Below, piece by piece: positions 1 to 64,000 of a stretch of 64,000 bases of DNA. Under the pieces are notes generated by a model. It was given only the letters and a program-made list of their open reading frames with translations. It searched no databases and had not been told where the DNA came from. The stretch is from a virus: positions 1 through 64,000 of IMG/VR virus record IMGVR_UViG_3300031673_016569; one strand, written 5' to 3'. Every line of letters begins with the position of its first letter. Positions within the stretch are counted from its first letter, which is position 1. The translations under genes and the position numbers were made by a program.

Positions 1-2850
1 ATGACTCCCAGCGAATTCATCGCGAAATGGCATGACAACCAGCTTTCGGAGAGTGCCGGCGCGCAGGCGTTCTTCCTCGACCTGTGCGAAGTGCTGGGGG
101 TGAAGAAGCCAAACGACCCGGACAACTACTGCTTCGAGCGCGGCGCGACCCGTACCGGCGCCGGGCGCGGCTGGGCCGACGTGTGGAAGCGCAACTGCTT
201 CGCGTGGGAAAACAAAGGCCCGAATGGGGATCTGTCGAAGGCGCTGAAGCAACTTATGACGTACACGCTGGCGCTGGACAATCCCCCGCTGCTGATCGTC
301 TGTAACCGGGCGTTGATCGAGATTCACACCCACTTCACGGGAACCCCGTCCGAAATCCACACGATCCGGCTGGAAGACGTTGGCGCGCCGGAAAACCTGC
401 AAAAACTGCACTGGGTTTTCGACGCTCCAGAGAAGTTCCGACCCAACCGCACGGTGCTCGATGTCACACGCGAGGCCGCGGGCCGCTTTGCCGACATCGC
501 ACAGTCCATGCAGGCGCGTGGGCACCCACCGGACAAGATCGCCCACTTCCTGATCCAGTGCTTATTTTCCATGTTCGCCGAGGACGCCGGGTTGTTGCCC
601 GAGAAGCTTTTCGACCGAGTGGTCGGCAAGAGCGCCGGGAGTCCGGATAAGCTGACCGCGCGACTGGGCGAGCTGTTCAAGTCGATGCAGGCCGGCGGCG
701 ATTTCATGCTGGAGGACATTGCATGGTTCAACGGCGGCCTGTTCCAAGTTATTGAGCCAATTCCGTTGGACGAGTCCGAGGCCAAAGCCCTGCTCGCAGC
801 CTCGAACATGAACTGGAGCCACATCGAGCCGTCGATCTTCGGCACCATGTTCGAGCGCGGACTTGACCCGGCTATGCGCTCGCAGTTGGGAGCGAACTAC
901 ACGGACCCCGGCACTATCGGCAAAATCATCGACCCGGTGATCGTTCGGCCGCTCACCGCCGAGTGGGAGGCAGCCAAGGCGATCATCGATGAGGCCATGG
1001 CCAAGTACCATGCCGGCGGCAAAGGCTCACAGGCGGCCCATAAGACGGCACAGGAGACCTTCTTGCGCTTCATCGAGCGGCTGAAGAAGTTCCGCGTGCT
1101 CGACCCCGCCTGCGGGTCCGGCAACTTCCTGTACCTTGCCCTGCGGGCGTTGAAGGACTTGGAGCACCGCGCTAATCTCGACGCCGAGGCGCTCGGCCTG
1201 CACCGTCAAATCACCATCGAGACCAGCCCCGCAAACGTGCTAGGCATCGAGATCAATGCCTATGCCGCCGAGTTGGCGCGCGTCACGGTTTGGATCGGCG
1301 AGATTCAATGGATGCTGAAAAACGGCTACGAGATTCAGCGCAAGCCGATATTGGCACCTCTTGACCACATTCAATGTCGCGACGCCGTGCTGAATGCGGA
1401 TGGCACCGAGGCGGAATGGCCGGAGGCCGATGTGATTATCGGCAATCCACCATTTCTCGGCGACAAGAAGATGCGCAACGAGTTGGGAGACGAATACACG
1501 GAAGCACTGCGTAAATGCTACGCAGACCGCGTGCCTGGCGGCGCGGACTTGGTGACGTATTGGTTCGAGAAGGCGCGCGCTCGAATCGAATCTAGCAAGT
1601 GCCAGCGCGCCGGATTAGTTGCTACCAACTCGATACGGCAAAAGCGCAATCGTTCAGCGTTGGAACGCATTTGCAACAGTACACATATTTTCAACGCTTG
1701 GAGTGATGAAGAGTGGGTTAACCAAGGCGCTGCGGTGCGCGTTTCGCTGGTGTGCTTCGGCAATGCGCAAAGCGCGATGCTGGACGGAAGCACCGTTGAA
1801 TCTATCCACGCCGACCTGACGGCGGGAAACAATCTGACAGAAGCCAAGCCGCTCAAAGAAAATGCCGGATGGTCATATTTTGGATTGTGCTTGGCGGGTC
1901 CTTTCAAGGTATCGTCCGCCACGGCGCAAACGTGGTTGAGGTTGCCAAACCCGCATGGCAAACCCAATAGCGAGGTGTTAAAGCCAATCTACAACGGCTC
2001 CGACATCACACGCCGCTGGGCGGGGAATTGGGTGATCGATTTTGCTTTGATGGATGAACAGCAAGCGGCCTTATATGAAGCGCCATTTGCCTACGTCGTC
2101 GAGAAGGTCAAATCAGTGCGCGCAAACAACCGAGAGGTGATACGTGTCGAAAAATGGTGGCGGCATGGCAGGCCACGCCCGGAGTTGCGCGCCAAACTCG
2201 TCGGGTTACGACGCTATATCGCTACACCAGAAACGGCCAAGCATAGGATATTTACCTGGTTACCAATCTCGATTGCGCCCGAACATAAGCTCATTGTCGT
2301 TCCTAGACATGATGGCGCGACTCTTGGAATTCTGTCTTCTCGTTTTCATGTGCTTTGGGCAACTCGCTCAGGCGGGCATCTTGGCGTTGGAAACGATCCG
2401 GTTTATAGCTCCACTCGTTGTTTCGAGACCTTCCCGTTCCCCGAAGGAGTGACACCCAACCTCGCACCAGCCGATTACAGCAATCCCGCAGCCGCCGAGA
2501 TTGCCACCGCCGCGCAAGAATTGAACAAGCTGCGCGAGCACTGGCTTAACCCGCCAGAGTGGGTGGATTGGGTGCGCACATCCGAAGAAGAAAAGGCAGG
2601 CTATCCATTGCGCCCCGTTGCCAAACCGGGCCATGAAAACGACCTAAAAAAACACACCCTCACCAATCTCTACAACGCTCGCCCCGCGTGGCTGGACAAC
2701 GCCCACAAGACGCTAGATGCGGCAGTCGCCAAGGCTTACGACTGGAACGACTACGCACCAGGGATGTCGGACGAGGAAATCCTGCGTCGGTTGCTGGAAC
2801 TCAATCAGAGGCGGGTGTCTTCCAAAGGGGTATCCCTTTTGCTCCACTAA
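1..2850 (+). CDS. Type IIL restriction-methylation enzyme (MmeI-like)
   Basis: A single 949-residue polypeptide that should both cut DNA and methylate adenine. The N-terminus carries a D-x9-E-x-K nuclease motif (D60, E70, K72), the same spacing as in MmeI. The methyltransferase core has a SAM-binding motif DPACGSG near residues 368-374 and the catalytic NPPF at 482-485. A target-recognition and C-terminal helical region follow. The start matches the usual N-terminus of the family (MTPSEFIAKW), so the gene is probably complete although it begins at the window edge. Its last 12 or so codons lie in an inverted repeat of an inserted element (see 2816-3221), so the C-terminus is probably not ancestral. 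Length is slightly above that of MmeI. Confidence 0.9.
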   Translation: MTPSEFIAKWHDNQLSESAGAQAFFLDLCEVLGVKKPNDPDNYCFERGATRTGAGRGWADVWKRNCFAWENKGPNGDLSKALKQLMTYTLALDNPPLLIVCNRALIEIHTHFTGTPSEIHTIRLEDVGAPENLQKLHWVFDAPEKFRPNRTVLDVTREAAGRFADIAQSMQARGHPPDKIAHFLIQCLFSMFAEDAGLLPEKLFDRVVGKSAGSPDKLTARLGELFKSMQAGGDFMLEDIAWFNGGLFQVIEPIPLDESEAKALLAASNMNWSHIEPSIFGTMFERGLDPAMRSQLGANYTDPGTIGKIIDPVIVRPLTAEWEAAKAIIDEAMAKYHAGGKGSQAAHKTAQETFLRFIERLKKFRVLDPACGSGNFLYLALRALKDLEHRANLDAEALGLHRQITIETSPANVLGIEINAYAAELARVTVWIGEIQWMLKNGYEIQRKPILAPLDHIQCRDAVLNADGTEAEWPEADVIIGNPPFLGDKKMRNELGDEYTEALRKCYADRVPGGADLVTYWFEKARARIESSKCQRAGLVATNSIRQKRNRSALERICNSTHIFNAWSDEEWVNQGAAVRVSLVCFGNAQSAMLDGSTVESIHADLTAGNNLTEAKPLKENAGWSYFGLCLAGPFKVSSATAQTWLRLPNPHGKPNSEVLKPIYNGSDITRRWAGNWVIDFALMDEQQAALYEAPFAYVVEKVKSVRANNREVIRVEKWWRHGRPRPELRAKLVGLRRYIATPETAKHRIFTWLPISIAPEHKLIVVPRHDGATLGILSSRFHVLWATRSGGHLGVGNDPVYSSTRCFETFPFPEGVTPNLAPADYSNPAAAEIATAAQELNKLREHWLNPPEWVDWVRTSEEEKAGYPLRPVAKPGHENDLKKHTLTNLYNARPAWLDNAHKTLDAAVAKAYDWNDYAPGMSDEEILRRLLELNQRRVSSKGVSLLLH

Positions 2851-2863
2851 AATCAATAGGTAG
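2827..2863 (+). repeat. Left terminal inverted repeat
   Basis: Pairs with 3175-3212 in inverted orientation. It encodes the last codons and stop of the MmeI-like gene, so the stop codon at 2848-2850 is supplied by the element. Confidence 0.72.
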
Positions 2864-2870
2864 TGACTGC

Positions 2871-3137
2871 ATGCTATTCTCTCTCTACGGATCACAACTG
2901 ATAAGTGCGACCAACTTAAGAGCAATTAAAATGAATGTAAATTTTATTTATCCGACATCGGCAGCGAAAGTTCTTCTATCAAATGGAACAATTTCGATAG
3001 TTTTTTCAGGTTTCCCGAGTCCAGAAAATGGCATCCAGGTGGGATTGTCGCTCGATACTGCAAAACAGCTTTATCAAGCTCTCGGCCAGACAATTGAGGA
3101 TTGCAATGCGCGACCCACTTTGCTACCGAAGCATTAA
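2871..3137 (+). CDS. Small hypothetical protein inside the inverted-repeat element
   Basis: An 88-residue ORF lying entirely between the two inverted repeats. A second in-frame ATG at 2931 would give 68 residues starting MNVNFIYPTS and is equally plausible; neither start has a strong Shine-Dalgarno sequence. The pattern (beta-rich N-terminus, then a C-terminal helix with VGLSLDTAKQLYQAL) loosely resembles small DUF3467-type proteins, but I cannot assign it. Codon use is more AT-rich than in the flanking methyltransferase, consistent with import. It is the only candidate cargo of the element. Confidence 0.45.
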   Translation: MLFSLYGSQLISATNLRAIKMNVNFIYPTSAAKVLLSNGTISIVFSGFPSPENGIQVGLSLDTAKQLYQALGQTIEDCNARPTLLPKH

Positions 3138-3174
3138 TAGTTTTGCGTGCCATAATTTTTTCCTTTGATTAAAT

Positions 3175-3212
3175 CTACCTATTAGATTTCAGTGGAGCTA
3201 AAGGGATGCCCC
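3175..3212 (-). repeat. Right terminal inverted repeat
   Basis: Inverted partner of 2827-2863, followed directly by the second copy of TGTCTTCCA. If the element were removed, the MmeI-like frame would continue from the duplicated site and stop at a TAG at 3260-3262. Confidence 0.72.
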
Positions 3213-3385
3213 TGTCTTCCACCCTTGTTGCCGGTCGAGATTTGTCCTCTTGTCAAGTCTAGATGCAGCATTGCTAGTGCGTTCGTCATTCGCTCGCGCT
3301 GCGGGCGGGCCGCGCGTCGATGCCGGTTTCGGTGGGCCGATCCTGAACCGGTGCTGCCCTGGGAGTGGCGCAAGCGCACACATAA

Positions 3386-3565
3386 GGCAATCTAGTCGGG
3401 CAACAGAAAGCTATACTGAGCGCGTCCGAAAACGATGCCTTCGCAGGTTGGTTAGGCTGTGAGCTAAAGGGCCATTGGGCCGTGTGGGTCGATGCAAATT
3501 GGCGCGTCACCTTCACCTTCGAGGGTAAGGACTCGATCTTGGTCAACCACCGGGACTATCACTAG
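3386..3565 (+). pseudogene. higB: Truncated HigB-type toxin remnant
   Basis: This frame lacks a normal start (the upstream codon at 3383-3385 is a stop) but encodes a good HigB C-terminal half. The conserved pieces are LKGHWAVWVDANWRVTFTF and a terminal DYH, as in RelE/HigB mRNA interferases. The N-terminal half expected in a protein of about 92 residues is missing and was not found in other frames upstream. The stop lies 9 bp before the higA start, the normal toxin-antitoxin order and spacing. I infer a decayed toxin next to a surviving antitoxin. Confidence 0.65.
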
Positions 3566-3574
3566 GAGAGAGTT

Positions 3575-3859
3575 ATGGCACGCATGTATAACCCCCCGCA
3601 CCCGGGCGAGGTACTTCGAGAGTTCCTGCCGGAGGCAATGACCATCGAGGAAGTGGCGCGCCGGCTCGGCGTATCCCGCGTCCAATTGTCTCGGATTCTG
3701 AACGGCCGTTCGGCGATCTCGTCGGACATGGCCATCCGGATCGGCTTGCTGACCGAAACCACGCCGGAATCGTGGCTAGCAGGACAAACCAAATGGAATT
3801 TGTGGCGGGCATCGCAAAAACTGCGTCCGGCCGTCGAACCGTTCCGCCACGCGGCGTAA
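3575..3859 (+). CDS. higA: HigA-family antitoxin, Xre-type HTH
   Basis: 94 residues starting after an AGGAGAG ribosome-binding site. It has the family opening HPGEVLREFL and a helix-turn-helix of the form EVARRLGVSRVQLSRILNG near residues 25-45, then the WLAGQTKWNLW stretch typical of HigA. It would bind and neutralise HigB and repress its own promoter. Its toxin partner directly upstream is truncated, so it may now be an orphan antitoxin. Confidence 0.9.
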   Translation: MARMYNPPHPGEVLREFLPEAMTIEEVARRLGVSRVQLSRILNGRSAISSDMAIRIGLLTETTPESWLAGQTKWNLWRASQKLRPAVEPFRHAA

Positions 3860-4055
3860 CGGCCGCGACTAGGACGCACACGGACGGCATCAGCCCAATC
3901 CGGACAATCTTCGCGAACCGCCCGCGGAAAGAGTAGGATTATCGCAATGGGGAATTCAATGTACCCACACCCCTCCTGCTACCCGAACACCGGCACCCCG
4001 GTTGTTTGGCGAATTTCCGATACCGTAGCCTCAAACCCAAAAAAGGAGACACAGC

Positions 4056-4517
4056 ATGGGTTACATTGAGAGCAATCTAATGGCTGACGAGCGAGTTCTT
4101 CACCAAGCAAAATTGCACTGGGTAGTATTTCTCTGGCCTGCTATTTGGTTCATCGTTGCAATAATCTTTTTCAGCGGACAAGGCAAAGACGACACAGCCG
4201 GAGCTTGGTGTCTCTTAATTTCGTTCATCACAGGTGCCGCCGAAATTATTAACTATACGACATCTGAATTCGGATTAACAAACAAACGTGTTATTGCGAA
4301 AGTTGGCTTCATCCGCAGAAATTCAATTGAGGTATTGCTAACCAAGGTTGAGGGCATTAACGTGAGTCAAGGCATCATGGGCAGGATTCTGGGGTTTGGA
4401 TCTATCACAATAAGCGGCACAGGCGGCACAAAAGATCCGTTTCATAAGATACGCGCACCTCTTGAATTCAGGAAAAAGGTCCAGGAACAAATTGCCGTCG
4501 TACAAGATTCAAAATAA
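4056..4517 (+). CDS. PH domain (bPH2/YdbS-like) membrane protein
   Basis: 153 residues with a clear AAAGGAG ribosome-binding site. Two hydrophobic segments (about residues 22-40 and 50-65) are followed by a bacterial PH-like domain: LTNKRVIAKVGFIRRNSIEVLLTKVEGI, split here only by eye, then GFGSITISGTGG. This layout is typical of DUF304/bPH_2 proteins of unknown function. Base composition is lower in GC than the prophage genes to the right. It is the first of three lower-GC genes in the same direction. Confidence 0.75.
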   Translation: MGYIESNLMADERVLHQAKLHWVVFLWPAIWFIVAIIFFSGQGKDDTAGAWCLLISFITGAAEIINYTTSEFGLTNKRVIAKVGFIRRNSIEVLLTKVEGINVSQGIMGRILGFGSITISGTGGTKDPFHKIRAPLEFRKKVQEQIAVVQDSK

Positions 4518-4563
4518 TACTTGAGATAATCGCACAACATACCCCTCGACATAGGAGATCACC

Positions 4564-4689
4564 ATGAAAGCCGCCGCGCCACAAACCCCTTCTGCTATAT
4601 TCCCAACGACAACAGCCTCAGCTGGTAGCCGCAAACAAGCGTCCACAGGTCTTCGCATAAGACAAGAGGCAGCGGGAGAACATCGATGA
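4564..4689 (+). CDS. Short upstream ORF (41 residues), coupled to the next gene
   Basis: Begins at an ATG eight bases after a strong AGGAGA site. Its TGA overlaps the ATG of the next gene (ATGA at 4686-4689). The peptide has no recognisable domain. The good ribosome site and the overlap suggest it is translated, either as a small protein or as a leader that couples translation to the secreted-protein gene. Confidence 0.45.
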   Translation: MKAAAPQTPSAIFPTTTASAGSRKQASTGLRIRQEAAGEHR

Positions 4690-5273
4690 GATCAGAAACA
4701 AGCCATTCAAACTGTGCCGGCCTTAATCAAACGGCTCTGGTATTTTGCACGTGTGTCCTTATGTCCATATCGGCAAATGCACAAACATCGGGACCCTCGA
4801 CGGCACAGGTGCAATCCCCAGACACTCACGCTGCCTTAGATTTCGCAATCGCGTTTTTCAAAGCCCATCTTTTCGAGTGCAACGGCGCGCGATTTGTTGC
4901 ACGCCGGAATCCGCCAGATTTCGACTACGTGTACCAATTACTCGATCCGAGAGTTGCCGTCCAGCCCACAAACGCCCCTAGCGAAATTGATAAACTGAAT
5001 GGACTTGAATGGCGGGGCCGCATGATCTTAGTAGCGAAGGCAGCAAGAAACGTAGACTTTGAATTCAACCGCGATGCGAAAGGCCATCCAACTGAGGAAG
5101 CTTCTAATTTTGGGGAATGGAACCAGTGGTTTGATCCAATGAAACCTCCTGCCTTCGTAACAAACCTTGAGAAGAGACGAGGCGAATGGAAGACTGTTCC
5201 TAATTATTTTGCCGGGCAGGGAGATTACTTAAAACCCGTAGATTGCACCATTCTTCTCACACCACCAAAATAG
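4686..5273 (+). CDS. Putative secreted protein of unknown function
   Basis: 195 residues. The N-terminus has a hydrophobic stretch (about residues 15-30) ending in SANA-Q, a plausible Sec signal peptidase site. The mature part is rich in aromatic and charged residues with two cysteines that could pair. I do not recognise a family. The start overlaps the stop of a 41-residue ORF. Composition is lower in GC than the surroundings, like the genes on either side. Confidence 0.55.
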   Translation: MRSETSHSNCAGLNQTALVFCTCVLMSISANAQTSGPSTAQVQSPDTHAALDFAIAFFKAHLFECNGARFVARRNPPDFDYVYQLLDPRVAVQPTNAPSEIDKLNGLEWRGRMILVAKAARNVDFEFNRDAKGHPTEEASNFGEWNQWFDPMKPPAFVTNLEKRRGEWKTVPNYFAGQGDYLKPVDCTILLTPPK

Positions 5274-5355
5274 CCCCGAAACTCCACAGGCCGAGCACTA
5301 GACACCCTAACTGACCGAAGCGACTCGTCCAAGAACGAAAGAAGGAGGCGGCGGT

Positions 5356-5862
5356 ATGGCAGAATTCAAAGTAGAGGGACCGTTTCCCTTGCGTCGAGAG
5401 AAGCGCCCGGCCGGGAATGTCATCGTCAAGGACGGTTTCTGGGACTCTTCAAAGAAATTACCCACGCTCCAAGAAAAGGTTGGAGTTTACGTATTCGCAA
5501 TAAAACCGCCCAGGACTAAAATCTATACACCCTGCTACGTCGGGCAAGCCAAACACAGCTTCAAGAAGGAAGTGCTAAGTGACCATAAGCTTGGAAAGTA
5601 CAACAATGCCTTGACCCGACGGAAAAAAGGCGCCCCCTACCTTTTCTTGCTTGTCCACCCAAACCAAAGAACAAATATTACGCAGATAAGAGATCTAGAG
5701 AACTACCTTATCATGATGGGGTTCGCAGCAAACCATCAGATCGAGAACGATAAGGGCGCGAAACTTCCGGAATGGGGCATTTCCGGCGTTATTCGAACCA
5801 CCACTAAAAAGGCATCGGCCCAGGCTAAAAAGCTGAAAGCAATGTTCCGGATTAAGACCTGA
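5356..5862 (+). CDS. GIY-YIG-like protein
   Basis: 168 residues behind an AAGGAGG ribosome site. The motif pair GVY (near residue 42) and YVG (near residue 62, CYVGQAKHSF) is the spacing of a GIY-YIG nuclease fold, followed by a helix ending in RDLENYLI, where the catalytic glutamate of the family normally sits. The C-terminus is lysine-rich, which would suit nucleic-acid binding. Whether it is catalytically active cannot be told from the sequence alone. No partner gene is apparent. Confidence 0.55.
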   Translation: MAEFKVEGPFPLRREKRPAGNVIVKDGFWDSSKKLPTLQEKVGVYVFAIKPPRTKIYTPCYVGQAKHSFKKEVLSDHKLGKYNNALTRRKKGAPYLFLLVHPNQRTNITQIRDLENYLIMMGFAANHQIENDKGAKLPEWGISGVIRTTTKKASAQAKKLKAMFRIKT

Positions 5863-6031
5863 ACGCAAATAATGTCCCCCGGAGAGCGACAACGCCGCCA
5901 ATAGCCACCGGGGTGAGCCCATCCACCTGAAACGCGTGTTTGAGGTGCAGATACTCGACTTCGCAAGCTGCTCACCCCGCGCTCCAGGCCTCCGGCCTGC
6001 TGACCCCCCCGCCTGCAGAAAAGAGATCGGC

Positions 6032-6710
6032 CTAGAGCGCGTCAACTTCGAGCATCACTACAAGCTCGGTTTTGTCGCCGGTCCCGGTCGAAGACTGGAA
6101 GAACTTAGGCAGCCAAGGCGAGCCGCTCTTTGTGTCGGTGTCGTCGGACTGATCCAGGCCCCCGAGGAAAACCACTTCCCCCGCGTGCAGGCCCACCACC
6201 GAGGACACCGAGCGCGTAAGCAAGGTCGGAGAGCCATTGACCCCCGTGGTGGTATTAGCGAAGTCGGAGATTTCCTGTTTCAACGTGACGCGAATCACCC
6301 CGGCCAGCACCACCGGCGAGATATTGAGCGACACGCCAGACGACTGATAATTGACGCTCTGCACCGGCTGCCCCGAGGCCGTGACCGTGAGCGCACCGAG
6401 CACCGGCACATCCTGCCCGACCATGACCCGGGCCGACTCCCCCGAGGTAACGCGCAGCGTAGGCGAGGACACCAGCTTAAAGCGCGAATCGGAGGCGAGC
6501 TTAGACACCGCCATGGAAAACCCGCCTTTCGTGAACGCCAGCACCGGCGCCGCCACCGAGCCGACGCCGCCCACCAGCGTACCGCCCAGGATGTTGAGCG
6601 CGATCTGAACCCCGCTCGAATCGTCTTTTGTGGTCTGACCTCGAACACAGGCGCCTTGACCAGGACCTCCGGCGCCGCGACATCGAGCGAGGCGCACAAG
6701 GAGCTCAGCC
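6032..6710 (-). pseudogene. Frameshifted, 5'-truncated secretin of filamentous-phage pI type
   Basis: The 3' part (6032 to about 6640) encodes a secretin C-terminal domain: VSSPTLRVTSGESARVMVGQ-type N-terminal strand, SGVSLNISPVVL, then VPVLGALTV and FLGGLDQ, as in pI/GspD/PilQ outer-membrane channels. The upstream stretch ASLDVAAPEVLVKAPVFEV lies in a different frame; the two join near 6632-6645, which implies a small deletion. The N-terminal N-domains are absent: similarity starts abruptly near 6710, directly against the prophage. I infer a dead inovirus remnant cut by the prophage boundary. Confidence 0.7.
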
Positions 6711-6800
6711 GAACACCCACAGGGCCAGGGTGTAGAAAACCACCGAGAGCGCAAGCCAATGCACCATCCTCAATTTGTCGCTAACCACCGGTGAGATCAT
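6705..6800 (-). CDS. 31-residue single-pass membrane peptide
   Basis: ATG at 6798-6800, coupled by an ATGA overlap to a 17-residue ORF upstream. The peptide is a charged N-terminus (MISPVVSDKLRMVHW) and one hydrophobic segment ending LALWVFG. It is the last gene of the prophage late strand, after the tail fibres, a position where phages often carry lysis genes. A holin-like role is only a guess. The stop abuts the secretin remnant, so the gene may have been shortened at the prophage edge. Confidence 0.4.
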   Translation of the reverse strand: MISPVVSDKLRMVHWLALSVVFYTLALWVFG

Positions 6801-6850
6801 TTGCACCCTTTCGCGCCTATGGCGCCGTGCCGCCAGTCACGTCGTTCCAT
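6797..6850 (-). CDS. 17-residue leader ORF with strong ribosome site
   Basis: Begins after a GAAGGAGCTGTA ribosome site and ends in an ATGA overlap with the membrane peptide gene. The peptide (MERRDWRHGAIGAKGCK) has no known motif. It may be a translational coupling leader or the stump of a longer gene. Confidence 0.3.
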   Translation of the reverse strand: MERRDWRHGAIGAKGCK

Positions 6851-6944
6851 TACAGCTCCTTCGATTTCGATTTACGCGTTCTATGGCGCGTCAAGCGGCA
6901 CCGCCAATTTCGGCGCGACTGCGTTTGCTCACGCCACCCACCGG

Positions 6945-8474
6945 TTACAGCGCAAATGCCGCCGTCGGCGGTGTAAAGGGCGCCGTGTAGCGCGCGACGC
7001 CCTTCGTTATACGAAGTTCGTCAATATAGCCATGGAGAAATGATGCGGCCGGTTGCCCGTCCTGATACCCCACATAAACCGGCTTTCCGCCGTCATACAT
7101 CGTCGCCGCCGGTGCCGACCATTCTTGTGCCCCATCCACAAATCCCAAGCACGTTGACCCACTTTTCACCAGCGCGAAATGGTGCCATGCGTTCAACGTC
7201 ATCGCCGTCGTGCCGGTGTACCCGGTGCCGGGGTTCGAAACACCGTTGCCGTTTCCTAACCACACGACCAATTTCCCCGCCGGTGTAATCGCAACATCCC
7301 ATTGCATATACGACACGCCAGCGATGCCATCTTTCCCGACGATTTCCATATTGCCCGAGGTCAGGCTCGTCAGATAAACCCACCCTTCGATGGTGAAATC
7401 AACGCCGACCAAATTCAGCGCCGCGGAATGGGGCGTCGTCAGATATGACCCGGCCCCATCGAAAGCGCCGCTTGCGCTGCCGAACTGTTTTTGCGCCGTG
7501 CTGATGTGCGCATTGCCATACGCCGTGAAAATATTGGGCGATGCGCAAGAGTCGGTGAACGTCGTGGAAGCGTCGGCACCCTCGAAATGCAACAGCGAAA
7601 CGACGTTTGCGGCGAATGGGTCGGGTGCCGGCGCCGGCGTCGGATACCGAATAATGACGACACCGCTGCCGCCACTCCACGCGGCGCCACCACCACCGCC
7701 GCCGCCTAGACCGTCCGTGCCGTTCGAATTCGAACCGCCGCCGCCGACGCCGCCGGTTCCAGAAAAATTTACACCCGCTGCGGTTAAGCCTTCGCCAGCA
7801 CCGCCCCCGGCGTATGTAACCGACGCGCCGCTAATTGAATTGGCCGTGCCGGCGCCACCGTCGCCAGGCGTTTGTTGGGTGGACGGCGCGTTGCTACCGG
7901 ATGCGTCGGTGCCAATGCCGGATGCGCCACCACCACCACCACCGGCCACCCATCCCCCGATGCCGCTGCCGGTGATAGATTTACCGCCGTTCCCGCCTTG
8001 GCTACCGGTGCCGCCTAATGCCTGCCCCGCGGGGATTCCCTGTGTGCCGCCACCGCCACCGCAACCGCCGTCGGCGCCGTTGTCGATGTAACTCGTATAT
8101 GCGCCACCGCGCCCGCCGCCATACGCCGTGATGGTATCAAACACCGAATTGCCGCCGTTCGTGTGCGGCGCGCCGCCAGCACCGACCGTGACGGCATAGG
8201 CGCCAGCGGCGACCGGGTGCGCCGTGACATATTGGAAACCGCCACCACCACCCCCACCGTCACGAAGATTCCCGCCCCCGCCCCCGCCGCCGCCAACCGC
8301 CAGCACATCGACCGTTCCGCTGCCGGTGACTGTGAACGTCCCGCCAGCGGTGAAAGTGTGAACGGTGTACGCGCCGTCCGTGGTGATGGTGCCGCCGGTC
8401 GCAACCATACCGACGGGCGCAAGCGCCGCCCGCACCGCCATCACCATCGCGTTCAGGCAGCCCGGCACAGTCAT
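6945..8474 (-). CDS. Tail fibre-like protein: glycine-rich domain plus LamG/ConA-like domain
   Basis: 509 residues in two parts. Residues about 30-285 are glycine-rich runs (GGGGGGGG, GGGGAGG) typical of phage glycine-rich receptor-binding modules. Residues about 290-505 form a concanavalin A/LamG-3-like domain with SLLHFEGADASTTFTDSC and an ending of the form GYIDELRITKGVARYT, both standard in that family. It should bind host surface glycans at the virion tip. The start overlaps the end of the upstream fibre gene by four bases. The GC-rich triplet runs create long spurious open frames on the other strand. Confidence 0.85.
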   Translation of the reverse strand: MTVPGCLNAMVMAVRAALAPVGMVATGGTITTDGAYTVHTFTAGGTFTVTGSGTVDVLAVGGGGGGGGNLRDGGGGGGGFQYVTAHPVAAGAYAVTVGAGGAPHTNGGNSVFDTITAYGGGRGGAYTSYIDNGADGGCGGGGGTQGIPAGQALGGTGSQGGNGGKSITGSGIGGWVAGGGGGGASGIGTDASGSNAPSTQQTPGDGGAGTANSISGASVTYAGGGAGEGLTAAGVNFSGTGGVGGGGSNSNGTDGLGGGGGGGAAWSGGSGVVIIRYPTPAPAPDPFAANVVSLLHFEGADASTTFTDSCASPNIFTAYGNAHISTAQKQFGSASGAFDGAGSYLTTPHSAALNLVGVDFTIEGWVYLTSLTSGNMEIVGKDGIAGVSYMQWDVAITPAGKLVVWLGNGNGVSNPGTGYTGTTAMTLNAWHHFALVKSGSTCLGFVDGAQEWSAPAATMYDGGKPVYVGYQDGQPAASFLHGYIDELRITKGVARYTAPFTPPTAAFAL

Positions 8475-9445
8475 TTCACGTCGCCCAGGAGCGAACAGGT
8501 CGCGCGCGTGGCGGATTCGATGTAATAGGTGAACACGTCCACCGCGCCCGCTGTCGCTGTCAAGGTCGGCACCGTGCCGCCTGGGAATTTCCAGAACGCG
8601 TTAAAGCCGAGCGTGAGCGGCGTGTACGGCGACCCCACTGGTTGCGTAATTACGATGCACCCCGACTGCCCCTGCACCGGATGTGATGGCGCGGAAAGCG
8701 TGGAGTTCTCCGTCATGGTCATGGTGAAGTTGTTGCCGGTGTCCAGGTCAATCGCGGTCGCGCCAGCCGTCGAAGTCAATCCCGCTGGCGCCGTGCCCCG
8801 CTGCGCCTTCGTCCATGACTGAACCACCCCGAGCTGCGCCAGCGCGGCGAGGAGCAAGGCGGAATCCTTGATAAGCGAACCCGTCGCGCCGTCGAACAAG
8901 ACGATGGCGCTGTCCGTCGCGGCAATCGGCCCGATGACGTCGCCCGAACCCGAGCCAGAGGGGCCAGCCGGTCCCGTTGCCCCGGTCGCGCCGGTTGTAC
9001 CGGTTGCGCCCGTCGGCCCTGTTGGGCCAGTCGGGCCCGCCGGCCCGGTCGGCCCGGCTGGACCCGCCAGAGTGTTGATGCCGAGGGTGGTGCGGTAATC
9101 GGTGTACGCGGTGACCACACCGCCAGCGGTGACCACCGTGTAGAGCGGCCAGCGAGGCGATGGCGGAGAGCCCAACGAGCCCACCGTGAACGCGGTGGTG
9201 TTCTGGTACAGGTTGCCGAGGTCGTCGCACTCGATATAGCTGGTGGAATTGTCCGGTAGGGTTAGCGTGCCGTCGGCAATGTTGGCGTAGGTCTGCGGAA
9301 AGATGCCGCCGTAGTAGCCCCAGGTGAGGCCCGCCGTGGTCGGCGCTTTGCGCGCGAACAGGGAGTTCGGCGCCACCGCGTCGAAATTCTCGTTGATTTG
9401 CACCTCGGGCGAGGCCGAGGCGTTGATGGTTTGGAGTCGTGACAT
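8471..9445 (-). CDS. Collagen-like tail fibre/tip-associated protein
   Basis: 324 residues. The N-terminus (MSRLQTINASASPEVQINENFDAV) is a common start of siphophage tip-attached fibres. A short collagen-like stretch of Gly-X-Y triplets (GPAGPTGPAGP and so on, about residues 130-170) forms a probable trimeric stalk, and the C-terminal part is beta-rich with an ending YYIESATRATCSLLGDVK. It lies between the tail-tip protein and the glycine-rich fibre, so it is probably part of the adhesion apparatus. Confidence 0.75.
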   Translation of the reverse strand: MSRLQTINASASPEVQINENFDAVAPNSLFARKAPTTAGLTWGYYGGIFPQTYANIADGTLTLPDNSTSYIECDDLGNLYQNTTAFTVGSLGSPPSPRWPLYTVVTAGGVVTAYTDYRTTLGINTLAGPAGPTGPAGPTGPTGPTGATGTTGATGATGPAGPSGSGSGDVIGPIAATDSAIVLFDGATGSLIKDSALLLAALAQLGVVQSWTKAQRGTAPAGLTSTAGATAIDLDTGNNFTMTMTENSTLSAPSHPVQGQSGCIVITQPVGSPYTPLTLGFNAFWKFPGGTVPTLTATAGAVDVFTYYIESATRATCSLLGDVK

Positions 9446-9454
9446 TTCGGTGTC

Positions 9455-12400
9455 CTATGCGGCCTGCTGCAGCGGGTAGCCTCTGCCGACCGTGGCAGAG
9501 CGTTGGTAGACTCTGGCGTAAATGGTGTTGCCCGGCGTCAGGCCGTCCGCAATTTGCTGTGCCTCGGTGTACGGGGCCGTCGGCGTCGAGGAGGCGATGG
9601 TGCGCACCACGGTGGAATAGCTGCTGCCGCTGAAAATATCAATCTCGTACGATTCGGTGTCCTCGCCGAGCGGCACATTGATGCCTAGCGGCCCGATCAT
9701 GCGGACCGCCAGGCGCGTGCGCCGCTGCCATTCGAATATGACGTTGTTCGCCGCGTCGCGGCCCGCCTTGAAAAGAATCGGCGAAAACGGTTTCAAGCCG
9801 ATCGCGATGTCGGTGAAGCTGACTGCAACCGCGCTGCTCAAAGGCTGACCGAGGGTGACGCCTTTGTAAAACCGAGAGAGTCCGAGGTCGGTGTTGAGCA
9901 TGAGCACCCGGCGCAGACCGGCGGCGCGCAACAGCACGCACCGCTCGCTTACGACGTGCCCGGTCGTCGCCCACTCCGTTCCACGGCCGCCGCGCAGCAG
10001 ACCGCTCAAGACGTAGACCCCGGGCGCCGTGATGGTCGCCGTGCGAAACTGGATCATTTCAGATCCGACCAGCATGGCGTTGACCGCGAGGTCATGCAGC
10101 ACATTGTCGCGCGTGTCGCTCGCCAGCGATCCCAGGCCAACATTGACCGTGACGGTGTTCGTTTCGTCGAACATCCGTCCGCGCGTCCAATCCCCGAGCG
10201 TGGTGGTGCACCAGCCGAACACCGCGCTTTCCAGCACGGTCGCTTTGCGCACGTAGGTCACATCGTCGACGCTGTTGAAAACCGCCGAGCCAGGATACAG
10301 GGCGGAATCGCCCTTGGTCGCGACGTAAAATCCGGCGTCGTTGTCCGAGTCCTGCAGGATCGGAACGTCCATCAGCGTCATCACCGTACCCGCGACCGGA
10401 ACGACCACGGTGCTGGAAGTGTAGTCGGCGCTGGTGATGCCCGTCTCGATAAGCGCCGATGCGTCGTCGAGCACCGCATCGAAGGTGAGCAGCGGATAGG
10501 CGTCGGTCTTTTTAACCAGGCGTGCTCGGAACATTGCGCCGTCCTGGCCCGTGAGCGTCACCACGTCCGTGGGCTCGAGCCGGCAATAATCTCCGAGCAC
10601 CTGGATGGTGCTGCTCAATACGCTCGTGGCCGTGTCGAGCAGGATGCTGTCGGCAATAGCCTTGGCATCGGCCGCCGACATTCCCAAGGCCATGGAAAGC
10701 GCGTTGAGCGTTCCGCCCGCCGCGCTAATCAGGCGGTCGCTGTATTGCGTGTCGGGCTGGTAGTCGTTGTCGATGTTGATGTAGGTCAGCGCCACCTGGG
10801 CGGGGATCTCAAGCTCGTTCGCCTGCAGCAATGCGAGCGGCTCGGGCGAATCCGTTCCCTTGGTCGCGCCAAGATCCAGATAGGGAATGGTGGCGACGGA
10901 AGCGCCGCCGCGCGGTCGGAAATAAATCTTGTCGCTCACCGTCATTTCGAAAAAGTACGCGGACTCAAGCAGCTCGATGACTGAGCGCATATTGACGATC
11001 TGCGATACCGCCATGCACCGCACCGGGCGCGTGATTGCCGACAACGCGGCCACGTCAATTTGATTGACGCTTAACCCGGCGCGAACGCATAGCGCCGACA
11101 CGACGCTGGCAAGCGTCGGCGGCGCTTTTGCAATAGTTGCGGCGCCCCTTATCCACGGCCCATAGCCGGCGGGCGGCGTGTACGAAAAATACAAAGGGTC
11201 GGCAATAATCGTCGCGTACCCCGATCCAGTATAAGGCGCGAGTTGTGGCGCCGGCCCCCAATTTCCATTTGCCAATTCCGGGCAATGGACGGTTCCCGCC
11301 GGTACCCCGCCAATCCATAGTTCAACCGTCAGCGCATCAAAATCAACCAACATTCCGCAATGTTGAAGCCCGCCGATTGACGCGCTTGAATATTGCGTTG
11401 CAATTCCGCCGCTGCGCGTGACGGTTGTCCCGGCCGGCCCGAACGGCGGGTAATATGTTTGATTGAACGAAAAGCCGATCGACTGGTCATCCCTGCCGAA
11501 ACGGATGTCGCCCGTCCCGCCGTCATACCCCGGTTGATTTTGCGCGCGCCATTGATCGGTGCACAATCCGCACCCGCCGTACATTAGATGAAATTCACAA
11601 TACAATTTTCTGTCGACCCCGCTGGCGCTTTTGAATACGCTGGGCGTGAATCCCCAAAACTGTGGGTCAGGGTTTCCCCACTGGCCTTGATAGGTCAATG
11701 ACGAATTGGGCTCCGCCCACGCCGGTTGCGGAAGCAACCACGGATAATATTGCAGCGATACGCCGCTGTAAGGCACACTCGGCAAATACGTCAACGGGTC
11801 AATCGCCGCGTATGCCTTTCCGCGCACGGCGCCGCTTTCGATCACTTCGAAGGTGAGGTTCGGAACCTGGCCGCTTTGCCCGAGCTGCAGCCCCTCGATG
11901 AACACGTATCCGCGCCCGCGATATGCCGGCGCCGCGCCGATGCCGACCGCGGCCTCATAGGTGGGGTCTGGAAGTTGGGTGTCGGACCCGGGATAGACCG
12001 TCAAGCGCGACCATTGCGTTGTCGCGATGCTCGCCGCCAGGCTTCCATCCGTTGCGGCAGAGTCCGCAGTGTAAATCAGCGCGCCGTTCAGCCAGATGCG
12101 GCCCACCCCGACAATGGGATTGTCCGACAGGCCGACAAGCATATCCATGTTGTAGCTGATCGTTGAGGTGGACACCCCACCACCGCCGCCGCCTTTTCCG
12201 CCGCCCGTTGTCGTGGTGGTGGTCACTGGTCTACGGTCAGTGTTCCACCATACTTGGCCGGCGACCGTTGCCGCGCCGCGAATATACGGGATTGCCTGAC
12301 CGTAGGCCGTGCCAGTGACGGTCAAGTCCATCAAGGATTGTTGCTGTCCTTGGGTCGGTTTTGCGAACGAGCCGCCCAGGGCCGAACCGAGCGACCAGCC

Positions 12401-12475
12401 GAGAAGCGCGCCCTGCGGCCCACCAATCCAAAACCCGAGCGCGGCACCGGCGGCGGATATGACGAGCTGTGCCAT
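9455..12475 (-). CDS. Tail tip/host-specificity protein (GTA-like phage-tail_3 type) with SPRY-like insert
   Basis: 1006 residues. The start has the glycine-rich hydrophobic opening typical of this family (LVISAAGAALGFWIGGPQGA). Residues about 450-800 match the central hub region of GTA-type/phage-tail_3 proteins. Between them, residues about 265-442 look like a SPRY (B30.2) domain: a CGLCTDQW element, DIRFGRDD, GMLVDFDALTVELWIGG and SYTPPAGYGPW. It is the fourth gene of a DUF2460-DUF2163-NlpC/P60-tail tip series, the order seen in gene transfer agents and related siphophages. It should form the baseplate hub and contact the host. Confidence 0.85.
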   Translation of the reverse strand: MAQLVISAAGAALGFWIGGPQGALLGWSLGSALGGSFAKPTQGQQQSLMDLTVTGTAYGQAIPYIRGAATVAGQVWWNTDRRPVTTTTTTGGGKGGGGGGVSTSTISYNMDMLVGLSDNPIVGVGRIWLNGALIYTADSAATDGSLAASIATTQWSRLTVYPGSDTQLPDPTYEAAVGIGAAPAYRGRGYVFIEGLQLGQSGQVPNLTFEVIESGAVRGKAYAAIDPLTYLPSVPYSGVSLQYYPWLLPQPAWAEPNSSLTYQGQWGNPDPQFWGFTPSVFKSASGVDRKLYCEFHLMYGGCGLCTDQWRAQNQPGYDGGTGDIRFGRDDQSIGFSFNQTYYPPFGPAGTTVTRSGGIATQYSSASIGGLQHCGMLVDFDALTVELWIGGVPAGTVHCPELANGNWGPAPQLAPYTGSGYATIIADPLYFSYTPPAGYGPWIRGAATIAKAPPTLASVVSALCVRAGLSVNQIDVAALSAITRPVRCMAVSQIVNMRSVIELLESAYFFEMTVSDKIYFRPRGGASVATIPYLDLGATKGTDSPEPLALLQANELEIPAQVALTYINIDNDYQPDTQYSDRLISAAGGTLNALSMALGMSAADAKAIADSILLDTATSVLSSTIQVLGDYCRLEPTDVVTLTGQDGAMFRARLVKKTDAYPLLTFDAVLDDASALIETGITSADYTSSTVVVPVAGTVMTLMDVPILQDSDNDAGFYVATKGDSALYPGSAVFNSVDDVTYVRKATVLESAVFGWCTTTLGDWTRGRMFDETNTVTVNVGLGSLASDTRDNVLHDLAVNAMLVGSEMIQFRTATITAPGVYVLSGLLRGGRGTEWATTGHVVSERCVLLRAAGLRRVLMLNTDLGLSRFYKGVTLGQPLSSAVAVSFTDIAIGLKPFSPILFKAGRDAANNVIFEWQRRTRLAVRMIGPLGINVPLGEDTESYEIDIFSGSSYSTVVRTIASSTPTAPYTEAQQIADGLTPGNTIYARVYQRSATVGRGYPLQQAA

Positions 12476-12924
12476 TAGGGGGAAATTCCACGCAGAGAAT
12501 AGGCCGCAGCGAAGCGCATGGCCCTACTAAACATCAACCGCGTTTCGATCACCCGAGGCGGACGCGCGGCGAGTGCGGCGTGGATGATGGACAGCGTCCC
12601 TAGGCTCGAAGGGTAGTCCCCCAAGAGGGCAAGGTGTTGCGGGTCCTCGTCCGTTATAAGCAACACCACGTCGCCCGGCACCATTAACTCGCGCGGCTTT
12701 TGGTCCATGTATTCTCCGCACCAGCGCATCATGCTGCTACCGTCAGGCACTTGGGAGTAGGCAACCGTGTCGAAATCCTTGGACACCAACCCGAGCGCGC
12801 GCGCGACGCACACCAGTACCCCGGCACAATCCAGGCCAACACCTGGGAGTCGCCCCATGTGCTGAAACGGCGTGTCGATGTAGCTGCGCGCCAAGCGCAC
12901 GGCGTCGGCCCTGGTGTGACTCAT
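12475..12924 (-). CDS. NlpC/P60-family tail peptidase
   Basis: 149 residues. The catalytic cysteine is in LPGVGLDCAGVLV (about residue 33) and a histidine in LSIIHAAL (about residue 115). The arrangement matches NlpC/P60 peptidoglycan peptidases carried at the tail tip, which locally open the cell wall during DNA entry. It is tucked between the DUF2163 gene and the tail-tip protein with short overlaps. It is not a lysis endolysin by context. Confidence 0.88.
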   Translation of the reverse strand: MSHTRADAVRLARSYIDTPFQHMGRLPGVGLDCAGVLVCVARALGLVSKDFDTVAYSQVPDGSSMMRWCGEYMDQKPRELMVPGDVVLLITDEDPQHLALLGDYPSSLGTLSIIHAALAARPPRVIETRLMFSRAMRFAAAYSLRGISP

Positions 12925-13778
12925 GCGACCACCGCAATGCTCGGAGGCGCCGTCAGGTCATTCATGCCTTTGCGGTGCGGCTCGCCGACGAAGTTCAGGA
13001 CGTTATTGAATTTTGTGTGGCAATCCTCGTCAACCCGTTTCATGCAACCGGCGACTGCGCGATAGGTGTCACCGGGAAGGACGGGCAATACGAGTGGGAT
13101 GGCCAGGCCGAAGTGCCCGCCAGCAGCGAAGGTCTTGATTTTGGCGGACAGGCCATTGTTGTTGCCGCTCGTGAACACGATCTCGCCTTCGTTGAACCAT
13201 TGCGCGGCCTCCGTGCGGCTACTGTCGGCGAACGTCTGCTCGTTGGTGACGCTGGTGATCGCCCCCGTATAGGTGAACGCCGTGACGTCTTTCTTGCAGC
13301 GGGCATCCCCGAGCCGCGCGCGGCAGGTTTTGCTGCTCGCGTCGCCCACCGACTGCTGCAGGTATTGGCGAAAGTCGCGCAGCTCCGCGGTGACGGAATT
13401 GCGCAGCAGCGTGAATTCGCCCAAGGTGCCCGAGAGCAGCGTGTCAATGCCGTCGCTGATGCTCGCCCAGTTGTAGCGGAAAATGGTAAAGGCGGCGTTG
13501 CGCCACTTGCCGCCGAGAATGTCCGCGGTGGTGAATACCGATCCGTCATGCAAGGTGCTGAGCTGCAAGTTTCCCACCGCGGCGTTGGCGGCGATCACGA
13601 TGTCGCTCGCGGCGAGGCCCGGCTTCGCGAGATAGGTCACGCCGCCCACCAGGTCGTCGATGTCGTGCGTCGTGAACGCGAACACAGCGCCGTCCGCGCG
13701 GGTGATTTTCAGGGCGGTTGCGAGAGTGGTGTTGCGCGTCGCAATGTGCGCAGCCAGCGCGCTAGGCAGCGTTTTCAT
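12921..13778 (-). CDS. DUF2163 tail protein (GTA-like)
   Basis: 285 residues starting MKTLPSALAAHIATRNTTLA, a typical start for DUF2163/BR0599 proteins. Six or more cysteines cluster in the C-terminal half (for example CRARLGDARC and CMKRVDEDC), as is usual for this family and likely for metal or disulfide stabilisation. It overlaps both neighbours by a few bases. Role: distal tail component at the base of the tail tip. Confidence 0.88.
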   Translation of the reverse strand: MKTLPSALAAHIATRNTTLATALKITRADGAVFAFTTHDIDDLVGGVTYLAKPGLAASDIVIAANAAVGNLQLSTLHDGSVFTTADILGGKWRNAAFTIFRYNWASISDGIDTLLSGTLGEFTLLRNSVTAELRDFRQYLQQSVGDASSKTCRARLGDARCKKDVTAFTYTGAITSVTNEQTFADSSRTEAAQWFNEGEIVFTSGNNNGLSAKIKTFAAGGHFGLAIPLVLPVLPGDTYRAVAGCMKRVDEDCHTKFNNVLNFVGEPHRKGMNDLTAPPSIAVVA

Positions 13779-14347
13779 AGGCGCAGTTCGGTGATGGCGA
13801 TCGAAGTCCAGTCGTACAGCTCAAAGCTGATCCATTGCGGCATCATCTGGTCGATGTCGAAGCGCACGGGGAAATCGAACTCGCCCGTCCAGCTTGTCGG
13901 CGCGGGGCCAGTTCCCGTCACAATTCCGGTGGTGGTGTCCAGCGAATAAGTGCCGCTGCCGGCGAGTACCACGGTGCCGGCGACCGGTTTGGAGATTTTG
14001 CGAAAGGTCGTCAGGGCGGCGAAGGTGTATTTTTTGTAAAGCTGCCAGTGGGTGCTGTCGATCGCAACGATCGAACCCTCGCCTGCGAGCGCCTGATAGT
14101 CGTTGAAATTTTTGAACCGGAATCCGTTGTGCATCCCGGCGACGCCGTGGAAAAACGCCAGCAGGTCGTCCAGCTCGGCCTGGTTGCGCACGCCCTGAAT
14201 CACGTTGCCCTGGTAGAGCGGCATCGACCAATTCTGGTTATTGACTTCAAACCCGCCGGCGTTGCGCGCGATGCTGGTGGAATAACCCGGGCCGAATTGA
14301 GAGCCGGCGCCGATCGACTCGGGAAAGCGCGGGGTTTCGATAAACAT
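13775..14347 (-). CDS. DUF2460 distal tail protein (GTA-like)
   Basis: 190 residues. MFIETPRFPESIGAGSQFGP and the RFKNFNDYQA element are characteristic of DUF2460 proteins, the distal tail proteins of gene transfer agents and many siphophages. It follows the tape measure gene directly and precedes DUF2163 with a four-base overlap, which is the normal order. Confidence 0.88.
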   Translation of the reverse strand: MFIETPRFPESIGAGSQFGPGYSTSIARNAGGFEVNNQNWSMPLYQGNVIQGVRNQAELDDLLAFFHGVAGMHNGFRFKNFNDYQALAGEGSIVAIDSTHWQLYKKYTFAALTTFRKISKPVAGTVVLAGSGTYSLDTTTGIVTGTGPAPTSWTGEFDFPVRFDIDQMMPQWISFELYDWTSIAITELRL

Positions 14348-16911
14348 CAGTTGTTCCTCGCCATTGCGCGCTGCACGCCGAGGCCCGCCGCCGCCGCGAT
14401 CTGCGCCTGCGAGCGCGTGTCGGTCTGGCCGCTAATGGTGAACACGTTGGTCACGGTCACCGCGCCGCCCATCGAGCTGTTTGGGATGATGTTGCCGGAG
14501 GTCGAGGGCACAAACATTTCCGGCCCCTGCTCGCCGACCACGTAAGGGCTGCCAGCGGACACAGGGCCACCGCCCGCTGCAAAGGCAAGCTCCGCGACCG
14601 GCGCCGCTGCCTGGGTGCCAGGCCCGAGAATGTTTCCAAGCCAGGACATCGCGCCGCCAAGGTTGGAAGCAAGTGGGCCGGTAATTTGCTGGCGCACCTG
14701 AATACGAATAATGTCCGCGATCACCGAGTCCGCGAACGTCTTGAAATTGAGCTTGCCGGTTTGGATGAACGTGACCAGCGCGTCCTCCATGTTTTTGAAG
14801 GCGTCGGTGAAGGCGGTTTTCGCCATCGCTGCGGCGTTGGTCGCGGAGTCCAGGTAGTCGCCGATGGCGTTTTTTGCTCCGTACTCGAACGTCCTATTTA
14901 CCGTCGAGGCCGAGGTTGCGATGTCGTCCAGCCCTTGCCTGAGCGCCGTCGCGCGCTGGATCTGGTCGGGGGTCATAGCCGACTTGTCGATCTGGTTGAG
15001 CGCGTCGAGCTCGATCTGCATCTGCGGGATGAAACTCTGGCGCAGCAGCAATATCCGCTGCCTGCTTTCGTACTCGCTGATGAGCCCCTGGTTCGCTTGG
15101 AGGGTGATCGCCTTTTCCTGATTGCCGAGGTCGGCCTGCGAGCGCCCGAACGCCGTCGTCACGTCGGCAAGCTGCGCGGTAATGAGGCCCGTCCGGATCA
15201 GGTCGTTCGCGATCTCGAGCCCGGCCGTGTCGCTATTGGCCGTCATTTTGTTGAGCTCATCGGTCCATTGCTTGTCCAGGCCGACCAGGTACGCTTCGGT
15301 CGCCTTGCCTTCCCCGGTGAGCATCTGCTGCTCCATGGTGTTGCGGTCGAGGGTGTATTTGCGCCAGGCGTCGGTGGCGTCCTGCGCCGTTTTTGCGGAG
15401 ATCCGTGATTCTTCTTCCATCGCGACGTTCAGCTCGCCCTGCACCTTGACGACCTTCGCCATAGCCGTGTACCTGGCCGCTGGATTGGCTGCCGAGTCGA
15501 CGCTTTTCTGGCCTGCCGCGAGTTCCCTTTGGAAGGTCGCTATCCTGGAATCGGCAGCCTGGTGTTCGAGCACGTCGCGCGCCGCGTAATAGGTCTGATA
15601 GCTGACCATGTTGTGCGCGAGCGCCTGATCGAGCAAAAGCTGCGCGCTCGCGATTCCGGCTTGCATCGTCTTGTCCAGCGCATCCTGCTGCGCCGTTACA
15701 TAGGCTGCAAAAGCGGCGGCGTTCTTGCCGGCTTGCAACCCTCCGGTGGCATCGAAATTCGCCTGCGGCTTCGCGGGTGCCGGACCGCCCTCCGTGGCCT
15801 TGAACACGTCCGCGGCCTTTCGCAACGCGATCTTGGCCGCAACCGCCCGTGTGAAGGCGGTCGTGTCCATGTTGTAGAGCGCGGCCATTTTCTGATTCGC
15901 CTCGACCGTCAGCTTCTCTTGGTCGTCCAGCAATTCCTTGTAGGCCGCGTCGCCTTCCTTCTTCGTGAGCCCGCCCGGCGTCAGGAAGGAGGCGATGATC
16001 GCGAGGTGCTTCGGCAGCAATTCCAAATCTGCGTCGGCCGCCTTGAAGCTCGACATGATCACGTCAAGCATCATGGGGATGGTTTTGAGGACGTCGATCA
16101 AGCGCGCCGCGCCCATCGCCGCCGCATCGGCCCAGCTCGTGATCGAGCCGTCCGCAGCGAGCGCCTTCGTCTCGCCCCCGAGTGAATCCGCCTCTTTGGC
16201 GCTGTCTGTCAATGCCGTAATGAACGACTGCATCGAGGGCAGCGCCGCGCTCACGACGGTATTCCAGAGGATGGTTGTCTGCTGATTGAGCAACGCGACC
16301 TGGAGCGCGTATTCCTTGGCAGCCTCGGCCTGGGCCTTGGTAGTGGTCGCCTCGACGGGGCCAAGCTCCACCAGCGCCCTCATCGCCGGCAACTGCTCCG
16401 CGCCCGCTTTGCCCATTAACGCGACCGCAATGGCGGTCTTGCCTGCTCCGTCGGCGTAGCCGTAGAGCTGCTGCGCGATCTCGCGATAGAGCACCGATGG
16501 CGCTTTGAGGTTGCCCGCCGCGTCCTTGGCCGACAAGCCCAGGAACGCCAGCGCCTGGGTGGCAGGCTTGGTGATGTTGGCCGATGTACTTTCGGCTTGG
16601 CTCAATTTGGTGAGTGCGATCGTCACGCTGTCAATATCGCCACCCGAGAGCCCGGCAAAGAACTGCAACTGCGAAAGCGCCTCGATACTGGCCCCGGTTT
16701 TCTCAGAGGCCTGCTGCAGCTTGTCCATGCCGTCGGCGACCGAGTTGATTTTTTCGAGCAGCATCGTCGCGGAAAACCCCACGCCGATGGCGCCGAGCAT
16801 GTGTTCGATGTTTTTCACGGCGTCGCCCACAATGCTCTGGGATTTCGCCATATCGGTCGTGAGCTGCGCCATGTTGGCTAACATTTGGATCTCGAGCGTG
16901 CCAGCGATCAT
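14347..16911 (-). CDS. Tail tape measure protein
   Basis: 854 residues, largely alpha-helical and alanine-rich with coiled-coil potential, and hydrophobic patches in the first 200 residues. Near residues 715-760 it has the lambda-type tape-measure C-terminal signature (LVTFIQTGKLNFKTFADSVI). Its length would set a tail of siphovirus size. The start overlaps the stop of the chaperone-fusion gene by ATGA. The C-terminal part carries a glycine-rich segment before MFVPSTSGNIIP, common in this family. Confidence 0.9.
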   Translation of the reverse strand: MIAGTLEIQMLANMAQLTTDMAKSQSIVGDAVKNIEHMLGAIGVGFSATMLLEKINSVADGMDKLQQASEKTGASIEALSQLQFFAGLSGGDIDSVTIALTKLSQAESTSANITKPATQALAFLGLSAKDAAGNLKAPSVLYREIAQQLYGYADGAGKTAIAVALMGKAGAEQLPAMRALVELGPVEATTTKAQAEAAKEYALQVALLNQQTTILWNTVVSAALPSMQSFITALTDSAKEADSLGGETKALAADGSITSWADAAAMGAARLIDVLKTIPMMLDVIMSSFKAADADLELLPKHLAIIASFLTPGGLTKKEGDAAYKELLDDQEKLTVEANQKMAALYNMDTTAFTRAVAAKIALRKAADVFKATEGGPAPAKPQANFDATGGLQAGKNAAAFAAYVTAQQDALDKTMQAGIASAQLLLDQALAHNMVSYQTYYAARDVLEHQAADSRIATFQRELAAGQKSVDSAANPAARYTAMAKVVKVQGELNVAMEEESRISAKTAQDATDAWRKYTLDRNTMEQQMLTGEGKATEAYLVGLDKQWTDELNKMTANSDTAGLEIANDLIRTGLITAQLADVTTAFGRSQADLGNQEKAITLQANQGLISEYESRQRILLLRQSFIPQMQIELDALNQIDKSAMTPDQIQRATALRQGLDDIATSASTVNRTFEYGAKNAIGDYLDSATNAAAMAKTAFTDAFKNMEDALVTFIQTGKLNFKTFADSVIADIIRIQVRQQITGPLASNLGGAMSWLGNILGPGTQAAAPVAELAFAAGGGPVSAGSPYVVGEQGPEMFVPSTSGNIIPNSSMGGAVTVTNVFTISGQTDTRSQAQIAAAAGLGVQRAMARNN

Positions 16912-17797
16912 TTTTTACCCCTTGCGGCCATTGCGCGAATCGAGTGCAGCATCCTGTCGGCTACCGAGGAGAGATCCACCGCGCGCGCGGCGGCGGCGCT
17001 CCACGGCTGCGGACAGTCTGCCTTTTCCGCGTCACGCATCCCGACGATGTAGTCCATGGATAGTTGCCTCAACAGCCGCGCCTCCCACGGCTGCAGCCGC
17101 ACCCCGGTGTTGCTTTGCCAGGCGCGGATTTCCTCATGCGTGAGGGGCCCGAGCCCCATCCCGGCGACCATCGTCGGCCCCATGTCCCACAGGTAGGCCA
17201 CGAGATAGTCGGCACCGTCCACGCTCGGCAACTCGGGCACGTAGAACTCGTCCTTGCGATCTGCTCGCATCTGTTCGAGGCGCGAGAGCCGCCGGGCGGT
17301 CGAGCGGTCGTTCTTCCCGCGTTCAGGCGACGTATTCAGCCAGGCTCGTTGACGCACATGGATCGCTAGTTCGTCGTAGAGCCCTGCGTAAAATTTGCGG
17401 TTTCGTTCATGTAGGCCATCACCTGGGTCGCGATGAACGAAAGCCGCGTGTTGGCGTAGATCTCCGCGAAAAACGTCGCGCCGGTTGCCCCGGTGTCGCT
17501 TTCCGCGTTCTCTATTTCCTTGGTGCACGCGACGAGGAACTCGGTTTGATCCAGCGCCTTTTCCTCGGCGGATTGATCAGCCTTGCCCTTGCGCTCGCGG
17601 TGTTTGAGCCAGCGCGCGGCCTTGGCCGACATCGCCATCGCGTACTGCTTCGAGCCCGGCCCGTAGACATGCACCCGGATGGGTTTCGACAGATCGGGCT
17701 TGCCATCTGCATCGGCCGCATACATCGGCGCGTCCGCGGCATCGCGCAAGTGCACGATTCCGATCTCCTGCATTTCGTATTGTTTGAGGGTTGACAT
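16908..17797 (-). CDS. Tail assembly chaperone frameshift product (G-GT-like)
   Basis: Joined product of two frames. Ribosomes start at 17797, read to the slippery heptamer A AAT TTT (17396 to 17390), slip back one base and continue in the -1 frame to the stop at 16908, giving about 296 residues (136 before the slip plus 160 after). The -1 part reads YAGLYDELAIHVRQRAW after the site and has no good start of its own. Location between tail tube and tape measure and the slippery site in the correct phase match the G/GT chaperones of lambda-like phages. Confidence 0.75.
17366..17797 (-). CDS. Tail assembly chaperone, zero-frame product (G-like)
   Basis: 143 residues, the product made without frameshifting. 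It has the usual charged helical composition of tail chaperones (SKQYAMAMSAKAARWLKHRE) and ends shortly after the slippery site (NFTQGSTTN). It would coat the tape measure protein during tail assembly. Together with the fused form it sets the chaperone ratio. Confidence 0.8.
   Translation of the reverse strand: MSTLKQYEMQEIGIVHLRDAADAPMYAADADGKPDLSKPIRVHVYGPGSKQYAMAMSAKAARWLKHRERKGKADQSAEEKALDQTEFLVACTKEIENAESDTGATGATFFAEIYANTRLSFIATQVMAYMNETANFTQGSTTN
17390..17396 (-). promoter_or_regulatory. -1 programmed frameshift site A AAT TTT
   Basis: The heptamer is in phase with the zero frame (gcA AAT TTT acg), which is the X XXY YYZ form needed for tandem tRNA slippage. It lies 24 bases before the zero-frame stop. 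The -1 frame after it runs open for 160 codons. Confidence 0.75.
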
Positions 17798-17850
17798 TCA
17801 GGTTCTCCAAAGTGAAAGGTGAAAGAGCCGGTTGTTGCCGGGAATTCGTC

Positions 17851-18315
17851 TTACGTCGCCGCAACGACGACGGGCTGCTTGTCCAGATCGAGCGCGACAG
17901 TGACGCGCTGGATGTTGTCCACCGTGCCATCGACGTGAACGAAGCTCGTGACCAGCGCCGAAATGTAATGAACCTCGCCGCTCGGGTAGACCATCCTGAA
18001 AGCGAGGGGATTGTTCGTCTCTACCGCCGTGCGCAGGATGGCCTGCCCTGCGTCTGACGGCACGTTGCCGATCTTGAGCGACATCTGGCCGTAATCCTTC
18101 GAGCCGGGCCGCTTGACCACCACGGCGGTGTCCACGGGAATGAACTTGGTCACCGTTCGCGTCAAGCCGTGGTCGCCGTAGTCCTCGACCTCGCCGATGA
18201 GCGTGTAGATCATGCTGCTCGCGGCGTAGCCGCCGGCGTCGAAGGTCGCGGGGAGGGTAGCGGAAACAGCCAGCGTTGCGCCGGCCAATGATTGAACTGT
18301 GGTTGGTGCAGTCAT
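17851..18315 (-). CDS. Major tail tube protein
   Basis: 154 residues, with an AAAGGAAA ribosome site and a rho-independent terminator upstream, which suggests its own expression unit. The sequence is beta-rich (GLTRTVTKFIPVDTAVVVKRPGS, VTSFVHVDGTVDNIQRVTVALD) as in siphophage tail tubes. It lies between the tail terminator and the chaperones, the standard place for this protein. Confidence 0.8.
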   Translation of the reverse strand: MTAPTTVQSLAGATLAVSATLPATFDAGGYAASSMIYTLIGEVEDYGDHGLTRTVTKFIPVDTAVVVKRPGSKDYGQMSLKIGNVPSDAGQAILRTAVETNNPLAFRMVYPSGEVHYISALVTSFVHVDGTVDNIQRVTVALDLDKQPVVVAAT

Positions 18316-18338
18316 GGCGTTTTCCTTTCAGTTGGCAT

Positions 18339-18371
18339 AAAAAAACCCGCCGGCAACATTTGCGGGGCGGG
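18339..18371 (-). terminator. Rho-independent terminator before the tail tube gene
   Basis: Read on the minus strand: CCCGCC (18371-18366), a loop, GGCGGG (18351-18346), then seven T residues (18345-18339). It would end transcripts from the head-joining genes and separate them from the tail tube gene. Confidence 0.75.
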
Positions 18372-18410
18372 CAGGTTGGAGAAACAGGCGCGGCCTGTTC
18401 CAGCAATTCG

Positions 18411-18818
18411 CTAAGTTGACTCGATGAATTTGACGATGAAGTCCCGGCTCTGCACGAAAATCAGCAGGTCGTCGTCGCGCAGGTCCGGCCCGGCGATCTC
18501 CGGCAGGATGCTGTCTACCGCGATGCCGTTGACGGTGCCGTGGGTGTTCGGGCAGGCTTTGCGCACGAGTTCAAGGATCGACTTCTGATCGGCGTAGCTT
18601 TTGGTTTGCACCGTCACCTGGACGCGCTCGGTCGCCATGACCTCTGCGCTATTCATGGCAACGGTGTTGCGCTCGACGGTGCTGATGTGGCTGATCCCGA
18701 TGGCGGGCAGCACCGTGTCGATCGGGATCACCCCGGCCATGATCTTGCTCGCCGGCACGACCGCAAGCACGGCGGCATCGTTCGCGAGGAGCGATCGGAT
18801 CGCGATGACCCCGCTCAT
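18411..18818 (-). CDS. Tail terminator/completion protein (DUF3168-like)
   Basis: 135 residues. MSGVIAIRSLLANDAAVLAVVPASKI is the usual DUF3168-type start, followed by a core containing VQVTVQTKSYADQKSILELVRKAC. Such proteins cap the tail tube at the head end. It sits between the HK97 gp10-type protein and the tail tube, as expected. Confidence 0.75.
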   Translation of the reverse strand: MSGVIAIRSLLANDAAVLAVVPASKIMAGVIPIDTVLPAIGISHISTVERNTVAMNSAEVMATERVQVTVQTKSYADQKSILELVRKACPNTHGTVNGIAVDSILPEIAGPDLRDDDLLIFVQSRDFIVKFIEST

Positions 18819-18852
18819 GGCGGCGTTTCCTGCTGCTCATAATTCCAGGTCA

Positions 18853-19410
18853 TTATTCGTCGCCCTCAATGAGTATTTCCGCGGTGTCGAGCCCTTCCTT
18901 TTTGGCAAGACGCGTTTTCATGTACTCGGCTGCGGCGATCACCGCCGGCTCGCCCTGGCTGTCCAGGGCCGGGCGCAGGAACGGGTGCGCTTTCATCCCC
19001 GGGTGGTGCACGGACTGATAGAGCAGCCCACCGATTGAGAGCGCGGCCTTGCCTTTGGCCGAAATGGTGTGCGGCACCGCCCCGGTAAATTCGATGATGT
19101 TCGCGTACCAGACATCTGCGCCCCCTTTCGTCTTTCCGCCGACGACCACCCGCGCCATGACGTAGGGCCGGCTGATTTTCGTTCCAATGTGGATGCTGTC
19201 GCGCAGCGCGCCAGCATAGTCGCCGTACTTCGCGGCGCCGCTAGAGCTTGGCGCACCGACCGGCACGTTCGCCTGCGCCTCCGCCATGATGAGCTTGGCG
19301 CCGGCGCGAAGCGCGCCGCGCATCACGTTCAATTCCAGCTTGGGCGGCAGGGTGTCGAGGAGCGCCTGCAATTGCGCAAGGCCAGTGACTTTAATCTCCC
19401 GATCGGCCAT
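18853..19410 (-). CDS. HK97 gp10-like head-tail/tail completion protein
   Basis: 185 residues from the ATG at 19408-19410 (MADREIKVTGLAQLQALLD). The opening, the RGALRAGAKLIMAEAQANVP helix and the APSSSGAAKYGDYAGALRDS loop are characteristic of HK97 gp10 family proteins. Longer upstream reading in the frame is low-complexity and overlaps the head closure gene, so I chose this start. It lies three bases after that gene. Confidence 0.82.
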   Translation of the reverse strand: MADREIKVTGLAQLQALLDTLPPKLELNVMRGALRAGAKLIMAEAQANVPVGAPSSSGAAKYGDYAGALRDSIHIGTKISRPYVMARVVVGGKTKGGADVWYANIIEFTGAVPHTISAKGKAALSIGGLLYQSVHHPGMKAHPFLRPALDSQGEPAVIAAAEYMKTRLAKKEGLDTAEILIEGDE

Positions 19411-19412
19411 TA

Positions 19413-19811
19413 TCAGCTCGAGTATTTTTCGCACATCATTTCGAGCATCCTGCGCCGGCCACGGATCTCGGCCGGGCCGCCGACGATCTGGTAGATGACG
19501 TCGGTGTCGCCGTGCACAGTGATGCGCATAGACGAGTCGATGTCGTTGCGCCAGCGAATCCTGATGCGGGTTTGGTTTCGCGCCACGGCGAGCCCCTGCA
19601 GCACTGACTCCGATCTGCTCGGCAGAGCGTCCTGCACTTCCGCGTGGAACTGCTCGGCCAGCGGCGGGCTCCCGGGCAACACGGCGAGCGGCACCCAAGT
19701 GATTACTTCGGTTCCGTAGTCCGCGTCCTGCGTGACCTGCTTTCGCTCAATGGTGATCAAGCGGTCTAGGGTTCCGGCGGCCACGCGCACCCCTGCCCCA
19801 GAGCCGATCAT
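19413..19811 (-). CDS. Head closure/head-tail adaptor protein
   Basis: 132 residues from the ATG at 19809-19811, which overlaps the methyltransferase stop as ATGA. The core AGTLDRLITIERKQVTQDADYG and the closing DVIYQIVGG-EIRGRRRMLEMMCE fit the phage head-tail joining family (SPP1 gp16/HK97 gp7-type). It would plug the portal after packaging. Confidence 0.8.
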   Translation of the reverse strand: MIGSGAGVRVAAGTLDRLITIERKQVTQDADYGTEVITWVPLAVLPGSPPLAEQFHAEVQDALPSRSESVLQGLAVARNQTRIRIRWRNDIDSSMRITVHGDTDVIYQIVGGPAEIRGRRRMLEMMCEKYSS

Positions 19812-20341
19812 GGCGCGATCCAGTAGCACTGCATCGTGTCGGCGCAATCGACGACATGAAGGCCGGCCGCCTCGATCGCTTTCGCAACGCCTGGACAGTT
19901 CTGCCAGCGATAATCGTCGAACACGGCGATGCCGCCCGAGGCCATGCGCGGGCGCAGCCATACGATCGCGTCGGCGGTGCTTTTTTCAAGGTCCATGTCG
20001 ACGTGCGCGAAGCTGACGCGCTTGTCGAAGGCCTCGGCGGACTGCGGGAACAGGCCGGCGATCAGCGCCACGTTGGCGGGCATCGCGTCTTTGACCGCGG
20101 CAAGCGATGTGTTTGCGAACTCGCCCGGCTTGTGGAAGTCGATTTCGCGCCAGGACTCTTTCGGCAACCCCTCGAACGTGTCGAACCCATAGCACCGCTT
20201 TTCCGGGAAGTCGCCCGCCAGTGCTTTCAACGCGCCGCCCTGGTAGACCCCAAGCTCGACGATGCAGCCGGCGACGGGCCGAACGCTCTCAGCCAAGCGC
20301 AACAGGGACGCGAGCTTTTTCGGTGTGAGCAGAATTTCCAT
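19808..20341 (-). CDS. TylF/MycF-type class I methyltransferase
   Basis: 177 residues. It has a SAM motif IVELGVYQGGALKALA (about residues 27-42), an acidic GFDTFEGLP and DMDLEKST, and ends in a VFDDYRW-CPGVAKAIE stretch, all typical of macrocin O-methyltransferase (TylF/MycF) relatives that act on sugars. It is the third gene of an unusual sugar-related trio inserted in the head module between connector and closure genes, with overlapping ends. The substrate is unknown. Confidence 0.72.
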   Translation of the reverse strand: MEILLTPKKLASLLRLAESVRPVAGCIVELGVYQGGALKALAGDFPEKRCYGFDTFEGLPKESWREIDFHKPGEFANTSLAAVKDAMPANVALIAGLFPQSAEAFDKRVSFAHVDMDLEKSTADAIVWLRPRMASGGIAVFDDYRWQNCPGVAKAIEAAGLHVVDCADTMQCYWIAP

Positions 20342-21272
20342 GATGCTCCGCTATGAAAGTTTCGATCCGCGCGAGTGCGGCCGGAATGTCGATGCTCTTG
20401 TCGTGAGTGCAGTCCGGCGACCAGCACGAGCACGGCTTCACCGGCTCGATTGGTAGCCAAGGCGAATACCTGCCGCCCGCCGAAAACGATTCCTTGCCCT
20501 CGAAGCCGCCGAAGATGCAGATAAGCGGCGTGCTCACGGCCTGCGCGAGCACCGTCATGAATCCGGGCGACGCGAAAACCAGGTCGACCTTTGCGGTGAG
20601 CGCAGCGATGGTTTCCACGTCAAGCTCGCCGTGGTGAAATTCGGCGTCAGCTTTGAACGGTGGCCCGATCAGGTGTTCGCTCACCATCGTCATATCGGCC
20701 AGGCTGATCACGAAGTACCGGTCGCGGATTGCGCAGAGGAGTGCGTGCGATGCCGCCAGGTCTGGATTGCGTGCGATCTTCGCTTGGGCTGATACCCGGT
20801 TCGCTTCTGAAATAGCTACCGGCGGGCGGTAGATCATCAGCGGCCTGCCGTCGCCTAACTCCATGAGCACGGCGTCCGCCTTCACGGCCCACGCGGGTGC
20901 GATTGGCAGACGGAAGTCGCCCACCGCCGCCGCGCCGCACACGTTCGCCATTGTCCCAAGCACCGATCCGTGAAATTGCACTCCACGCGGCATACGGTGC
21001 AAGTAGCCGTTCGTCAGCGTCCGCGCGCCAGGTGGCGGCAGCGTGCGCCCGTACAGCGCGACGGTGCGTTGCTCGTTTTTCGCCATCCAGCCAATCGGCG
21101 ACTTCAATGGCAGCAGATGCAGCTCGGGCATGTCCCAAAAGAGTTGCGGCCAGGACGTTTTCAGCCAGACCTCGTTTTGACGCATCAACTCGCGCACGAT
21201 GGCGCGCTCGTGCAGGTTGTCACCCAGGCCGTGCATCCCGTTAAGGACGAGCGGCGGCAAAGGGGAGGGCAT
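20289..21272 (-). CDS. GT-B/glycosyltransferase 9-like protein
   Basis: 327 residues. The N-terminus LVLNGMHGLGDNLHERAIVRELMRQN is a GT-B opening with a GLGDNLH motif, and the C-terminal half has VDLVFASPGFMTVLAQAVSTPLICIFGG, as in heptosyltransferase-like (GT9) and related phage proteins. A cysteine pair lies near the end (CSCWSPDC). It overlaps the DUF115-like gene upstream by 32 bases and the TylF-type gene downstream by 53. I infer a role in sugar transfer to a phage or host surface component. It could be a degenerate, non-catalytic family member. Confidence 0.65.
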   Translation of the reverse strand: MPSPLPPLVLNGMHGLGDNLHERAIVRELMRQNEVWLKTSWPQLFWDMPELHLLPLKSPIGWMAKNEQRTVALYGRTLPPPGARTLTNGYLHRMPRGVQFHGSVLGTMANVCGAAAVGDFRLPIAPAWAVKADAVLMELGDGRPLMIYRPPVAISEANRVSAQAKIARNPDLAASHALLCAIRDRYFVISLADMTMVSEHLIGPPFKADAEFHHGELDVETIAALTAKVDLVFASPGFMTVLAQAVSTPLICIFGGFEGKESFSAGGRYSPWLPIEPVKPCSCWSPDCTHDKSIDIPAALARIETFIAEHHGNSAHTEKARVPVALG

Positions 21273-21930
21273 CGCTTAACTCCAATTTTGGAAAGCTGTC
21301 GATGGCCGAGCCCGGCGAGCAGTTGAGCACCCGCACACCGGCTGCCTTGATTGCGTTCTCGCCCGCCGAGAAGGCTTTTCGGTATTCGGCATAAGCCGCG
21401 ACGGGCTCACGTTTCGGATGGTCGCCGAACCAATGCGTTTTGCCGGTGGGCTCTCGCGCATCGAATCCGAGCAAGACCACCGTCTTGGCGCCGGCCAGGA
21501 CGGCGATGTTGAGTGCCTGGTAGCCCGAGTTGCTGCCGGTGACGATCTTTTTCGGGTCGAGCGACAATCCGAAGCCATGGCCCCGGCCATTGGCGTTGCG
21601 CAGTATGTGCACCGCCGGATCCCTGATGTTCGCGCCGCTGTCGGAGATCGAGCATTTTTGCCCGGCGAACGACTGAAAGTCCGGACGGTCCTTGTGCCAG
21701 CCCCACCATTCCGAATCGGCGAAGTAGCACACGTCGGCGAACGGCGCCAGGCGGTAGGCGTCGTTGATTGCGATCACGCGCACCGCGCCGGCCTCGCGCG
21801 CCTCGCGCACCTGCTCGACCTGCTCCACGGTCAGACTCGGCCCGCCTCCGATCAGCACCGCCGTCGTTTTGTCCCATTCCCGCGCGACTTCGCTAAACGA
21901 GGAGCCGGGCCCCCGGCGCAAGACGCTCAC
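21241..21930 (-). CDS. Rossmann-like protein of DUF115 type
   Basis: 229 residues. A nucleotide-binding-like opening (TTAVLIGGGPSLTVEQVEQV) is followed by VIAINDAYRLAPFADVCYFAD and ALNIAVLAGAKTVVLLGFD. This pattern is shared with DUF115/MptE-like proteins and with phage proteins that sit beside glycosyltransferases. Function unknown; the glycine-rich loop suggests binding of a nucleotide or nucleotide sugar. It is the first gene of the three-gene cluster. Confidence 0.6.
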   Translation of the reverse strand: MSVLRRGPGSSFSEVAREWDKTTAVLIGGGPSLTVEQVEQVREAREAGAVRVIAINDAYRLAPFADVCYFADSEWWGWHKDRPDFQSFAGQKCSISDSGANIRDPAVHILRNANGRGHGFGLSLDPKKIVTGSNSGYQALNIAVLAGAKTVVLLGFDAREPTGKTHWFGDHPKREPVAAYAEYRKAFSAGENAIKAAGVRVLNCSPGSAIDSFPKLELSDALPFAAARP

Positions 21931-22628
21931 GCGATCGACAGATCGGCGCGCTCCGGCTTGACGATCTGCTGCGCAACATCGAGCAGCAGCGGCATCATCA
22001 CCGGGTCGCGGTCATAATTGGCTTCCGCCCACAGCTTCATGGCCTGCTTGAAGCGCGTCGGCACGACGCTCGCATCCTGTTGCGGACTGCCGAGACGATT
22101 GGCAAACCCGGCTCGGAACGTCACCCGGAAGCCCGCGAAAATACCGGTTGTCGGCCAGGAAATTCCGTTCAAGGGAACCAGGCGCGGCCACTTCGAATTT
22201 GCCTCGCGCAGCTCATAGGTCGCAGGGTCAATCTCCGTCTCGACGCCGGCCTGATCGACCGACACGAAGGAAGTCAGCGCGATGATCGGGGCTTTGCGCA
22301 GCATGATTTCGCCGGATCTCATCCAATGGAGCCAGTCGCGCTCGCCGAACCAGCCACGTCCGAAGCCGAGGCCTGGCGTGTAGCCCGAAACGCGATCACC
22401 CCCGATGGAGTAGCCGCCCAGGCGGCTCCCGAGCGTCAGGCGCCAGGTCTGGTCGATCAGCGCGCGGGCGGTGTAATCCTCGACCCATTCGCGCGCGGCA
22501 ACGATCAGCGTCGTGATGTCGTCATCTTCATCGGTGACGGTCATGAAACAGCGCAGGTGCCGCTTCATTTCATCGAGGGTCACCGGCTCGATGTCCGGTT
22601 GGGTTACACGTTCAAGCGTGAAGTTCAT
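21927..22628 (-). CDS. Head-tail connector (phiE125 gp8-like)
   Basis: 233 residues from the ATG at 22626-22628, which overlaps the collagen-like gene stop. The N-terminus reads IEPVTLDEMKRHLRCFMTVTDEDDDITTLIVAAREWVEDYT, split by eye into the two helices expected of gp6/phiE125 gp8-type adaptors; RALIDQTWRLTL follows. It should form the ring below the portal. A longer upstream reading is basic low-complexity sequence and was not used. Confidence 0.85.
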   Translation of the reverse strand: MNFTLERVTQPDIEPVTLDEMKRHLRCFMTVTDEDDDITTLIVAAREWVEDYTARALIDQTWRLTLGSRLGGYSIGGDRVSGYTPGLGFGRGWFGERDWLHWMRSGEIMLRKAPIIALTSFVSVDQAGVETEIDPATYELREANSKWPRLVPLNGISWPTTGIFAGFRVTFRAGFANRLGSPQQDASVVPTRFKQAMKLWAEANYDRDPVMMPLLLDVAQQIVKPERADLSIA

Positions 22629-23926
22629 TTGAGTCGTACCGGCTCGCGCGCGGCGGGCGGGGCATCCGTTTTGCTGTCCTTGCCGCGCGCACCCTCTTTC
22701 ACCATCAGACGCCAGGCCGCGGAAGTGCCCGGCTTCTCCGTGGTCTTTTCCTGGCAGTGCCAGGCCGAGCCGCCCCAGGTCACCACGTCGCCGCGCTCGA
22801 ATTCGCCCTCGCGCCATACCTCGCGGTACAGAAGCGCGCTGGTCTTGATCTCCCGCACCAGCGTGCGCCCGCTCGTGTAGTGCGTGGTGCGGCGGATCGT
22901 GCGGCCATCGTCCAGCGTTTCCTCGGATTCGTGGTCAATGCCGTTCATGCTGACGACCCAACCGGCTTTTTCCAGGCCGGCGTCGGTGATCGGATCGGTG
23001 TTGCGGATCGCGCGAATGGTGCCGCCACGGTGTTCTGCGAAGGTGCCGCGCGGATAGTTTCTCGCTTCGTCGATCGCAGGCAGGATGTCGATCGCGAGTG
23101 CGTCGCGCCCGGCGTCTCCATCCTTACCGTCGCGCCCGTCGCGACCGAAGGCGCCAGCGGCGCCGGGCTCACCGGGTTTCCCATCCTTGCCCCGGAGCGC
23201 CTCAAGCCATTGGAGCTCCGTACCGGCGAAGCCCTTTTCGACCGCGAGCTCGTAGGCGCTTTTGCCGTTCGCGCCGTCGCGCCCAGGACTGCCGTCTCTG
23301 CCGGGCTCGCCATCGGCGCCCGCTTCGCCAGGATCGCCCTTTTCTCCACGCTCGCCCGCCTGGCCCGACTCACCCGGTGAGCCTGGCAGACCGCGCTCGC
23401 CGACCGCGCCGGGCTCGCCTTTTGCACCCGGTGGACCCTGCTCGCCCGCCGGACCTTGATCGCCCTTTGCGCCGACTTCGCCTGCCGGGCCTGCCTCACC
23501 CTGTGCGCCGGCCTCGCCGCGCTCGCCCTGCGGCCCCGGATCGCCCTTGACGGACTCACCGGGCGCACCGCTGTCGCCCTTTTCGCCGCGTTCGCCGACT
23601 GCGCCGGGCTCACCTCTTGCGCCCGGCTGGCCTTGTTCTCCCGGCTCACCCTTCGCACCACGCTCACCGGGCGTGCCAGGAACGCCTTTTTTCCCGCGCT
23701 CACCGGGCGTCCCGGGCTCGCCTTTTTCTCCGGCCTCGCCGCGCTCGCCCGGCGCGCCCTGGTCGCCAGGGTCGCCAGTGTCACCCTTTGGCCCCGCAGG
23801 AATGGCGCCGAGCTTACGGTCGAACTCGTCAATCCGCGTGGACAGTGGAGATATGGCGCTAGCAACGTAACGCCTGACCGCCTTAATCATCTTTTTTGCG
23901 AGCAACTCGACGTCAGGCAGGTTCAA
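22625..23926 (-). CDS. Collagen-like phage protein with carbohydrate-binding-like tail
   Basis: 433 residues. After a 40-residue helical start come many Gly-X-Y triplets (about residues 43-235), then the phage fibre motif SAYELAVEKGFAGTELQWLE, a second short Gly-X-Y run, and a C-terminal region with GDVVTWGGSAWHCQ, which resembles CBM5/12-type chitin-binding modules. It lies between portal and connector, an uncommon place for a collagen-like protein, so it may decorate the head or neck. The triplets make the DNA highly repetitive and produce long spurious frames on the other strand. Confidence 0.75.
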   Translation of the reverse strand: MNLPDVELLAKKMIKAVRRYVASAISPLSTRIDEFDRKLGAIPAGPKGDTGDPGDQGAPGERGEAGEKGEPGTPGERGKKGVPGTPGERGAKGEPGEQGQPGARGEPGAVGERGEKGDSGAPGESVKGDPGPQGERGEAGAQGEAGPAGEVGAKGDQGPAGEQGPPGAKGEPGAVGERGLPGSPGESGQAGERGEKGDPGEAGADGEPGRDGSPGRDGANGKSAYELAVEKGFAGTELQWLEALRGKDGKPGEPGAAGAFGRDGRDGKDGDAGRDALAIDILPAIDEARNYPRGTFAEHRGGTIRAIRNTDPITDAGLEKAGWVVSMNGIDHESEETLDDGRTIRRTTHYTSGRTLVREIKTSALLYREVWREGEFERGDVVTWGGSAWHCQEKTTEKPGTSAAWRLMVKEGARGKDSKTDAPPAAREPVRLK

Positions 23927-25313
23927 GTTCGAGCCCCTTGATGAATAGCTCGGCGAGCACGGCTGCGTCGATTGAGTCCGCTTTGTCGTTTGCCGCCGCC
24001 GGAACCGGCATGGGCGGCGCCCCCGGCGCGGGCGTCATTTCAGGCTTCGGCGCAGCACCGGCGAACGGATCGGCCTTCGCGTCGCGCTTGGCGAGGGCCG
24101 CGAGCGAGTAATTCTGCTGCTGCAGGTAGGGCGACTCGCCACCGGCAACCGGCTGCATGTTTTCCGCGGCGCGCGCTTCGTTCGGCGACATCCAGCCGCC
24201 GGTGATCGCCTTGCTCTTGGTGTCGTAGCGCGTCGCCGTGTCCATGCGCATGAGCCCGTCCAGGTCGAACTCGGTGTAATAGCCCCCTGGCAGGGACAGG
24301 CCTTCGTCGAGGCACGCCTCCACCGATTCAATGAGGGTCTGCAGGCAGTCGGAGTAGTAGGTCTGGTTGAGCGATTCGACGCTGACGCGCACCGGTTCCG
24401 GCCCGCCGAGCTTGAATAGCGGAACGTGGAAACAGCGCGCGACGTCCTCGACCGTCCATTTCAATTGCTCGATCAACTGCGCTTCGCCCGCTGGGATCGT
24501 CATCGCCTCGTACTTGAGGCCGTCGCCGAGGACCGCGAGGCGCCCGAAGTTGGCACCGCCGTAATTCTCTTCCCAGGCCTTTTTGATGCGTCCCGCGGTC
24601 TCGTCGCTGATCGTGCCGGGCGCCGAGAGCGCCCCGGACGGACGGCTCATGTTGTCGAAGAACTTGGTGCTGTTGCCCTGGATGCGGTTGCCCATGGTCG
24701 CGGACATGCCGCAGGCGTAGATCGGCGAGACGCCGACGAGCGGGTGCCACAGGCAGACCATGCGGTCGTGGATGATTTCGGATGCGGGCACCGTGATCGC
24801 CTCACCGAGCTGCGACAGGTGATCCACGGCGAGCTTGTAATAGACGCTGCCGTCGTCGGCCACGAGCGGGGTGACGCGCTGCGCGTCCAGAATATAGAGG
24901 GTGTTGACGATGCCGCGCGCGTCGCGCTGCTTGAGCGCGAAGGTGTTGCCATAGAGCAGCTTCGACACCACCCACTGCTCCATGAACTTGATGCGGGTCT
25001 GGTAGCGGTTCGGCTTCGAGAGCACCGGCAGAAAGGGCGAAGCGGTCTTAACCTCAGTCGCGATGCCCTTGTCGTCCTGATCGACGAGCTTGATTCTGAG
25101 TTTCCCGATGTCGGCCGCGATGATGGTGACGCAGGCGAACACCGCCGAAAAGGCCAGCACTTCGCGCGGCGCATCGACTTCGATATTGCGCTGCCAGGCG
25201 CCGGCGAAGGACTCCCGGATCAAGCCGAACCAGCCGCCGGTCGAATTGACAGCGGAGAGGGTCTGCGCCTTGACGCGCTGCGCGCGTGCAATGTCGAAGC
25301 CGAAGATGCGCAT
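23913..25313 (-). CDS. HK97-family portal protein
   Basis: 466 residues. The core AFSAVFACVTIIAADIGKLRIKL near residues 54-76, the YGNTFALKQRD element and the RCFHVPLFKLGG segment are HK97-type portal signatures. The C-terminal tail is Pro/Ala-rich. It would form the dodecameric DNA-entry ring. The gene is downstream of the capsid gene, whereas in most HK97-like phages portal precedes protease and capsid. Confidence 0.92.
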   Translation of the reverse strand: MRIFGFDIARAQRVKAQTLSAVNSTGGWFGLIRESFAGAWQRNIEVDAPREVLAFSAVFACVTIIAADIGKLRIKLVDQDDKGIATEVKTASPFLPVLSKPNRYQTRIKFMEQWVVSKLLYGNTFALKQRDARGIVNTLYILDAQRVTPLVADDGSVYYKLAVDHLSQLGEAITVPASEIIHDRMVCLWHPLVGVSPIYACGMSATMGNRIQGNSTKFFDNMSRPSGALSAPGTISDETAGRIKKAWEENYGGANFGRLAVLGDGLKYEAMTIPAGEAQLIEQLKWTVEDVARCFHVPLFKLGGPEPVRVSVESLNQTYYSDCLQTLIESVEACLDEGLSLPGGYYTEFDLDGLMRMDTATRYDTKSKAITGGWMSPNEARAAENMQPVAGGESPYLQQQNYSLAALAKRDAKADPFAGAAPKPEMTPAPGAPPMPVPAAANDKADSIDAAVLAELFIKGLELEPA

Positions 25314-25314
25314 A

Positions 25315-25548
25315 TCAGGCAGCCTTGTGCCTGGTGCTGTATTTGCGTTTTTGCGCGATCACAGCCGCGACGGGTGGGGCCGAAGCGTCCATGTGGCGCG
25401 TTTCGTACTGCCCGCCGGGCTTGGCCAGCTCGGCTCGGCCGAGCAGCTCCAGGGCGCTGACATATTCGTCGTGGGCCTCGAACGCCTCGCCTGCCGCGAT
25501 GGAGCGGCCGTCGTAGACGTGGGCGACTTTGGAGATCATGGTTTTCAT
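25315..25548 (-). CDS. Small head-module protein, function unknown
   Basis: 77 residues from the ATG at 25546-25548, preceded by CAAGGAC as ribosome site. The sequence (MKTMISKVAHVYDGRSIAAGEAFEAHDEYVS, read by eye) has an SH3-like small beta pattern common in small head proteins of siphophages. A longer frame exists upstream but runs through the capsid terminus and the hairpin, so the internal start is preferred. It lies between capsid and portal. Confidence 0.6.
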   Translation of the reverse strand: MKTMISKVAHVYDGRSIAAGEAFEAHDEYVSALELLGRAELAKPGGQYETRHMDASAPPVAAVIAQKRKYSTRHKAA

Positions 25549-25566
25549 GGAAAGTCCTTGAAGAAT

Positions 25567-25592
25567 CGGGCGCGCCTTCGCAGGCGCGCCCG
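25567..25592 (-). terminator. Strong GC hairpin after the capsid gene
   Basis: A perfect 10-bp stem (CGGGCGCGCC with GGCGCGCCCG) and a 6-base loop, 9 bases after the capsid stop on the minus strand. The T-run that follows is weak (GATTCTT), so it may be an inefficient terminator or an mRNA-stabilising end for the capsid message. Confidence 0.6.
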
Positions 25593-25600
25593 CCGAGCTA

Positions 25601-27007
25601 TTACGTGCCGGAGACGTATGCAGCGCCCGAAATAAACTGCGCTGCCAGTGCACGTTTCTTCGCCCAGTTGATGAACCGAACGGCCTTGATCGCGAGGCTG
25701 TTGGTCTGGAACATGCTCACCACCGTCGTCGGCACGGTACTGTCCGTCGATTGGTTCGTCGGGTTGTCGAGCATCTGGATCGACGCCTCCGAGCTGGTGC
25801 TGATCGTCACCTCGCCGTCATCTGCGAGCAGAATCTCCGGCGCGTTGATCAACGCGATAATGGACCCGGCCACCGGGCTGCCGACCACCTTGGCCGACAT
25901 CGAGGTAACCACCGGCAGCCCAAACAGCGAGCCACCGAGCATGTTGATTTCCGGGTACAGAGGCTGGCCCAACGGGTTCAGCATCATCGAGAGCGCGAGC
26001 GCCTGCGTCGGCGGCATCACCCACACGCCCTGGCTCGGATCCAGATTGATAGCCAGCCAGTTGTCGATCAGCGTCTGCACGTCGACGCGCAAATCCGCCG
26101 ACGTGGTGCCGCTCGCCGGGACCGCGGTGACGCCGTTGAGGATGGACGCCGGCGACACATTGGCGACCGCTGCGATATCCGGGTTGATGAACTGCTGGTC
26201 CAGGAACTGCGCGATGGACTTCGCGAGATCGTTCCGAACCAGCATTTCCGCCGACGGCGAGGAGCTGCGCACCAGCTCGTCGTCGATCGCCACCAGGCCG
26301 GCCGCTTTCGCGATGCCGAGCGTGATCGCCGTGGTGCCCAACTTGCTCATCGGAACCGGCTGGCCCTGCCCGACCCAATACGCCGAAGAAGGCGCGTTCT
26401 GGCCGGCGATGCGGACGTTGAACGGGACTTTCGTCAGGTTCGGTATCTTGCCGATGATCGTCTGCGGACGCAGAAACTCGATGAACTCGGTTACGAGGTT
26501 CTGCGCGTACACCAGCTCCGAGGCCCAGGTCGCGGTGGTCGTGTCGCCAGTGGCCACAGCGGCCTTGAACACCTGCGCGAGCTCGGGCGAGCTATCCATC
26601 CACGCCTTGTTGTTCTGAACGAGAGAAAGCGCATCGTTCAGGTTGCCCTTGGCGCGTAGCAGCGCCATCGCGTAGCGCGCCATCTTGATGCCTGGCTCGA
26701 GGCGCGGCGGCTTCACGCTGATGATGCCGGTGGTGCCGCGCAGCTTTGCCGCAGCGTCCGGGCCCTCCGACTTGGCGGGGATGACCTCAACGGCGCTCGC
26801 GATCATCTGCTTCTCGTGCTCTTTCAGGCGCACCAGGTGATCGTCGACCGCCTTGACCTCGGCCTTGACGGTGTCGTATTCCTCGGTTTCGGCTTCGTTC
26901 AGCGTGCGGCCCTCATCGGCCGCCTTGGACATGATTTCGTCCATGCGCGCCTTGCTCGCCGCGCGCTTCGCCTCGAAGGAGGCGATTTGTTCTGCTATCG
27001 TTTTCAT
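25601..27007 (-). CDS. Alternative internal start: separate major capsid precursor
   Basis: In-frame ATG at 27005-27007 with AAAGGAACCTCC just before it gives a 468-residue protein that begins exactly at the capsid delta domain (MKTIAEQIASF). This would supply capsid subunits in excess over the protease fusion. The site is visible; its use is inferred. Confidence 0.55.
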   Translation of the reverse strand: MKTIAEQIASFEAKRAASKARMDEIMSKAADEGRTLNEAETEEYDTVKAEVKAVDDHLVRLKEHEKQMIASAVEVIPAKSEGPDAAAKLRGTTGIISVKPPRLEPGIKMARYAMALLRAKGNLNDALSLVQNNKAWMDSSPELAQVFKAAVATGDTTTATWASELVYAQNLVTEFIEFLRPQTIIGKIPNLTKVPFNVRIAGQNAPSSAYWVGQGQPVPMSKLGTTAITLGIAKAAGLVAIDDELVRSSSPSAEMLVRNDLAKSIAQFLDQQFINPDIAAVANVSPASILNGVTAVPASGTTSADLRVDVQTLIDNWLAINLDPSQGVWVMPPTQALALSMMLNPLGQPLYPEINMLGGSLFGLPVVTSMSAKVVGSPVAGSIIALINAPEILLADDGEVTISTSSEASIQMLDNPTNQSTDSTVPTTVVSMFQTNSLAIKAVRFINWAKKRALAAQFISGAAYVSGT

Positions 27008-27574
27008 GGAGGTTCCTTTCGGGAAGTTGGACTGCGTTCCCGAAGCGCCGGGAGTGGATTTCAAGCGCACGACCGGGCGCTGCCGATCGCCTGACGCGGC
27101 GAGCAGGGCTTCATCTGCGGACTTGATGGTGGTAATGCTTGCGTCCACGTTCGCGGGGATCGTGACGCAGGAGAGCTCAAGCCACTCCCATTTGAGGAAG
27201 TGTTCGGCCCAGGTGTCCTTGATCTGCGAGGATTCAATCGGGTTGAACCCGATCGACATCCCCTTGACGAGCTTGTACTTGATCGACTGCCAGGCATCGT
27301 CGATCCGGTCTTTCAGCGTGCCGGGCTCGGGGATTTTGGCAAACTGCGCCTGGAAGGTGATGCCCTCAGGCGTGGCCTTGGCCGCGACGACTTCGCCGAC
27401 CGGCTCGCGCGAGTTGTGTTGCCAGAGCAGGGGGATCGGCAAGGTGAACTGCGCGCCCTCGGGCTCGACGATGTCGCCCATGCGATCCGTGCTCGGCGTG
27501 GTCGCGACGCCCTCGATGATGCGTTGCTCCTCGTCGACGCTCTTGACGGTAAAAAGGCTGTAGGCTCGCTTCAT
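25601..27574 (-). CDS. Prohead protease-major capsid protein fusion (HK97 type)
   Basis: 657 residues. Residues 1-150 match HK97-type prohead proteases (IIEGVATTPSTDRMGDIVEP, GMSIGFNPI, WEWLELSCVTIPAN with the catalytic His/Ser context LLWQHNS and ELSCVTIPAN). After a linker, residue 190 onward is a delta (scaffold) helix (MKTIAEQIASFEAKRAASKA) and then a capsid domain with IIGKIPNLTKVPFNVRIAG. The two parts are usually separate genes. A ribosome site and ATG at 27007 could also start the capsid alone. Confidence 0.88.
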   Translation of the reverse strand: MKRAYSLFTVKSVDEEQRIIEGVATTPSTDRMGDIVEPEGAQFTLPIPLLWQHNSREPVGEVVAAKATPEGITFQAQFAKIPEPGTLKDRIDDAWQSIKYKLVKGMSIGFNPIESSQIKDTWAEHFLKWEWLELSCVTIPANVDASITTIKSADEALLAASGDRQRPVVRLKSTPGASGTQSNFPKGTSMKTIAEQIASFEAKRAASKARMDEIMSKAADEGRTLNEAETEEYDTVKAEVKAVDDHLVRLKEHEKQMIASAVEVIPAKSEGPDAAAKLRGTTGIISVKPPRLEPGIKMARYAMALLRAKGNLNDALSLVQNNKAWMDSSPELAQVFKAAVATGDTTTATWASELVYAQNLVTEFIEFLRPQTIIGKIPNLTKVPFNVRIAGQNAPSSAYWVGQGQPVPMSKLGTTAITLGIAKAAGLVAIDDELVRSSSPSAEMLVRNDLAKSIAQFLDQQFINPDIAAVANVSPASILNGVTAVPASGTTSADLRVDVQTLIDNWLAINLDPSQGVWVMPPTQALALSMMLNPLGQPLYPEINMLGGSLFGLPVVTSMSAKVVGSPVAGSIIALINAPEILLADDGEVTISTSSEASIQMLDNPTNQSTDSTVPTTVVSMFQTNSLAIKAVRFINWAKKRALAAQFISGAAYVSGT

Positions 27575-27592
27575 GGTGCTGGCTCCAGAAAT

Positions 27593-27613
27593 AAAAAAAC
27601 CGCCCTGAGGCGG
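27593..27613 (-). terminator. Rho-independent terminator between terL and capsid
   Basis: Minus-strand stem CCGCC-TCAG-GGCGG followed by seven T residues, located after the terL stop and before the protease-capsid start. It would isolate packaging genes from the highly expressed capsid gene. Confidence 0.75.
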
Positions 27614-27653
27614 CCGTGATGACTTGCGCTGCTACGCACCGAAAACGCGCGCC

Positions 27654-29384
27654 CTACACGAAGAACAGTTGAAACTTTTTCTCGGGCTCGGCCGCGACGC
27701 CCATCACGCCGACCGCCATGAAGAGCGCGCACGCGTCGTCGATCTTGTCGGCACTGCGCTTTTTGTCGGGCGCCATGTTCATGTTCTCGTCGCGCCGCGG
27801 CACTACATTGGAGGCGCACCAGTTCAGGACCGCATCGCCGCCGTGGCGCAGGTCCCCGCGCAGGTACAGGCGCTCGGTTTCCTGCATCGCCGGGTGGTAG
27901 GACTTCGGTCCCTGCCTGAATTCCTGCAGCGGCAGCTCGGCCGCCTTCAGCCGGTTCACCAGGTCGCGGATGTTCCAGGGGTCGTAGGCGATGACCTTCG
28001 GCGCGAACCGGTGCGCAATTTCCACGATGTCCTGCTCGATCCGGGCGTAGTCGAGGACGGTTCCGGGGAGTTGACGGATGAGCCCCGCCGCGACCCACCC
28101 GGCGTAGGGCACCGTGCCGCGCTCGGTGCGCTGGGCGATGGCGCCCTCGGGCACCCAGCGCCGGCCCCAGGTGTAGACGATGCCATCGACGCGCCACACC
28201 AAGCGGAAAGCCATGATGTCGGTCGTGGCCGCGCCGTCGATGCCCGCCCAACATTCCTTACCTTGAAGAAAATCCAGGTCGACCGGGCCGCTGCAGCGCT
28301 TCCAGCGCTCGATGTTGAGCCAGGTATTGGCCGCCGCGGCCTGCCGGTTCAGCCGCTTGATCTTGAATTCGGCGTGCCGGCCCGGCATCTGCTTCGCGTC
28401 CGCCGCAGCCTTCTTGATCTCCCGGTCCAGGATCGGGTTGACGTCCATCAGCGGATTCGCCTTCTGCCACTTCGACGCATCGAAATCCTCGTCCGCCGGC
28501 CGATACCCGGGTTGCCCAGGCTCGCCGATCTGCTCGTCCAGCGCGAAGATCAGCGCAAAAAAGTGGTCGGCCTCAAGAATGCCGTTCAGGACCTGATGCG
28601 CGTAGTGCCGCATCTCGGGCCACGGCCCCGGCGTCTCGTAGCCTTCGGTCGTGGTGTAGAGCCACAGGGCATTGAGCCTCGCGCCCGCGGCCGACTGCAG
28701 CACGTTCAAGAGGTCGTGCGTCTTGTGCGCGTGGATCTCATCGAGCGCCACATGCGACGGGTTCAGCCCGTCCTGCGTCGAGGCATGGGCGTTGATCGGC
28801 TTGAAGTTGCCGCCGACCTGCCAGTTCACGATGGCGCTCGCGAACACCTCCAGGTTGAACGCCTCGCGCAGGTCCTGCGTCTGCTCGACCATGCGCCGCG
28901 CGATGTTGAAGATGATGCGCGCCTGATCGCCCGTGGTTGCTGCGGTGATGACCTGCGGCCCGGGTTCCGGTTCGTAGCACAGGCAATAGAGCAGGACCGC
29001 CGCGGCGAGAGTCGATTTGGCGTTCTTGCGCGCCACCGCAAAGAGCGCACTCGTGAACCGTCGCGTGCCGTCGAGCGACCGAAAGCCAAACAGGTTGACC
29101 AGGAAAAACACGTGCGCCGGGTGCAGCACGATGGTCGGCGTTGCCCACTTGCCCTCGACGTGAGGGAGCTGCTCGATGAACTTGCAGACTTCGCGTGCGT
29201 GCGTGGGCGAGAACTTGAACGGGCCGCCTTTTTCCGCCGCGCGCTTGCGATCCTTGAGGTAGCGCGAAGCCGCGAGGCGTATCCATTTGCAGTGTGCCTC
29301 GCCCCCTACATCGGCGATCGCCGCGCGCGCGAAGGCATTGGCAACCGCGACAAAATCACGCTCGGCGCCTCGTTTTGCCCCCAT
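27654..29384 (-). CDS. terL: Terminase large subunit
   Basis: 576 residues. ATPase motifs: Walker A of the form ARKNAKST (about 118-125) and Walker B HVALDEIHAH (about 213-216). The C-terminal nuclease region contains WAGIDGAATTDIMAF, VIAYDPWN and DDACALFMA, whose aspartates are the expected metal ligands. It belongs to the Terminase_1 family that pairs with P27-type small subunits. It overlaps the terS 3' end by 29 bases. It powers and cuts DNA during head filling. Confidence 0.93.
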   Translation of the reverse strand: MGAKRGAERDFVAVANAFARAAIADVGGEAHCKWIRLAASRYLKDRKRAAEKGGPFKFSPTHAREVCKFIEQLPHVEGKWATPTIVLHPAHVFFLVNLFGFRSLDGTRRFTSALFAVARKNAKSTLAAAVLLYCLCYEPEPGPQVITAATTGDQARIIFNIARRMVEQTQDLREAFNLEVFASAIVNWQVGGNFKPINAHASTQDGLNPSHVALDEIHAHKTHDLLNVLQSAAGARLNALWLYTTTEGYETPGPWPEMRHYAHQVLNGILEADHFFALIFALDEQIGEPGQPGYRPADEDFDASKWQKANPLMDVNPILDREIKKAAADAKQMPGRHAEFKIKRLNRQAAAANTWLNIERWKRCSGPVDLDFLQGKECWAGIDGAATTDIMAFRLVWRVDGIVYTWGRRWVPEGAIAQRTERGTVPYAGWVAAGLIRQLPGTVLDYARIEQDIVEIAHRFAPKVIAYDPWNIRDLVNRLKAAELPLQEFRQGPKSYHPAMQETERLYLRGDLRHGGDAVLNWCASNVVPRRDENMNMAPDKKRSADKIDDACALFMAVGVMGVAAEPEKKFQLFFV

Positions 29385-29844
29385 CGATCAGATCCAGAAA
29401 ACGATTCTTTTTGTTGCTCGGCGCACCGGTAGCGACGCGCGAGCGCGACGAAGGCGTCATGCCGAACTCGGTTTCGAGCTTGTGCATCTGCTCCATTGCC
29501 TTGTTCGCGATGGCCAGGTACGGGTTTTGAATCGGGAACCCGGACGGCGAGATCAGCACTTCGCCTTGCTTCGCAACGTAACTCTCGGCCACAGTCCAGC
29601 GCCCGTACGCCTGGCAATAGGCGGAGAAGGCGTTGATGTCGACCTCGCTGATCATCTTGTTGCGCAGCAGTATCGGAAACGTGCGCGCCCACTCGACGCG
29701 CGCCTCGCCGGAAAGATGCGCAGGCGGGTTCGGCGTTTCGTCAACGCCCTCGGGCTTAGGCTCCGACTCGTTCAGCGGTCGATGTCCGGGATGGCCGGCG
29801 AGCAGTTTGAGGTGCGTCGCCTTCGGTTTTCGACCTGGGCGCAT
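29356..29844 (-). CDS. terS: Terminase small subunit, P27 family
   Basis: 162 residues. The opening RPGRKPKATHLKLLAGHPGHRP and the FSAYCQAYGRW and NPYLAIANKAMEQMHKLETEFGM elements are typical of P27 (Terminase_4) small subunits. It recognises the packaging site; a structured repeat region just upstream (30024-30170) is a candidate for that site. Start at 29844 has a short AGG ribosome site. Confidence 0.9.
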   Translation of the reverse strand: MRPGRKPKATHLKLLAGHPGHRPLNESEPKPEGVDETPNPPAHLSGEARVEWARTFPILLRNKMISEVDINAFSAYCQAYGRWTVAESYVAKQGEVLISPSGFPIQNPYLAIANKAMEQMHKLETEFGMTPSSRSRVATGAPSNKKNRFLDLIDGGKTRRRA

Positions 29845-30024
29845 GGGTGCCTAAAAATAGTTGAAAAAAGGTCCTCTTTTGATGCCAAAAAGCCGGATGG
29901 GCGTATTCATGACGTAATCGACGCGTACGCGCTTTTTGAGCTTTTCCTTACTAACCTACCGCCCCACCTGCGAAAAAAAGATCATTAAACCAAACGCTTA
30001 GAAGTGCCTTTTTTGCCATGGCGC

Positions 30025-30076
30025 CGGAGAGAAACATGCCACTTGTGCTACTTAGAACCAGGCACGTTTGTCTCCG
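30025..30076. repeat. Structured repeat unit A
   Basis: Nested complementary arms: CGGAGA (30025-30030) with TCTCCG (30071-30076), and CATGCC (30035-30040) with GGCACG (30061-30066, one mismatch). Spacers of 4 bases separate outer and inner arms on both sides, and the central loop is 20 bases. Confidence 0.6.
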
Positions 30077-30085
30077 CGTGCTCGC

Positions 30086-30148
30086 CGGAGAGCTTCATGC
30101 CAACTCAGTGCGCTGAAGCCGCGCTCGCTCCTGGCACGATCCTCTCCG
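30086..30148. repeat. Structured repeat unit B
   Basis: Same architecture as unit A: CGGAGAG (30086-30092) with CTCTCCG (30142-30148), and CATGCC (30096-30101) with GGCACG (30133-30138), spacers of 3 bases, central loop 31 bases. The arms are identical to those of unit A while the loops differ, which argues for conserved structure. Confidence 0.6.
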
Positions 30149-30430
30149 TGCGCTCGGTGGGAAAATTCCCGGGTACGATACCCTGAGCAACCAGGAGCTC
30201 TCAGTGCCCTGGCCGGGGAGCCATCTAGGTGCAAATCTGCGCACCGCTAGAGCACTCCTATTCGTTTCCTACTGCGTCTGCAGGTCGAAGCTGAGGCGGC
30301 CCATACCCTTCGGTCTATAGACAAGGCTAAGGCGTTGTCCTAGGCTGCGTATCCGTAGGCCCTCGTGTTACTGCAACGGGGGCTGCCACTTACCCCGATT
30401 ACTCTGGCGCGATGCACAGCATCTGAAATA

Positions 30431-31243
30431 ATGACTATCGCCATAGTGCGAAAGATGAAATTGGATCTCGCCACATTTGACGGACGACTCCTGGACGGCC
30501 TTAAATTTTGCCAGAGGGTTTACGCGCTGTTCGACCAGACAAGGGCTGGAGCCGATGGCATTGCGAATCTTCGGCTGCGGCCGACGAAGCTGGAGAAGCG
30601 CTTAATCGAAGAGCTTATCCCCTTGGCTCGCTACGTGCAGGCGCGCTACCGCGAAGGCCGTCGTATCAAAGTGCGCTGGTTCAGTGGGTCACAGCCATAC
30701 GACGCCATCCTGTTATTTTCCGGCGCATTCGTTGAGAAAGGCTACGCGCCGAGAAAAATCTTCGCTGAAGTTACAACGTCCGTTCACCCAAGCGAATACC
30801 TCGTACGTGAGCAGCTGCACGAGCAGGGCCACTCCTTCGGTGTTAAGCGTATATCGCGGGACAGAAAGACCCGCGCTATTGTTTCGACACCATACGTCAA
30901 TACCAATGATGAGAGCCAAGCCGACCTGGCGGCTCGGATAATCGATCGGATTAAGAACAAGAGCAAGAAAGGCTATACGCCAGACACCGTGCTGATTGTC
31001 TATTGCGTGCTGGACGGCGTAACCCTTGAGGATGAATGGGACGAAGCCATCAAGCGCGTGACCCAAGCCGATACGCGCCATGCGTTTAAGGAAGTGTTTC
31101 TAATCGACACAAGTTCAAATTCCTTTTCGGCCACGCTGTACGGCGATCCGAAGCGTGTACCAAAGAAAGACTTGCCCGAAACAGACGAGTCGCGCGTTAC
31201 GCCCCCGGGCGTGGCCAACCCAGCGCATAAAGCTGGTCCTTGA
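30431..31243 (+). CDS. Moron protein of unknown function, possible nuclease-like fold
   Basis: 270 residues from the ATG at 30431; another start is possible at 30455 (MKLDLATFDG), and an ATG-less extension upstream seems unlikely. A segment with YDAILLF, then KIFAEVTTSVHPSEYLVREQL resembles the beta-beta-alpha core of PD-(D/E)XK proteins, but the lysine expected after the glutamate is a threonine, so it may be inactive or a different fold. It is on the opposite strand from the structural genes and its 3' end overlaps the next gene tail to tail by 47 bases. Confidence 0.55.
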   Translation: MTIAIVRKMKLDLATFDGRLLDGLKFCQRVYALFDQTRAGADGIANLRLRPTKLEKRLIEELIPLARYVQARYREGRRIKVRWFSGSQPYDAILLFSGAFVEKGYAPRKIFAEVTTSVHPSEYLVREQLHEQGHSFGVKRISRDRKTRAIVSTPYVNTNDESQADLAARIIDRIKNKSKKGYTPDTVLIVYCVLDGVTLEDEWDEAIKRVTQADTRHAFKEVFLIDTSSNSFSATLYGDPKRVPKKDLPETDESRVTPPGVANPAHKAGP

Positions 31244-32480
31244 TCGACATGATGTCGAAGCCTTCTTTCCCCGCGTCCTTGACGATCTGTGCGGCCCACA
31301 GTTTTACGTCGGTTCGCTCCGCGTCACCTATCATGTCGCAAAACGCGGCAACCGTAGCGGCGTCCTCGCTCAGCAAGGCCGGAACTAGTTCCTCTTTCGG
31401 TATGCACGCATCGTCTCTCAGCAACTGATTGCCGAAATCCCCGCGAAAAATTTCATCGTGTTCTCTGGCGGCCGCCTCGGCCACCTCGTACAGACGTAAC
31501 GCTTCAGCGTTGCCTTTGTTGCACGCTCGCCAGACATCCGCCATGTTGCTGCGGGTGCTGTTCAGCATTTCCATGATTTGGGTTGTGTCTCCGCCAATTT
31601 GCCGCGCGCGGCCCTTGAGCGCGTCAATGCGCTGGCGAATATCGTCCAGAAAATCACTCCAGTTGCGCGGGAGATTTTCTGGCAGCTCGATGGCTTTGAC
31701 CTGTTCGCGCAGTTCGTAGAATTCGGCATCATCCTTACGCCTGGCGTCGAGCACGTCCGCCGTGGTGAGTACGCGGCGCGCGGCCGGGAACAGAAAGCTA
31801 TTGTGACGGCGCTGCAGGTGTCTCTCGTGCGCGCCTGGTTTTTCCCGCCATGACCACTGCGGAAATTGGGTCACGTCGAAGCCCGTTATGGCATCGACCA
31901 TAGGCGTGAAGAATTCTCTGGCCGCAACTTTACCGTGGACGAGGCATTCGGTGAGCGCCCAGTCGTCCTTACCGAACCCCGGATCACCCTCCGAATTGTA
32001 GAAGGGACTATCCGGCATCCGCATTAGCAAGTGCAGTGCCATGAAATATTCCGGCGGCACCGCCACGTCGCCCTCGGGTGTCGGTATCGTTTTTTTACCG
32101 GCTTTTTCTGCGGTGTTGACCGCGTCGTCGATGAGCCGTAGCAGAAATCTAGTCATGCGGCCGATGTCATTTTCCTTGTCGTCGCTTAATTGGGTGAGAA
32201 GCTGCAAGAAGCCGTCCTTGGCAATTTCCGCCTCCGGTACTCCGATGCGGCCATCCAGCAGCCAGAAGTACAAACGGGTCTGCAGTGCCCGGACGGAAAT
32301 CTGAACCGTGCTTTCCAAAGCCGGACTAACATCAACGTGCGGGCTTTTCCATTCGCGGAATGGCAGGCTGTCTGCCATGGAGTAGAAGCCCACCAGGTAC
32401 TTGACCGACTGATAGGCGTCCGTGGGCCAGGCCGGCGGTTCCGGTTTCTTTGGCGTTTTCTCCCAGAAATTCCACTTCAT
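31197..32480 (-). CDS. Moron protein of unknown function (427 residues)
   Basis: Mostly helical protein with no domain that I recognise. Landmarks: an acidic-aromatic N-terminus (MKWNFWEKTPKKPEPPAWP), a central EYFMALHLLMRMPDSPFYNSEGDPGFG, and a helical C-terminus. It lies between the ParB-like gene and the packaging region, a known hotspot for accessory prophage genes, and converges with the nuclease-like moron. No Shine-Dalgarno sequence is visible before the ATG; a TATATC about 10 bases upstream hints at a very short leader. Confidence 0.6.
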   Translation of the reverse strand: MKWNFWEKTPKKPEPPAWPTDAYQSVKYLVGFYSMADSLPFREWKSPHVDVSPALESTVQISVRALQTRLYFWLLDGRIGVPEAEIAKDGFLQLLTQLSDDKENDIGRMTRFLLRLIDDAVNTAEKAGKKTIPTPEGDVAVPPEYFMALHLLMRMPDSPFYNSEGDPGFGKDDWALTECLVHGKVAAREFFTPMVDAITGFDVTQFPQWSWREKPGAHERHLQRRHNSFLFPAARRVLTTADVLDARRKDDAEFYELREQVKAIELPENLPRNWSDFLDDIRQRIDALKGRARQIGGDTTQIMEMLNSTRSNMADVWRACNKGNAEALRLYEVAEAAAREHDEIFRGDFGNQLLRDDACIPKEELVPALLSEDAATVAAFCDMIGDAERTDVKLWAAQIVKDAGKEGFDIMSIKDQLYALGWPRPGA

Positions 32481-32788
32481 ACGTGAGATGATATAACGAT
32501 CCGGCTATTCAGCGATGCCAACATCGTCTCTATGAACCTGCCAAAGCATTCCTAAGTGCCATGCTGCTGCGCCTACCGGATTGAGAACTGTAATTGCCAG
32601 TGCCCAGATTTGTCCGGTTTGGCGAGCCGACTGGGGCTCGAACTCGCGCATTTACGTTCTCGAACTAGCAGTGAGTCAATGATCATAATGGCCGAACTCA
32701 GACCGTCACTGTGTTCGCGTTCTCGATCATCATTCATTGGCGCACCGCGCAACGCCGGATCAATCGCGGAAATTGGATGTCCACAATC
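32481..32788. other. Intergenic region with no gene
   Basis: About 308 bp between the 427-residue moron and the ParB-like gene. No supported ORF. On the minus strand a stretch near 32618-32650 ends like a tRNA 3' end (GTCGGCTCGCCA) but no matching 5' acceptor arm is present. Confidence 0.4.
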
Positions 32789-33514
32789 TCACGCGACTTT
32801 ACGCGTCGCCGTCGCTTCTGGCACGACTTTCTCCGCGTCGAGCGCGCTTACCGCGAGCTCCGCGAGCAGGCGAAGCGCGACCGCGTTGTTGATCACTTTC
32901 TTTTCCTGCTTGACCCGCACGATCGCATCGAACAGCGCGTTGAAAGTTGCAAGCTCGCCGACCAGGACCTGCGCCTTTTTATTCGCCTCGATGCGCGCGA
33001 CGAGATCGAGGAAAGCGGCTTTTTCCTCGGGCAGAAAAACGATGGTCAGCTCCTCGTACTTCGGCCGCGTGATGCCGAGCGCCGCGAGCTTCTCGTCGGT
33101 GCACTTGAAGGCGTCGTCGGTGACACCGCTGTAGCGCTTCCACTCCAGCGAATTCAGGCTCGTATAGAGCTGCGCCAGGATGTTCGGATCGTCCTTGCCG
33201 TTGATCGCGTTCTGCGACAACTGGATCGCCAGGCGCCGCTCCTCGGAGAGGTCGGTCACGATGTCGAGCACATCGGCCTCCTCGATCCCGGCCTTGATCG
33301 CAGCGCGAACGCGGTGGTTGCCACTCAGCACTTCGCCGCGGTAGACCACCGGGACGCCCATGAGCTTGCCGTCCTGCTTGATGTTGTCGACGAGCTGGCT
33401 AAACTCCTGCGGCGTCATGTAGCGCGCGTTCTTCGCGAGCAGCTTCAGCTCGCGCAGCTTGACCTTGACGATCCGGCTTTCCACCTTGTCCAGCGTATTT
33501 TCGGAGCCATTCAT
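32789..33514 (-). CDS. ParB-like protein of the prophage late strand
   Basis: 241 residues from the ATG at 33512-33514 (CCAGGA ribosome site eight bases upstream). The N-terminal ParB/Srx-like domain has VKLRELKLLAKNARYMTP, GKLMGVPVVYRGEVLSGNHRVRAAIKAG, where GNHRVRAA corresponds to the GE(R)HR motif. The C-terminal half is helical. Phage ParB-like proteins beside DNA-modification genes are thought to act with the modifying enzyme; that role is inferred here from the 116-base overlap with the methyltransferase/GNAT-like gene. Confidence 0.75.
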   Translation of the reverse strand: MNGSENTLDKVESRIVKVKLRELKLLAKNARYMTPQEFSQLVDNIKQDGKLMGVPVVYRGEVLSGNHRVRAAIKAGIEEADVLDIVTDLSEERRLAIQLSQNAINGKDDPNILAQLYTSLNSLEWKRYSGVTDDAFKCTDEKLAALGITRPKYEELTIVFLPEEKAAFLDLVARIEANKKAQVLVGELATFNALFDAIVRVKQEKKVINNAVALRLLAELAVSALDAEKVVPEATATRKVA

Positions 33515-34775
33515 GGAACACGTCCTGGAGTGATTGATTGCGAATTGCCGACTGGTACTGCAGGTGATCGACAGCGCGTTTGGCCAATTCAAAAATCCCG
33601 CGATACTTCATGGAAACGGGCTTGGTCGTGAACGCCGTGGTCACGATGTATTCGACCTTAATCAACAGCCGGCGGTTGATCGGATCGATCACTTCGCGGC
33701 AACTTGCGATCATCGGGATCAGCTTCGACAGCCTGCGCTCGCGCGAGACTGAGAAATCCGAGAGCAGGTAGAGCTCGCGCGTCTTGTCGCCAAACCGGGT
33801 TTGCGCGAAGATGAATCCGCCGGCGAGGGCCCCATCGATCAGCACCAGGCAATTGAACTGGCCCGTGGTATGTTCGATGCCTTTCGCCAGGTAGACGTTT
33901 TTCAGGTACGTCATCCGCTTGCCGTCTACGACGCACACCGATACCTTGCTCGCGCCGGTGATCGCGGCAGGATCGACCGCGGTGTATTTGAACTGCACTT
34001 CGTTCGGCAGCCGGCGCCTGAACGATGCGGCCTTGTTGCTCGAATAGGTGTAGACGGGCTTATTCGAGCCATGCCATTCCGTCGTCGGCGTGCGATCGGC
34101 AAGCAACTGATCCGAGATCACGCAGTACGGGATATGCCGCTGTTCGAGCGACGCCACAAACGCGGGCAACGAGTCCGGGTCCCAAATGCCATATTTCGGC
34201 ACCGGCCAGTCGGTGTTCTCGTTCACCAGCTTGTAGATCCGCTCATAGCCGCCCTTGTAGGTCGGCGCAAAGCACGCCACGCCACCGCCGCTTTTCTCGG
34301 CCCGATCCGCCTGCTCGATGAAGTCCCCGGCGTAGTAGTTCTCGATTTTGATTTCCGCCACCAGCGTAGCGAGCTTGGGCAGCGCTTGATCCACTAACGC
34401 CCTGAACTGCTCGCGATAGTGCCGGAAGTGCACTCGGGCATACTCGTTCTTGCTGGTGAACTGGCCCATGGCGGACGCGACCATCACAGCGGCGACCCGC
34501 CCGCGAAAGTCCAGCCCGGCGATTGCGGCTTCGACAAATTCGAGCTTGCCCCGAAAGCGGATGTCGAACTCGCGCCCCATCGCCAGCGCGCCGATGCTGC
34601 AGGTCAAGAGCGACACATCGTTCGAATACACCCGGCAGCCGGGGTGGCGCTTCTTTACTGCGCGGTCAAAGCGGAAGCTCCCCGAGCAGCCGACATACAC
34701 GTCGCCCCATTGATCGAAAGGCACGGTCGAAAGCACTTGGCCGACGACCTCTTTTGGGACTGCGCCGATAAACAT
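33399..34775 (-). CDS. Methyltransferase-like/GNAT-like two-domain protein, candidate DNA modification or antirestriction enzyme
   Basis: 458 residues. Residues 1-200 look like a Rossmann methyltransferase fold: VYVGCSGSFRFDRAV (26-40), YSNDV (50-54) and FAPTYKGGYERIY (169-181) in place of the DPPY motif. Residues about 285-400 resemble a GNAT/Mom-like domain (FNCLVLIDGALAGGFIFAQ, YLLSDFSVSRERRLSKLIP). Phages are known to carry putative antirestriction adenine methyltransferases and Mom-type modifiers; this gene seems to join both. The last 38 codons overlap the ParB-like gene and look like translation in the wrong frame. Confidence 0.6.
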   Translation of the reverse strand: MFIGAVPKEVVGQVLSTVPFDQWGDVYVGCSGSFRFDRAVKKRHPGCRVYSNDVSLLTCSIGALAMGREFDIRFRGKLEFVEAAIAGLDFRGRVAAVMVASAMGQFTSKNEYARVHFRHYREQFRALVDQALPKLATLVAEIKIENYYAGDFIEQADRAEKSGGGVACFAPTYKGGYERIYKLVNENTDWPVPKYGIWDPDSLPAFVASLEQRHIPYCVISDQLLADRTPTTEWHGSNKPVYTYSSNKAASFRRRLPNEVQFKYTAVDPAAITGASKVSVCVVDGKRMTYLKNVYLAKGIEHTTGQFNCLVLIDGALAGGFIFAQTRFGDKTRELYLLSDFSVSRERRLSKLIPMIASCREVIDPINRRLLIKVEYIVTTAFTTKPVSMKYRGIFELAKRAVDHLQYQSAIRNQSLQDVFHEWLRKYAGQGGKPDRQGQAARAEAAREERALHDAAGV

Positions 34776-34827
34776 TTGGCCTGACTTTCCAGGTTAAAAA
34801 TCATACCAGTAAGACACTGGCGAGGGA

Positions 34828-34855
34828 ATTATATTTGTGCGAAAAACACACGTAA
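34828..34855 (-). promoter_or_regulatory. Promoter for the modification-gene operon
   Basis: Minus strand: a perfect -10 TATAAT (34833-34828) and a weak -35 TTACGT (34855-34850) with 16-base spacing, about 50 bases before the ATG at 34775. Confidence 0.5.
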
Positions 34856-34859
34856 CTAC

Positions 34860-34887
34860 TTGATTACGCGCGTATATTTGCTATGAT
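34860..34887 (+). promoter_or_regulatory. Promoter for the early + strand operon
   Basis: -35 TTGATT (34860-34865), 16-base spacer, extended -10 TGCTATGAT (34879-34887). It points to the ArdC-like gene, and lies back to back with the minus-strand promoter at 34828-34855. Confidence 0.55.
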
Positions 34888-35186
34888 CCTATTAAGGTTT
34901 CAATTCACCGAAACCGAGCCGGCCCGACCCGCCGCCCTGATGTTACGAAAAAGAGACGGAAACGAGTCGCAAGCGCAGCAGCAAGCGTGAGCGACCCAAG
35001 CGGGGGACACCCGGAAACACCCACCCTTAAAAAAATGGCGGCGCTCGACGTGCCGTCTATTCCCGCGTCCTTGCGCAAGCGAGGGCGTCGGAATACCGCG
35101 CCAGCCGGTAGCTGGCAAAGCGAAGCCCCGGACGGCTCACGACCGACCGGGGCTTCTAACCAAGTGAAACTTGAGAGGAGTTCCAA
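34888..35186 (+). promoter_or_regulatory. Long structured leader of the early operon
   Basis: About 300 bp between promoter and first gene. It contains a stem GCCAGC-CGGTA-GCTGGC (35099-35115) and a longer hairpin formed by AGCCCCGG and CCGGGGCT (about 35124-35155) shortly before the AGGAG ribosome site at 35174. No T-run follows, so attenuation is possible but not shown. Confidence 0.4.
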
Positions 35187-35507
35187 ATGGCTATTCAAAG
35201 TGTAGCTCAAACCGAAGCGCTCCAACGGGCGCGCACCAGCAACAGCACCGCCAACTTCAGCGCGATCTTCGAGGGGTTCGAGTCCAAAGGGATCCCGGCC
35301 GACCAGATCGAGCCGCGCGTCAACGTCCTCACCTATAACGCCTGGCTCGCCCTGGGCCGGCAAGTGCGCCGCGGCGAGCACGGCGTGAAGGTCTGCACCT
35401 TCGTCTCGATGACCAAGAAAAGCGACGAGGGCAACGCCGAATCCATCGGCAAGCGCCCGCGCATGACCACGGTGTTTCACATCACCCAAACCGATCCGGT
35501 GCAATGA
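35187..35507 (+). CDS. ArdC-like ssDNA-binding domain protein
   Basis: 106 residues. The segment [27 protein letters not shown] and the later [10 protein letters not shown] match the N-terminal ssDNA-binding (DUF1738) domain of ArdC antirestriction proteins. The C-terminal metalloprotease part of full-length ArdC is absent, so this is a one-domain form. It leads the early operon, fitting a protein needed just after DNA entry. Confidence 0.78.
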
Positions 35508-35986
35508 TGGGCGCAAAACTCCTCAATCAGGACACTGGCGCCTACCTGTCCGACGATGACGTGATCAGGATGGCAGTCGCCATCATCAATCATCGCTTCG
35601 GGCTGAAGCGCGCCTCGCTCAATTCGCCGGCGATGGTCCGCGACTACCTGAAACTTACGCTGACCGACAAAACGCGCGAAGTTTTTGTGTGCGTTTTCCT
35701 CGACGCCCAAAATCGCGTGATAGCAGTGGACGAGCTTTTTCAGGGCACGCTCACGCAAACATCGGTGTACCCGCGCGAAGTCGTCAAGGCCGCACTGCAT
35801 CACAACTGCGCGGCGGTGGTACTCGCGCATAATCATCCAAGTGGTGTTGCCGAACCTTCGCACGCTGACCAGTGTCTCACCACCACGCTGAAACAGGCTC
35901 TCGCGATGGTCGACGTGAAGGTGCTCGACCACTTCATCATCGCCGGCGATCAATCCCTGTCATTTTCAGAAAGGGGACTGCTATGA
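35504..35986 (+). CDS. radC: RadC-type JAB/MPN domain protein
   Basis: 160 residues. The metal motif [14 protein letters not shown] has the JAMM spacing H-x-H-x7-S-x2-D (about residues 108-121). Chromosomal RadC is longer and has a helix-hairpin-helix; short versions like this are frequent in plasmids and phages, where they pair with antirestriction genes. Its exact activity is unknown. The start (ATGATG) overlaps the upstream stop. Confidence 0.85.
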
Positions 35987-36690
35987 GCGACGTCCGGGAC
36001 AGAATCAGCAAGCTCCTCGCGATGGCGAACGACAGTCGCGGCAACGAACACGAAGCCGAAACCGCGATGAGGATGGCCGAAAGGCTGATGCGTCAGCACA
36101 ACATTGACGTGGCAGACCTCGAGGCCAGCACCGGCAAGCAGACGATCTACAAATGGGCGAGCGTGATTATCCCCGTCGGCGAAAAGGCCAAGCCGTGCAA
36201 CTGGAGCCCGATGTGGATGGGGTTCCTGGGCGTGGGCGTCGGCCGGTTCACCGACTGCAGGGCGTCCTGGATGGACCATCCGGAGTTTCAGCGCTGCATG
36301 AAGTTCGAAGGCGACGAGACCGATATCGAATACGCTGCCTGGCTGTTCAAGATGTTGCGCGACCACGGCTACTCGGAATCCAAATCGATCGCCGGCCGAC
36401 ACCGTGAAACCTTCCGCAAGGCCTACGCCTTGCGCCTGTGCGAGCGCATGACGGTGCTGCGTAGAGACCGTGACGTGGCGATGAAAGCGGCAGTCACGAC
36501 AGCGGGTACCGCCCTCATGGTGGTGCAGAACAAGCTGGCCCTTCGCGATGCGGAATTCGGCAAGCAGAAGGTCCGCCACCAAAGCACGAAGTTCGGCAGC
36601 CAAGGCTTTAACCAAGGCCGCTCCGCAGCGGACAAGGTCAACTTCAACCGCCCGATCGGCTCAAGCGCGCAGCCTCGGCAGCTTTCCTAG
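35983..36690 (+). CDS. DUF2786 domain protein
   Basis: 235 residues from the ATG at 35983 (AAGGGG ribosome site, ATGA overlap with the RadC-type gene). The opening [36 protein letters not shown], read in two parts, is the DUF2786 helical domain common in phages. The rest is unassigned, with a polar C-terminus. Function unknown. Confidence 0.8.
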
Positions 36691-36752
36691 ACAGCGCAGA
36701 ACACCCCTGGCCCACCCCCAGGCAACCCCTTACCAACTATCAGGAGCTCCAA

Positions 36753-37718
36753 ATGGCAGCAGAAATCGATACAAGCAACAACCGCCAGAATATGGCGTTC
36801 GTCGGACAAACCCCGTGGCACGGCCTTGGCTCACACCTGACCGCCGGCGCCGACATCGAAACCTGGCGCACCGCGGCCGGGCTCGCATGGGAAGTCGCGG
36901 AAACCGAAGTGCTCTTCCGCGATCAGACATTGGTGCGGGAGTTCCCCGATACCAAGATCCTGCTTCGCAGCGATACGCGGGCACCGCTCTCGGTCGTCTC
37001 CAAGTGGTACAACACCGTCCAACCGGGCGAAGTGCTCGGGTTCTTCGACGAGCTCGTGCGCGCCGGCGGCTTCGAACTTGAAACCGCAGGTGCACTGCGC
37101 GGCGGCAAGCGGATCTGGGCGCTGGCGCGAGTCGGCGAGGAAGCCAAGGTCGTTGACGGCGACATGATCAAGCCGTACCTGCTGCTCGCTACCAGCTACG
37201 ACGCCAGCATGGCGACCACGGCGCAGTTCACCAGCGTCCGGGTCGTCTGCAACAACACGCTGTCAGCCGCGATCGGCAACGGTGAGCAGAAGGTCAAGAT
37301 CCCGCACCTGTCCAAGTTCGACGCCAAGGCGGTGCGCGGTCAACTGCAGATCGCGGTCTCGGGCTGGGACGAGTTCCTGCTCCAGACCCGCCGCATGGCA
37401 GCCACACCGCTCGACGCCCAGGCCGCGGACTCCTACCTGCTGGACGTGTTCAAGTGCGACGTTGAAACGCTGGAGGCCCCGGAGAAGACCCGCAAGTCCA
37501 AGGCCTACAAGCGCGTCCTGGCGCTGTTCGACGGATCCGCTGTCGGCTCCGAGCTGGTCGGCCAGAGCCTTTGGGGAATGGTGAACAGCGTCACCGAATA
37601 CGTCGACCACGAGCGCGGCAAGCAGCGCGACTCGGCGCTCGATGCCGCATGGTTCGGCGAAGGCGCCAACCTCAAAGACCGCGCGTTCTCAGTCGCTCGC
37701 GAGCTGATTCACGTCTAA
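36753..37718 (+). CDS. DUF932 protein
   Basis: 321 residues behind a CAGGAG ribosome site. The opening MAFVGQTPWHGLGSHL, then RVVCNNTLSAAIG and FVDELVRAG-like elements are hallmarks of DUF932 (phage/plasmid-like TIGR03299), found widely in plasmids and phages near RadC and ArdC-like genes. Function unknown, often regarded as part of an antirestriction set. Confidence 0.85.
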   Translation: MAAEIDTSNNRQNMAFVGQTPWHGLGSHLTAGADIETWRTAAGLAWEVAETEVLFRDQTLVREFPDTKILLRSDTRAPLSVVSKWYNTVQPGEVLGFFDELVRAGGFELETAGALRGGKRIWALARVGEEAKVVDGDMIKPYLLLATSYDASMATTAQFTSVRVVCNNTLSAAIGNGEQKVKIPHLSKFDAKAVRGQLQIAVSGWDEFLLQTRRMAATPLDAQAADSYLLDVFKCDVETLEAPEKTRKSKAYKRVLALFDGSAVGSELVGQSLWGMVNSVTEYVDHERGKQRDSALDAAWFGEGANLKDRAFSVARELIHV

Positions 37719-37736
37719 GGCGAAACTGGAGCGGCC

Positions 37737-37755
37737 CTGCGGAATTGAACCGCAG
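37737..37755 (+). other. Intergenic hairpin after the DUF932 gene
   Basis: CTGCGG-AATTGAA-CCGCAG, 19 bases after the DUF932 stop, in a 98-base gap. No T-run; possibly an mRNA processing or stability element. Confidence 0.35.
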
Positions 37756-37816
37756 CGGTCGCCCTGGTGGAACCAGAGCAACTTTCCATTTAGCCGCAAA
37801 ACTAGGAGCAACAACC

Positions 37817-38251
37817 ATGCAATTCGACAAACGCAAAACCGCAACCATCCTCGCCGCACTGCGCTACTGGCAGCGCGAGGGCCTTATGTCCTCCGGCCAT
37901 GAGCAGGATATCGCCACCGACGACGACACCCTGCAATCCCTTAGCCGCCCGGAAATTGACGTTCTATGCGAGCAGATCAACATCGTGGACGAGCCGATCA
38001 CAATCGTCGTCGGCTGCGAGGGCGGGCTTGTCCAGGGCGCCAGCTCGAACGTGGAGGACATTCGCATGATCGTCCTCGACTACGACACTGAGGGCGCCGA
38101 CGAGGACGAGGTTACAGACGTTCCGCAGTCAAGTGAAGGGCCAGGAACGGCTGAAGATGTGCACGCCGTGGTCGGGCTCTGGGACGTCGAACATAATCCA
38201 AGCTGGGTGAAAGCCGTCTCCGACTGCGAGGCAAAGGCGAGGGTGTCATGA
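37817..38251 (+). CDS. Small early protein, paralogue A
   Basis: 144 residues behind an AGGAGC ribosome site. No recognised family; opening KRKTATILAALRYWQREGLM and a core VVGCEGGLVQGASSN, both repeated in the gene at 39913. It overlaps paralogue B by four bases. The acidic C-terminal half is probably disordered. Possibly a phage DNA-mimic-like or regulatory protein, but that is only a thought from its acidity. Confidence 0.7.
   Translation: MQFDKRKTATILAALRYWQREGLMSSGHEQDIATDDDTLQSLSRPEIDVLCEQINIVDEPITIVVGCEGGLVQGASSNVEDIRMIVLDYDTEGADEDEVTDVPQSSEGPGTAEDVHAVVGLWDVEHNPSWVKAVSDCEAKARVS
37859..37905 (+). repeat. Direct repeat, first copy (A module)
   Basis: 47 bases identical to 39961-40007, inside the two paralogous ORFs. 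Evidence of a recent segmental duplication. Confidence 0.85.
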
Positions 38252-38694
38252 CCAACGCACAAGCAGCAGCAAACGCGCGCAAGCCTTACGCGGACAAAAT
38301 TCGTTCCATGGTCGCAGAAAGCGACACCATGAGCGCCCACATTTCCGCACTGACCACCCTCAACGCCGCGCTGCTAACGGCGCTGAAGGAATTTGTCGCC
38401 GACGTTGACGCCGTTGGCGCCAGGGAGGTGGGGAAGGACTGGCCCGACCTGCTGGTCAGCTATAACAAGGCCAGGGCCCTCATCGCCAAGGTCCCAAATG
38501 CGGACAATCCCGCCACGCCGGCCGCAACCGACAACTGCCAGGCCTTGCTCGAGTCGGTACACGAGGAACTAAAAAACATGGGTTTTGATAGTGATGACCC
38601 AATCGACGGCGGCGACTGCTGCGAGTACCTGGGCAAACTGTTCGTGGATGTCGGGGAAGCACTCGAACGCGACGGCGCCAAGGTGACAGCATGA
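38248..38694 (+). CDS. Small early protein, paralogue B
   Basis: 148 residues. The C-terminal part (ALLESVHEEL, IDGGDCCEYLGKLFVDVGEAL) is repeated at the end of the gene at 39913. The N-terminal half is an unassigned helical region. ATGA-type overlaps with both neighbours show one translation unit. Confidence 0.7.
   Translation: MTNAQAAANARKPYADKIRSMVAESDTMSAHISALTTLNAALLTALKEFVADVDAVGAREVGKDWPDLLVSYNKARALIAKVPNADNPATPAATDNCQALLESVHEELKNMGFDSDDPIDGGDCCEYLGKLFVDVGEALERDGAKVTA
38602..38645 (+). repeat. Direct repeat, first copy (B module)
   Basis: 44 bases identical to 40453-40496; encodes IDGGDCCEYLGKLF in both genes. Confidence 0.85.
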
Positions 38695-39053
38695 AGACCG
38701 CGTCGTTTTTCACTTACGTCGGCCCGGGCAGGATCTCGATTGCACGGTTCGCTCCGCGCAACACGCCGGCCGGCTACCGAGTTTATAAGCCGCTGGCACC
38801 CGGGCCGTGGTTCAACAGCGTGTCCGAGGAAATGTACCGGGAGCTCTACTTCGCGCAACTGGCGGATCTCGACGCGGCAGCGGTGGTGGGCGATCTTCTC
38901 CACCTGGCCGCCGGTGCCGAGCCGGTGCTGCTGTGCTACGAGAGCGTCAAGGACATCGCCGCCGGCATCACCTATTGCCACCGGCACATGGTCGCCGAAT
39001 GGCTCAAGACCGAACTCGGGCTCGACGTGCCGGAAATCGGGAGCAAGCCATGA
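38691..39053 (+). CDS. DUF488-like protein
   Basis: 120 residues. The start SFFTYVGPGRISIARFAPRN and the closing VLLCYES, CHRHMVAEWL follow the DUF488 pattern (a conserved cysteine and an arginine/histidine pair near the end). Function of the family is unknown. Stop overlaps the ParB gene start as ATGA. Confidence 0.6.
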   Translation: MKTASFFTYVGPGRISIARFAPRNTPAGYRVYKPLAPGPWFNSVSEEMYRELYFAQLADLDAAAVVGDLLHLAAGAEPVLLCYESVKDIAAGITYCHRHMVAEWLKTELGLDVPEIGSKP

Positions 39054-39898
39054 AACTCCAGACCGCCTCCGTGTTCCCAAACCCGGACCAGCCGAGAAAA
39101 CGCTTCGACCCGGTGCTGTTGGCCGAGCTCGCGGAGTCGATCAAATTGAACGGCCTCATTCAGCCGATCACCGTGCGTCCCTTTCCGGACGATCGCTACA
39201 TGATCGTGGCCGGGGAGCGCCGCTGGCGCGCCCACGTCCTGGCCGGGCTTGAGACGATCGACGCCACCCTGGTCGAAGTCACCGATGGCGAGCGCGACAT
39301 TCTCGCCATCATCGAGAACCTGCAGCGTGCCGACATCACGCCCCTTGAAGAAGGCCGCGCGTTCCAGCGCATCCTTGACACCGGCGTCACCGCCGAGGAG
39401 CTTGCGCACCGGCTCGGGCTCAAGCAAGCCTGGCGCGTCACCGAGCGCACGGCGCTCTTGCGCCTGAACCCGCCCTACCTGGACCTGCTCGAAAAAGGCC
39501 ATCTGTCGCCGTCCCAGGGCACAGAGCTGGCCAGGCTCGACCCGCTTGACCAGGACACCCTTTTCGGCCTGATCGACTCCGGCCGCTGCGACACCTACGC
39601 CAAGCTGCGCGCTGCGGCGGACGCGCTACTCGCCGCGGCCAATCAGGGCGGGTTCTTCGAAAAGCCCAAGACCACCGCTGAGGAGGCCAAGGCCCTGAGC
39701 ACGTTCGAGGCCAAGATCGAGCAGATCGTGAAACTCGTCTCGAGCGGATTCAAGGACGGTGAAGTCGTCGTCTTGCAGAAGATCAATCCGCACCGCGCGG
39801 GCATCGTCGCAACCCAGATCGGGCTGATCGGCAAGCACCTGAAGCTGATCGAGCGCGAAATCCAGAAAGTCGTCGCACAAGGCGAAATCATCACCTAA
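39050..39898 (+). CDS. ParB/KorB-like partition or regulator protein
   Basis: 282 residues from the ATG at 39050. ParB signatures: RKRFDPVLLAELAESIKLNG, LIQPITVRP, MIVAGERRWRAHVLAGL (the GERRWRA motif) and IIENLQRADITPLEEGRAFQ, followed by an HTH (TAEELAHRLGLKQAWRVTER). No ParA lies beside it; the nearest ParA-like ATPase is at 42797-43684 on the other strand. Could regulate early genes, partition a plasmid-like form or act on modified DNA. Confidence 0.9.
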   Translation: MKLQTASVFPNPDQPRKRFDPVLLAELAESIKLNGLIQPITVRPFPDDRYMIVAGERRWRAHVLAGLETIDATLVEVTDGERDILAIIENLQRADITPLEEGRAFQRILDTGVTAEELAHRLGLKQAWRVTERTALLRLNPPYLDLLEKGHLSPSQGTELARLDPLDQDTLFGLIDSGRCDTYAKLRAAADALLAAANQGGFFEKPKTTAEEAKALSTFEAKIEQIVKLVSSGFKDGEVVVLQKINPHRAGIVATQIGLIGKHLKLIEREIQKVVAQGEIIT

Positions 39899-39912
39899 CC
39901 GGGAGCAAAACC

Positions 39913-40545
39913 ATGAACGCTACATTCGATAAACGTCAGTCCGCTACCATCCTAGCGGCGCTGCGCTACTGGCAGCGCGAGGGCCTTATGTCCTCCGGCC
40001 ATGAGCAAGATATTGCCACGGATGGCAACAGCATAGATGCTCTGGACGCCGAGGACATCGACGCCCTGTGCGAGCAGATCAACGTGCCCGCCGCCACGCC
40101 CATCATTGTGGTCGGCTGCGAGGGCGGGCTAGTGCAAGGTGCATCGTCGAACATCGAAGGCCTGTCCATGATCGTCCTGGACTACGACACTGAAGGCTGC
40201 GATGACGACGAGATTACCGAAGTTCCACAGTCCGACACGGTAGAGCCGGAGTCGGCCATCGTTGGATTGCACACCGTCGCGCACGATGCGCCCTGGATTC
40301 AGCAGATTGTGGCGGCTGCCGGACTCAAGGACACCGACGGAAAGCCCCTGGAGTTGGTTGCCGGAGCAGCGCAGGATTCCGGCAACTGCCGCGCACTACT
40401 CGAATCTGTCCATGAAGAGCTTGAAGGCATGGGCTTCGGCACGGATCAATCTATCGACGGCGGCGACTGCTGCGAGTACCTGGGCAAACTGTTCGTAGAC
40501 GTCGGCGAGGCTCTGGAGCGCGATGGCGCCAAGGTGACAGCATGA
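39913..40545 (+). CDS. Fused duplicate of paralogues A and B
   Basis: 210 residues. The N-terminal part copies the protein at 37817 (TILAALRYWQREGLMSSGHE, VVGCEGGLVQGASSN) and the C-terminal part copies the end of the protein at 38248 (LLESVHEELEGMGF, DGGDCCEYLGKLFVDVGEAL). The order A-B is kept, but the two are joined in one frame. Nucleotide identity is near complete in blocks, so the event is recent. Confidence 0.8.
   Translation: MNATFDKRQSATILAALRYWQREGLMSSGHEQDIATDGNSIDALDAEDIDALCEQINVPAATPIIVVGCEGGLVQGASSNIEGLSMIVLDYDTEGCDDDEITEVPQSDTVEPESAIVGLHTVAHDAPWIQQIVAAAGLKDTDGKPLELVAGAAQDSGNCRALLESVHEELEGMGFGTDQSIDGGDCCEYLGKLFVDVGEALERDGAKVTA
39961..40007 (+). repeat. Direct repeat, second copy (A module)
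   Basis: Identical to 37859-37905. Confidence 0.85.
40453..40496 (+). repeat. Direct repeat, second copy (B module)
   Basis: Identical to 38602-38645. Confidence 0.85.
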
Positions 40546-40874
40546 CCATCGAAGTATTGCGCCGCACCTTCGCCGCGTCCAAGTATCCACCTGGCAGCGA
40601 GGAGCGCGCCAGACTGAACCGAGACACGCTCACCAGCGAGTATTACACGTCGCACCGCTACATGACACGCGAGCCGTTCACGATGGACGAGGGCACGCCG
40701 CACCCAACGCAGCCCTACCTCTGCCGGACGTTCACGACAAAGGCCGAGGCGGACGCCTACGTTTCAAGGCAACGGCCGCCCATCGTCAGGGTGGTCAAAA
40801 TCGATCAGGTCGACATGTTCGCCGACCAGGCCGGGCTATTCGGCCACGTCGTGCAGCCGGGCGAACTGGAATGA
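40542..40874 (+). CDS. Small early protein with possible clamp-binding motifs
   Basis: 110 residues, no family recognised. The C-terminus contains two overlapping Q-x-x-hydrophobic-F sequences, QVDMF and QAGLF (about residues 89-101), close to the consensus by which proteins bind the bacterial sliding clamp. It overlaps both neighbours by four bases and is near the end of the early operon. Confidence 0.6.
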   Translation: MTIEVLRRTFAASKYPPGSEERARLNRDTLTSEYYTSHRYMTREPFTMDEGTPHPTQPYLCRTFTTKAEADAYVSRQRPPIVRVVKIDQVDMFADQAGLFGHVVQPGELE

Positions 40875-41041
40875 ACAGCCCAGTACCCAGGCCCAGCCGC
40901 ATCGACCCGCGCACCGCCAGGCCCGACTCCGCGTACCCGCGCCAGCAGTCCAACGCGCAACGCTACACCGACGAATTCAGCCGCGCGCTCGGCTTGAGGC
41001 CCACGCCCACATTGTTCGGCAGCAAGGTGGTGAAGGTCTAA
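40871..41041 (+). CDS. 56-residue protein ending the early operon
   Basis: ATG overlaps the upstream stop (ATGA), the same coupling seen between most genes of the operon. Sequence is proline/arginine-rich with an ending PTPTLFGSKVVKV. No known family. Confidence 0.5.
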   Translation: MNSPVPRPSRIDPRTARPDSAYPRQQSNAQRYTDEFSRALGLRPTPTLFGSKVVKV

Positions 41042-41639
41042 GCTACGCCCGGCATACACCGGGACTACTTCCCGCCACCAGCTCACTTCCCTCCGGCATC
41101 GCCACGCCAACCTGAGCACCACCAGCGCGCCAGACCGCGCCACCTGATGCCCACAGGTGCGTAACGCCACACTCACCCCAGGCCAATCGCGATTGCGGAG
41201 CTACAGACCGCGCTAGTCGCCACTCTCCAAGGCAAAATGGCTGTAACTCCCTTCCAATGCTGGTTCTAGCACATCTTACGTCCGTTTTTCATAGGAGACG
41301 GGCAGGGCACGCGACCCCCGGACACCCCCCTGGTCTATTTCGGGCACGACAAAATTTACCTACCTGACGGTCCCAGCGTGAAGAGTGGCGCCGCATTTTT
41401 CAGCCCCCCCACCATCAGCAGATCAGCAGGTCGGCCGATGGCGCGTCAGCGTGAGGAGATCCCCGCCTAAAAGTAAAGTCGAGCCCCAGTCCGGTTCCGT
41501 CGGCTCCCTGATCGGGTCAAAACTGGAAACTTGTGGCGGATCGGTGTGCGATTGAAATGACCGCTTAGCTAACGGTGCCGAAGGACACCGAAAATAGGTG
41601 TTAGCTACCCCGTACGCGAATGGTAGGACCAAGTTCGCG
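41042..41639. other. Intergenic region between convergent operons
   Basis: About 600 bp without a supported gene. A hairpin CCCGG-CATACA-CCGGG (41048-41063) lies six bases after the early operon and may aid termination, though no T-run follows. The remainder is GC-rich with no repeats or ORF that I can support. Confidence 0.5.
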
Positions 41640-42332
41640 CTAAGTGAAAAAGGCTTTTCGTTGCTCGGGCGATTGGAAGCGAGAGTGCGCGGCGTCTCGA
41701 ATCGAAGTTGGCAGCGAGTGCCAGTTTGTAACGTGGATGGCTAGCAGAATGTCATTGAGATATTCTGATACTTCATACGCTACGTTAGCGCATTCTATGC
41801 ACCCTGCTTCTGATACAACCATGTCCTTCAAGTTGATAACTTGAGGCAAGACTGGTTCACTCTGCGCGTGAATGTGTGCCGATAACAGGCGATAAGGGTC
41901 TGGCTCTTTTCGTGTAGCGATTTCCCGTAGCAGACCGAATCTTGCCCCAAATCTAGGATTATTTGCTTCTAGGTACTGAAGGAGCTCCTTCTTCAGCTTA
42001 AATCCGTCCGCAGTGAGGTTGACATGCTCCCATTCAACGGCATGATCCTTGAAATAAAGCCATGCCAACAATAGGTCGATTTGTCCCCGTAAAGAGAAGA
42101 GCGTTTGTCGAAGTAATCCAAGAGATAACGCCCCAGCAGCCTCTCGGATTGATGAACCCACCGCGAGGAGCAGTTGATCTCCGATTTTGGTCAGGTGGAA
42201 CGAGGTAAGATATTGAACCCAGTGAATCAAGAGCACAGATTTGTTTTCGACCGCTGCGGACATCACTTCGCCGTAGGCCGTCGAGAAATTAGTCGTGGCC
42301 TGTCGCAGTTCCGAAGTTTGACTCGCGTGCAT
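41640..42332 (-). CDS. HEPN-like protein of the ParA cassette
   Basis: 230 residues, almost entirely helical. The element YRLLSAHIHA contains an R-x4-H arrangement like the catalytic motif of HEPN RNases, and the preceding LLRQTLFSLRGQIDLLLAWLYFKDHAVEW has the helical pattern of HEPN-type proteins. I infer a possible RNase effector. Lower GC than the surrounding phage genes suggests separate acquisition. Six bases after the 153-residue gene. Confidence 0.5.
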   Translation of the reverse strand: MHASQTSELRQATTNFSTAYGEVMSAAVENKSVLLIHWVQYLTSFHLTKIGDQLLLAVGSSIREAAGALSLGLLRQTLFSLRGQIDLLLAWLYFKDHAVEWEHVNLTADGFKLKKELLQYLEANNPRFGARFGLLREIATRKEPDPYRLLSAHIHAQSEPVLPQVINLKDMVVSEAGCIECANVAYEVSEYLNDILLAIHVTNWHSLPTSIRDAAHSRFQSPEQRKAFFT

Positions 42333-42338
42333 GGTTGC

Positions 42339-42800
42339 TTACTTAAGTCGCCAGTCGGACGGCCGCTCGTGAACAAACCTATTCCTTATGCTCGTGGCCA
42401 GATGGAGCAATTCCTTTTCTGGAAAAATGCTCGTGAGTTTGTGGATCCACAATTGGAAACCCTTGCGTGATTCAGGGGGGACGGGCTTCTCCGGGAATCG
42501 TTGCCGTAGTTCGGTAGTCAGCAGCGCTACTGCTTCGAGTTTGGGCAATGCTGTTTCGTGAATTAGCAGCCGCTCAATCTTTTCTTCAATATCACTAGGC
42601 GGTCCCGACTGTGTCGGAGAAGGGATATCATATGGCGTCGGGTGCGAAATATCCGAGAGCAATTGCCTCATGGACATGACGTCTTCTGTGAACTGTTTGG
42701 GGCCGAGTTGGCAGATGGATCGCGCGAACTCAGCGAAATCACGTTCGCCAAAACCGGATGCGGCGAGCAGCTTAGAGAGCTGCAGGTAGCTAATCTTCAT
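42339..42800 (-). CDS. Middle gene of the ParA cassette, function unknown
   Basis: 153 residues, helical, with no known family. ATGA overlap with the ParA-like gene indicates translational coupling. A charged centre and a C-terminal WIHKLTSIFPEKELLHLATSIRNRFVHE stretch (ends RFVHE) is reminiscent of HEPN-type C-terminal helices as well, but too weak to call. Confidence 0.5.
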   Translation of the reverse strand: MKISYLQLSKLLAASGFGERDFAEFARSICQLGPKQFTEDVMSMRQLLSDISHPTPYDIPSPTQSGPPSDIEEKIERLLIHETALPKLEAVALLTTELRQRFPEKPVPPESRKGFQLWIHKLTSIFPEKELLHLATSIRNRFVHERPSDWRLK

Positions 42801-43684
42801 ACCAATCCTAGTGAGTGACCAAGCTCATTGACAATAGCAGTTATTCGTGGAGTAACGCGCCAGCTTTGCCCCTGCTTGTCCGTTGCGAATCCAGTATACC
42901 CGACCGTCGCTTCCAACACTCTTGACGTGTGAAGGGTGTTTGCAAGCGTGATCGGGCCGAAATCGGGATCGCTGCGAAGCGTGTTCTCAACCGTGGGATC
43001 GTATCCCGATGTTTTGACGCCGTTTAACAGCACAATGAGTTCAGGCTTTTTGGCTAACTGCGGCAGTTCAACTATGAACCGATTCAGCATCTTTAGCCCC
43101 AGCATCGAGTACCGATCGGGGCGCACGGGAACCAGAACGTGAGTTGCTGCTTGCAGTGCGCAGATCGTCATGAATGAACTGCTGGGATTGCAGTCAATAC
43201 ATATCAGGTCCCTTTCCTCTTTAGCGTTTTCGATGAATTTGAGAAAGCGATCCTTAACAGGGTGTAGTACCTTCCCGTCACTAATCATTGAGTATTTGAC
43301 AAGATCAAAGTCGCCAGGAATGAGGAGCAGGTTTATCTCTGGCGTCGTATTGATGAATCGCCGAAGTCGAGCTGATACAGCGTCCAAGCTCGGGGGCGGT
43401 CCAAGGTTGCTGCTGACTTTGAAAATGGAGGGTGCAGCGTTGTCTTCCATGACCGTGAAAACTGTCCGTCCCTCGTTCTTGTAATTCTCGTAGTCGGTCT
43501 GAGAAATGACCGCTTGTGTGAGATTGAACTGCGGATCAAAATCAACAAGCAAGACGCGCTTTCTTAGATGCGAGTAGAGATGTCTGAACACATGCGCTGA
43601 GATTGTCGTTTTTCCCACCCCTCCTTTCATATTGAGAACAGCCACTACGGGGCAGGGTTTCTTCTTTGGTGATTTAGTTGACAA
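42797..43684 (-). CDS. ParA-like ATPase
   Basis: 295 residues from a TTG at 43684, with AAGGAGG eight bases upstream; a longer ATG start (43747) has no ribosome site. Deviant Walker A KGGVGKTT at residues 20-27, switch I-like LLVDFDPQFNLT, and Walker B DLICIDCNPSSS. No ParB or centromere-like repeat is next to it; instead it heads a three-gene lower-GC cassette with two helical proteins. It could be partition or a defence-type switch. Confidence 0.85.
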   Translation of the reverse strand: MSTKSPKKKPCPVVAVLNMKGGVGKTTISAHVFRHLYSHLRKRVLLVDFDPQFNLTQAVISQTDYENYKNEGRTVFTVMEDNAAPSIFKVSSNLGPPPSLDAVSARLRRFINTTPEINLLLIPGDFDLVKYSMISDGKVLHPVKDRFLKFIENAKEERDLICIDCNPSSSFMTICALQAATHVLVPVRPDRYSMLGLKMLNRFIVELPQLAKKPELIVLLNGVKTSGYDPTVENTLRSDPDFGPITLANTLHTSRVLEATVGYTGFATDKQGQSWRVTPRITAIVNELGHSLGLV

Positions 43685-43915
43685 GGCAAGGTCCTCCTTG
43701 AGGGGCTCACCGCAATTATGCCGGGGTCGGTACCGCGCCCATTGCACTAACGCGGGGACCTGAATACAAAGCTACTCTCTCAGAGGGTAAAGGGCAAATA
43801 GCGTGGCCTGCCAAATCTGGCAAACCGAGACTGCATTACATGCTCGACAAGACGCGGCACGCCGCGCGGGTGAACTGATGGCGGCGAAGCCACAGGACGT
43901 TCTACCGCAGCCTGA

Positions 43916-44251
43916 TCAGACGATTGGGAAGCCATCCAGCCCGATATAGCGTTTAGGTTTGACCGTCTTGCCTTGTTCCTCCTGCGTCTTGACGACATGG
44001 CAATCGGAATTGATCGCCTGCAGGTTGTTCGGGTGTTCAGTCCTCGCCTTGCTCCAGCCTAGCGCTTGAGCGGTCGCCCGGCTGACGATGTGGTCGACCT
44101 CGGTCGCGAGCGTAGTGCAGCCCTCCGCCTGGCAATGTCGGCATTGGCACAGGTGGCCGTCGCGCTCGAGCACCAGCTTGCGCACCTTGTCCCATTCAGC
44201 GCCGTATCCGCGCTTGTGGCGTGACTCAGTGGGCCAGTTAGATCGACTCAT
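43916..44251 (-). CDS. Phage HNH endonuclease
   Basis: 111 residues from the ATG at 44249-44251. RHKRGYGAEWDKVRKLVLERDG and C-x-x-C pairs (CQCRHC) precede TEVDHIVSRA and NNLQAINSDCHVVKT, the HNH core. Small phage HNH enzymes of this kind assist terminase in cos cleavage, but here the gene lies 14 kb from terS. A start 63 bases upstream is possible; no ribosome site favours either. Confidence 0.8.
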   Translation of the reverse strand: MSRSNWPTESRHKRGYGAEWDKVRKLVLERDGHLCQCRHCQAEGCTTLATEVDHIVSRATAQALGWSKARTEHPNNLQAINSDCHVVKTQEEQGKTVKPKRYIGLDGFPIV

Positions 44252-44355
44252 CAAAGCGCCAAGAATAAAAAGCCGCGACAGCCCGGAATCGAGCAGCACG
44301 GCGAAGGCCGCCAAGGGGAGGATGGCGGCAATGAAGAATGAGACTTTGGAAATGC

Positions 44356-44380
44356 AAAAGGCCCGCTTGCGCGAGCCTTG
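44356..44380 (-). terminator. Rho-independent terminator (minus strand)
   Basis: AAGGC-T-CGC, loop GCAA, GCG-G-GCCTT, then TTTT. It would end transcripts from the Xre gene region. Confidence 0.6.
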
Positions 44381-44416
44381 GTCACAGTTCTACAACTTAG
44401 CTGAGATTGCACTATA

Positions 44417-44435
44417 TTCCGCATCGTTTGCGGAA
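44417..44435. promoter_or_regulatory. Operator-like palindrome
   Basis: TTCCGCA-TCGTT-TGCGGAA, overlapping a TATATT -10-like element. Such sites are bound by small HTH repressors, but no gene starts right beside it, so this may be a relic. Confidence 0.35.
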
Positions 44436-44870
44436 GTCAAGTTTTCGTCACTCTAGGTAGCGTCTCGATCTAAATTCGAATGTCGGATTTTGGCCATCAA
44501 GAGCGCTGGTAAGTCAGAGGAGTTGCCGCACAGGGCGTTCGGTCTACATTCGACAGCCGACCTTCATGAACGAATACAATATGACGGTTGATCGACCACG
44601 ATGTCGCCGTTGAAACTGCAGCGGATCTACGTCTGCTATGGGTTCTTACTGGGGCAATGGCGAGATGATGTTGCCGAACAGCAGCTTTGCCCTTAATGCT
44701 ATGGTAAGAGAGGACCCAAAGCTGGCATTGAGAATCATTCTTTGCACAGCCCTCCATTCCAGCGGGATCCAGCGCTCCGGCCACGGTGAAACTAGGCGCT
44801 GGAAATTGCTAAACGTCTCGCGCGACGCGGCAGAGGCAACAAAGTAGGCGCCGTTCGAGTTTCGACGAGT

Positions 44871-45185
44871 CTAGTTTGACTTACGAGCGGGCGCAGGCAT
44901 GCTTTGAATGAGAGCGCCGAGCGCGGACCGAAGCCGCGCAAACTCCGGGGAGCTTAGGCGTTGCTCGACAAGTCGGGCCACCTCTTCCGGAGACATAACC
45001 GCCGCTCCCCCCGTGATAGTCATGCAGTGCATGATCACTTCGCCGGGCGGTTCGACCAACCCCTTCTCGTACTTCGATACCAAACTCTGTCCCCGCCCGA
45101 GCTCCTTGCCGAAATCCGCCTGCGTTAAGCCTCTAAACTTGCGCGCATTGCGCACGATGCTGCGAAGTTCGTTCTTGATTGGCAT
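44871..45185 (-). CDS. Xre-type regulator, probable controller of the adjacent methyltransferase
   Basis: 104 residues from the ATG at 45183-45185; a TTG start at 45242 would add 19 residues. HTH: IVRNARKFRGLTQADFGKELGRGQSLVSKYEKG near residues 10-42. Divergent from the C5-methyltransferase gene, about 90 bases apart, as controller proteins of restriction-modification systems often are. The ATGCAT repeat at 45264-45278 is a candidate operator. Confidence 0.75.
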   Translation of the reverse strand: MPIKNELRSIVRNARKFRGLTQADFGKELGRGQSLVSKYEKGLVEPPGEVIMHCMTITGGAAVMSPEEVARLVEQRLSSPEFARLRSALGALIQSMPAPARKSN

Positions 45186-45236
45186 GACAGAAGGTCGTGG
45201 GTCTAGTTTTGTTGATTTCAGCAGCTTAGAATAGTC

Positions 45237-45265
45237 TTGCAACGCCTATTTTACAAGCGTAATAT
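45237..45265 (+). promoter_or_regulatory. Promoter of the C5-methyltransferase gene
   Basis: -35 TTGCAA (45237-45242), 17-base spacer, -10 TAATAT (45260-45265). The predicted transcript start is close to 45272, right at the ATG codon at 45273, which suggests a leaderless message. Confidence 0.55.
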
Positions 45266-45278
45266 GCATTTTATGCAT
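45264..45278. promoter_or_regulatory. Operator candidate, ATGCAT-TTT-ATGCAT
   Basis: Two palindromic ATGCAT hexamers spaced by TTT overlap the -10 element, transcript start and start codon of the methyltransferase. Binding here would block its expression. Confidence 0.4.
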
Positions 45279-46262
45279 AAACCAAAAGTAGCAGAGATCT
45301 TTTCGGGGGCGGGCCTGTTCGGTGCTGCCTTTAAAGATCTGGGATTTGATACGATCTACGCGGCCGAGCTCAACGCCCGCGCCGTCGCGTCTTTCAATCG
45401 GAACGTGGCACCGGTGGCCGAGGTACGCGATGCCCGTGGCGTGCGTACGGATGTGCGGTGTGACATTCTATTAGCTGGCCCGCCGTGCCAAGGGTTCAGC
45501 ACGCAGAGCGCCTGCAACCCGAGCGCGCACGCCGCAACGGCAAGAAAACGAAACAAACTGTCTCTCATAGTTAGCGACTGGGCTGCCGCCACTCGGGCGA
45601 ACGTAGTCGTCATAGAAAACGTACCGAAGTTCTTTCAATCTTGGCACTGGTCTCGCCTGCGCCGCGTCATGGAGTTGCTCGGATACGAGTGTGCAGAGTG
45701 GATATTGCGTGCTGAACTCTATGGTGCGCCCCAGCTTCGGACGCGAGCGTTCGGCGTCTTCTCGAAGCTCGGATTGCCGCCGGCGCCGAAGCCCACGTTA
45801 AATTCGCCTGCCACCGTGCGGGATGCTTTCAAAGGTCTGCCGGTGGAACCAGACAATTCAGGAATGCACGTCGCTCCTGCGCCATCCGCAATAGCGCTAT
45901 CGCGCTTCAAACACATACCTCAGTGCGGCGACAAGCGCGACGTGATGCGCGGCGCACCGGAGCTTTGCCCCCCATCATGGTTTCGCATGGGGCAGGAGGC
46001 AACGGATGTATGGGGGCGCCTAGACTATGATCAGCCATCGAACACGCTGCGGTGTGATTTCCAGAACGCGTCAAAGGGGCGCTACGTGCACCCGACTGCG
46101 CATCGCGTCATCACGCTTCGCGAGGGCGCGCGCATACAAGGTGTCCCGGATGTCTGGCGTTTTGAAGGCATGCGAACCCACGTCGCAGAGCAGATCGGCA
46201 ACGGGGTGCCGCTCCCGTTAGGCAGAACGGTCGCACGCGCAGTCAAGCGTTTGTTCAGCTAG
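45273..46262 (+). CDS. DNA cytosine-5 methyltransferase
   Basis: 329 residues from the ATG at 45273 (another at 45264). All main motifs are present: I FSGAGLFGAAF, IV LLAGPPCQGFSTQ with the catalytic Cys, VI VIENVP, VIII QLRTRAFGVF and X EQIGNGVPLPLGR. It belongs to a locus with a GHKL-ATPase/nuclease and Vsr on the other strand, overlapping the former by eight bases tail to tail. Methylation specificity cannot be read from sequence. Likely protects the host from the partner nuclease. Confidence 0.93.
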   Translation: MHKPKVAEIFSGAGLFGAAFKDLGFDTIYAAELNARAVASFNRNVAPVAEVRDARGVRTDVRCDILLAGPPCQGFSTQSACNPSAHAATARKRNKLSLIVSDWAAATRANVVVIENVPKFFQSWHWSRLRRVMELLGYECAEWILRAELYGAPQLRTRAFGVFSKLGLPPAPKPTLNSPATVRDAFKGLPVEPDNSGMHVAPAPSAIALSRFKHIPQCGDKRDVMRGAPELCPPSWFRMGQEATDVWGRLDYDQPSNTLRCDFQNASKGRYVHPTAHRVITLREGARIQGVPDVWRFEGMRTHVAEQIGNGVPLPLGRTVARAVKRLFS

Positions 46263-48456
46263 TTAGACTTCTCCGCGCAGGAATACTGGCCGCCGCATTT
46301 GCCGTTGGACGAGCGGGTATCACCGTTTTGAGCGCGCTCTCGTCCGGAAGGTCAGCCTCAAGTGTCTCAATTTCCTCAACGTGAACCCGCAATGCGGTTT
46401 CCACCAACTGGTTAAGGTCCCGAACCTCCCACATCGTCTGCGGTCCGGCTGTTTCTTCCTCTTTACGTAACTGGTAGACGCCCTCCGCCATAGACTTTGC
46501 ACTACCGCGCCGACCGATGAGCGCGCCTCGCACTGTGATCTTCCGACCCAGTTCCGCTTGCAGTTCGTCTGACACGCGGTCCATGTAGTACTTTAGCTGG
46601 TTCAAATGCTCGAACTCGAGTGCGATGCTTGGACTCTTCAACTCGACTACTACCACGTCGCCGTTTCCTTGCGAGTGCGCTGGTCCCATGATGAACACCA
46701 GGTCCGGACGCTTCTTTTCCCGTTCGGGCTTGGCCCCACCTTCCGGTTCAGCGAACCTATCCACTGCCAACACCTTCGCAAGCCGTGCGTAGACCTGCGT
46801 CAAGTTGTTGTCAGACGCCACATACTTGCCGAACTCCGCACGCAGCAGCCACGGCGCTTTTTTTAGCAGGCCGTGAAGTTCAGCCTCGATGCCTTTCTTC
46901 TCCCAAAGTTGATCGCCTTTCTTAATCAACATCTCAAGCGCGGTGATTCCCGATTTCCGTCCGCGGTAAAGCTTAAGTGCGTCGCTCTTTTCAATCGTGC
47001 CCAGTTCACGTAGCGCATCGGCGACTTGCTGCACCGTCGTTGCGTCGCTTCCGAGTTCGATGAGCCTAATAAGAACGTCGGTCGCATTCATGCAATCAAC
47101 CACGAGCGGCGCCATTTCCCGGAATTCGTTGCTGTCCGCGCCGTGGTCTGCGGCTAACCTCTTCAACAACGAGCGAGCGGGCCGCCTTGTATTTTCCGGC
47201 AAATGTTCGATAACGCGAAGCAAACCGGCCCCAGTGGGCGATCGTTTAACCTCGTCCTCGGCCTGCTGGTCGCGAAAATTTGCATGGGCAGCGACGGCTA
47301 AGCGCATTACCTCGACCACCCGATCAAGGAACAGTTGCACGACTTCGCCCTCTTTCAGTTGACTGCGGTTGGTGTTGATCAAATCAATGCCGAGGTGATC
47401 GAATGCATCCGCCTTCACGATACATTCCATATAGGAGATGTTGTGGAAACCGTGCATGCCGGTCGGCAGCCCGAACAGACTTGGCCCGGCCGCCAACCGC
47501 CCGGTGCAGTAGATGCGCGCTCCGCGCTTGCCTGCAGCTAAATTGTCGGTTCGCTTGCGGAACATCACGGCGATCTGAAAGTGTATGCGGCCGAGCGCAT
47601 CGAATTCGATGCCATCGTCAGCAAGTTCGCCAGACTTCAGGCCCGCGGGGTAGTAGAACTCGTAGTCCGCTGGCGTCTTGGTTACCTGATTGCCGTTGAG
47701 ATATATGCTGAAGTCTGATGGCAGGATGCCGAAGAAATTCTCCCTTAGCGTTTCCTCGATCGAGGTTCCGCCAAATTTGACCGCGTCGCACTTTAGACGG
47801 GAGAGGCGAACCTCCGTCCAGTGCTGCCCCTTCGGTAAGTCTTCGATGTACTTGGCAGGTATCCGAGCCGTTCCAACGTCCTCCTTGTCCTTCAGCGCAC
47901 CGTAGTCCAGCCGGAATTCCGTCGCATAGGTGGTTCCCTTGCGCTTCGTGCGGATCACAACCAGTTCGGCCGCGCCGAAGCCCGCGAGCTTACCCAGGCC
48001 TTTTCTACCCATGACTTGACGCTTGTTGTTCTCCGACTTGTTGATGGTCTCCCTCTTGAGATTTGGATCGAACCGGCGGTTCCGGTTGAACGGCAGGAAT
48101 TTCTGTTCGATGTCTTCCGGCGTCATGCCGTGGCCGTCATCGCGGATTGCAACCACGATGTTCGCTGGAAGCGGCGTAGTAAGCACGGTAAACGGCTCGG
48201 CACCTTTCGCCACAGCTTTCTTAGCGGCCGCGCGAACCGTAACCCGTGATTTCTCGATCTCCTCGAACGGGATGGATACATCGACCCTCGAAGCCTCCGC
48301 GTCATACGCATTCGCCAGGAATTCGATAAGGCATTTGCCGAGCGTTGAGTACATGTTGATGCCGAGCGCCTCCAGCATTCCGCCTTGGATCTTAATGCCG
48401 AAATCCTTCGGCTTCTCCGCGCTCTTTGGCTTCCGCATCGCGACCTTGTTACTCAC
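46255..48456 (-). CDS. GHKL (MutL/MORC-like) ATPase with C-terminal nuclease-like domain
   Basis: 733 residues from a GTG behind GGAGGAG, overlapping the vsr stop as GTGA. ATPase motifs: IEFLANAYDAEA (44-55, Mg-binding N), DDGHGM (106-111), GRKGLGKLAGFG (150-161). The C-terminal portion has a PD-(D/E)XK-like pattern, PDLVFIMGP (584-592) with VVVVELKSPS (601-610), similar to Shedu-type nucleases. GHKL ATPases of this sort with Vsr and a C5 methyltransferase were described by Iyer, Abhiman and Aravind as MORC-related restriction systems. I infer the restricting component. Confidence 0.82.
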   Translation of the reverse strand: MSNKVAMRKPKSAEKPKDFGIKIQGGMLEALGINMYSTLGKCLIEFLANAYDAEASRVDVSIPFEEIEKSRVTVRAAAKKAVAKGAEPFTVLTTPLPANIVVAIRDDGHGMTPEDIEQKFLPFNRNRRFDPNLKRETINKSENNKRQVMGRKGLGKLAGFGAAELVVIRTKRKGTTYATEFRLDYGALKDKEDVGTARIPAKYIEDLPKGQHWTEVRLSRLKCDAVKFGGTSIEETLRENFFGILPSDFSIYLNGNQVTKTPADYEFYYPAGLKSGELADDGIEFDALGRIHFQIAVMFRKRTDNLAAGKRGARIYCTGRLAAGPSLFGLPTGMHGFHNISYMECIVKADAFDHLGIDLINTNRSQLKEGEVVQLFLDRVVEVMRLAVAAHANFRDQQAEDEVKRSPTGAGLLRVIEHLPENTRRPARSLLKRLAADHGADSNEFREMAPLVVDCMNATDVLIRLIELGSDATTVQQVADALRELGTIEKSDALKLYRGRKSGITALEMLIKKGDQLWEKKGIEAELHGLLKKAPWLLRAEFGKYVASDNNLTQVYARLAKVLAVDRFAEPEGGAKPEREKKRPDLVFIMGPAHSQGNGDVVVVELKSPSIALEFEHLNQLKYYMDRVSDELQAELGRKITVRGALIGRRGSAKSMAEGVYQLRKEEETAGPQTMWEVRDLNQLVETALRVHVEEIETLEADLPDESALKTVIPARPTANAAASIPARRSLTS

Positions 48457-48872
48457 TGTTCTCCTCCATCACTAAGGAATCGTTCGAGCTTGCGTTGTAG
48501 CCGGGTGAGATCGCGCGTTTCGCATTCCCATACGACCAGCGCCTTCCAGCCCTCCCGCTTGATCTTACGAAGCGTTCTAGCGTCTCGAGCCTGGTTGCGC
48601 TCGATCTTAGCTGCCCAGTAGTCCGCTCGGGTTTTCGAGGCCGGTTTGCTGCCACATGTATGCCCGTGCCAAAAGCATCCGTGGACGAAAACCACCCGTC
48701 CAAGGCGAGGGAATACCAAATCCGGGGTACCGGGCAAATCCCGCCGGTGCAGCCTAAAGCGATAGCCTAACCGATGCGCCATGCAACGGACGATCTTCTC
48801 CGGCGCTGTATCCTTGCCACGTATGCGCGACATGATTTTGCTCCGTACGGCTGAGGAGAAGATATCGACCAT
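48453..48872 (-). CDS. vsr: Very short patch repair endonuclease
   Basis: 139 residues with full Vsr signatures: SRIRGKDTAPEKIVRCMAHR, GYRFRLHRRDLPGTPDLVF, VVFVHGCFWHGHTC and a closing VVWECE. Vsr cuts T:G mismatches arising from deaminated 5-methylcytosine and normally accompanies C5 methyltransferases, as here. Length matches the family. It is immediately upstream of, and coupled to, the GHKL gene. Confidence 0.95.
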   Translation of the reverse strand: MVDIFSSAVRSKIMSRIRGKDTAPEKIVRCMAHRLGYRFRLHRRDLPGTPDLVFPRLGRVVFVHGCFWHGHTCGSKPASKTRADYWAAKIERNQARDARTLRKIKREGWKALVVWECETRDLTRLQRKLERFLSDGGEQ

Positions 48873-49134
48873 GGACGGAATTTTGCTCCACTTCTGGACT
48901 ATCCGTCAGCGGAATAATGGCGACCGGTCGTAAGCTGGCAGGCAAGATGACGCGACCTCGGTTGAATATCGACGTGTGCGTGACGTGGCCCGCGTTGGAG
49001 TAACGCGGGGATCCACGGATACGCAGGCTATTACACGGCGCCAAGCTTGTCTATAGACTTAGACCGAAAGCAGCGGTGGGGGGCGAGCCAAACGGCTCTT
49101 CCGGGTCGGAGGCCGAAATTCAAACTGAGACACC

Positions 49135-49707
49135 TCACTCGACAATCCCGGCCGCCTTCAGCCGTCCCTCAATGTCATACCGGGCGCGCTGTTCCTGCGC
49201 TTTCAGATAGCCGATAACCCTGCTGGCATGGGCACTCGCCGTGTCCCGGTGCACGCCGGCCGCAGCAGCCGCGTCAATCAGGTTGCAATGTACGCCGAAA
49301 TAGCGCCGAACGAGGATATGCCGTAGCTGGAAATTGACCGAGCGGCCGGCCAGCGCTCCAGTGCGCACCAACTCACTGATCTTCGCGATTGCTAGCAACC
49401 ATTCCGTGTTGGGTCGAAAGCCAGAGCAGCAGGAATGCCGGCAATCGCAGGGCACCGCCCGGACAGCGAACCGAGCAACGAGTATCTGGCCGCGTATCTT
49501 GGGATCCAGGGCATCGATCTCGGCGCGGATCATGCCGGAGGTGCCGGCGCCGTCCAGACCGCCCAAACCGTGTCCTGCTGGCTTCGGGCCGCCCATCATG
49601 GTTGCCATTGCGCTCGACTTGTACTGGCCATGCATGAAGTTGAACGCAAAGGAAAGGGCGGCGTTCGTCGATCGGAACAGGGCTAGCTCTTGGGTTTCAT
49701 CCTGCAT
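49135..49707 (-). CDS. Phage Q-like antitermination/DNA-binding protein
   Basis: 190 residues from the ATG at 49705-49707, with GGAGGG five bases upstream. The opening ALSFAFNFMHGQYKSSAMA, then GLGGLDGAGTSGMIRAEI and a cysteine cluster CDCRHSCCSGFRPNTEW resemble Q-type proteins of Burkholderiales prophages. A C-terminal HTH (IDAAAAAGVHRDTASAHASRVIGYL) follows. It is the last gene of the replication operon, a normal position for a late-gene activator. Confidence 0.65.
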   Translation of the reverse strand: MQDETQELALFRSTNAALSFAFNFMHGQYKSSAMATMMGGPKPAGHGLGGLDGAGTSGMIRAEIDALDPKIRGQILVARFAVRAVPCDCRHSCCSGFRPNTEWLLAIAKISELVRTGALAGRSVNFQLRHILVRRYFGVHCNLIDAAAAAGVHRDTASAHASRVIGYLKAQEQRARYDIEGRLKAAGIVE

Positions 49708-49894
49708 TCTTTCCCTCCTCGTAATTTCTGCACCGCACCCCGATCCTGCGGCCCTTGCCGCAACTGTCCACACTTTGGCCGGCGACGGGAACCCGGATAA
49801 TCCATCCGCAGCCACGGCAGGTAACGCCTTCGATCCGCTCATAGGCATCGGCGGGGTCGCCCCACATGAACTGCGGAAGGTTCGCGCTGCTCAT
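49697..49894 (-). CDS. Small zinc-finger-like protein
   Basis: 65 residues with CRGC and CGKGRRIGVRC, four cysteines spaced for one metal site, and a hydrophobic WIIRVPV core. It overlaps the next gene by 11 bases. Small metal-binding proteins of this kind are common in phage replication operons; function unknown. Confidence 0.65.
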   Translation of the reverse strand: MSSANLPQFMWGDPADAYERIEGVTCRGCGWIIRVPVAGQSVDSCGKGRRIGVRCRNYEEGKNAG

Positions 49895-49919
49895 GCGGAC
49901 AGCTCGTGGGAGTCGCGGT

Positions 49920-50186
49920 TCATTGCAGCGTGCCGCCGTGGCGGCCGATTAGGCCGATCAGCACAAATGCGTCGAATTTCGCCGCCGGGATGCGCAGCTC
50001 GCATGTACCCTTGTCCCGGATCGGCAGCGCCGGGATCACCGGGGGCGGCGTCCGGTTTGTCCGGTTTGTCCGTTTCGGACACATTCCGGACGCCGGACAA
50101 GTACGGGTCGGTCTGTCCGTCCGGTTCCGGTTTTCTTTAGAAACCGGACCGTCGGACACCCGGCGTAGTCCCCGAGTGGCAGTCAT
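49920..50186 (-). CDS. Small protein of the replication operon
   Basis: 88 residues, coupled to the helicase by an ATGA overlap. The N-terminal half is basic and polar; the C-terminal half has RDKGTCELRIPAAKFDAFVL, a plausible folded segment. Family unknown. The ATGA coupling is the main support. Confidence 0.6.
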   Translation of the reverse strand: MTATRGLRRVSDGPVSKENRNRTDRPTRTCPASGMCPKRTNRTNRTPPPVIPALPIRDKGTCELRIPAAKFDAFVLIGLIGRHGGTLQ

Positions 50187-51262
50187 TGGATAGACACCTC
50201 GGGCGGGTCAACATCGTTGTGAGCAACCAGCATGCCGATGTCGAACAAGGCGCATATCGCTTCGTAAGCGCGATTCCGGGGCGTGCCCTCGTCCTTCAGC
50301 TTGTGCACTAGTTCGGTCCGCACCATGCGCCCGCCAGCGACCTCTAGGACGCGCAGGACGGTTTTCTGGTGCTTGCCGAGGCCGGTGCCCTTACGCTGCT
50401 GTCTGACTCGTCGGGTTCCGGTTTCGTCGAGGGATTCAACGACGCAGGTCCGCACCGGGTCGCCGTCCGCGTCTATGCCCAGTTCCACTGTGCGCAGCTT
50501 GAAGGCGAAAAGGTCCGCGTAGGCGTCGCCGTCTCTCACCTTGCCGGTTCGCAAGATACGCTGCCCATCGCCGGCCATTTCGATGGCGAGCTCGGCATCG
50601 AGTGCTCCAAGCAAGGCCGAATGACCGCGCATGCCCTTGGCTTCGTCCTTGCCGCAGTGGTGCACGATAAGGACGGCCGCGCCAGTTTCGGCGACGATGC
50701 GCTTGATGTTCGCTACGTAGGCGCCCATGTCCTCGGATTTGTTCTCGTCACCGCCGCCGAAGGTCACGGCGAGCGTGTCGATGACGATAAGTGCGACTTC
50801 GCCGCGCTCTTGAGCCAAGTGCTTTGCGGTCTCAATAACGCGCTCCACGTCGCCGCCTTCACCGTGCAGAAGGTTGAGCGCCAGCGGCACAAAGAGCACC
50901 TTAGCTTCGGCCATCGCCGGATATTCGCGTTTGAGTCCTGCAATGCGATTTTCCGCATAGGGACGCGATGACTCGGCCAGGACATAGATCACAACTCCGT
51001 TTCGCGTCCGTCGGCCGCGCCATCTCTGGCCGCTGCCTACCGCGCAGGCCATCTCCATGACGACAAACGTCTTGCCCGAGCCCGGGGGTCCCCAGCAAAC
51101 AATAATTTGGCCACGTCCGAAAAGTCCTTTTACGACGTACGGAAGCTCAAGAGTGAACGTGGCGTCTCGGACCCAAAAGGCATGTTCGAGCAGATGGCCT
51201 ACGCCTTTGGGCACGTAGTCGGGCGCGGCCTCGACTACATTCTTGACGGCGGTGGCTGTCAT
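50183..51262 (-). CDS. RepA-type AAA/RecA-like helicase
   Basis: 359 residues. Walker A WGPPGSGKTFVVMEMA (about 58-73), Walker B LIVIDTLAVTFGGGDENK and a sensor segment AVLIVHHCGKDEAKGMRGHSAL match hexameric RepA/RSF1010-like replicative helicases (AAA_25). The C-terminal wing (VLRVLEVAGGRMVRTELVHKL) looks like an HTH. Works with the primase encoded just upstream, with which it overlaps by four bases. Confidence 0.88.
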   Translation of the reverse strand: MTATAVKNVVEAAPDYVPKGVGHLLEHAFWVRDATFTLELPYVVKGLFGRGQIIVCWGPPGSGKTFVVMEMACAVGSGQRWRGRRTRNGVVIYVLAESSRPYAENRIAGLKREYPAMAEAKVLFVPLALNLLHGEGGDVERVIETAKHLAQERGEVALIVIDTLAVTFGGGDENKSEDMGAYVANIKRIVAETGAAVLIVHHCGKDEAKGMRGHSALLGALDAELAIEMAGDGQRILRTGKVRDGDAYADLFAFKLRTVELGIDADGDPVRTCVVESLDETGTRRVRQQRKGTGLGKHQKTVLRVLEVAGGRMVRTELVHKLKDEGTPRNRAYEAICALFDIGMLVAHNDVDPPEVSIQ

Positions 51263-52119
51263 GCCGCTCTGCGCGCGTAGTCGTTGAGATCCTCGCCCGG
51301 GATCGGGGATTTGGCGATGCGCACTTTGCAGCCCGCGCGATACCAGCGCTCAGCGCATTGTTCGGCGGCTCGCAGTCCTGCGTCATCATGGTCGGCCACG
51401 ATGAGCAGCGATTCGATACCAGCGAGTACGGGTAACGCCGCCAGGTTGCCGGCGTCGATCGCCGACCATACCGGCGTGAAGACCTCGGCAACGGTAAGGG
51501 CGGTCTCTATACCCTCAGCGATTGCAAGCCCGGTCATAACGGCGTCGTCAGGCCACAAGCGGATGACGCCGCCTTGCTTCCGATGCTTGCCCAGGAGCAG
51601 CCGCGGCGGGTCAACGTCCGCTTTGCTTCCATCGGGCCGGATCCAAGTCCGATGCAGGGTCAACGGCTCGCGTGTGACAGCATCGGTTACAAGCGCGACG
51701 AGCGCCGGGCCGATGTATCCGGATGGATGCTGCAGAGATTCGGTGTAACGTAGGTCGCCATCTGCGGGCGGTAGTGCACACGAGCGCGCTTGCAAGTACG
51801 CTTCAGCAGTGCCGCGTATCGGTGCGAGCGTCCGCCACAATGCGAGCCAATTCGAGGCCAGCGCCAAGTGTCGATCGGGTCTTGTCGGCGGTAGAGTAGC
51901 CCCTGAGCGTGCGTTTTGTCGATCAGCACGCCATCCGCCAGCCGTTCCGCAGCGGAAGCAGTGCCACACGCCGCCAACGTGGTCGACCGTCACACCCAGC
52001 GTTTTGTCGGATGGGCGTTTGGCGCACTCAGAGCAAGGCACGCGGTGTTCGCCGATCGGAAGATCTTGCAAGGTCAGCGCCATCCCGCTTTTGCAGTGGA
52101 CGCGGGCGTCGGCGCTCAT
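51259..52119 (-). CDS. Toprim primase with N-terminal zinc-binding motif
   Basis: 286 residues from the ATG at 52117-52119, coupled by ATGA to a 46-residue gene. The zinc site CSEC-x-CFRCG (about 27-56) is of the DnaG/P4-alpha type, and the Toprim domain shows AEGIETALT and VADHDDAG (about 177-245). It would prime DNA synthesis for the phage replicon. A longer reading of 292 residues exists but its start would fall inside the preceding gene. Confidence 0.87.
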   Translation of the reverse strand: MSADARVHCKSGMALTLQDLPIGEHRVPCSECAKRPSDKTLGVTVDHVGGVWHCFRCGTAGGWRADRQNARSGATLPPTRPDRHLALASNWLALWRTLAPIRGTAEAYLQARSCALPPADGDLRYTESLQHPSGYIGPALVALVTDAVTREPLTLHRTWIRPDGSKADVDPPRLLLGKHRKQGGVIRLWPDDAVMTGLAIAEGIETALTVAEVFTPVWSAIDAGNLAALPVLAGIESLLIVADHDDAGLRAAEQCAERWYRAGCKVRIAKSPIPGEDLNDYARRAA

Positions 52120-52256
52120 GCGGATTGCTCCGCGCATTCGCTCTTGATCTCAGCCAGCCACGCCTCACAGCGCGCGAAGTGTTTGTCCGGATTGCTCTGC
52201 TCATTCGTTCCAACTTCGGTCACCTGCCCGTGACCGTTCTCCCGTCTGGGCCTCAT
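52116..52256 (-). CDS. 46-residue protein between AlpA-like and primase genes
   Basis: Starts inside the AlpA-like stop (ATGA at 52253-52256) and ends inside the primase start (ATGA at 52116-52119). The C-terminal part DKHFARCEAWLAEIKSECAE is an amphipathic helix. The two ATGA overlaps make it very likely a real gene, though it is short and unassigned. Confidence 0.6.
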   Translation of the reverse strand: MRPRRENGHGQVTEVGTNEQSNPDKHFARCEAWLAEIKSECAEQSA

Positions 52257-52459
52257 GCTGCGATAGTTCGGGAAGCAATGAACGCCAGGAGCGCGGATCT
52301 CTGGTATCGAACGTTGCGGCCGACCTTTACGTATGCGAGCGAGTAGCGCTTAGTGCAGCGCCACACCTGAAGCGTGCCGACGCTCACGTCGAGAATCGCT
52401 GCAGCTTCCTTCTCGTCGAGGAGATCGTCGCCCTCGGACTTGCCTTGCTGATGTGCCAT
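52253..52459 (-). CDS. AlpA/excisionase-like HTH protein
   Basis: 68 residues with LDEKEAAAILDVSVGTLQVWR and VKVGRNVRYQRSALLAFI, the MerR-like winged helix seen in AlpA and excisionases. First of the coupled replication genes. Could activate the integrase or excise the prophage. Downstream of the 192-residue gene by about 120 bases. Confidence 0.8.
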   Translation of the reverse strand: MAHQQGKSEGDDLLDEKEAAAILDVSVGTLQVWRCTKRYSLAYVKVGRNVRYQRSALLAFIASRTIAA

Positions 52460-52577
52460 CGCTTCGCCTCCTGCGTTCGGTCTGCGTGATTACAGAGCGT
52501 TAAGCAGAAGGGTAAAACGGTCGGCTACATTATGGAATCCTTCGCGTTTCCGCTTTTCCGACAAAAGCGGAAAAAGA

Positions 52578-53156
52578 CTAGCGAATACGCGCGCGGTGTC
52601 GGCTCAGGCTAGTGTCGAACTGCTTCCAAGAAGTTTCTTTCTGCCTCCCGGCGTCATCAGTCCAACGTAGTAATCCGGAATCGTCGCGAATCACGCCGGC
52701 CTTTTCTAGCGCCAGGCGCACACGTTTTGAAGGCAAGTCAATGCCTTCGCTTTCCAGGATCGCGAGCGCCTCGCGATACAGGAGAGAGAGAGGTCGCTTG
52801 TTGCCAGTGAACTGTGCACCCCGTTTCGCCAACGGGAGTGCGTACGAATCGAGCTCTTCCCTAGCTTTATCGGCTGCACTCCTGAGTTCTACCCCGTGCA
52901 GCAAATCCCGATGTTGAACTTCGAGCATTTCATCCACGCACTTGAGCGCAAGAAAATTTTTCTCGCTTATCACTCTCGCCCTGGCGGCCTTATACAGTAT
53001 TCCGCGCGATAGAGATTCAGGCGTGAGGCGCTCACCGAGGACAGCGCGAACTTCGGAGTAAATCTCTTTTGCCTTCGCTTTTAGTTCTTCGATCGTTGGT
53101 GGAGCTTCGAGGGCTTCCATGGCGGCCGCGAACTTGGTTGTGGTCGCCTTAACCAC
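52578..53156 (-). CDS. Unknown protein downstream of the integrase
   Basis: 192 residues starting at a GTG that overlaps the integrase stop. Helical and basic, no family recognised; the C-terminal half has LYREALAILESEGIDLPSKRVRLALEKAG, which looks like an HTH-type helical pair. Possibly a regulator or directionality factor for the integrase. Confidence 0.55.
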   Translation of the reverse strand: MVKATTTKFAAAMEALEAPPTIEELKAKAKEIYSEVRAVLGERLTPESLSRGILYKAARARVISEKNFLALKCVDEMLEVQHRDLLHGVELRSAADKAREELDSYALPLAKRGAQFTGNKRPLSLLYREALAILESEGIDLPSKRVRLALEKAGVIRDDSGLLRWTDDAGRQKETSWKQFDTSLSRHRARIR

Positions 53157-54408
53157 GGTGCGCCACCTTCTTTAGCTTCACCACCTTGGCGCGCTTTTTC
53201 ACGCCTCCGGCCTCGAGCATCGCGCTCGTCGCCGTGTTCAGCGATGCCCGCACGGGGTCAAGACTCAATCGCGCGTAGATCATCGTCGCATCGGCGGACT
53301 TATGGCCGAGCGACTTTCCGATGATCGCGAGCGATGCGCCGCTGATCGCCTGCCACGATCCGAGCGAGCGGCGCAGGTCGTGAATCCGCAGGTCCGCAAT
53401 CTTGGCCCGCGCGAGAAGCGCACGCCAGCGCTTCTTCGGCGGCGTCGCGTAGCCCGTTGCGGAAGGGGCGGAAAACACGTAGCCCGCATCCTGCGGCGTG
53501 CGCTCGCGCAGGAGTTCGACGGCCTCGGGCACAAGGGCGACCACCTGCGGGTCATCGTTCTTGGTCTGAGGTATGCGCCATGTCGCGGCCTGCAGGTCTA
53601 CGTCCTGCCAGCGCATCGCGAGCACGTTGCTTCGCCGAGCTCCGGTTAGCAGGGAGAACAAGACGAAGTGCTTGAAATCCTCGGACGTATCGGCGGCCAG
53701 GGCGGTAAAGAATCGCGGCAGCTCGCCGCCCTGAATGAAGCGGTCGCGCTTCGTTTCCTTGAACGGCTTGATGCCGTTGGTGGGATTGTTGCCGCGGTAT
53801 CCCGCCTCGATCGCTCGGTTGTAGACACTACTCAACAGCTCGACCACGCGGTTCGCCATGGTCTTGTGCGTCTTGCCTATGCCGGCGTGCAGGGAGCGAA
53901 CGGCGGCGTTGTCGATCGCGTCGAGCTTGCGCTTCGACCAGTCCACTCCTGCAGGGTGCTTGGCTCGTTTGCGGCCGTGCATTTTCGCTGGCTCATCGGG
54001 CAGGGTGCCCAGGCAGCGCTCCCATAGCGCATGGATCTCCGCAGCGCTCTTGATGCCGCGCGGCGAGACGTGGAGCACGCGGTAGGCCTCGTAGGCTTCG
54101 CCAAGCGTCTGCTTATCGCGTTCTGCGCGCTTAGCCGCATTCGGGTTGATACCTTTAGCGAAGTCCCCCAGGATGCGCTCCGCGGCCTTCCTGGCGCCTT
54201 CTGGCGTCATATCGGGAAAGGTGCCGAGCTTCACCCATGAAATGACTGCGCCGTCGCGCTTGACCACATAGAAGGTGCGCGCGCCGGCCGCGGTCAAGCG
54301 GATTGCGAGTTTCGGAACTTCAGTGTCGTAGATGACGAACCGGGCGCCATTTTTCGGCAAAGGAAGGTTGGAAAGGGCGGTTTTCGTGAAGCGTTTTCGT
54401 ACTGTCAT
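53149..54408 (-). CDS. P4-type tyrosine integrase of the prophage
   Basis: 419 residues. N-terminal DUF4102 domain (FTKTALSNLPLPKNGARFVIYDTEVPKLAIRLTAAG, split by eye) and C-terminal catalytic region: LFSLLTGARRSNVLAMRW (Arg), LRIHDLRRSLGSW (HxLR), SLGHKSADATMIYARL (His and Tyr). P4-like integrases target tRNA genes. The gene starts 145 bases from a tRNA-Arg 3' fragment, with repeated GGCTAAC sites between, consistent with an attachment site. Confidence 0.92.
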   Translation of the reverse strand: MTVRKRFTKTALSNLPLPKNGARFVIYDTEVPKLAIRLTAAGARTFYVVKRDGAVISWVKLGTFPDMTPEGARKAAERILGDFAKGINPNAAKRAERDKQTLGEAYEAYRVLHVSPRGIKSAAEIHALWERCLGTLPDEPAKMHGRKRAKHPAGVDWSKRKLDAIDNAAVRSLHAGIGKTHKTMANRVVELLSSVYNRAIEAGYRGNNPTNGIKPFKETKRDRFIQGGELPRFFTALAADTSEDFKHFVLFSLLTGARRSNVLAMRWQDVDLQAATWRIPQTKNDDPQVVALVPEAVELLRERTPQDAGYVFSAPSATGYATPPKKRWRALLARAKIADLRIHDLRRSLGSWQAISGASLAIIGKSLGHKSADATMIYARLSLDPVRASLNTATSAMLEAGGVKKRAKVVKLKKVAHRG

Positions 54409-54430
54409 CGCGACCCCTTGGTTATAGCTG

Positions 54431-54484
54431 GGCTAACGCCGGGCTAACACAGGCTAACAAATTTCGTTAAGGTTCATGTTAGCC
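54431..54484. repeat. Arm-type-like repeats upstream of the integrase
   Basis: GGCTAAC three times in direct orientation (54431, 54442, 54452), about 10-11 bases apart, and once inverted (GTTAGCC, 54478-54484). Spacing near one helical turn suits binding of integrase or excisionase arms. Confidence 0.55.
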
Positions 54485-54554
54485 CGTTAAACTTACGGGG
54501 TCAACGCATAGAGGGTAAATAGGGCAGCGATAAGGTGCATTAAGTTTCAGAAGG

Positions 54555-54614
54555 GTATCTGCCCTTTGGCTACGAACCAAGGGGTCGTGGGTTCGAATCC
54601 TGCCAGGCGCGCCA
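54555..54614 (+). other. tRNA-Arg(ACG) 3' fragment, probable attachment site
   Basis: Reads the 3' part of a tRNA: anticodon arm TTTGG-CTACGAA-CCAAG with anticodon ACG, variable region GGGTC, T-arm GTGGGTTCGAATCCTGC, acceptor end AGGCGC, discriminator and encoded CCA. The D-arm and 5' half are missing, so it is not a working tRNA. Its position between two integrase genes indicates the crossover site of one or both elements. Confidence 0.7.
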
Positions 54615-54699
54615 ATAAATAGTGTCAAATTAAGCGGTTAGGTCTACTCGGCCTAGCCGCTTTTTCTTTGGTTGTACTATTCAAGCATCTTTGTACTAT

Positions 54700-55794
54700 T
54701 CAACCGACACCACCGAGCGGTTTGACAACCTCCGGCTTGCGGCGGTAGATCGCATCGGTAGTCCTTGCATCGGCATGCGATAGCAGCGCTCTGGCATGTT
54801 CCAGAGACGTTGCATCGCTCGCGCACTTGGCACGCAGGTCGTGTTCGGTGAAGCGGTTCTCGACCTTGGTCTCCTCAATTACGCGGTCCATGAACCTTTG
54901 CCACATGCTGTCCCATCCGTGCGACTCGCCCGTAGCCTCATCAATGTAACCCTGGCCATTGCGCTTGCAGAAGAGAAATGGGGAAATAACGGGACGCATT
55001 GCCTTGACTAACTCGACCGTGGCACGCAACTCAGGGGTCCATGAGTAGACAGTACGCTTGCCGGTGCTGGCTGCGGTCTTGTGCCGCTGGATGTGCAGTC
55101 CGTCATCTTTAATGTTCGATACGGTCAGACGTAACATGTCCGAGCGAGCCATGCCGGTCATCAGTTTCAGGCGAATGTATGCCTGGATCGCCGGCACGCT
55201 ACCTTTCTTGCGCGGTGAATTGAGCGCCAGGATTTCGATGACTTCCCAATCCTCGACGTAACGGTCGCGTGGTTTCTCACCCTTGAGGCGGACTTCACCC
55301 TTGAACGGGTGCCGTTCGATGTAGCCCCACTCGACAGCTTTGGTGAATGCGTGGCTCAATACCTCGACCTCACGATGCGCTGCGGTCGGCCCCCCGGTTA
55401 CTCGTCCGGTGTCGCTGGTTTTTTTCTGGCTGCGCTTATCGACGTAACGATAGACATATTGAGGTTTAATCGCGTCCAGTGGCATCGCGCCGAACACGGA
55501 TCTCAGTTGCTTAATCCAAATCGCATTCAGTGTCTGGTTCTTCGGCGCCTTGGTTGGTACTACTTCCAATAAGTAACGGTCGAGGAGTTCGCCGATGTTT
55601 CGAGCCTTATCCATTGCGCCCAGACGGGCGGACCAAACGCGATAGGATTCCGGCAATGTCCTGCCGAGGCGAAACAGCTTCTTGCCTTCCCATAGGTATT
55701 CGAGGCCGGGCGGCACTTGGAAGTAGTAAGCGCTATGCGCCAGTCGCCAGCGGGCGGGAAGTCCTTTATTCTCTACACTGCGCTTGCGCGGCAC
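54700..55794 (-). CDS. Second tyrosine recombinase
   Basis: 364 residues. Catalytic residues: RLKLMTGMARSDMLRL (Arg), TEHDLRAKCASDA (HxLR) and LLSHADARTTDAIYRRK (His, Tyr). Different from the P4-type enzyme to the left and coupled to a DUF4224 gene upstream, a pair typical of Burkholderiales prophages. Its 3' end lies 85 bases from the tRNA-Arg fragment. It may belong to a second, partly lost element to the right. Confidence 0.9.
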   Translation of the reverse strand: MPRKRSVENKGLPARWRLAHSAYYFQVPPGLEYLWEGKKLFRLGRTLPESYRVWSARLGAMDKARNIGELLDRYLLEVVPTKAPKNQTLNAIWIKQLRSVFGAMPLDAIKPQYVYRYVDKRSQKKTSDTGRVTGGPTAAHREVEVLSHAFTKAVEWGYIERHPFKGEVRLKGEKPRDRYVEDWEVIEILALNSPRKKGSVPAIQAYIRLKLMTGMARSDMLRLTVSNIKDDGLHIQRHKTAASTGKRTVYSWTPELRATVELVKAMRPVISPFLFCKRNGQGYIDEATGESHGWDSMWQRFMDRVIEETKVENRFTEHDLRAKCASDATSLEHARALLSHADARTTDAIYRRKPEVVKPLGGVG

Positions 55795-56015
55795 TAGATT
55801 GCACTCCAGTTGGGTTCATGCTCCTTATTGCCGGCTTTGGTATGTGCCTCGCCAGAAAGGACGCCCTCAGCGTGGGCGCGCAGTATGACTATACTGCCAT
55901 CCGGTCGGACACCGTGCTCGATTCCCATAGAACGCAGTGCTTGGGCTTGCGTTGACCTTCGTACGCGCCCGGTCAGCTCACGCACTTCGGCGGGAGTTAG
56001 GAGGAAGCCTGACAC
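55794..56015 (-). CDS. DUF4224 protein, likely excisionase partner
   Basis: 73 residues. LLTPAEVRELTGRVRRSTQAQALRSMGI is the conserved DUF4224 opening, and the rest follows GVRPDGSIVILRAHAE. Such genes sit directly in front of phage integrases and are thought to help excision. The stop overlaps the integrase start. Confidence 0.85.
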   Translation of the reverse strand: MSGFLLTPAEVRELTGRVRRSTQAQALRSMGIEHGVRPDGSIVILRAHAEGVLSGEAHTKAGNKEHEPNWSAI

Positions 56016-56311
56016 TTCATCCTCAAATCGATACGCGCAGGTTGACCGCGATTGCCTTCAATCCAGCTATTCAATCCCGCCAATCCAACTACGATACCCC
56101 TTTTTACGGCAGATCTGGGTGCTTTGCAGGCGAACTCGCGAAAATTTTGCATGCAGACGCATTTGGCTATGGCGCCATTTCCGAATATCTCGCCGCAGAA
56201 AGGCGAATCGACACTCCGTGGAAAGCCGTTTAGCGCCCTCAACCTTTCGGCTACCAAACCGCCTACACTTTCAAGCAGTTCAACCAGATTCGCTCTGTGG
56301 TTGATTTGCAT
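55997..56311 (-). CDS. Small protein upstream of DUF4224
   Basis: 104 residues from the ATG at 56309-56311, behind a strong AAAGGGGGACC ribosome site. The sequence opens MQINHRANLVELLESVGGL and has five cysteines. No family recognised. It overlaps the DUF4224 start by 19 bases, suggesting one operon with the recombinase. Confidence 0.5.
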   Translation of the reverse strand: MQINHRANLVELLESVGGLVAERLRALNGFPRSVDSPFCGEIFGNGAIAKCVCMQNFREFACKAPRSAVKRGIVVGLAGLNSWIEGNRGQPARIDLRMKCQASS

Positions 56312-56911
56312 TCTGGTCCCCCTTTCGCGTTTGTGTGGGGAAGCCCGGGTGCAGACGTGCACGGAGCGGAACGAGCCCACTCCAAGTTAAGCAACGGGGT
56401 TTTATATCCATGCAGAGTCGCCGCGCTGGCCGTCGCGCAGTGACATCGGAGCAGCCGGAGAAAGCTAGCCGCCGTATGAATTCTGCGCCGTATGACTTCT
56501 TATGCCCACAAGGACTAAGGCGATGACACTGCAGCCGTGGGGCCGAACCAATTCACCGCCGGGATGTCTGGGGTCAAAAACCCGTAGACTCGGGCCAGTC
56601 CTGACACGGGAATTTAGGTAACGGCCGCCACCGGGTACCGGCCCTGCGGTAGCGCTCGGCGTCGCGCGTCAGCCGCGACCACCAAGAGCCTGCGTGCTTT
56701 CGGAAGCGCACACACTGAGGAATTGAAATCAATAATTGACAGGCTGGAAGCGGAGCTGTCGGTGGCCAACGGCTCTCACGGAGGAAACCTTGTCCTGCTG
56801 TGGGTCCGGATCTAACTCTATTGCCGACGTCCGGCAAATTGGACCCGGCGACGGCACCTCGGCCTAAGCCGACTTTGTAGCTGTCGTCAAAACCAGTCGG
56901 CAACGCGCCAG
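56312..56911. other. Intergenic region at the border of the recombinase element
   Basis: 600 bp with no supported gene. I saw no inverted repeats or att copy here. Short frames on both strands look random. Confidence 0.45.
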
Positions 56912-57226
56912 TTAGCTGCCGCTCAAGTGCACTGTGCCTGGCAGTGATGCACGGACAGAGATTGAGCGGGGCAGTTCGAAGAAGCGCTGCGTCGGGGTGA
57001 GGCGGTTGTCCGGCGTGCGTCTCAGAAAGCCGGCCTTCTCAAGCCGACTTACCAGGCTCGCGGCAGCAGTCTTGGTGAAGCCCAGCAGCGTGCTAATCGC
57101 TGCATAGGACGGAATCAGCCGATGTTCGGCGTAGTAGTCCCTTAGGACAGCAAGATGGTCGGGAGCTCGGTTCGGGCGAGGTATTGTTGCATAATAGTGT
57201 ACGAACGTACGACGGATTAAAATCAT
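56912..57226 (-). CDS. LexA-like DNA-binding domain protein
   Basis: 104 residues. HLAVLRDYYAEHRLIPSYAAISTLLGFTKTAAASLVSRLEKAGFLRR, read in pieces, matches the LexA winged-helix DNA-binding domain. No peptidase domain follows, so it cannot self-cleave. Divergent from the PIN gene, with 65 bases between them, it may regulate that operon. The N-terminal extension is unusual and the real start may lie inside. Confidence 0.65.
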   Translation of the reverse strand: MILIRRTFVHYYATIPRPNRAPDHLAVLRDYYAEHRLIPSYAAISTLLGFTKTAAASLVSRLEKAGFLRRTPDNRLTPTQRFFELPRSISVRASLPGTVHLSGS

Positions 57227-57291
57227 TATTTTTGGTTACTTAGGCGAGTCGATGGTGGGACGGATCATTCGCCACAGGCGAGAAAATCAAC

Positions 57292-58353
57292 ATGGGCGTT
57301 ATCGTCGTCTGTGACACCAATGTCTTTGTGCGCGAAACACATCTTCTGCGCAAGAAGGGCGGACCCGCTCTCGTAGGCCTGTTGCGTGCCATCAACGGTC
57401 GCCTTTTCGTTCCGGACATCCTGAGGACGGAATACATCGAGCAAACCCTGGAAGCTGCAACTGCCGAGCGCCAAAAATACGAATCCGCATCGAGCGTTCT
57501 CGGGACCCTGATCGGCTTCCAGCATCGTCCCTTGCCGAACAGCGATACGATCAACCAAACCGCCGTTAATCGCCTTCGTGCGCTGGAATCTTTAACGCAG
57601 AATGCTCCGCTCGACGCAGAAATTCTGGAAGCCGCCGGCAGGCGCTCCGTCGCCAAGTGCAGGCCCACGTCGAAGACCGATCACGGCTACAAGGATTGCC
57701 TGATCTGGGAGGGCGTACTTCGCTTGCCGGCCGGTTCCGATGTTCGGTTCGTGAGCCGTGACGGCAAGGCGTTTTTCGACGGCGAGCATTTCGCGCAAGA
57801 CCTCATCGATGAGGCGCAGGCCAAAGAGATCAAGGTCGCGGGATACACGAGCATCGACGATCTCGTGCGCGATCTTCAAGCCGAGAATCCCGCCTTGAAT
57901 CTGGCTGCCACCGAGGCTCAAGACCTTTCGGAAACGGGCGCCACCGCGCCGGCGGACGTGACCGTTGCGTCTGCCGCACCTGTCCCCGAGGCGGCTGGTA
58001 CGGATCAGACTTTGCCCGGCGCTGCCGTAGCGGAGAGCGAGGTCGCGGAAGTGAGCCGGCGGCTCGCCGAGGCGCGAAAGCGCTTCGACGAGCTCGAACT
58101 GAAGATTCTGGCCTACATCGCCTATCTTGACTCCGCGGGACGGGATCAACTGTTCGGGCTTCTGAGTCAGTCGAGGATCTCCACCGACGCGGCCAAAAAC
58201 GTCGTTGAGCGCCTCGTCATGAGCGGATTCGTTCGCGACATCGGAAATCACTACCTGGTGGCGGATCGCAAGGTGGCGGAGGCCGTAGCGTCCACGGTCG
58301 AAAACGAGATCATCGACTTGCTCTCCAAGGATGGCGACGGCCATGGACATTGA
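57292..58353 (+). CDS. PIN-domain protein with C-terminal winged helix
   Basis: 353 residues. PIN core (DUF4935-like): VVCDTNVFV (Asp 8), a Glu in RTEYIEQ, HGYKDCLIWE (Asp) and VRFVSRDGKAFFD (Asp), the acidic set of PIN RNases. After an Ala/Pro-rich linker (about 200-255), residues 256-345 look like a winged helix. It overlaps the next gene, a long helical-repeat protein, and probably forms a two-gene unit with it. Candidate defence or toxin nuclease. Confidence 0.72.
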   Translation: MGVIVVCDTNVFVRETHLLRKKGGPALVGLLRAINGRLFVPDILRTEYIEQTLEAATAERQKYESASSVLGTLIGFQHRPLPNSDTINQTAVNRLRALESLTQNAPLDAEILEAAGRRSVAKCRPTSKTDHGYKDCLIWEGVLRLPAGSDVRFVSRDGKAFFDGEHFAQDLIDEAQAKEIKVAGYTSIDDLVRDLQAENPALNLAATEAQDLSETGATAPADVTVASAAPVPEAAGTDQTLPGAAVAESEVAEVSRRLAEARKRFDELELKILAYIAYLDSAGRDQLFGLLSQSRISTDAAKNVVERLVMSGFVRDIGNHYLVADRKVAEAVASTVENEIIDLLSKDGDGHGH

Positions 58354-60757
58354 CGCACGACTCAAGGCGCTGCGACGCCTGGTCCAGTCGCAGACCGACG
58401 CGGCAAAGGCTGCGCTGAGCAAGGAGATGAATGGCGTTTCCGATGCACTGGAAAAGTATGACGAGTACGACGTGCTTGAACAGAATCTCGACATACTCGA
58501 TGTCATCGGATATCGGTTCAGTGAACGCGCGGTTTCCATATTGAATGGCTTCATCCAGACCATCGAATCGCGAACGCTCAAGTATTCACATACCACGGAA
58601 GGATTTGCGGACTACGTCGCCAAATACAGCAACGCACAATCGCTGATCGTCAAGGCGGTCGAGGTGCTCGTCCGTCTCCGATATCTGGAAACCAGGGCCG
58701 TTCTGGATGTTCTGTTGCGACTTTCGGATCATCCCGTCGAGAAGATTCGCGAGAAGGCGCTTAGCGGGCTGGAATCGCTCGCGAAATACGACCTGAATGT
58801 CTTCTATGGATCGGATCGCCAACGTGGAATCGGTCCCTATCCACAAATCCAGATCCTGGAGGTCCTCGAATCACTGGATGATCGCTTCCTAGGCAGCCAC
58901 CAGGAGCCCGTACTGCGCCTGCTCGCCGGACTCTTGTCTCCCACGATGGAAGGGACGCGATGGTCCTCGGAGGCGATGACGCTTTCTCAGAGCGCCACAC
59001 CAGGCGAATGCTCAGTCGCCGACGTTCGCCGTCGCGCGATCGACCTGCTGCGCCGTCTCTACCGATTGACGGACACCAAAAGAGGAAAGCTGGCGGTCAT
59101 TGGCACGCTCAATGGCGCGGCGCGGGCCGACTCGCGAAGCGTTGTAGACGACAAGATCAGCACCATGATCGCCCGCGACACCCTGGAGATACTCAAGTTC
59201 TATGCGGAATTGGTTCCGGAAGAGGATCTGCAGATTGTCCAGAAGATCGAGTCGTGCAGTTACTGGATCTTCATGCATGCGCGCAGCGGCGAGGTCAAGG
59301 CGGCCGCGAGAAGCATCGAGAAAGCGCTGACGGAACGTGCCGAGTATTACATCTATCGGGTTCTCGTGGGTTTCGAGAGCGTATTTGGCGACTGGGCTAC
59401 GCTGGTCCGCTCGGGCGACTATTTTCGGGACACGGAGAAGGAACGTAGAGAGACCGCATCGCGATTCGCCGGTGAGATATCCGAGGCGAATTACGCCGAG
59501 TGGCGTGAGCGAATCCTCTTGTACGCCACAACCGAGTCGGACGACCTCGCGACCTTTCCGGTCTTCTATTACTTCCTCGGCGAGTTCGCGAAGGCGCGCC
59601 CGGAACTCGCGCTCCGACTCATTACGGAGGATACGGTCGGGATTGTGCCGTTTCTGATCCCGATTCTCTCCAATCTATGGGACGGCCCGCAAAGGGCGGC
59701 GACCAGAGCCCTTATCGACGGGTGGATTGCGCACGCGCGGACCGGTTTGGACAACCATCTCTTTGCGTCCACGAAGATGTTCCTATCGACAAGGGACGTC
59801 GACATCGATTTGCTCAAGCAACTGCTCTCGAAAGCTGCCGAGATTAAGGATATTCCGACCATTCGACAGATTGTGACGGTGTCGATCGCGCGATACGGCG
59901 ACGCAGACGAGAAGCTCATCGCCGACCTGTTTCTGCCGGCGATCGACGTGCTGACGCAAGAAAAAAACGCTAGTTGGATCTTCGAAGCCTGGTACAGAAA
60001 AGAAGCGATGGAGCTGTTCGAAAAGCTCGGCGCCGAAATCGACGTCCAGGTCCTGCGGAATCTGATTGTTCTACCCAAGATCGACTTTCAGGCGGAGGAA
60101 GTCCTTTCGCGCATCGCCCGACGAGCGCCTGACAGCATCGTCGATTTCTTCTGTCAACGCATCGCCGACGATTCTCAAGGCCGTGAATACGCCGGTGCCG
60201 ACGCGTTCGAGGCCATACCCTTCGGACTCGACAAACTGCAGGAGCCACTATCTAAGATTCCCGAGAGCGCGGTGCGCAGGGTCTACGAGCAATACAAGGC
60301 GGACACGGAACTGCTTGAGTTTCGCGGCGCGCGATTGTTGACCAACATTTTTCCGAATTTCTCGGAAGGGTTCGAGGCGGCATTGCTGAGGCTGGTGAAA
60401 GAGGGTGGCGAGACGGAGCGCCGCTTTGTCGTCGGCATTATGAGGGCCTATCAGGGACAGCCGTTCATCCATCGTGTTTGCAAGGAGATCGTAAAGGCCG
60501 TTCCTGAAGACAGTCCAATCGTCAACGAAGTCGCAATCGCATTGGAGACGACGGGGGTCGTATCCGGGGTTTTCGGGATGACCGAAGCCTATGAGCGCAA
60601 GAAGCAGGAAGTGCTGGAATGGCTGACCGATCCGGACGAACGAGTCCGGGAATTTGCCAAGCGATACATCGAAGATCTGGACAAGTTGCGTGAGGTCGAA
60701 AGGAAGCGGGCGGAGGAGGGTATCGCCCTGCGTAAGCATAGCTATGGTGAAGACTAA
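58343..60757 (+). CDS. Large HEAT-like helical repeat protein
   Basis: 804 residues from the ATG at 58343 (AAGGA 11 bases upstream; another ATG is at 58331 with no spacing from it). The sequence is helical throughout with paired-helix repeats (for example AVLDVLLRLSDHPVEKIREKALSGLESLAKYD split by eye), like HEAT/ARM scaffolds. No enzymatic motif found. Its coupling to a PIN nuclease suggests it is a sensor or scaffold. Confidence 0.65.
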   Translation: MDIDARLKALRRLVQSQTDAAKAALSKEMNGVSDALEKYDEYDVLEQNLDILDVIGYRFSERAVSILNGFIQTIESRTLKYSHTTEGFADYVAKYSNAQSLIVKAVEVLVRLRYLETRAVLDVLLRLSDHPVEKIREKALSGLESLAKYDLNVFYGSDRQRGIGPYPQIQILEVLESLDDRFLGSHQEPVLRLLAGLLSPTMEGTRWSSEAMTLSQSATPGECSVADVRRRAIDLLRRLYRLTDTKRGKLAVIGTLNGAARADSRSVVDDKISTMIARDTLEILKFYAELVPEEDLQIVQKIESCSYWIFMHARSGEVKAAARSIEKALTERAEYYIYRVLVGFESVFGDWATLVRSGDYFRDTEKERRETASRFAGEISEANYAEWRERILLYATTESDDLATFPVFYYFLGEFAKARPELALRLITEDTVGIVPFLIPILSNLWDGPQRAATRALIDGWIAHARTGLDNHLFASTKMFLSTRDVDIDLLKQLLSKAAEIKDIPTIRQIVTVSIARYGDADEKLIADLFLPAIDVLTQEKNASWIFEAWYRKEAMELFEKLGAEIDVQVLRNLIVLPKIDFQAEEVLSRIARRAPDSIVDFFCQRIADDSQGREYAGADAFEAIPFGLDKLQEPLSKIPESAVRRVYEQYKADTELLEFRGARLLTNIFPNFSEGFEAALLRLVKEGGETERRFVVGIMRAYQGQPFIHRVCKEIVKAVPEDSPIVNEVAIALETTGVVSGVFGMTEAYERKKQEVLEWLTDPDERVREFAKRYIEDLDKLREVERKRAEEGIALRKHSYGED

Positions 60758-60766
60758 GGGGTGCGT

Positions 60767-60850
60767 ATGAGTGGAGAACGCGAAAGCCGCTTCAGCCGGT
60801 TCAACGGAGCCGCGAAGGATTTCGTGGCATGCCCGCATTGCCATGTCTGA
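60767..60850 (+). CDS. 27-residue ORF overlapping the DUF5677-like start
   Basis: Begins after AAGGGG and ends eight bases inside the next gene. Sequence has a CPHCH group near its end. It may be a coupling leader. Confidence 0.25.
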   Translation: MSGERESRFSRFNGAAKDFVACPHCHV

Positions 60851-61574
60851 ATCATTCGAGCGGCTGGGGTTTCTATCTTCTGAATCTGAGGAGTTCCGCG
60901 CTTCGGTTCGGTCGCAGTTCAGCGCTCAATTCAGCGAGGTCGAAACGGCGTCGGGGGTTGCGATTGCAGAGCTGAGCGCGACCAGTGGACATGCGCCCCC
61001 CTCCCATATTGTCGGTGTGCTGTTTTGGTTGCGGAGTATTGAGTCGTGCCAAGCAACAGTATTGCTAGCTGAGCGCGGGCTGCCGACGTCACCGTTCTCC
61101 GTGCTGAGAACGGCCTTGGAATGTCTATTCGCTGCGTGTGCAGTATGGCGCAAACCCGAGGCCGCAGACAAGATTCAAGCGTGGCACCATGAGGAGCGCG
61201 TTAGGCAGGCCAAGCAGGTTCTTACGTTGGGGGCTGAAGGGCGTGTGACGCCGGAGGGTCTTGCTGCGTTGAAGGCAATAGCCAGTGAAACGGTTGTCCC
61301 GTCCGGATGGTCTCATTGGGAAGCGGCGGGCGCAGCGGACCTTACATTCGAATACGCAATGATGTACAGGGGGCTGGGAATTGGGGGCGCACATGCTTCG
61401 GTGCGCAGCCTCGACGACTTTCATGCCGCCAAGTCAGACGGCAGCTTCGACTTGCATTTTCAACCGACCGCGGACCGAGTCGCCTAGCTGCTCGGTCTGG
61501 TCACAAACTGCCTAAAACTCGGAATCGTACGGCAGCGGGAAGCCCGCAGCGCATGCGCGGGACTCGATACATGA
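60843..61574 (+). pseudogene. DUF5677-like protein with in-frame stop
   Basis: The frame from the ATG at 60843 encodes 214 residues, including LRTALECLFAACAVW, AWHHEERVRQAKQVL and YRGLGIGGAHASVRSL, a pattern like DUF5677 proteins, and stops at TAG 61485-61487. Beyond it the same frame continues for 28 codons (LLGLVTNCLKLGIVRQREA) to a TGA at 61572-61574, and these residues look like the missing last helix of the family. I infer a nonsense mutation or a natural shorter protein. Confidence 0.55.
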
Positions 61575-61605
61575 GTCATGTGACTCTCGGACTAGAAGGC
61601 GAGTA

Positions 61606-62259
61606 ATGGACGCGGCGGCGGCCTTGGATATTCATGAAGCGGAACTCGCGCGGTGGCTTTTCACTGCGTGGACACCCGCTCGGCTGCTCGCTTCCGAACT
61701 GGGATTCGGATGTGATACCCGCTTGGCATTCCGCATTGATCCTTCGAGTCTGGCAGGTATCGGCGCCGCGCCCGGTGATATCGATGTTCTCGCAATCGAT
61801 CACGCGCACCCCGATCAGGCGACTGCGATCGAGGTCAAACGGGTGAAGCTGCGGCCAGAAGCTTATCTAACCGCGCAACCTAACAAGCTGCAGGAACTGG
61901 ACAAGGGTTGCCGGCAAGCAGGGCTTCTGCGGAGCATGGGTTTTTGTCGATCCTATCTTTTGGTGGCAGTGGTCGCCGATGGACGCGAGCAGACGGACGT
62001 GGGTTTTCCTTTTCGGGGGCCGCCTCCCGCACTCGTCAGGGTCGTGCGCGACAAGCTGCGCAGCTTGCCGTTTCATTCTGATGTCGGCGTTGTCGTGGTC
62101 GAGGTCACGCAGCCTGTCGACAAGGACATTCAGGACAGCGGTGCCATCGGCATCTGGACGCATCAGCATGCTCAGGGAACCGAGCAGGACTCGGCCCTGA
62201 CGGACAGGCTTAGAGCCTTTCTGAAGGTCCACGATTCGTCACCACGCGATTCGGACTAG
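61606..62259 (+). CDS. PD-(D/E)XK-like protein 1
   Basis: 217 residues behind an AAGGCGAG site. GDIDVLAIDH followed by ATAIEVKRVKL is the D-x(n)-E-x-K pattern of the PD-(D/E)XK nuclease superfamily (Asp near 59, Glu-Val-Lys near 75-77). The rest is a mixed alpha/beta protein without a recognised subfamily. It may be a restriction-type nuclease acting with the next gene. Confidence 0.6.
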   Translation: MDAAAALDIHEAELARWLFTAWTPARLLASELGFGCDTRLAFRIDPSSLAGIGAAPGDIDVLAIDHAHPDQATAIEVKRVKLRPEAYLTAQPNKLQELDKGCRQAGLLRSMGFCRSYLLVAVVADGREQTDVGFPFRGPPPALVRVVRDKLRSLPFHSDVGVVVVEVTQPVDKDIQDSGAIGIWTHQHAQGTEQDSALTDRLRAFLKVHDSSPRDSD

Positions 62260-62273
62260 TCTCGGAGGGCGTG

Positions 62274-63359
62274 ATGAGACGATTGAACGATTTGCTTACG
62301 CCAGGGCAGTTGACTGACATCGAAGGCGCACCGCTCATCATGGGAACGAGGCATCCCACGTGGTTTCCCCTTTTCTCTGAGAAATCTCGCGCCATTGACC
62401 ATCTCGTGCACGAGGCGGTTGCGAAGATTCATCATGAGCCTAAGGGTGATGGATGGTTGAAGGACCTTGTGCCACGGCTCGTGGATGTCGCGGATGCCAG
62501 TGGCGGCTCCTCTGCGTTGGCAGAGCTCCGCGCGTATGGCGGCCTGCTGGAGGCTGGATTCTCAGTTGAGCCGATCCCATGCAGGGATGACAGCACGCCG
62601 GACTTCCGGGTAGACGCAGGGGACGGGCCGATCACCGTGGAGGTGTTCGCCAAGCATCAGGACAAGGAGCAGGACCGCCTGCTCGAAGCGATCAACAAGC
62701 CAGGTGAGCGGCTCCCCGATGGCGTCGAGCGCCACGTCCATACCGCGGGTTCGCGCAGTGTCACCACGACGATGGCTGAGTTGGCGCCAGCCGGCAGACC
62801 AGACCCTACAAAGCCCTTTGACAGTATCCAGGCGAACTTCGTCAGCCGGGTCTGCGCGATCAAGCAAGCGGAGCACCAGCTACCCCAGGACGAGCCGGCA
62901 CTTCTCATCATCGATTTCGCCCACTTCGGCGGTCCACATGTCGCCGAGTTCCTCGAGCCAGGACAGGCCACGCCAATCGAAAGCGGCCATCGCGGCATTA
63001 CATGCGGCGCAATCTGGTATGCGATGTACGGATGGAGGGGGGCGCTCCTGTTTGAGGAAAGCTCGCACAGGCTCGTCCGAATGGGGCATGACGGCCGCTT
63101 TCGCCTCGCGGGATCGAAGACCACCAAGCTTTCAGGGGTCCTGGCGGTGTTTTACGAGGGTGCGGTGTTGCTCGAGAATCCTTGGGCAGCGCATCGAATT
63201 CCCGATCGGACACGGCTGGCGCTGTCCCGGTACCCGTGGTTCGATCTGTCGCGGTCGGTCGCCGACTGGCACCCAGGCGACGCGTCGAAGCAGATCGATT
63301 TGCAGCGGCGCATGATCGAGATTTTCGAACGGGATCGCTCGCGCTTCGAATTCGAGTAG
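62274..63359 (+). CDS. PD-(D/E)XK-like protein 2
   Basis: 361 residues from the ATG at 62274, GGAGG five bases before it. A region STPDFRVDAGDGPITVEVFAK carries a PD and a later E-x-x-x-K, an altered form of the nuclease motif. Other parts (LLIIDFAHFGGPHVAEFL and WHPGDASKQ) are unassigned. It is 14 bases after the first PD-(D/E)XK-like gene, so both are probably co-expressed. Confidence 0.6.
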   Translation: MRRLNDLLTPGQLTDIEGAPLIMGTRHPTWFPLFSEKSRAIDHLVHEAVAKIHHEPKGDGWLKDLVPRLVDVADASGGSSALAELRAYGGLLEAGFSVEPIPCRDDSTPDFRVDAGDGPITVEVFAKHQDKEQDRLLEAINKPGERLPDGVERHVHTAGSRSVTTTMAELAPAGRPDPTKPFDSIQANFVSRVCAIKQAEHQLPQDEPALLIIDFAHFGGPHVAEFLEPGQATPIESGHRGITCGAIWYAMYGWRGALLFEESSHRLVRMGHDGRFRLAGSKTTKLSGVLAVFYEGAVLLENPWAAHRIPDRTRLALSRYPWFDLSRSVADWHPGDASKQIDLQRRMIEIFERDRSRFEFE

Positions 63360-63410
63360 CCCGGACGCTGTGTCTGATATCTGCAGCGGTTCAAAACTGG
63401 TCCTGAGCCG

Positions 63411-64000
63411 ATGACCGACGAACAACCGAATACCCCCGATATCGATGCTCTCCTCGCCGCGATGGCGCCCCCGCGCATCCCCGAACAGGGGTTCGGCCCG
63501 GACAATCCCGATCTATTTCATCTCCGGGGTTGGAGCAAGATCCATGCGGCAACGATGCTTGCGGGCCTCGCCACCGTACCTGACTTTCATGCGAATGACA
63601 TCCGCCTGGATTGGCTGCTGCGGCTGGTCCTGGCCAAGGCCGAAGGCCATGCCAAGGTTCAGCCGGCCCAGTTGGAGCGGGCACTCAATGCCGGGCTCGC
63701 CCAAGCGAAGGTATTGAGAGCCGAAGATCCGGTTGAAGATTTGTTCTGCGATCGCATCGCGACTTCCCGCGGGAACTTTCGAATTATTGCCGGCAGATGG
63801 GAGGCGCCCGGTCCCTATACCCAGACGTTGCTTTCGGCCTTCGAAGCGCTGCCAGCCGGTGCACTGAAGGACCGGACCCTGGCATCGGTCTACGCGCTCC
63901 TTTCGATCAGCGACGAAATCGCCCGCAGGGCAAACCTGCATCGCTTCACACCGTCAGGCGGCGTGGAGATGGGCCAACTGTCGGTGCCCAGTGCCGATTC
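63411..64000 (+). CDS. Partial ORF running off the window
   Basis: The frame is open from the ATG at 63411 to the end (196 codons so far) with codon use like its neighbours. It contains WSKIHAATMLAGLATVPDF and LFCDRIATSRGNFRIIAGRWE; I do not recognise the family. Probably the next gene of the same island; C-terminus lies beyond the window. Confidence 0.55.
   Translation, partial: MTDEQPNTPDIDALLAAMAPPRIPEQGFGPDNPDLFHLRGWSKIHAATMLAGLATVPDFHANDIRLDWLLRLVLAKAEGHAKVQPAQLERALNAGLAQAKVLRAEDPVEDLFCDRIATSRGNFRIIAGRWEAPGPYTQTLLSAFEALPAGALKDRTLASVYALLSISDEIARRANLHRFTPSGGVEMGQLSVPSAD

Follow-up and report, generated by a model that had tools for sequence, protein, structure and literature searches.

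We describe a pair of phage genes, one encoding a fusion of a Dam-like methyltransferase-fold domain with a GNAT-fold domain and the other a ParB-like protein, that are linked almost without exception and often lie next to the terminase genes. We put the probability at about one half that the pair constitutes a single phage DNA-hypermodification (antirestriction) module, made together with the late and packaging genes. The pair was found in a stretch of 64,000 nucleotides (the window) of a viral record of 67,184 bases. The source is a tailed phage with an integrase gene (53149-54408) as a marker of a temperate lifestyle. Searches of the window against Pfam and PHROGs placed the genes for terminase, portal, capsid and tape-measure proteins all on the minus strand, which also carries the pair.

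The fusion protein and its two pockets

The fusion gene (34775..33399, minus strand) begins with ATG and encodes 458 aa belonging to PHROG 7858. Residues 2-255 (34011..34772, minus) match Pfam PF22555, DAM-like-phage1 (1.1e-46; 159.8 bits, cut-off 27), and residues 276-427 (33495..33950, minus) match PF22559, GNAT-phage-like (7e-45; 153.2 bits, cut-off 27). The phrog_7858 match spans residues 1-429 (1.2e-92) and is annotated by PHROGs as "unknown function". These entries represent the same family and architecture as the window protein; they give no function, and our search of the open-licence literature turned up no paper connecting them with a ParB-like partner, terminase synteny or an amidoligase swap. 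Across the entire fusion protein, the top viral match was an 'amidoligase enzyme' (E 7e-24). Searching the sequence against solved structures returned chance matches only, and a PADLOC search left the protein unmatched. An AlphaFold2 model based on 86 sequences had a mean pLDDT of 94.7 and a pTM of 0.83. When this model was compared with solved structures using Foldseek, one half matched methyltransferases, with the rRNA methyltransferase AviRa (1o9g/h) first and E. coli Dam (4rtp) also present, and the other half matched many GNATs, including Mu Mom S124A (8bv8) at rank 10. The first-pass annotation, made from the letters alone, had proposed a methyltransferase-like N-terminus joined to a GNAT C-terminus and named structure prediction as a check. 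The Foldseek matches show that its fold calls were correct, in agreement with the Pfam matches.

The methyltransferase-fold half contains a motif I-like stretch, VGCSGSF (residues 28-34; 34674..34694, minus), in which C30, S31, G32 and F34 are nearly invariant. At the place of xDPPY it has FAPTY (residues 169-173; 34257..34271, minus), so that APTY does replace DPPY at residues 170-173, as had been claimed. Position 170, the D of DPPY, was D, N, S or E in none of 67 non-redundant relatives (Asp absent in 67/67), in a register that comes from an hhalign comparison with Dam whose alignment is itself not significant but that matches the register of the first-pass annotation. Across 139 aligned sequences this position is P, A, L or T, and the motif reads FAPTY or FPPTY. 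The sequence-profile comparison of the fusion protein with Dam reached a probability of 0.6%, which is not significant, and the likeness is at the level of the fold only. E. coli Dam and the D12-class N6-adenine methyltransferases have in common with the window family the Rossmann methyltransferase fold and the motif I-like and ND positions, but their DPPY Asp is absent from it. In relatives with the same N-terminal domain (the DAM type), the pocket formed by C30-S31-G32, D53, D151, P171, Y177 and E178 is nearly invariant.

Two homologues (L070 and L100) carry intein-like inserts of ~245-275 aa directly after FPP[T/F][Y/F]. The inserts, at L070:6511-7245 and L100:5170-6012, lie at the same point of motif IV and match NF038136 (7e-12 and 1.4e-9, respectively); they also contain a LAGLIDADG-like stretch and a match to TIGR01445 (intein_Nterm) that stays under the cut-off. 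Inteins usually sit at functionally critical sites, and these inserts are therefore consistent with an active motif IV.

The GNAT half carries the signature PVSMKYRG (residues 386-393; 33597..33620, minus), in which S388 and K390-G393 are invariant in the DAM type; with D340, K351, T379 and Y407, they make up a set of nearly invariant positions among DAM-type relatives. This half had been called Mom/GNAT-like. The GNAT assignment stands by both Pfam match and fold; a likeness to Mom in particular is not supported. The structural match to Mu Mom (8bv8_B) has an E of 9e-4, and generic GNATs score equally well or better. The Mom family, PF25680, had no match in the fusion protein or anywhere in the record, and hhalign against Mom gave a probability of 26.6% over 53 columns, short of the conserved Mom columns E108/R111/S146/D149/Y159. 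We rejected membership of the Mom family on this search and profile comparison; common to Mom and the fusion protein is the GNAT fold.

The ParB-like partner and the gene overlap

The ParB-like gene (32789..33514, minus; phrog_7405, 2e-63) encodes 241 aa comprising a ParB/Srx N-domain and a helical C-part. It starts with ATG; a longer ORF with a TTG start from 33592 exists, but the ATG is the conserved start. The ParB nucleotide-binding (P/Box II) motif, SGNHR (33311..33325, minus), shows no variation at S64, G65 or R68 across 69 non-redundant sequences; the role of the Box II Arg in this motif is taken from PMC12704722, according to which ParB-fold proteins fused to methyltransferases or acetyltransferases bind ATP or GTP. 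In a fold search, the ParB/Srx domain of the model lay near ParB-CDP complexes. A further match is to phrog_498 (7e-16), in which ParB domains are fused to DNA methyltransferases. The protein shares with canonical partition ParB the nucleotide-binding domain with its P motif but lacks the HTH_ParB domain, for which Pfam gave no match, in contrast to a second, canonical ParB of the same phage (38972-39898, plus) that has HTH_ParB. Also on the plus strand, a pair of adjacent genes at 37571-38694 resembles the two halves of a 210-aa ORF at 39913-40545, which suggests a duplication plus fusion.

Using the fusion protein alone as query, we collected 160 loci from viral contigs, phages and genomes; many of these are near-identical, and about 70 are left at 70-75% identity. 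A ParB-like gene was present near 158 of the 160, within 300 nt downstream in 146, further downstream in 8 and upstream in 4, and the two loci without it are contig-end or truncation cases. At one locus (L261:4263-6350), the DAM-like, GNAT-phage-like and ParB-like parts form a single ORF of 695 aa, although these parts may be translated separately since a methionine precedes the ParB part. The coupling to a ParB-like gene noted at the outset in one phage is thus borne out. In two further loci, one gene of the pair is disrupted: the fusion gene is split by an in-frame stop at L024:2342-3706 and the ParB gene is frameshifted at L040:5032-6118, owing either to decay or to sequencing error.

In the window, the C-terminal tail of the fusion protein and the N-terminus of the ParB-like protein are encoded in different frames by the same 116 nt (33399..33514, minus), exactly the overlap first described, and an AGGA Shine-Dalgarno-like box (33523..33526, minus) precedes the ParB-like ATG. 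In all ten sequences compared, those of the window and nine close relatives, the genes overlap by 110 or 116 nt, and the ATG is conserved with AGGA 8-9 nt upstream of it. Compared with the relative L001, substitutions amounted to 3.5% (4/113) in the overlap versus 14% (176/1260) and 11% (59/523) in the single-coding parts; for L083, the values were 2.7% versus 15% and 9% in the flanking coding parts. This depletion is strongest in the closest pairs and weak or absent in L008. Because length and AGGA box are kept and substitutions are depleted in the closest pairs, the overlap goes beyond chance; on these sequence comparisons, we take it to be dual coding with independent initiation. In more distant clades, the overlap is shorter or missing, which makes the linkage general and the long overlap local. 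It had been suggested that the overlap hides a frameshift fusion. A programmed frameshift yielding a methyltransferase-GNAT-ParB polyprotein would accord with the contiguous three-domain ORF in L261, but a conserved ATG and ribosome-binding site belong to the ParB-like gene itself, the overlap is fixed in length among close relatives and it is short or absent in most other loci. We therefore rejected the frameshift fusion, which we regard as scarcely credible.

Amidoligase-bearing relatives and terminase synteny

A sister architecture, represented by 29 loci, has an Amidoligase_2 N-terminus, then a DAM-like domain, matched by PF22556 (DAM-like-phage2) or weakly by PF22555, and the same GNAT. 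The ParB-like gene accompanies 28 of the 29; the exception is a contig end. In a joint alignment of the DAM and amidoligase types, the methyltransferase pocket is lost in the amidoligase type, and the GNAT pocket (D340, T379, S388-G393 and Y407) is retained in both. This contrast between the two pockets argues that the methyltransferase pocket is in use and not a relic. Judged from this alignment, the DAM-type pocket thus appears to be under selection that is relaxed where an amidoligase is present, and the two N-terminal activities, SAM site and amidoligase, may be interchangeable. Proteins with DUF488 (mostly DUF488-N3a) occur near the amidoligase-type loci L187-L215 (11 of 90 neighbours sampled, 13 loci) and in a cluster of 13 DAM-type loci (L045:11524-12018).

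Downstream of the module in the window lie the genes for the terminase small subunit (29356..29844, minus) and large subunit (27654..29384, minus), both identified by Pfam and PHROGs matches. A 427-aa ORF (31197..32480, minus) w/o family match separates them from the module. A plus-strand ORF of 292 aa (30365-31243), which has no Pfam or PHROG match, stands alone within the minus-strand late block and is possibly a moron gene. For 146 loci, 3 kb or more of downstream sequence was available; 116 of them have a terminase large subunit after the module, at a median distance of 557 nt. This count is a lower bound, limited to the TerL families screened for. The TerL proteins next to the module fall into eight sequence clusters. 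In the actinophages Clawz (a Gordonia phage) and Jollymon, the pair is upstream of the portal gene, and in the Mycobacterium phage Jeon it is close to the genome end. A synteny search had been advised in the first-pass annotation, and both the pair and its adjacency to terminase proved to recur across loci.

A candidate DNA-modification module

The chemistry, and DNA as the substrate at all, are what we infer from the data above. In the proposed mechanism, the Dam-like domain would recognise and flip a base in phage DNA and use a SAM-type cofactor for some step that is not N6-adenine methylation, given that the whole family lacks the DPPY Asp. The GNAT domain would then transfer an acyl-type group from CoA, either onto the same base or onto one already modified, and the ParB-like NTPase would load or license the enzyme on DNA, as is thought for DpdB and the ParB proteins next to other modification enzymes. 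Virion DNA bearing the mark would be shielded from restriction in a subsequent infection. An ATP-dependent amidoligase would replace the SAM step in the sister architecture. The full scheme, in which a single protein carries out a SAM-dependent step at the Asp-less Dam-like site and then a CoA-dependent acylation of a base presented by a ParB-type NTPase, with the amidoligase in place of the SAM step in the sister lineage, is tentative and on balance unlikely to be correct in all its parts. The SAM and amidoligase steps might share a chemistry if each capped the same carboxylate, one forming a methyl ester and the other an amide.

Several phage systems offer precedents. Cytosine carboxymethylation-amidation by CmoX/CmoY involves a phage methyltransferase-fold enzyme with SPPC as motif IV and an ATP-dependent amide ligase, and ParBc genes lie in the same contigs (PMC12783734). 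An altered motif IV and a ParB-type gene are thus common to both systems, but motif IV of the window protein has no Cys, the AMP-forming ligase of CmoX/CmoY contrasts with a GNAT here and an amidoligase occurs only in the sister architecture. We found no CmoA gene (TIGR00740) in the 67-kb record, which may itself be incomplete. CmoX demonstrates that an altered motif IV can accompany new chemistry, and amide ligation on a modified base does occur in phages. DpdB, a member of the ParB superfamily, pairs with the DNA-modifying DpdA (PMC12839542). In DpdB/DndB and the phrog_498 ParB-DNA methyltransferase fusions, as here, a ParB-superfamily protein goes with a DNA-modifying enzyme; that enzyme differs, however, and the window-type genes are separate except in L261. 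Mom-like genes of Microbacterium phages adjoin ParB-like genes, and Mu mom overlaps com. In the Microbacterium phage Appa, the ParB-like gp46 overlaps the Mom-like gp47 by 8 nt (L163:2469-3621), and the Arthrobacter phage StevieBAY (L168) has a ParB-like gene two genes ahead of one for a Mom-like acetyltransferase. By analogy, the best reading is that the module resembles CmoX/CmoY/ParB or Mom/ParB in architecture but derives from different families.

A DNA-modification module is supported by the folds, the two conserved pockets, the linkage to a ParB-like gene with an intact nucleotide motif, the terminase adjacency, the three-part ORF of L261, the inteins in motif IV, the likeness to phrog_498 and the CmoX/CmoY, DpdB and Appa precedents. 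The idea of a modification or antirestriction module, put forward from the single locus, is strengthened above all by the linkage in 158/160 loci, the natural three-domain fusion and the terminase-adjacent synteny. Against it speak that proteins, peptides and small molecules are likewise substrates of GNATs and amidoligases, that AviRa, the best methyltransferase match, methylates RNA, that the Dam profile comparison was not significant and that nuclease and regulatory functions occur in the ParB superfamily. Since the phage is temperate, as its integrase indicates, global modification would need timing to spare the host.

The target could instead be a protein (a packaging protein or RNA polymerase) or a metabolite, acylated or capped by the methyltransferase/GNAT or amidoligase/GNAT protein with the ParB-like protein as a nucleotide-sensing partner. 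The Amidoligase_2 N-terminus of the sister proteins fits such a role; PMC11318856, citing Iyer 2009, discusses modification of cell-wall receptors or peptides by amidoligase-bearing phage proteins, and phage GNATs acetylate host RNAP (PMC7824862). The Dam-like fold and the constant ParB-like partner nevertheless point to DNA, and other ParB/methyltransferase and ParB/Mom pairs are DNA-associated, so we regard this explanation as unlikely, though worth serious consideration. The position directly before the terminase subunits, across eight TerL clusters, and the nicking activities reported for the ParB superfamily (PMC5512222) would suit an accessory role in packaging at cos rather than antirestriction, the ParB-like protein nicking or clamping packaging-site DNA and the fusion protein marking or protecting the site. 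A late position is, however, equally expected for an enzyme that modifies DNA before packaging, and the pairs of Clawz, Jeon and Jollymon have no annotated terminase alongside, that of Jeon lying near the genome end; this role seems to us rather improbable. An ordinary phage adenine methyltransferase whose motif IV has diverged, with a purely structural GNAT domain, would explain why Dam is among the structural matches and why the Dam-like motif I/ND residues are nearly invariant. The DPPY Asp is missing from every non-redundant relative, however, and the GNAT pocket survives loss of the methyltransferase pocket, which makes this a very unlikely account.

In the open-licence literature, we found no paper on the fusion/ParB-like pair, on the Pfam names or on DUF488/amidoligase with ParB. 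The module had been presented as possibly undescribed; this holds in that literature for the pair, but Pfam has curated entries for the domains, and PHROGs lists the whole protein. Already known, therefore, are the two curated domains and, by name only, the family; the near-universal pair, its terminase synteny, the amidoligase swap, the natural fusion and the motif IV inteins are absent from the literature searched.

If DNA is modified, the pair would be a two-gene system for a new base modification, adding a base chemistry, and one role would be explained for many orphan phage ParB-like proteins. The natural domain swap between SAM site and amidoligase would then serve to dissect the contribution of each step. 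Carriers are phages and prophages of Proteobacteria, Actinobacteria, Bacillota, Planctomycetes, Chloroflexi and others, and include isolated, culturable actinophages whose DNA is directly analysable. Even if the target were a protein, the near-universal pairing and the terminase synteny define a conserved phage function.
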